Part shown: piece after piece, positions 1 to 13,373 of the stretch
Position numbering within the stretch: the first letter of the stretch is position 1
Layout: each line of letters starts with the position of its first letter
Origin: Planctomycetota bacterium
GTDB lineage: Bacteria > Planctomycetota > Brocadiia > SM23-32
Assembly (NCBI GenBank): GCA_030604585.1
Contig: JAUVVP010000008.1
Location: 1 to 13,373, forward strand
DNA: 13,373 nucleotides
Direction: 5' to 3'
Notes under the pieces: model-generated
Seen by the model: only the letters and a program-made list of their open reading frames with translations
The model's database searches: none
Told to the model about the DNA's origin: nothing
Translations under genes and position numbers: made by a program

Positions 1-868
1 CCAGTTTGAGGACCTCGGTCCACAACTCGAACTGCTCAGACCCCACCGACAGGTCCACCCAGTGCCCCCGGCTTGTCCCGTTGATGACGAGCCCGAGCCA
101 GGCCACGTCCGCCCTGGTGAGAGCATATCGCCCCCGGACGATATACTTCCCGCCAGGACCAATTGAAGGCGAGGACCCGAGGACTTCGGTGACCTCGATC
201 CGCAGCGCCTCCGCATACGGCGGCGGGCAGGGCACTTCGTGAACCACGTAGCGCAGTGGACGGCAATCGGACTCGAACGCGGCCGTGCTCTCCGCGAAGT
301 CATCGCCCAGCGCGTGGTCCTTGAACTCCTCAGCGACCATAGCCGACATCCTCTCTTTCAGGCGCTTCCGCGATGTGCGCAGGCGACCGTTGACCGTGCT
401 CAGGGGCACTTCCAGGAACTCGGCGATCTCCTTCTGGGAGTAGCCGTCGATGTAGAACAGCGTCGTGACCGTGCGCTGCTTTTCGGGCAGCGCCTCGACC
501 GCCGCCAACACTGCCTGCTTTGTCTCCGACCTCTCGGCCACCTCGGGGGGACCTGGTTCCGGCGACTTAACGCCTGCCGCAGCGTCCAGGGACAGTTTCC
601 CGATCTCACGCCGCCGCACCAGCCGGTTGCAGTGCGTAAACACGATCCTGCGAAGCCACCCTGGGAAGGCCGCCGGCTCGCGCAGCTTGTCCAGCTCGCG
701 GTAGGCGTGGATGAATGCCTGCTGCGCCACGTCCTCCGCCCGCTCGAAGTCGGCCAGGATCGAGTAGGCATAGCCGTAGGCCATGTCCTGGAACCTGCGC
801 ACGATCTCACCGTACGCCCGCAGGTCGCCGTCCTGCGCACGGATGACCAGTGATCTGAGTTCTTCCAC
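1..868 (-). CDS. ECF-type RNA polymerase sigma factor with long C-terminal extension (3' end outside window)
   Basis: Reading from a GTG at 868-866, the frame stays open for 289 codons to the left edge, so the C-terminus is missing. Region sigma-2 lies at about residues 21-90 and includes AEDVAQQAF (44-52) and the PGWLRRI helix (69-75). Region sigma-4 lies at about 119-172 and includes ALPEKQRTV (126-134) and the helix-turn-helix around YSQKEIAEFLEVPLSTVNGR. These are the hallmarks of group 4 (ECF) sigma factors, which direct core RNA polymerase to a small regulon. After sigma-4 there are at least 110 further residues of unknown fold, including GKYIVRGRYALTRADVAW, which looks beta-rich. Ordinary ECF factors end soon after sigma-4. 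GTG was chosen because the protein then begins MEELRSLVIRAQDGDLRAYG, the usual ECF opening. No strong Shine-Dalgarno sequence precedes it. An in-frame ATG farther upstream would add an atypical Cys/Trp/Arg-rich stretch. No anti-sigma gene is visible, though one could lie beyond the edge. Confidence 0.9.
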   Translation of the reverse strand, partial: MEELRSLVIRAQDGDLRAYGEIVRRFQDMAYGYAYSILADFERAEDVAQQAFIHAYRELDKLREPAAFPGWLRRIVFTHCNRLVRRREIGKLSLDAAAGVKSPEPGPPEVAERSETKQAVLAAVEALPEKQRTVTTLFYIDGYSQKEIAEFLEVPLSTVNGRLRTSRKRLKERMSAMVAEEFKDHALGDDFAESTAAFESDCRPLRYVVHEVPCPPPYAEALRIEVTEVLGSSPSIGPGGKYIVRGRYALTRADVAWLGLVINGTSRGHWVDLSVGSEQFELWTEVLKL

Positions 869-1245
869 GTTACTACACCATGCTCGCCGGCAAGCCTTCC
901 AGAAACAAGAGCCATCTCGACCGATCCGGCTGCATGAGATTCTCCGCATTTGAGGCCCGGTCGTCGAGGGAATGGCGAGTGGGGGCCGTCGTCATTTTCG
1001 TAGCCGGTTCGTAAGCAGCGCGTTCGAGCAGAAACACGACCATCACTTGCCACGCAGTGTTTCTCTTGCCAGTGCAATGCCCGGCAAGACCATGAGCCAC
1101 GCCGGAGGCACGGCAGAACACTGAGCCACGGGGGCCACAGAGGACGGCAATGAACGGATTGAGCCAGGACGACGCAACGGTGCGGGTTGCTCGCGGCACC
1201 ACCGAGGCAAGATGTCGAAGACCGGAGACGCCCTCCAAGGCCTGT
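869..1245. other. Divergent intergenic spacer without a convincing gene
   Basis: This spacer separates the minus-strand sigma factor from the plus-strand purH-like gene and looks less GC-rich than its neighbours. Short frames cross it, for example minus 873-1238, but none has a recognisable domain or coding-like composition. One imperfect structure is visible: TCTTGCC (1064-1070) can pair with GGCAAGA (1083-1089) across a 12-base loop. There is no T tract, so it is not a clear terminator. The sigma factor's own promoter must lie here, but I could not pick one with confidence. Confidence 0.6.
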
Positions 1246-1274
1246 TTGACGTTGCGGCGCCGGTATCGTATATT
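1246..1274 (+). promoter_or_regulatory. Sigma-70-type promoter of the purH-like/dapF/ksgA unit
   Basis: TTGACG (1246-1251) and TATATT (1269-1274) are separated by exactly 17 bases. Each matches the housekeeping consensus at five of six positions. Transcription would begin near 1281, leaving a leader of about 75 bases before the ATG at 1355. The orientation and distance fit the downstream biosynthetic gene. Confidence 0.7.
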
Positions 1275-1306
1275 CGGGCACTTCGGGTCGCCACGGGCCG
1301 CATCGG

Positions 1307-1353
1307 ACGGCGGCGCCGTGAACGGGCTCAGTCACTGAGCAAGGGTAAGCTCA
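1307..1353 (+). promoter_or_regulatory. Palindrome-rich 5' leader with alternative pairings around the ribosome binding site
   Basis: Two odd-length perfect palindromes lie in the predicted leader. ACGGCG-G-CGCCGT spans 1307-1319 and GCTCAGT-C-ACTGAGC spans 1326-1340. TGAGC at 1336-1340 can also pair with GCTCA at 1349-1353. That second pairing places the Shine-Dalgarno candidate AAGGG (1341-1345) in an eight-base loop just before the ATG. The two pairings of TGAGC exclude each other. The 15-base palindrome could instead be a protein operator in DNA. No known riboswitch class is recognised here. Confidence 0.4.
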
Positions 1354-1354
1354 C

Positions 1355-2524
1355 ATGCAGATCGAACTGCGGTACGGCTGCAATCCGCATCAGGCGTTCG
1401 CGCGCGTGGCTATGGAAGGTGAGGCGGGGCCGCTGCGGGTGCTGAACGGCGCGCCCAGCTACATCAACATCCTCGACGCGCTGGGCGCCTGGCAGCTCGC
1501 TCGCGAGCTGAAATGGGCCACCGGGCTGCCCGGAGCCGCCTCCTTCAAGCACGTCAGCCCCGCGGGAGCGGCGGTTGCCAAGCCCCTCACCGAGTCCTTC
1601 CGCCGGTCGCAGATGATCCCGGAAGGGGAGATCTCGCCCGTAGCCACGGCCTATGCAAGGGCCCGCGGCGGGGACAGGATGTGCTCCTTCGGGGACGTGG
1701 CCGCCGTCAGCGACGCGGTGGACGTCTCCCTGGCGAAGGTCATCGGACGGGAGGTCTGCGACGCCCTCATCGCACCGGGATATGCGCCCGAGGCGCTGGA
1801 CATCCTCAAGGCAAAGAAGGGCGGCAAGTTCCTGGCCCTTCAGATCGACGCGGACTACGAGCCGCCGGAGGTTGAGAGGCGCGACGTCTTCGGGCTCACG
1901 CTCGAGCAGACCAGCAACACCGCGCGCATAGGCCCCGAGCTGATCAAGGACGTCGTCTCGGAGAAGAAGGACGTCGCCGACGACGTGGTGCAGACGCTCC
2001 TGGTGGCCACGGTCGCGCTCAAGTACACTCAGTCCAACTCGATCTGCCTGGCCTACGACGGGCAGGTCATCGGGATGGGCGCGGGGCAGCAGTCGAGGGT
2101 CCACTGCACGCGCCTGGCCTGCGGCAAGGCGGAGAAGTGGCTCCTTCAGCAGCACCCGCGCGTGCTCGACCTCAAGTTCAAAGCTGGACTGAGCAGGCCC
2201 GAGAAGACGAACGTGGTGGACCAGTTCCTGCTGTGGGACGAGCTGTCCGAAGCCGAGCGGGAAGCGATGCTCGCCCAGCTTCAGGAGGCGCCCGAACCGC
2301 TTGCGCGCCAGCAACGGGCGGAATGGATAGACGCATTCGACGGCATCTGCCTCAGCTCCGATGCCTTCATCCCGTTCAGGGACACCATAGACCGCGCCGG
2401 CCGGAGCAACGTGCAGTACGTGCTCCAGGCGGGCCGGTCCCTGCGCGACGAGGAGGTGACAGCCGCCGCCGACCGATACGGAATGGTCATGATCCACTCG
2501 GGGATGCGGTGGTTCCTGCACTGA
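1355..2524 (+). CDS. Stand-alone AICAR transformylase (PurH C-terminal-domain protein)
   Basis: This 389-residue protein matches the formyltransferase half of PurH. That half moves the formyl group of 10-formyl-tetrahydrofolate onto AICAR to give FAICAR, the penultimate step of IMP synthesis in the cytoplasm. Diagnostic motifs are RYGCNPHQ (6-13), SFKHVSPAGAAV (63-74) with the catalytic Lys-His pair at 65-66, TQSNSICLAYDGQVIGMGAG (225-244), SSDAFIPFRD (334-343) and the C-terminal GMVMIHSGMRWFLH. Bifunctional PurH is usually a little over 500 residues. Here the N-terminal IMP cyclohydrolase (MGS-like) domain is absent, and no upstream frame encodes it. The protein starts directly at the transformylase domain, as in known stand-alone forms. 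IMP cyclohydrolase must therefore be encoded elsewhere. The ATG is preceded by AAGGG nine bases away. It is the first gene after the promoter at 1246-1274. Confidence 0.93.
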   Translation: MQIELRYGCNPHQAFARVAMEGEAGPLRVLNGAPSYINILDALGAWQLARELKWATGLPGAASFKHVSPAGAAVAKPLTESFRRSQMIPEGEISPVATAYARARGGDRMCSFGDVAAVSDAVDVSLAKVIGREVCDALIAPGYAPEALDILKAKKGGKFLALQIDADYEPPEVERRDVFGLTLEQTSNTARIGPELIKDVVSEKKDVADDVVQTLLVATVALKYTQSNSICLAYDGQVIGMGAGQQSRVHCTRLACGKAEKWLLQQHPRVLDLKFKAGLSRPEKTNVVDQFLLWDELSEAEREAMLAQLQEAPEPLARQQRAEWIDAFDGICLSSDAFIPFRDTIDRAGRSNVQYVLQAGRSLRDEEVTAAADRYGMVMIHSGMRWFLH

Positions 2525-2528
2525 GGGC

Positions 2529-2615
2529 CCGTCGGCCGAGCCACCGATCGGACGTTTGAGCGTAGGGGCGGTTCGCGAACCGCGCTCCGGCCCCGCTATG
2601 GGCGGGGTCCGACGG
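2529..2615. repeat. REP-like palindromic intergenic element
   Basis: This 87-base segment is bounded by a 7-base inverted repeat, CCGTCGG (2529-2535) and CCGACGG (2609-2615). Inside it are a perfect 16-base palindrome GCGGTTCGCGAACCGC (2568-2583) and a second hairpin, CCCCGC (2591-2596) with GCGGGG (2602-2607), around a 5-base loop. It fills nearly all the space between the purH-like stop codon and the dapF-like ribosome binding site. The core AGGGGCGGTTCGCGAACC resembles palindromes I recall from intergenic DNA of other GC-rich genomes, so it may be a dispersed repeat. It could also work as a hairpin in the mRNA that separates or protects the two cistrons. CACTG occurs on both sides (2519-2523 and 2616-2620), but the left copy is not flush with the element, so a target-site duplication is uncertain. 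Confidence 0.5.
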
Positions 2616-2635
2616 CACTGGAGGAGAGCGATCCT

Positions 2636-3481
2636 ATGAGGTTCAGCAAGTACCACGGCCTGGGCAATGACTACATCGTCCTGAATCCCGACGAAGTGGG
2701 CGACGAGCTGACCGAGGGGCAGATACGCCTGATCTGCCACCGCAACTACGGCGTCGGCTCCGACGGCATCCTGCTCGGCCCGCTGCCGACCGACGAGTGC
2801 GATTTCGCCCTGCGGATATTCAACCCCGATGGCAGCGAGGCGGAGAAGAGCGGCAACGGGCTGCGCATATTCTCGCGATGGCTCTGGGACGAGGGGCTGG
2901 TGGGCGAGGACGAGTTCACGATCATGACGGCCGGCGGCCTGGTGAAGTCGCAGGTGAGCGACCAGGGGCAGAGCGTGACGGTGGAGATGGGCCAGGTCAG
3001 CTTCGACAGCGCCCGGATACCGGTCGAGGGGCCGCCGAGGGAGGTGATAAGCGAGGAGATGGAGGTCGGCGGCCAGGTGCTGACCTACTGCGCCGCCACC
3101 GTGGGCAACCCGCACTGCGTGATCCTGCGCGACGAGGTGTCCGAGGAGGAGGCGCGGGCGCTCGGGCCGCCGATCGAGACCGACCCCCGCTTCCCCAACA
3201 GGACGAACGTGCAGTTCATGAAGGTACTGGACCGCTCGAACATCCGGATAGAGATCTGGGAGCGCGGCGCGGGCTACACGCTGGCCTCCGGCAGCAGCGC
3301 CAGCGCCTCGGCGGCCGTGGCGCACAGGCTCGGGCTGTGCGATTCCCCCGTCGCCGTCCACATGCCCGGCGGCCGCCTGGACATCGCCGTCGGCGAGGGC
3401 TTCGCCATCACGATGACGGGCCCGGTAACGAAGGTGGCCGAAGGCACCATCAGCGAGGAGGCATTCGGGCAGGAAGTATGA
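2636..3481 (+). CDS. dapF: Diaminopimelate epimerase family protein with both catalytic cysteines replaced by serine
   Basis: This 281-residue, full-length member of the DapF/proline-racemase-like fold is the size of typical DapF (about 275). DapF interconverts LL- and meso-diaminopimelate for lysine and peptidoglycan, using two facing cysteines as acid and base. Substrate-contact residues known from the H. influenzae enzyme are all present: Asn11 in GLGNDY, Asn63 in FNPDGSEAE, Asn158 in GNPH, Asn191 in RTNVQF, and Glu209-Arg210 in WERGAGYT. At the two catalytic positions, family CGNG reads SGNGLRIF (Ser72) and family ACGTGAC reads ASGSSAS (Ser218). DNA codons AGC and TCC confirm both. A Shine-Dalgarno GGAGGAG (2620-2626) lies nine bases before the ATG. 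The family assignment is firm. The activity is not: it may be a serine-based variant epimerase or isomerase, or act on another substrate. The symbol is given for the family only. Confidence 0.85.
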   Translation: MRFSKYHGLGNDYIVLNPDEVGDELTEGQIRLICHRNYGVGSDGILLGPLPTDECDFALRIFNPDGSEAEKSGNGLRIFSRWLWDEGLVGEDEFTIMTAGGLVKSQVSDQGQSVTVEMGQVSFDSARIPVEGPPREVISEEMEVGGQVLTYCAATVGNPHCVILRDEVSEEEARALGPPIETDPRFPNRTNVQFMKVLDRSNIRIEIWERGAGYTLASGSSASASAAVAHRLGLCDSPVAVHMPGGRLDIAVGEGFAITMTGPVTKVAEGTISEEAFGQEV

Positions 3482-3577
3482 GTGCCCCGCGCCGGATCGC
3501 ACCGCCTTGGAGCGAATGTGCGCACCGGCTCGCAAGAAGCCCCCTTGATAATCCCGCAGCGGGCTGAGAGGATGACA

Positions 3578-4471
3578 ATGCCGGCGGGAAGCACCCCACC
3601 GCGTCGCGAGCGCCACCCGCGGGACGTCCTGAGTAAGCACCGTATCCGGCCCCGCAGAGCAACCGGCCAGCGCTTCCTGGTGTCGGGCAAGGACCTGGAC
3701 CGGGTCGTCGAGGCCGCCTGCATCGGACCGGACGAAGCGGTGCTCGAGATCGGGACCGGCCTGGGCCGGCTCTCCGCACGGATCGCCGCGGAGGCCGGCC
3801 ACCTCGTGACCGTCGAGATCGACGATCGCCTGCATCGCATTGCCGCCGAGCGCCTCGGCGACCTGCCCAACGTGACGCTCCTGCGCTGCGACTTCCTCGC
3901 AAGCAAGCATCGCATCAACCCCGCCGTGGCCGAGGCCGTAAGGAGCGCGCTCGGAGGGCTCGCCCGGCCCCTGAAGGTGGTGAGCAACCTGCCCTACAAC
4001 ATCAGTTCGCCCGCCGTCGTCGCCCTGCTGGAATGGGACATCGCAGTGGGCGAGATGTTCCTGATGTTCCAGAAAGAGGTGGCCGACCGATTGGCCGCTT
4101 CTCCCGGCGTCAAGGAATACGGCCCGCTGACCGTCTGCGTGGACTACTGGGCGACGGTCGAGAGGCTGTTCTCGCTGCCGCGGCGCGCCTTCTGGCCGGT
4201 GCCGGAAGTCTCATCGGTTCTCGTGAGGATAGTGAAACGGGCGGAGCGGCGGCGGACGGCGCAGTACGACGCCTTTTCGGCCGTCGTCAGGAAGCTCTTC
4301 GAGGGGCGTCGCAAGACGCTACGCCGCAGTCTGCGGTCAGGTTGGGGGGATGAGAAAGCCGCCCAGGTGATCGAGCGCCTGGGCCTGGACCCCAGGCGGC
4401 GCGCCGAGAGCCTGAGCACCGAGGACTTCGAAGCGATCGCCGCAGTGACAGGCCCACCGCAGCGCGGCTGA
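3578..4471 (+). CDS. rsmA: 16S rRNA (adenine1518-N6/adenine1519-N6)-dimethyltransferase RsmA/KsgA
   Basis: From the ATG at 3578 this is a 297-residue Rossmann-fold methyltransferase. It dimethylates the two adjacent adenines of the 3'-terminal 16S rRNA hairpin during small-subunit maturation. Visible motifs are the N-terminal GQRFLV (30-35), SAM motif I EIGTGLGRL (57-65), acidic EID (80-82), CDF (104-106), the catalytic NLPYNI (137-142), MFQKEVADRL (163-172) and FWPVPEVSSVLV (205-216). A C-terminal helical domain contains FEGRRKTLRRSL. The start is ambiguous. A GTG at 3482, right after the dapF-like stop, would add 32 residues, and an in-frame ATG is at 3572. ATG 3578 is preferred because AGAGG lies six bases upstream. 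Family GQNFL is GQRFL here, so Arg32 replaces an asparagine that contacts SAM in E. coli RsmA (Asn18). Motif I has Thr in place of the usual Pro. The gene is the third in the plus-strand unit. Confidence 0.92.
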   Translation: MPAGSTPPRRERHPRDVLSKHRIRPRRATGQRFLVSGKDLDRVVEAACIGPDEAVLEIGTGLGRLSARIAAEAGHLVTVEIDDRLHRIAAERLGDLPNVTLLRCDFLASKHRINPAVAEAVRSALGGLARPLKVVSNLPYNISSPAVVALLEWDIAVGEMFLMFQKEVADRLAASPGVKEYGPLTVCVDYWATVERLFSLPRRAFWPVPEVSSVLVRIVKRAERRRTAQYDAFSAVVRKLFEGRRKTLRRSLRSGWGDEKAAQVIERLGLDPRRRAESLSTEDFEAIAAVTGPPQRG

Positions 4472-4506
4472 GGCCGCCGGCCCGCCACGGCGTCGCTGAG
4501 GCGGCC
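4472..4506. terminator. Possible bidirectional terminator between convergent genes
   Basis: GGCCGCC (4472-4478) pairs perfectly with GGCGGCC (4500-4506). A smaller hairpin CGCC-AC-GGCG (4483-4492) sits inside the loop. The element exactly fills the short gap between the stop of rsmA (plus) and the stop of the coiled-coil gene (minus), where both transcripts must end. There is no T tract on either side, so a classical intrinsic terminator is not proven. Confidence 0.4.
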
Positions 4507-4510
4507 GGCG

Positions 4511-5434
4511 CTACTCTTCCGCCGGCGCGTCTTCTTCCCCCTCGGGGGTCTCGGGTTCTTCGGGGTAGAGGTCGGCCTCGAGGTCATCGGGGGGAGCTTC
4601 GCCGCCTGTCTCCCCCATCTCAGCCGGGTATTCGCTTTCTTGCTCTTCGGGCGGGAGCGGGGTCGCTTCCAGGGACACGTCGCCAGCCTGCTGGGCTTCC
4701 TCGGCCTCGGCCAGCTCCTTGGCCTGTTGTTCCCATTCCTCGAACTCCTGCTCCTCTTCGCTGAGCGATGCGGGGAGGGCGGTCTCGGTCGCCGCGCCCA
4801 GCAGCGTGCGCTCGGCCCTCTCGCGGCTGCGCACCATGCTCTCGATGCTCTCGATGCGGCTTATGCCCATTTGCAGCTCGGATTTCATCTGCTGAAGGAT
4901 GCCGGAGATGGAACTGTCGAAGGAAGTCAGCACGCCGCTCAGTTCGGCCTGGAAGGTCTTGGCCAGGGTGTCGCGGAACTCGTCGAGCCGGTCGAAGAGG
5001 CCGGGAATACGGCCCTCCACTTCCGTGATGCGTTCGCGGAACCCGCCCACCTCCTCGGTGGCGCGGCTGACGCGCGCCTCCAGCTTGCTGACGGACTCGG
5101 AGTGCGCGGCGCCCTGCTGATCGATCCGTTCCTGGATCAAGTCCCCCTTCTGATCGATCTTTCTGGTCATCCGGGCGTCCAGTTCGACCGTGCGGGAGTC
5201 GAATCGCTTCTCCGCGCGCCGTTCCAGGTCGTCGAGCTGCTCTTCAAGCCCCCTGATGTCCTCCATCATGTCTCGCACGGCCCCCAGCGCCCTCAGCGCC
5301 GAGCGACGGCCCTTGATCAGCATCAACTGCAAACAGACGAACAGGATGAGAGCCACCCCCACTCCGAAGAGCACGATCAGTTGCTCCCATCCGCCTTCTT
5401 GAAGGATACCCACCAGCTTCTGCCACAGGTTCAT
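4511..5434 (-). CDS. Membrane-anchored coiled-coil protein with acidic C-terminal tail, function unknown
   Basis: This 307-residue protein starts MNLWQKLVGILQ. The first part is amphipathic, then one strong membrane segment follows at about 17-40 (LIVLFGVGVALILFVCLQLM) and a basic KGRR stop-transfer. Residues about 45-210 are charged and heptad-like, with repeated Arg/Glu/Leu patterns typical of a long coiled coil. Residues about 225-307 are very rich in Glu, Pro and Gly and probably disordered. The topology by the positive-inside rule places the coiled coil in the cytoplasm. The ATG is chosen because GGAGG lies five bases upstream. A longer frame reaching 5743 would run through the upstream glycosyltransferase and lacks coding character. 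I recognise no named family. Its position after the GT2 gene suggests, but does not show, a scaffold role in envelope or polysaccharide export. Confidence 0.75.
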   Translation of the reverse strand: MNLWQKLVGILQEGGWEQLIVLFGVGVALILFVCLQLMLIKGRRSALRALGAVRDMMEDIRGLEEQLDDLERRAEKRFDSRTVELDARMTRKIDQKGDLIQERIDQQGAAHSESVSKLEARVSRATEEVGGFRERITEVEGRIPGLFDRLDEFRDTLAKTFQAELSGVLTSFDSSISGILQQMKSELQMGISRIESIESMVRSRERAERTLLGAATETALPASLSEEEQEFEEWEQQAKELAEAEEAQQAGDVSLEATPLPPEEQESEYPAEMGETGGEAPPDDLEADLYPEEPETPEGEEDAPAEE

Positions 5435-5503
5435 GCCATCCTCCGTTGTGTCGAGAATGCCGAGAGAACTCCGACCGGCGGGCCAGATGCTAACAGAAAA
5501 GCA

Positions 5504-5541
5504 GCCCCGGGGCAACCGAGGCGGAGCGCGGATGCGCCGCC
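5504..5541 (-). terminator. Possible transcription terminator after the GT2 glycosyltransferase gene
   Basis: Just past the GT2 stop codon, reading on the minus strand, GGCGGCGC (5541-5534) can pair with the segment 5529-5520 across a 4-base loop, with a 2-base bulge. The self-complementary GCCCCGGGGC (5513-5504) comes next, and a TTTTCTGTT stretch ends near 5492. The T-rich stretch is some distance from the larger stem, so termination may be partial. The same spacer (5435-5546) must hold any separate promoter for the coiled-coil gene. A TTGCCC/TAGCAT pair with a 17-base gap is the best seen, and it is weak. Confidence 0.3.
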
Positions 5542-5546
5542 CGTTC

Positions 5547-7007
5547 TCACGTGCCGGCCCGCCTTGCGCCGGCGCGCAGGTCCAGGCCGTGGCGTGTCTT
5601 CTCCCAGTAGCTCGGCCGACCCAGGAGTTGCACGAACCCCTTCCAAGCGCCGATGCTGGTGATGATCCAGTAGAGGGGGACCAGCAGGCAGAACTTGACC
5701 AGGTCGTAGTAGCCGCGCTTGTAGGTGGCCAGCACGGCCGCATAGACGAACAGGAAGTTGCCCACGAACAGGCAGAGCAGACCCCACACGATGAGCGGAT
5801 AGGGGAAAAGCTCCCCGAAGGTCTCCCACCGGAACGTGAACCACAGAAGGGTCAGGGCCCAGTAGATGGGGTTGACCAGCAGGCAAACGAACGTGCCGCC
5901 GACCATTATGTGGAAGGCGAGCGTGCGCAGCAGCCCGAGCCGGCCCAGCAGGCGGAACGGCCACCGCTGCTGCGCCAGGTAGGTCTGTATGTAGCCCTTC
6001 GTCCAGCGCGAGCGCTGCCGGACCCAGTAACTCAGCCTGCTGCACGCCTCCTCCCACGTGGTGGAGTCGATCATGCGGGTCTTCCTGCCGCTGGTGGCCA
6101 GGCGGACCCCCAACTCGCAGTCCTCGGTGACGTTGTAGGGGTCCCAGCCGAGCAGTTTGCGCAGCTCGGCCACCTTGAAGTGATTCGAGGTCCCCCCGAG
6201 CGGAATCGGCGCCTCCAGATGGTCCAGCCCGGGCAGGAACAGGTCGAACCAGATGGCATAGTCGGTGGTGAACCACCGGGTCAGCAGGTTCTGGCGCTGG
6301 TTGTAGAAATCCAGCTTGGCCTGCAGGCAGACGACCTCCTCGCCGCACTCGCCGAAGCCCAGCAATGCCTTCTTCAACTGGTCGGGCTCGGGCCGGTCCT
6401 CCGCGTCGTAGACGACCAGGTACTCGCCGCGGGCCATCGCCAGGCCCAGGTTGCAGGCCTTCGGCTTGGTCTTCGGATGTGCGTCCGGCGTGACGACGAT
6501 GCGCACGTAGCGGGGCAGGTCCGTCAGCTCGACGGCCCGGCGGGTCTCCTCGTCATCCTCTTCCAGCAGCCAGAGGATGTCCAGCTTGTCCTTCGGGTAG
6601 TCGAGCGCCCGCAGCCCCTCCAGCAGCCTCGCCAGGGACTCGGCCTCGTGGTAGAGGGGGACCAGTATCGTGTAGAGGGGCAGTTCGTCGTCCTTGAGCC
6701 GGGCGATATCGTCCGGGGTGAAGGCCAGTTCCCGCCGCGCGCTCACCGACAGGTCGATCAGGTAGGCTTTGAAGGCCATCATGACGAGGTAGAAGGCCAG
6801 GAAGAAGCCGTTCAGGACGATCAGCGTGGCCGTCCAGTCGAGAAGGAAGCAGATGACCAGCAGGGCGAATGCTGCCAACAGGACGGCCTTCTGCAACGTG
6901 TTCGTTACGCGCAGGGCGCTCAGCTCGGGATGCCGACGCGGGAAGGCGTACATGAACTCGAGCGCCTCTGGGGTCGGCTCGATGACGCTGGGGTCGGTGT
7001 CGGGCAA
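5547..7007 (-). CDS. Membrane-bound family 2 glycosyltransferase (XagB/BcsA-like polysaccharide synthase)
   Basis: This 486-residue protein has two N-terminal membrane segments (about 41-58 and 60-78), a cytoplasmic GT-A domain (about 110-340) and about three C-terminal membrane segments (366-392, 404-425, 436-455). Processive GT2 signatures are present: VPLYHEAESL near 116-125, the DxD-type YDAEDRPEPD (200-209), TEDCELG (294-300) and QRSRW (331-335, the QxxRW motif). Such enzymes polymerise a nucleotide sugar and thread the glycan through the membrane. The C-terminal WEKTRHG is shared with XagB-like proteins. The start is a TTG at 7007 with GGAGGG (7012-7017) four bases upstream. The first in-frame ATG would be residue 19 and lacks such a site. 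It lies 33 bases after the zinc-ribbon gene, probably in the same transcript. The sugar specificity cannot be read from sequence. Confidence 0.9.
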   Translation of the reverse strand: MPDTDPSVIEPTPEALEFMYAFPRRHPELSALRVTNTLQKAVLLAAFALLVICFLLDWTATLIVLNGFFLAFYLVMMAFKAYLIDLSVSARRELAFTPDDIARLKDDELPLYTILVPLYHEAESLARLLEGLRALDYPKDKLDILWLLEEDDEETRRAVELTDLPRYVRIVVTPDAHPKTKPKACNLGLAMARGEYLVVYDAEDRPEPDQLKKALLGFGECGEEVVCLQAKLDFYNQRQNLLTRWFTTDYAIWFDLFLPGLDHLEAPIPLGGTSNHFKVAELRKLLGWDPYNVTEDCELGVRLATSGRKTRMIDSTTWEEACSRLSYWVRQRSRWTKGYIQTYLAQQRWPFRLLGRLGLLRTLAFHIMVGGTFVCLLVNPIYWALTLLWFTFRWETFGELFPYPLIVWGLLCLFVGNFLFVYAAVLATYKRGYYDLVKFCLLVPLYWIITSIGAWKGFVQLLGRPSYWEKTRHGLDLRAGARRAGT

Positions 7008-7040
7008 GCTTCCCTCCGCGTGGGCGGTCCGGCGCGTGAC

Positions 7041-7688
7041 TCAGACCTGGATGCCCAGCACGTGGCGCGCGTAGAGTTCCAGGGCCTCGGCCGCCGCTTT
7101 GAGGCGGTCCAACTTGTCCCATTCGGCACGGCTGAGCCGCTGGTGCTGGGCGTCCATGCGGCGCACCTTCTGGCGCAGCGGGCCGAGGTGACGTTCCAGC
7201 AGCTCGCGAATGTCTTCGCGGCGCTGTTCGGCCGCGTCCTTGACCTGTTCGGCGCGCTGCTCGGGGGCGAGGTCCTGCTCGCGAAAGACGCGCTGCACCT
7301 GGCGCATCACCTCTTCGTTCATCTTCAGAAGGGCAGCGGCGAGCTGGTCCAGCTCCGTAATCCGGCCGAAGGCGCCCCCAGCGCTCCAGGGCGCCTGGCG
7401 CAACGTGGGCGGCCCTCCCATCGAGGCGGGCCCCTGCCCCTCACCATCGTCCCCGCGCAGGCGCCTCCTCAGCAGCTCGGGGTCCACGTTGATCCTTCCC
7501 GGCTGGCCGGTCTCCTCCATGTCGGTGCCCTGGGCAATGGCCTCGATGTTGGCCAGGGGCACGTTGACGGGAGCGCCGCACTTCGGGCACGGGATCACGT
7601 TGCCGCCCTCAAGAGTCTCGCTGATCTTCAGCCTCTTGCCGCAGCCTTTACAACGGAACCTTATGTAGCCGTCGTCTTTGGCAGCCAT
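7041..7688 (-). CDS. Zinc-ribbon protein with C-terminal helical domain, function unknown
   Basis: This 215-residue protein begins with a treble-clef or zinc-ribbon module. Cys13-x2-Cys16 (RCKGCGKRLKI) and Cys34-x2-Cys37 (PCPKCGAPV) are spaced as in the small zinc ribbons that often open planctomycete and related proteins. A polar, Gly/Pro-rich linker (about 50-110) follows, then a charged helical region (about 112-215) with many Arg, Glu and Gln residues, likely coiled coil. No signal peptide or membrane segment is seen, so it should be cytoplasmic. AAGGGG precedes the ATG by six bases. It sits between cinA and the GT2 gene, 28 bases after cinA. I do not recognise the C-terminal domain and assign no function. 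Confidence 0.8.
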   Translation of the reverse strand: MAAKDDGYIRFRCKGCGKRLKISETLEGGNVIPCPKCGAPVNVPLANIEAIAQGTDMEETGQPGRINVDPELLRRRLRGDDGEGQGPASMGGPPTLRQAPWSAGGAFGRITELDQLAAALLKMNEEVMRQVQRVFREQDLAPEQRAEQVKDAAEQRREDIRELLERHLGPLRQKVRRMDAQHQRLSRAEWDKLDRLKAAAEALELYARHVLGIQV

Positions 7689-7716
7689 GGATGCCCCTTT
7701 CCCTGCCTTGGATTCC

Positions 7717-8988
7717 TCATATTGTACGGTCCGGCTCCAGCAAGTCCACCCCTTTCAGCAGGGCGCGCCGGGCCATGTTCAGCGCGTGTTTGGCGGCGCG
7801 GTCCCTTATCTGACGGCGCTCGCCCCGCAGGTTCAGCCGGGCGACTCTGGCGGCCCCGTCCAGGCGGACGCCCACGTAGAGGAGGCCGACCGGCTTCTGC
7901 TTGCTCCCGCCGGTCGGACCGGCTATGCCGGTGGTGCTCAGCCCGAGGTCGCTGCCGGCGACCGAGCAGATGCCCCTGGCCATGGACTCGGCCACCTGGG
8001 GGCTCACGGCGCCGTGGGCCTCGATCAGCTCGGCCGGCACGCCCAACTGCTCCACCTTCGCCCTGTTGCCGTAGGCCACGACATCGGCCAGCAGGAACCG
8101 GGAGATGCCGGGAACGTCCACCAGCATGTGGCCGATCAGCCCGCCGGTAACGGACTCGGCCACCCCGATGGTGGCGCCCCGCGCCCGGAGCAGTTCGCTG
8201 ACCGCCGTGGCCAGGGTCGCTTCCCCCCGCCCGAAGGCCAGCTCGCCGAAGCGCTCCGCCAGTAGGTCCAGGTCCTGCCGCAGGAGCCTGTCGGCCTCGT
8301 CCGGGTCCGTCGCGCGGGCGCACACGCTCACGGAGATGACGCCGTCCCTGACGGTGATCCCCACCGACGGGTTGCGGCCGTGCGCCGTCATGTCGGCTAT
8401 GCGCTCGTCCACGGCCGATTCCGAGGCAGGGAAGATGTGCACGACCTCGAACCGGACGTGCCCGGGCGGCGCGAGCATCTTCACCAGGAAGGGCAGCACG
8501 CTCTCTGAGAACATCGGCCGCATCTCTGCCGGCACGCCGGGCATCGCCACCACCCAGGTCTCCTCCCGCCGGCAGGCGAACCCCCTGGCGGTGCCTCGCC
8601 GGTTGGGAAACACCGTGGAACCAGCCGGGAACAGGGCCTGGGAGAGATGCTCCTGCGTGGGCGCGCGGCCGAAGCTCCTGAGCCGCTCTTCGACGTGCCG
8701 GCGCGACTCGCCGTCCTCGACCAGCTCCCGCCCCACGGCGTCCGCGATGGCCCGCCGGGTTCGATCGTCTGCCGTGGGGCCGAGCCCGCCGCTGATGACG
8801 ATCAGCGCGCAGTCCTGCGAGGCGCGCACTATCTCGTCCCCCAGCAGAGCGGGGTCGTCCCCGACGGTCACCTGGCGGCACACGTCGAAGCCGTGTCCTT
8901 CCAGGTGAGTCGCCAGGAACGGGGCATTGGTGTCAACGCTCCGGCCCCGGACCAACTCCTCGCCGGTCGAGATGATGATCGTTTTCAC
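7717..8988 (-). CDS. cinA: CinA-like protein (MoaB-like domain plus PncC-type NMN amidohydrolase)
   Basis: This 423-residue protein has the normal CinA two-domain plan. The N-terminal COG1058/molybdopterin-binding-like domain (about 1-170) carries STGEELVRG (7-15), DTNAPFLA (19-26) and GGLGPTADDRT (67-77). In characterised members it has ADP-ribose pyrophosphatase activity. The C-terminal domain (about 255-420) is the nicotinamide-mononucleotide deamidase (PncC), with GVAESVTGGLIG (275-286), VAYGNRAKVEQLGV and TTGIAGPTGG (352-361). Together they belong to pyridine nucleotide salvage. The family AESCTGG has Val in place of Cys here, while the serine nucleophile is kept. GTG at 8988 is chosen because the protein then begins MKTIIISTGEEL like other CinA proteins, and AGGA lies seven bases upstream. 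A longer frame to 9060 would overlap the promoter. Confidence 0.93.
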   Translation of the reverse strand: MKTIIISTGEELVRGRSVDTNAPFLATHLEGHGFDVCRQVTVGDDPALLGDEIVRASQDCALIVISGGLGPTADDRTRRAIADAVGRELVEDGESRRHVEERLRSFGRAPTQEHLSQALFPAGSTVFPNRRGTARGFACRREETWVVAMPGVPAEMRPMFSESVLPFLVKMLAPPGHVRFEVVHIFPASESAVDERIADMTAHGRNPSVGITVRDGVISVSVCARATDPDEADRLLRQDLDLLAERFGELAFGRGEATLATAVSELLRARGATIGVAESVTGGLIGHMLVDVPGISRFLLADVVAYGNRAKVEQLGVPAELIEAHGAVSPQVAESMARGICSVAGSDLGLSTTGIAGPTGGSKQKPVGLLYVGVRLDGAARVARLNLRGERRQIRDRAAKHALNMARRALLKGVDLLEPDRTI

Positions 8989-9031
8989 CGGGCTTTCCTG
9001 CGGAAGGGAGCGGACGTTCGGTGCGGCTGCG

Positions 9032-9060
9032 ATTATACTTGAGGCGCGGCGGGCGCGCAA
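9032..9060 (-). promoter_or_regulatory. Sigma-70-type promoter of cinA and downstream genes
   Basis: On the minus strand TTGCGC (9060-9055) is followed after exactly 17 bases by a perfect TATAAT (9037-9032). Transcription would start about 37 bases before the cinA GTG. The promoter begins within about 10 bases of the stop codon of the upstream membrane-protein gene, so cinA, the zinc-ribbon gene, the GT2 gene and perhaps the coiled-coil gene can be expressed apart from the genes to the right. Confidence 0.65.
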
Positions 9061-9066
9061 AACAAC

Positions 9067-10629
9067 CTACCGTCGGACCGCCGTCGCCGCCGTCGCCAGG
9101 ACGAACACGACGGCCACGCCTACGCCGCGCACCAGGTAGTTGGTGAAGAGCATGCCGCCGGCCATCGCGCAGAGGGCCCCGACGGCCCCGAGCGCCAGTC
9201 CCGCATCCAGGCCCCCGCGGCCGGCCCGCCAGGCGCCCGCTGCGCTCCTGAGCCCGAACAGCAGCACCCACAGCAAGGCGAAGAGCCCCACGAAGCCCGT
9301 CTCCACCAGCCAGACCAGGTAGAAGCTGTTGCCCCCGGCCTCCATCAGGTTCTTGACCGGTTTCGTGACGCCGTAGACACCGTCGGGATTGTAGAACGGG
9401 TGGGGATGCGCCTCGTAATAGTTATTGATGTTGTTCTGGTAGTTGCCCAGGCCGACGCCGAACAGCGGATTCCTGGCCACCGCCTGCAACCCCGGCTGCC
9501 ATTCGAGGAACTTCTGCTGCCAGACGCCGTTGTCCTCCTCGCTCAGGACGGCCGGCGGGACCACCTCGCCCGAACCGCCCATCTCCCCGTAGAGCGAGAG
9601 CGTGTGATAGCGGTCGTATGACTTGCGAAGCATCAGCGAGTCGAGCAGCACCATACCGTGCTGCTGCGGGGCAAAGTGGAACAGCAACGCCCAGAAGACG
9701 AACAGGCCGGCGGCCGTCGCCGCGAAGGCCTTGCCGCCCCGCACGAAGGCCACCACCAGCAGCGCCGCCATCGTTACGAACCAGAGGCCCCCGTGCAGCA
9801 GCAGGGGCAGCGAGGCGGCGGCGCCGACCCCGCAGGCCGTCCTGAGCGGCCGCTTCTTCAGGCACAGGGCAAGGCCCCACAGCAGCGGCGCGACCAGGCT
9901 GGCCCACGCGCCCAGGACGCTGCGGTTGCTGGACGTGCCGATCTGCTCGTGGGGCCCGGCCGCTTCCGCCCGGAATCCGAAAGTCGCGTCCACGCGTACC
10001 GGGCTGACCAGCTCCCCCGCCGTGCCGCCGCCCGCCGGATACGGCCGGAGCCGCGCGTACTCCCACATGCCGACCAGGATCGCGAACGCGGCTGCGCAGA
10101 AGAACCCCGCCGCCAGCCTGCGCCGCCACGCGGCGTCCCGCATGCAATCCGTCAGCACGAGGAACCCGCAGGCGAAGAAGATGAAGAGCTGGACGAACTC
10201 CTTTGCCGCCCGACCGTAGAGGAGCTGGCGGCCGGTGAAAAGACCGGACGGCTTAAGGAACGGCACGACCGAGAGGACCGCGCAGATCAGCAGGGCCAGC
10301 AGCGGCGCCGGGTAGCTTCGCAGCCGGTCAAGGATGCGCCCCTTGCGCAGGTTCACGATCGCCCAGAGCCCGAACGCGACGATCAGCAGGACGTCGCTCA
10401 CGCAGACGCCCACGGCCGGAACAAGGCGGGCAACGCCGTGACCGAACCCCACCAGGCGAGTCAGGGCGTCGGCCCATTGTCGGACGGTCACCTGCGTTGG
10501 GTGGCAGACGAGGGCCAGCAGAACGACCACGGGGATGAGCCCTTCGAGGAAGCCCCGGGCGGCTGCCGAGGGCGGCGACGCGGCAGCCTCCCGTGAGGTC
10601 CGTTCGGCGTCGCCAGGCATCTGGTCCAT
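9067..10629 (-). CDS. O-antigen ligase/polymerase-like membrane protein (Wzy_C/RfaL superfamily)
   Basis: This 520-residue protein has about ten or more hydrophobic helices, at roughly 30-43, 70-93, 108-124, 145-161, 172-188, 240-257, 264-297, 301-320, 435-460, 476-494 and 500-518. A large extracytoplasmic loop (about 325-432) contains RNPLFGVGLGNYQ (386-398), the typical signature of the O-antigen ligase/Wzy superfamily. GNSFYLVWLVETGFVGLF (433-450) continues it, matching the usual helix after the loop. These enzymes join or polymerise lipid-linked glycans on the outer face of the inner membrane. Ligase and polymerase cannot be told apart by sequence. The ATG at 10629 gives a short polar N-terminus before the first helix. 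Its Shine-Dalgarno is weak, and residue 4 is an alternative Met. It follows the 318-residue unknown gene by 41 bases. Confidence 0.85.
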   Translation of the reverse strand: MDQMPGDAERTSREAAASPPSAAARGFLEGLIPVVVLLALVCHPTQVTVRQWADALTRLVGFGHGVARLVPAVGVCVSDVLLIVAFGLWAIVNLRKGRILDRLRSYPAPLLALLICAVLSVVPFLKPSGLFTGRQLLYGRAAKEFVQLFIFFACGFLVLTDCMRDAAWRRRLAAGFFCAAAFAILVGMWEYARLRPYPAGGGTAGELVSPVRVDATFGFRAEAAGPHEQIGTSSNRSVLGAWASLVAPLLWGLALCLKKRPLRTACGVGAAASLPLLLHGGLWFVTMAALLVVAFVRGGKAFAATAAGLFVFWALLFHFAPQQHGMVLLDSLMLRKSYDRYHTLSLYGEMGGSGEVVPPAVLSEEDNGVWQQKFLEWQPGLQAVARNPLFGVGLGNYQNNINNYYEAHPHPFYNPDGVYGVTKPVKNLMEAGGNSFYLVWLVETGFVGLFALLWVLLFGLRSAAGAWRAGRGGLDAGLALGAVGALCAMAGGMLFTNYLVRGVGVAVVFVLATAATAVRR

Positions 10630-10670
10630 GGGCGTGTCCGCAGGCAGGATGAAGAGGGCGCGCCGGGCGG

Positions 10671-11627
10671 CTACTGCCGCAGCCGTTCCAGCAGTTCGCC
10701 GAGGTCCCAGTGCAGCTTCTGGATGCGCCGAATGACCTCTTCCTCGACCCCCTCTTCGGTCGCGGCGCAGGCCATGTTCGTCGAGTTCGCCCCGACCTTC
10801 AAGGTGTAGACAAACTCCTGGTCGCGCCGCATGTAGGCCAGGTCGGCCATCCTGAGGTAGCCCATCTCCGCCGCGAAATCGTCAATGCGCTGGGCGGCTT
10901 CGCCGAGGCCCGAACGGCCGACCTCCACCGTCAGGACCGTGTACTGGCGCCGTTCCACTTCCGCGAGCTTGACCAAGACCTCCAGGTCGTCCAGGCCGTA
11001 GCGGGCGAACGCCATGTCCTCCTCTCGCGTGGTGTAGAGCACCGTCATCCGGCCCGAGCCGATGGCTTCGCATAACTGGTCAATGCTGTCGAAGCGTGCG
11101 GGCGCGCCCGGGCGCCGCGACAGCTCCGCCGGAGCGGGCTCAGGCGGCGCAACGCGTCGCGGCAGCTCCACGGGAACGGGCGCGGGCACAGTCGGCTCCT
11201 CTTCCAGCTCGACCAGTCCCAGCTTCTTCAGCAGCTCGCGCGACCTGTCGGTCGCCTGTTGCGCTGCGATCTCCTCCTTCTCGTGCGCTTCATCCCGGCG
11301 CTTGTCGCGCAGTCCGCCGCCGAGTATGTCTTCATATTTCGCCAGGTCCTCCGGGGGCAGCTTTGCCTGCCAGAGCGGATAGACCTTCTGGCGGAACTCC
11401 CGTATGCGCTGTTCCTCCCGCCCTTCGGTGTCTATTATGCCCACGTTGACGCACATGCAGGCCGCGCGGAAGCTCTCCCGCAGCGCGTCGCTCGGCTCCC
11501 TGGGAACGAGTTGCGCGGGGTCGGCCAGCAGCTCGTTGAAGACGTGCATGAAGGTCAGGTACGGCACCGGCCGCCCCTGCATGTACAACTGCTGTATCTT
11601 GCCCACTATGTCAACCCTGGGAAGCAT
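10671..11627 (-). CDS. Conserved-looking protein of unknown function, 318 residues, three-part architecture
   Basis: I do not recognise a family. Three parts are visible. Residues 1-100 are helical, with MLPRVDIVGKIQQLYMQG and a hydrophobic patch CMCVNVGIID (57-66). Residues 105-175 are highly charged and then Pro/Val/Glu-rich, a likely flexible linker. Residues 178-318 look like a compact alpha/beta domain, with FDSIDQLCEAIGSGRMTVLY (179-198), YTVLTVEVG (229-237), FVYTLKVGANS (272-282) and a final leucine-rich helix. No signal peptide or transmembrane segment is obvious. The start is well supported, with AGGGAGG six bases before the ATG. Codon use fits the neighbours. It stands 41 bases ahead of the O-antigen-ligase-like gene, perhaps in one transcript, but nothing in the sequence links it to polysaccharide chemistry. 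Confidence 0.8.
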   Translation of the reverse strand: MLPRVDIVGKIQQLYMQGRPVPYLTFMHVFNELLADPAQLVPREPSDALRESFRAACMCVNVGIIDTEGREEQRIREFRQKVYPLWQAKLPPEDLAKYEDILGGGLRDKRRDEAHEKEEIAAQQATDRSRELLKKLGLVELEEEPTVPAPVPVELPRRVAPPEPAPAELSRRPGAPARFDSIDQLCEAIGSGRMTVLYTTREEDMAFARYGLDDLEVLVKLAEVERRQYTVLTVEVGRSGLGEAAQRIDDFAAEMGYLRMADLAYMRRDQEFVYTLKVGANSTNMACAATEEGVEEEVIRRIQKLHWDLGELLERLRQ

Positions 11628-11720
11628 CTGTACCCTCCCTGGCCGAATCCGCCGCCCTACGCCGCTGCCTACTGAAGGACGCGCATCGGTCCCTCGCGCC
11701 GAGCGGATGGGACGGGCTGC

Positions 11721-12554
11721 TTACTGGAGCCCGTCCACCAGCGCCATCAGCCGCCGGCCGTACTCGACGTAGCGCTCGTAGGCGCCCTCGGCCTGCGAGG
11801 CGGCCTTGCCCTCGTGCACGACGGCCGCCAGGTGCGGCTCGATCGAGACCCCGCCCGCATACCCCGTGCCCAGCAGGTCTTTCAGCACGTCCTTCACCCG
11901 GCCGTCTCCCTCGCCCGGGTAGGTGTAGGTCATCGAGCCGTCCTTGTGCACGCCGTCCTTGATGTGCACGTAGACGACGTGCTCCCTGACGGCGCTGTAG
12001 TATTGCCAGGCATCCTGGTCGTGGCCGACGGGATTGCCGGTGTCCCAGACGAGCTTGAGGCCGGGCGAACCGACCTGCTCGAGCAGTTGGAGCGTCTGGT
12101 CGGCCCCGAGCCCGCCCCAGCCGTCGCAGTTCTCGTGCACCAGCGTCACGCCGCCGTCCTGGGCCATCCGCGCCAGCACTTTCAGCCGGGCGATGACCTC
12201 GTCCCGCCATTCCTCTTCGGGCCAGCCGGCGTTGGGGTAGCTCATGGTGCGGATGAACTGGCAGCCGACCCTCTGCATGCGGGGGATGGCGCGGGCCAGT
12301 TCGTGGCGGTCAATGTCGGGATGCTTGCTGATGGGCCGGCCCCAGTTGCAGAGCTGGGAGGCAAAGCAGGAGACGCCGAGCCCGGCCTCGCTCACCTTCT
12401 CTATCACTTCCTCGAAGGTGCGCTTGCACAGGTCGGTGGCGCTGACGCCGCTGACGTTGCGCAGTTCGATGTGCTTCCAGCCGAGTTCCTGATGGGCCTT
12501 GATCTGGGCTTCGATCTCGTCGCCGGCTTCGTCGGCTATCCCTGAGAAGAACAT
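11721..12554 (-). CDS. Sugar phosphate isomerase/epimerase (AP endonuclease 2/xylose isomerase-like TIM barrel)
   Basis: This 277-residue single-domain TIM barrel has the four metal-ligand positions of the xylose-isomerase-like family: Glu141 in LVHENCDG, Asp171 in WDTGNPVG, His197 in VHIKDG and Glu239 in SIEPH. The N-terminal GIADEAGDEIEAQI is a common opening for this group. Members typically isomerise or epimerise ketoses, inosose or related sugar derivatives with a divalent metal. There is no signal peptide, so it should be cytoplasmic. GGAGG lies five bases before the ATG. It follows the FGGY kinase by 85 bases on the same strand, which suggests a shared carbohydrate-use unit. The exact substrate cannot be read from sequence. 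Confidence 0.9.
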   Translation of the reverse strand: MFFSGIADEAGDEIEAQIKAHQELGWKHIELRNVSGVSATDLCKRTFEEVIEKVSEAGLGVSCFASQLCNWGRPISKHPDIDRHELARAIPRMQRVGCQFIRTMSYPNAGWPEEEWRDEVIARLKVLARMAQDGGVTLVHENCDGWGGLGADQTLQLLEQVGSPGLKLVWDTGNPVGHDQDAWQYYSAVREHVVYVHIKDGVHKDGSMTYTYPGEGDGRVKDVLKDLLGTGYAGGVSIEPHLAAVVHEGKAASQAEGAYERYVEYGRRLMALVDGLQ

Positions 12555-12639
12555 GGCGTCCTCCCGCTGCGGGTCTGAGTGCCAGTTCCTTACGTACGTC
12601 CGCGTCTGGCTGCCAAAGTACGGCCAAGGTATTCGGCTG

Positions 12640-13373
12640 TCAAGTCAAATCCTGCGCGGCCGGCCCGGCGGGCGGCAGGTAGCCGCGCTCCCTGCACTCT
12701 TGCCTGAAGCGCTCGTACTTGGCGGTGTATGCCCCGACCTTCTCGGCGCGCGGCTCGACCTCCCGTTCGATGCGGACCATGGCGCGCACGGCGTCGCTCA
12801 GGCTCGGATGCTCTTCCAGGGAGGCGGCCAGGATGGCGGCGCCCATCGCGGCGCCGGCCACGGCGGGCCTCTGCACGGTTTTGCTCAGGGTGTCGGCCCG
12901 AATCTGGAGCCAGGCGTCGCTGCGCGAGCCGCCGCCGGCGGACAGTACCACGTCCCCGATCTCGGCGCCCAGGCCTGCCAGCGTCTCGAAGGCGAGCCGT
13001 TCCAGGCAGGCGACGCCTTCGAGGTAGGAGGCGAACAGCTCGAGCCGATGCCGCGGCGCGCCCAGCAGGAACCCTTCCGCCGAGGGGCTCACGAACGGGA
13101 ATCGCTCCCCTCTGCCGACCAGCGGATAGGCGACCAGGTCCGTCGGGCTGGAATCGAGCGCGCGTGCGCTCAGGTTCCGGGTCTCCTCGGGTCCGAACTC
13201 GGCGGCGAGGCACTCGGCCCCCGTGTTGCTCGCGCCGCCGGGCAGCCACCAGCCGGCCGGGTGCCGATGGCAGTAGATGCGCCCCATCGGGTCCAGCAGC
13301 AGGCGCTCGCTGACGCCTTTGACGACCATCGTCGTGCCGATTGTAGTGGTGTACTGCCCCGGGCTGACGGCGC
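12640..13373 (-). CDS. FGGY-family carbohydrate kinase, C-terminal part, D-ribulokinase-like (5' end outside window)
   Basis: The frame is open to the right edge, so the N-terminal sugar-binding half is missing and the visible 243 codons are the ATP-binding half. The nucleotide-binding motif TTTIGTTMVV is followed by LDPMGRIYCHRHPAGWWLP and GGASNTGAECL, a pattern I associate with D-ribulose kinase-like FGGY members. LSAGGGSRSDAWLQIRAD is the FGGY C-terminal signature, and AVAGAAMGAAILAA forms the usual Gly-rich helix. FGGY kinases phosphorylate sugars such as ribulose, xylulose or gluconate. An internal Met at 13329 is not the start, because coding sequence continues upstream of it. It is followed by a sugar isomerase/epimerase gene, consistent with a pentose or ketose route. 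The kinase family is certain, the sugar less so. Confidence 0.88.
   Translation of the reverse strand, partial: AVSPGQYTTTIGTTMVVKGVSERLLLDPMGRIYCHRHPAGWWLPGGASNTGAECLAAEFGPEETRNLSARALDSSPTDLVAYPLVGRGERFPFVSPSAEGFLLGAPRHRLELFASYLEGVACLERLAFETLAGLGAEIGDVVLSAGGGSRSDAWLQIRADTLSKTVQRPAVAGAAMGAAILAASLEEHPSLSDAVRAMVRIEREVEPRAEKVGAYTAKYERFRQECRERGYLPPAGPAAQDLT

Follow-up and report, generated by a model that had tools for sequence, protein, structure and literature searches.

Diaminopimelate epimerase (DapF) in its canonical form (TIGR00652; structures 8qzy, 9mro, 3ejx and 1gqz) carries two catalytic cysteines. In PhzF and PrpF, which share the fold, the catalytic residues are changed and the chemistry is different. 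The action of cofactor-independent amino-acid racemases is explained by a desolvated, tuned cysteine thiolate, which takes a proton with a pKa of about 29 (PMC8142540, PMC12039745). Serine is a weaker base and is harder to desolvate (PMC8142540). The change of either cysteine to serine left the PddB racemase with <0.1% of its activity, and the same loss is cited for M. tuberculosis DapF (PMC8225329). It has also been observed that C. glutamicum DapF is inactivated by a disulfide (PMC5296763).

Catalytic serines have been described in the proline racemase superfamily, where a 4-hydroxyproline epimerase uses a Ser/Cys pair and a 3-hydroxyproline dehydratase a Ser/Thr pair; no enzyme reported there has serine at both positions (PMC4113996). 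The protein described here, which has serine at both, shares about 15% identity with these enzymes, which act on different substrates, and about 35–41% identity with canonical DapF. The bifunctional DapF/glutamate racemase of the Chlamydia type (NF038284) is a DapF relative assigned to the same pathway step, but, unlike the protein described here, it retains both cysteines (PMC5885031). The O-ureidoserine racemase (7vdy) and the histidine racemases HisR and CntK share the DapF-like fold but have other substrates, and HisR also works by a cysteine pair (PMC11602996). No recognizable description of a natural Ser/Ser DapF was found in the open literature searched.

Results

The window protein has the DapF fold and serine at both catalytic positions

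The window, which is the whole analysed stretch of 13,373 nucleotides from a Planctomycetota bacterium, encodes a 281-aa DapF-type protein followed by a stop codon, in the frame and with the start given by an earlier sequence-only reading (Table 1). The fold is that of DapF: the protein scored 248.7 bits against the TIGR00652 profile (cut-off 114.65) and 194.3 bits against Pfam DAP_epimerase, its closest solved structures by sequence were DapF with 8qzy at the top, and its predicted structure agreed with inhibitor-bound DapF. Alignment placed Ser72 and Ser218, in the motifs KSGNGLRIF and ASGSSAS, at the positions of the catalytic cysteines, which confirms what the sequence-only reading had noticed, and the relatives carry serines there too. 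The two codons are unambiguous, as that reading also held; being AGC and TCC, they rule out recoding or selenocysteine, and an assembly error is ruled out by Ser/Ser relatives on many independent contigs. Because the cysteine pair is absent, the protein was not classed as a canonical DapF, although we propose that it works like one.

Table 1. Coordinates of the features discussed (positions in the window unless a locus is named)
Feature	Position	Strand	Basis or remark
Putative ribosome-binding site GGAGGAG	2620..2626	+	sequence; 9 nt before ATG
Ser/Ser DapF-type gene	2636..3481	+	ORF and profile matches; 281 aa
Tyr6, lineage-specific	2651..2653	+	alignment; mostly Met in Cys/Cys sequences
Asn11, kept	2666..2668	+	invariant in 80 sequences
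Asn63 (Anabaena Asn66)	2822..2824	+	invariant in 80 sequences; role from PMC12039745
Ser72 codon AGC	2849..2851	+	first catalytic Cys position, motif SGNG
Helix 73-85, directly after Ser72	2852..2890	+	predicted model
Asn158-Pro159-His160 (Asn158 = Anabaena Asn164)	3107..3115	+	Asn158 invariant in 80 sequences; PMC12039745
Asn191 (Anabaena Asn197)	3206..3208	+	invariant in 80 sequences; PMC12039745
Glu209-Arg210 (Anabaena Glu215-Arg216)	3260..3265	+	invariant in 80 sequences; PMC12039745
Tyr214, lineage-specific	3275..3277	+	alignment; four residues ahead of Ser218
Ser218 codon TCC	3287..3289	+	second catalytic Cys position, motif ASGSS
Helix 219-231, directly after Ser218	3290..3328	+	predicted model
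LysA-DapF fusion	L028:3060-5312	+	LysA 354.4 bits, DapF 223.9 bits, both over cut-off

Other identities were dropped on profile evidence, since the protein stayed below the cut-offs for PhzF (TIGR00654, 11.3 bits versus 76.2) and for the bifunctional DapF/glutamate racemase (NF038284, 62.3 bits versus 350), and proline racemase (PF05544) was absent from its Pfam matches up to E 1. Four relatives (P0167, P0186, P0198 and P0221) bear a precomputed PF05544 label alongside PF01678, and the CntK model gave only matches under its cut-off (P0155 and P0209). A search for a second dapF in the same genome, which had been proposed as a check, found one PF01678 gene in the window's assembly (2.65 Mb in 495 contigs), which is 70% complete, so that a second copy could be missed; the control for this search was positive in nine of 14 named control genomes.

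Serine is conserved in a lineage that keeps the substrate shell

The Ser/Ser proteins form a conserved lineage. After a first protein search the set comprised 121 proteins, of which 119, P0001 among them, were Ser/Ser by a motif script; P0021 was Ser/Ser by eye, and P0002 was an antisense translation and not a relative. A second search, started from a divergent member, gave 118 Ser/Ser proteins out of 120 by script, with P0164 Ser/Ser by eye and P0185, whose motifs are SGSG and ASGTS, also having serine at both positions. Each search covered the best 120 of about 8000 scored candidates, hence the lineage is at least this large. Serine was encoded at both positions in all 81 loci compared (80 loci and the window), by AGY in 63 and TCN in 18 at Ser72, and by AGY in 12 and TCN in 69 at Ser218. 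As the AGY and TCN codons cannot be interconverted by one base change, this indicates that serine itself is under selection. No Ser/Cys intermediates were found among the sequences read.

The sequence-only reading had described six substrate-binding residues as oddly kept, and Asn11, Asn63, Asn158, Asn191, Glu209 and Arg210 were indeed invariant among 50 Ser/Ser and 30 Cys/Cys sequences. In Anabaena DapF Asn66, the counterpart of Asn63, binds the distal end of DAP, and by the roles reported for that enzyme the window protein has residues for both ends of DAP (PMC12039745). The lineage differs from canonical DapF in having Tyr6, Gln193, Tyr214 and Ser221; a regular-expression search found both tyrosines in 225 of 239 lineage proteins, while the Cys/Cys sequences mostly have other residues there.

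The Ser/Ser form crosses phyla and nearly excludes the ordinary form

At least 584 stretches were matched in a genome scan, from which 80 loci were kept. By titles and tree labels these belong to Planctomycetota, Thermodesulfobacteriota, Myxococcota, Verrucomicrobiota, Cyanobacteriota, Chloroflexota, Armatimonadota and Sumerlaeota, to which the second protein search added Bacillota (Desulfitobacterium, Desulfosporosinus, Desulfotomaculum and Orenia), Chlamydiota, Omnitrophota and Spirochaetota; many source genomes are metagenome bins, and single taxon labels may be wrong. When 67 Ser/Ser and 36 Cys/Cys sequences were placed in a tree, one branch separated the two forms (SH-aLRT 98), the tree being unrooted, made by a quick method and containing several long branches, and its Cys/Cys sequences coming mostly from Planctomycetota, cyanobacteria and Deltaproteobacteria rather than from all of DapF.

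Among 42 genomes drawn from the 80 loci, the Ser/Ser gene was the sole PF01678 gene over the cut-off in 30, including two (G076 and G085) with one extra match each under the cut-off. The other 12, which were four cyanobacteria, five Deltaproteobacteria and three others, had a further DapF-family gene; those further genes that were read were Cys/Cys, those of G070 and G072 being read in part. Dulcicalothrix desertica also has a divergent second Ser/Ser gene (L198:6531-8842, minus strand), which adjoins lysA (463.8 bits), besides its other Ser/Ser gene and a Cys/Cys dapF.

The two forms were then counted in samples of three orders, where Ser/Ser genes were called by the E-value against a Ser/Ser profile (A1) and weaker matches by reading; the seven strong matches that were read were all Ser/Ser, while most matches of either kind were called from the E-value. 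Of 116 Desulfobacterales genomes, 18 had the Ser/Ser form, four of them with another type, and another type was present in 89 of the remaining 98. One of these Ser/Ser genes is in two pieces, and two contain an in-frame stop (G115:C86 and G101:C124), which could be a pseudogene or a sequence error. Two of 117 Pirellulales genomes were Ser/Ser, neither with another type, versus 106 of 115 others that had one. The 103 Opitutales genomes included 75 with the Ser/Ser form (63 strong matches and 12 weaker ones by reading, one of these read in its second half only, and two unclear fragments being excluded), and one of the 75 had another type; among the remaining 26, 12 had another type and 14 had no match. 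Summed over the orders, the ordinary form was present in five of 95 Ser/Ser genomes versus 207 of 239 others (Fisher p 4e-47; 4e-9 in Desulfobacterales, 0.008 in Pirellulales and 9e-8 in Opitutales); these p values are overstated because the genomes share ancestry, while the direction was the same in all three orders. The Ser/Ser form was found in all ten reduced Opitutales genomes (0.8–1.3 Mb) that were picked for a divergent match, in two of them by eye.

The forms swap between relatives in the window's own family. The Ser/Ser gene occurred alone in the window's genome (G000), G003 and G004 (96% complete), the Cys/Cys gene alone in G002, G005 and G008, and another Cys-type gene in G006 and, together with meso-DAP dehydrogenase (Ddh), in G001; G007 had no PF01678 match.

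Some Ser/Ser genes adjoin or are fused to DAP pathway genes

The DAP pathway setting was observed through some relatives of the window gene, by neighbours and by LysA fusions, and not in the window itself, where the neighbours are genes for AICAR formyltransferase and RsmA/KsgA and no dap gene is present. Of 86 loci searched for dapA, dapB, dapL and lysA near the Ser/Ser gene, nine gave a match: dapA and dapB in five (L023, L025, L029, L033 and L076), dapL followed by a lysA-like gene in L030, dapL about 6 kb away in L039, lysA in L028, and a weak aminotransferase match only in L057. NCBIfam models supported dapA in all four loci scanned (L023, L025, L033 and L076), dapB in five and dapL in L030. 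No dap gene was found in the fetched flanks of the other 77, which were often short.

A single 751-aa frame in L028 (titled Ardenticatenales) contains both lysA and the Ser/Ser dapF without an intervening stop. When its DapF half was searched against proteins of about 383–1220 aa, 265 matches were obtained, and among the 120 listed at least 68 had both LysA domains and DAP_epimerase by Pfam labels; as the query was a Ser/Ser domain, the search says nothing on fusions of Cys/Cys DapF. The two serines were found in 62 of these 68 by script and in five by eye, and P0256 has threonine at the first position (TGNG). Both the LysA and the DapF cut-offs were passed in all six fusions chosen for scanning, and the database names of some fusions are of the decarboxylase/epimerase kind. 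Since LysA consumes meso-DAP, the fusions tie the Ser/Ser form itself to meso-DAP. The remaining listed proteins comprised 12 with the LysA C-terminal domain only, 23 of the acetyltransferase (GNAT) type and 17 others, with rare fusions to RNA methyltransferase or DJ-1 type domains among those listed.

Several further observations were made around these genes. A Cys-type DapF relative (L193-L197 and L176; motif YERGVEDETLACGTG and alike) adjoins lysA in G064, G070 and G099, genomes that carry a Ser/Ser gene besides it. The AICAR formyltransferase gene directly upstream in the window (1355-2524, plus strand) is of the stand-alone type (NF005492, 578.2 bits); a link to it was dropped, as a direct search found this gene in L003 only, and an ORF-cluster neighbour that seemed common to 62 loci consisted mostly of antisense shadows. 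The minus strand of the window also contains an open frame of 860 aa (1328-3910) that runs antisense to two genes and is probably a high-GC effect, a 215-aa protein (7044-7688) with an N-terminal zinc ribbon weakly like LysW, below the cut-off, and a 318-aa protein (10674-11627) that had no Pfam or NCBIfam match. A plasmid or phage origin was rejected, as none of the best matches (118 and 29 records) reached 60% identity.

The host genomes share a need for meso-DAP

Pathway genes were searched in 47 genomes, which were ten near the window and 37 of the 42. LysA was over the cut-off in 40, MurE in 35, plant-type DapL in 25 and Ddh in one (G001). The 31 Ser/Ser-only genomes had LysA in 24, MurE in 21, DapL in 17 and Ddh in none, and a Ddh bypass was rejected. 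The window's genome has LysA (476.7 bits) and MurE (449.8 bits), and L228, whose 494.6 bits fall slightly short of the NF006756 cut-off (507), is likely its DapL. The MurE motif DNPR, which we take to mark meso-DAP addition, was found in 15 of the 17 MurE proteins read from Ser/Ser-only genomes, with EDPR in G074 and DNSR in the window's genome. DNSR was present in all six MurE proteins read in the window's family (L172 and those of G002, G005, G006, G007 and G008).

MurE was over the cut-off in eight of the ten reduced Opitutales and LysA in none, while the same searches in ten full-size genomes gave MurE in nine and LysA in four, the other six having LysA matches of 247–290 bits under the cut-off. 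Five genomes (G082 and four named Verrucomicrobia, G075, G077, G079 and G087) had LysA and DapL with no MurE over the cut-off. In these and in G071, all of Verrucomicrobia type, the best MurE matches were 1e-17 to 1e-20, under the TIGR01085 cut-off, and their MurE is either divergent or missing. The common need across the Ser/Ser genomes is meso-DAP, absences in draft genomes weighing little.

Discussion

Sequence comparison and the predicted model suggest that the Ser/Ser protein probably works as a diaminopimelate epimerase and belongs to a distinct lineage, with the serine pair taking part in catalysis. That DAP is its substrate is very likely, and, given this substrate, there is a good likelihood that both serines themselves form the acid-base pair. 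On balance we also favor the wider proposal of an old, phylum-crossing epimerase lineage, in which a Ser/Ser pair would perform two-base proton transfer at the α-carbon without thiol or cofactor, and which would be the only DAP epimerase of most hosts and in some be fused to DAP decarboxylase as a bifunctional protein. The enzyme would interconvert LL-DAP and meso-DAP, the latter being used by LysA for lysine and by MurE for peptidoglycan. Ser72 and Ser218, at the N-termini of two central helices, would lie on opposite faces of the α-carbon like the DapF cysteines; with the site closed and desolvated, the α-proton would be removed by one serine, either an alkoxide or hydrogen-bonded to a base, and the other would donate a proton back. 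As single cysteine-to-serine changes nearly abolish PddB activity, a bare swap should fail, and the lineage must have adapted, with serine acting either as the base or as the helper of a tyrosine, His160 or Glu209.

It is conceivable, though unlikely, that the protein is a DAP epimerase in which the serines merely orient or hydrogen-bond, while Tyr6, Tyr214, His160, Glu209 or a bound water moves the protons. The near-constant tyrosines of the lineage would fit this, as would the reports that the histidine and glutamate at positions 160 and 209 are essential for DapF catalysis (PMC5885031) and that the pKa of serine is unfavorable for proton abstraction (PMC8225329, PMC8142540). Against it, selection keeps serine, written in both codon classes, at precisely the two catalytic positions, a catalytic-base serine has precedent in the DapF-like fold (PMC4113996), and Anabaena DapF reportedly has no basic residue within 4 Å of the catalytic sulfurs (PMC12039745).

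The sequence-only reading had left the choice between a serine-using epimerase lineage and repurposing of the enzyme towards a similar amino acid. The former is favored by the sole gene, the near-exclusion, the dap neighbors, the LysA fusions, the lack of Ddh and the kept shell. A same-fold racemase, isomerase or dehydratase for another amino acid or reaction, with meso-DAP coming from elsewhere, is rather improbable: relatives with altered catalytic residues do perform other chemistry (PMC4113996), a DapF-named protein proved to be a histidine racemase (PMC11602996), and coexistence of both forms in some genomes and the GNAT fusions (23 of the 120 listed) point the same way, but the Asn, Glu and Arg that bind the distal end of DAP do not vary, and the genes next to and fused with the Ser/Ser gene, its exclusion of ordinary DapF and the Ser/Ser-only genomes, where no Ddh was found, argue for DAP. 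Repurposing has its strongest case in the cyanobacteria and some Deltaproteobacteria with both forms; in the 12 of 42 genomes with DapF-family extras the DAP work need not be done by the Ser/Ser gene, which counts against the epimerase reading, as do the 77 of 86 loci with no dap neighbor, the window's included, the threonine in the fused relative P0256, the incompleteness of the window's assembly and the two of 18 Desulfobacterales matches with an in-frame stop. Those two copies, and the loss of both catalytic thiols, would also suit an inactive paralogue or a sequencing artefact, which is hardly credible for a Ser/Ser pair kept on many independent contigs, in reduced genomes and mostly as the sole copy.

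The caveat that databases may already hold Ser/Ser proteins under the DapF name was correct, as the sources do name them so. If they are Ser/Ser epimerases, many DapF-named entries conceal a second chemistry, and inactivation by a disulfide, as in C. glutamicum DapF, would be impossible in this form. A Ser/Ser pair performing both proton steps would be one beyond the Ser/Cys and Ser/Thr precedents. It would mean that a thiol is not needed for cofactor-independent racemization, and the lineage would offer a way to study what takes the place of the thiol.
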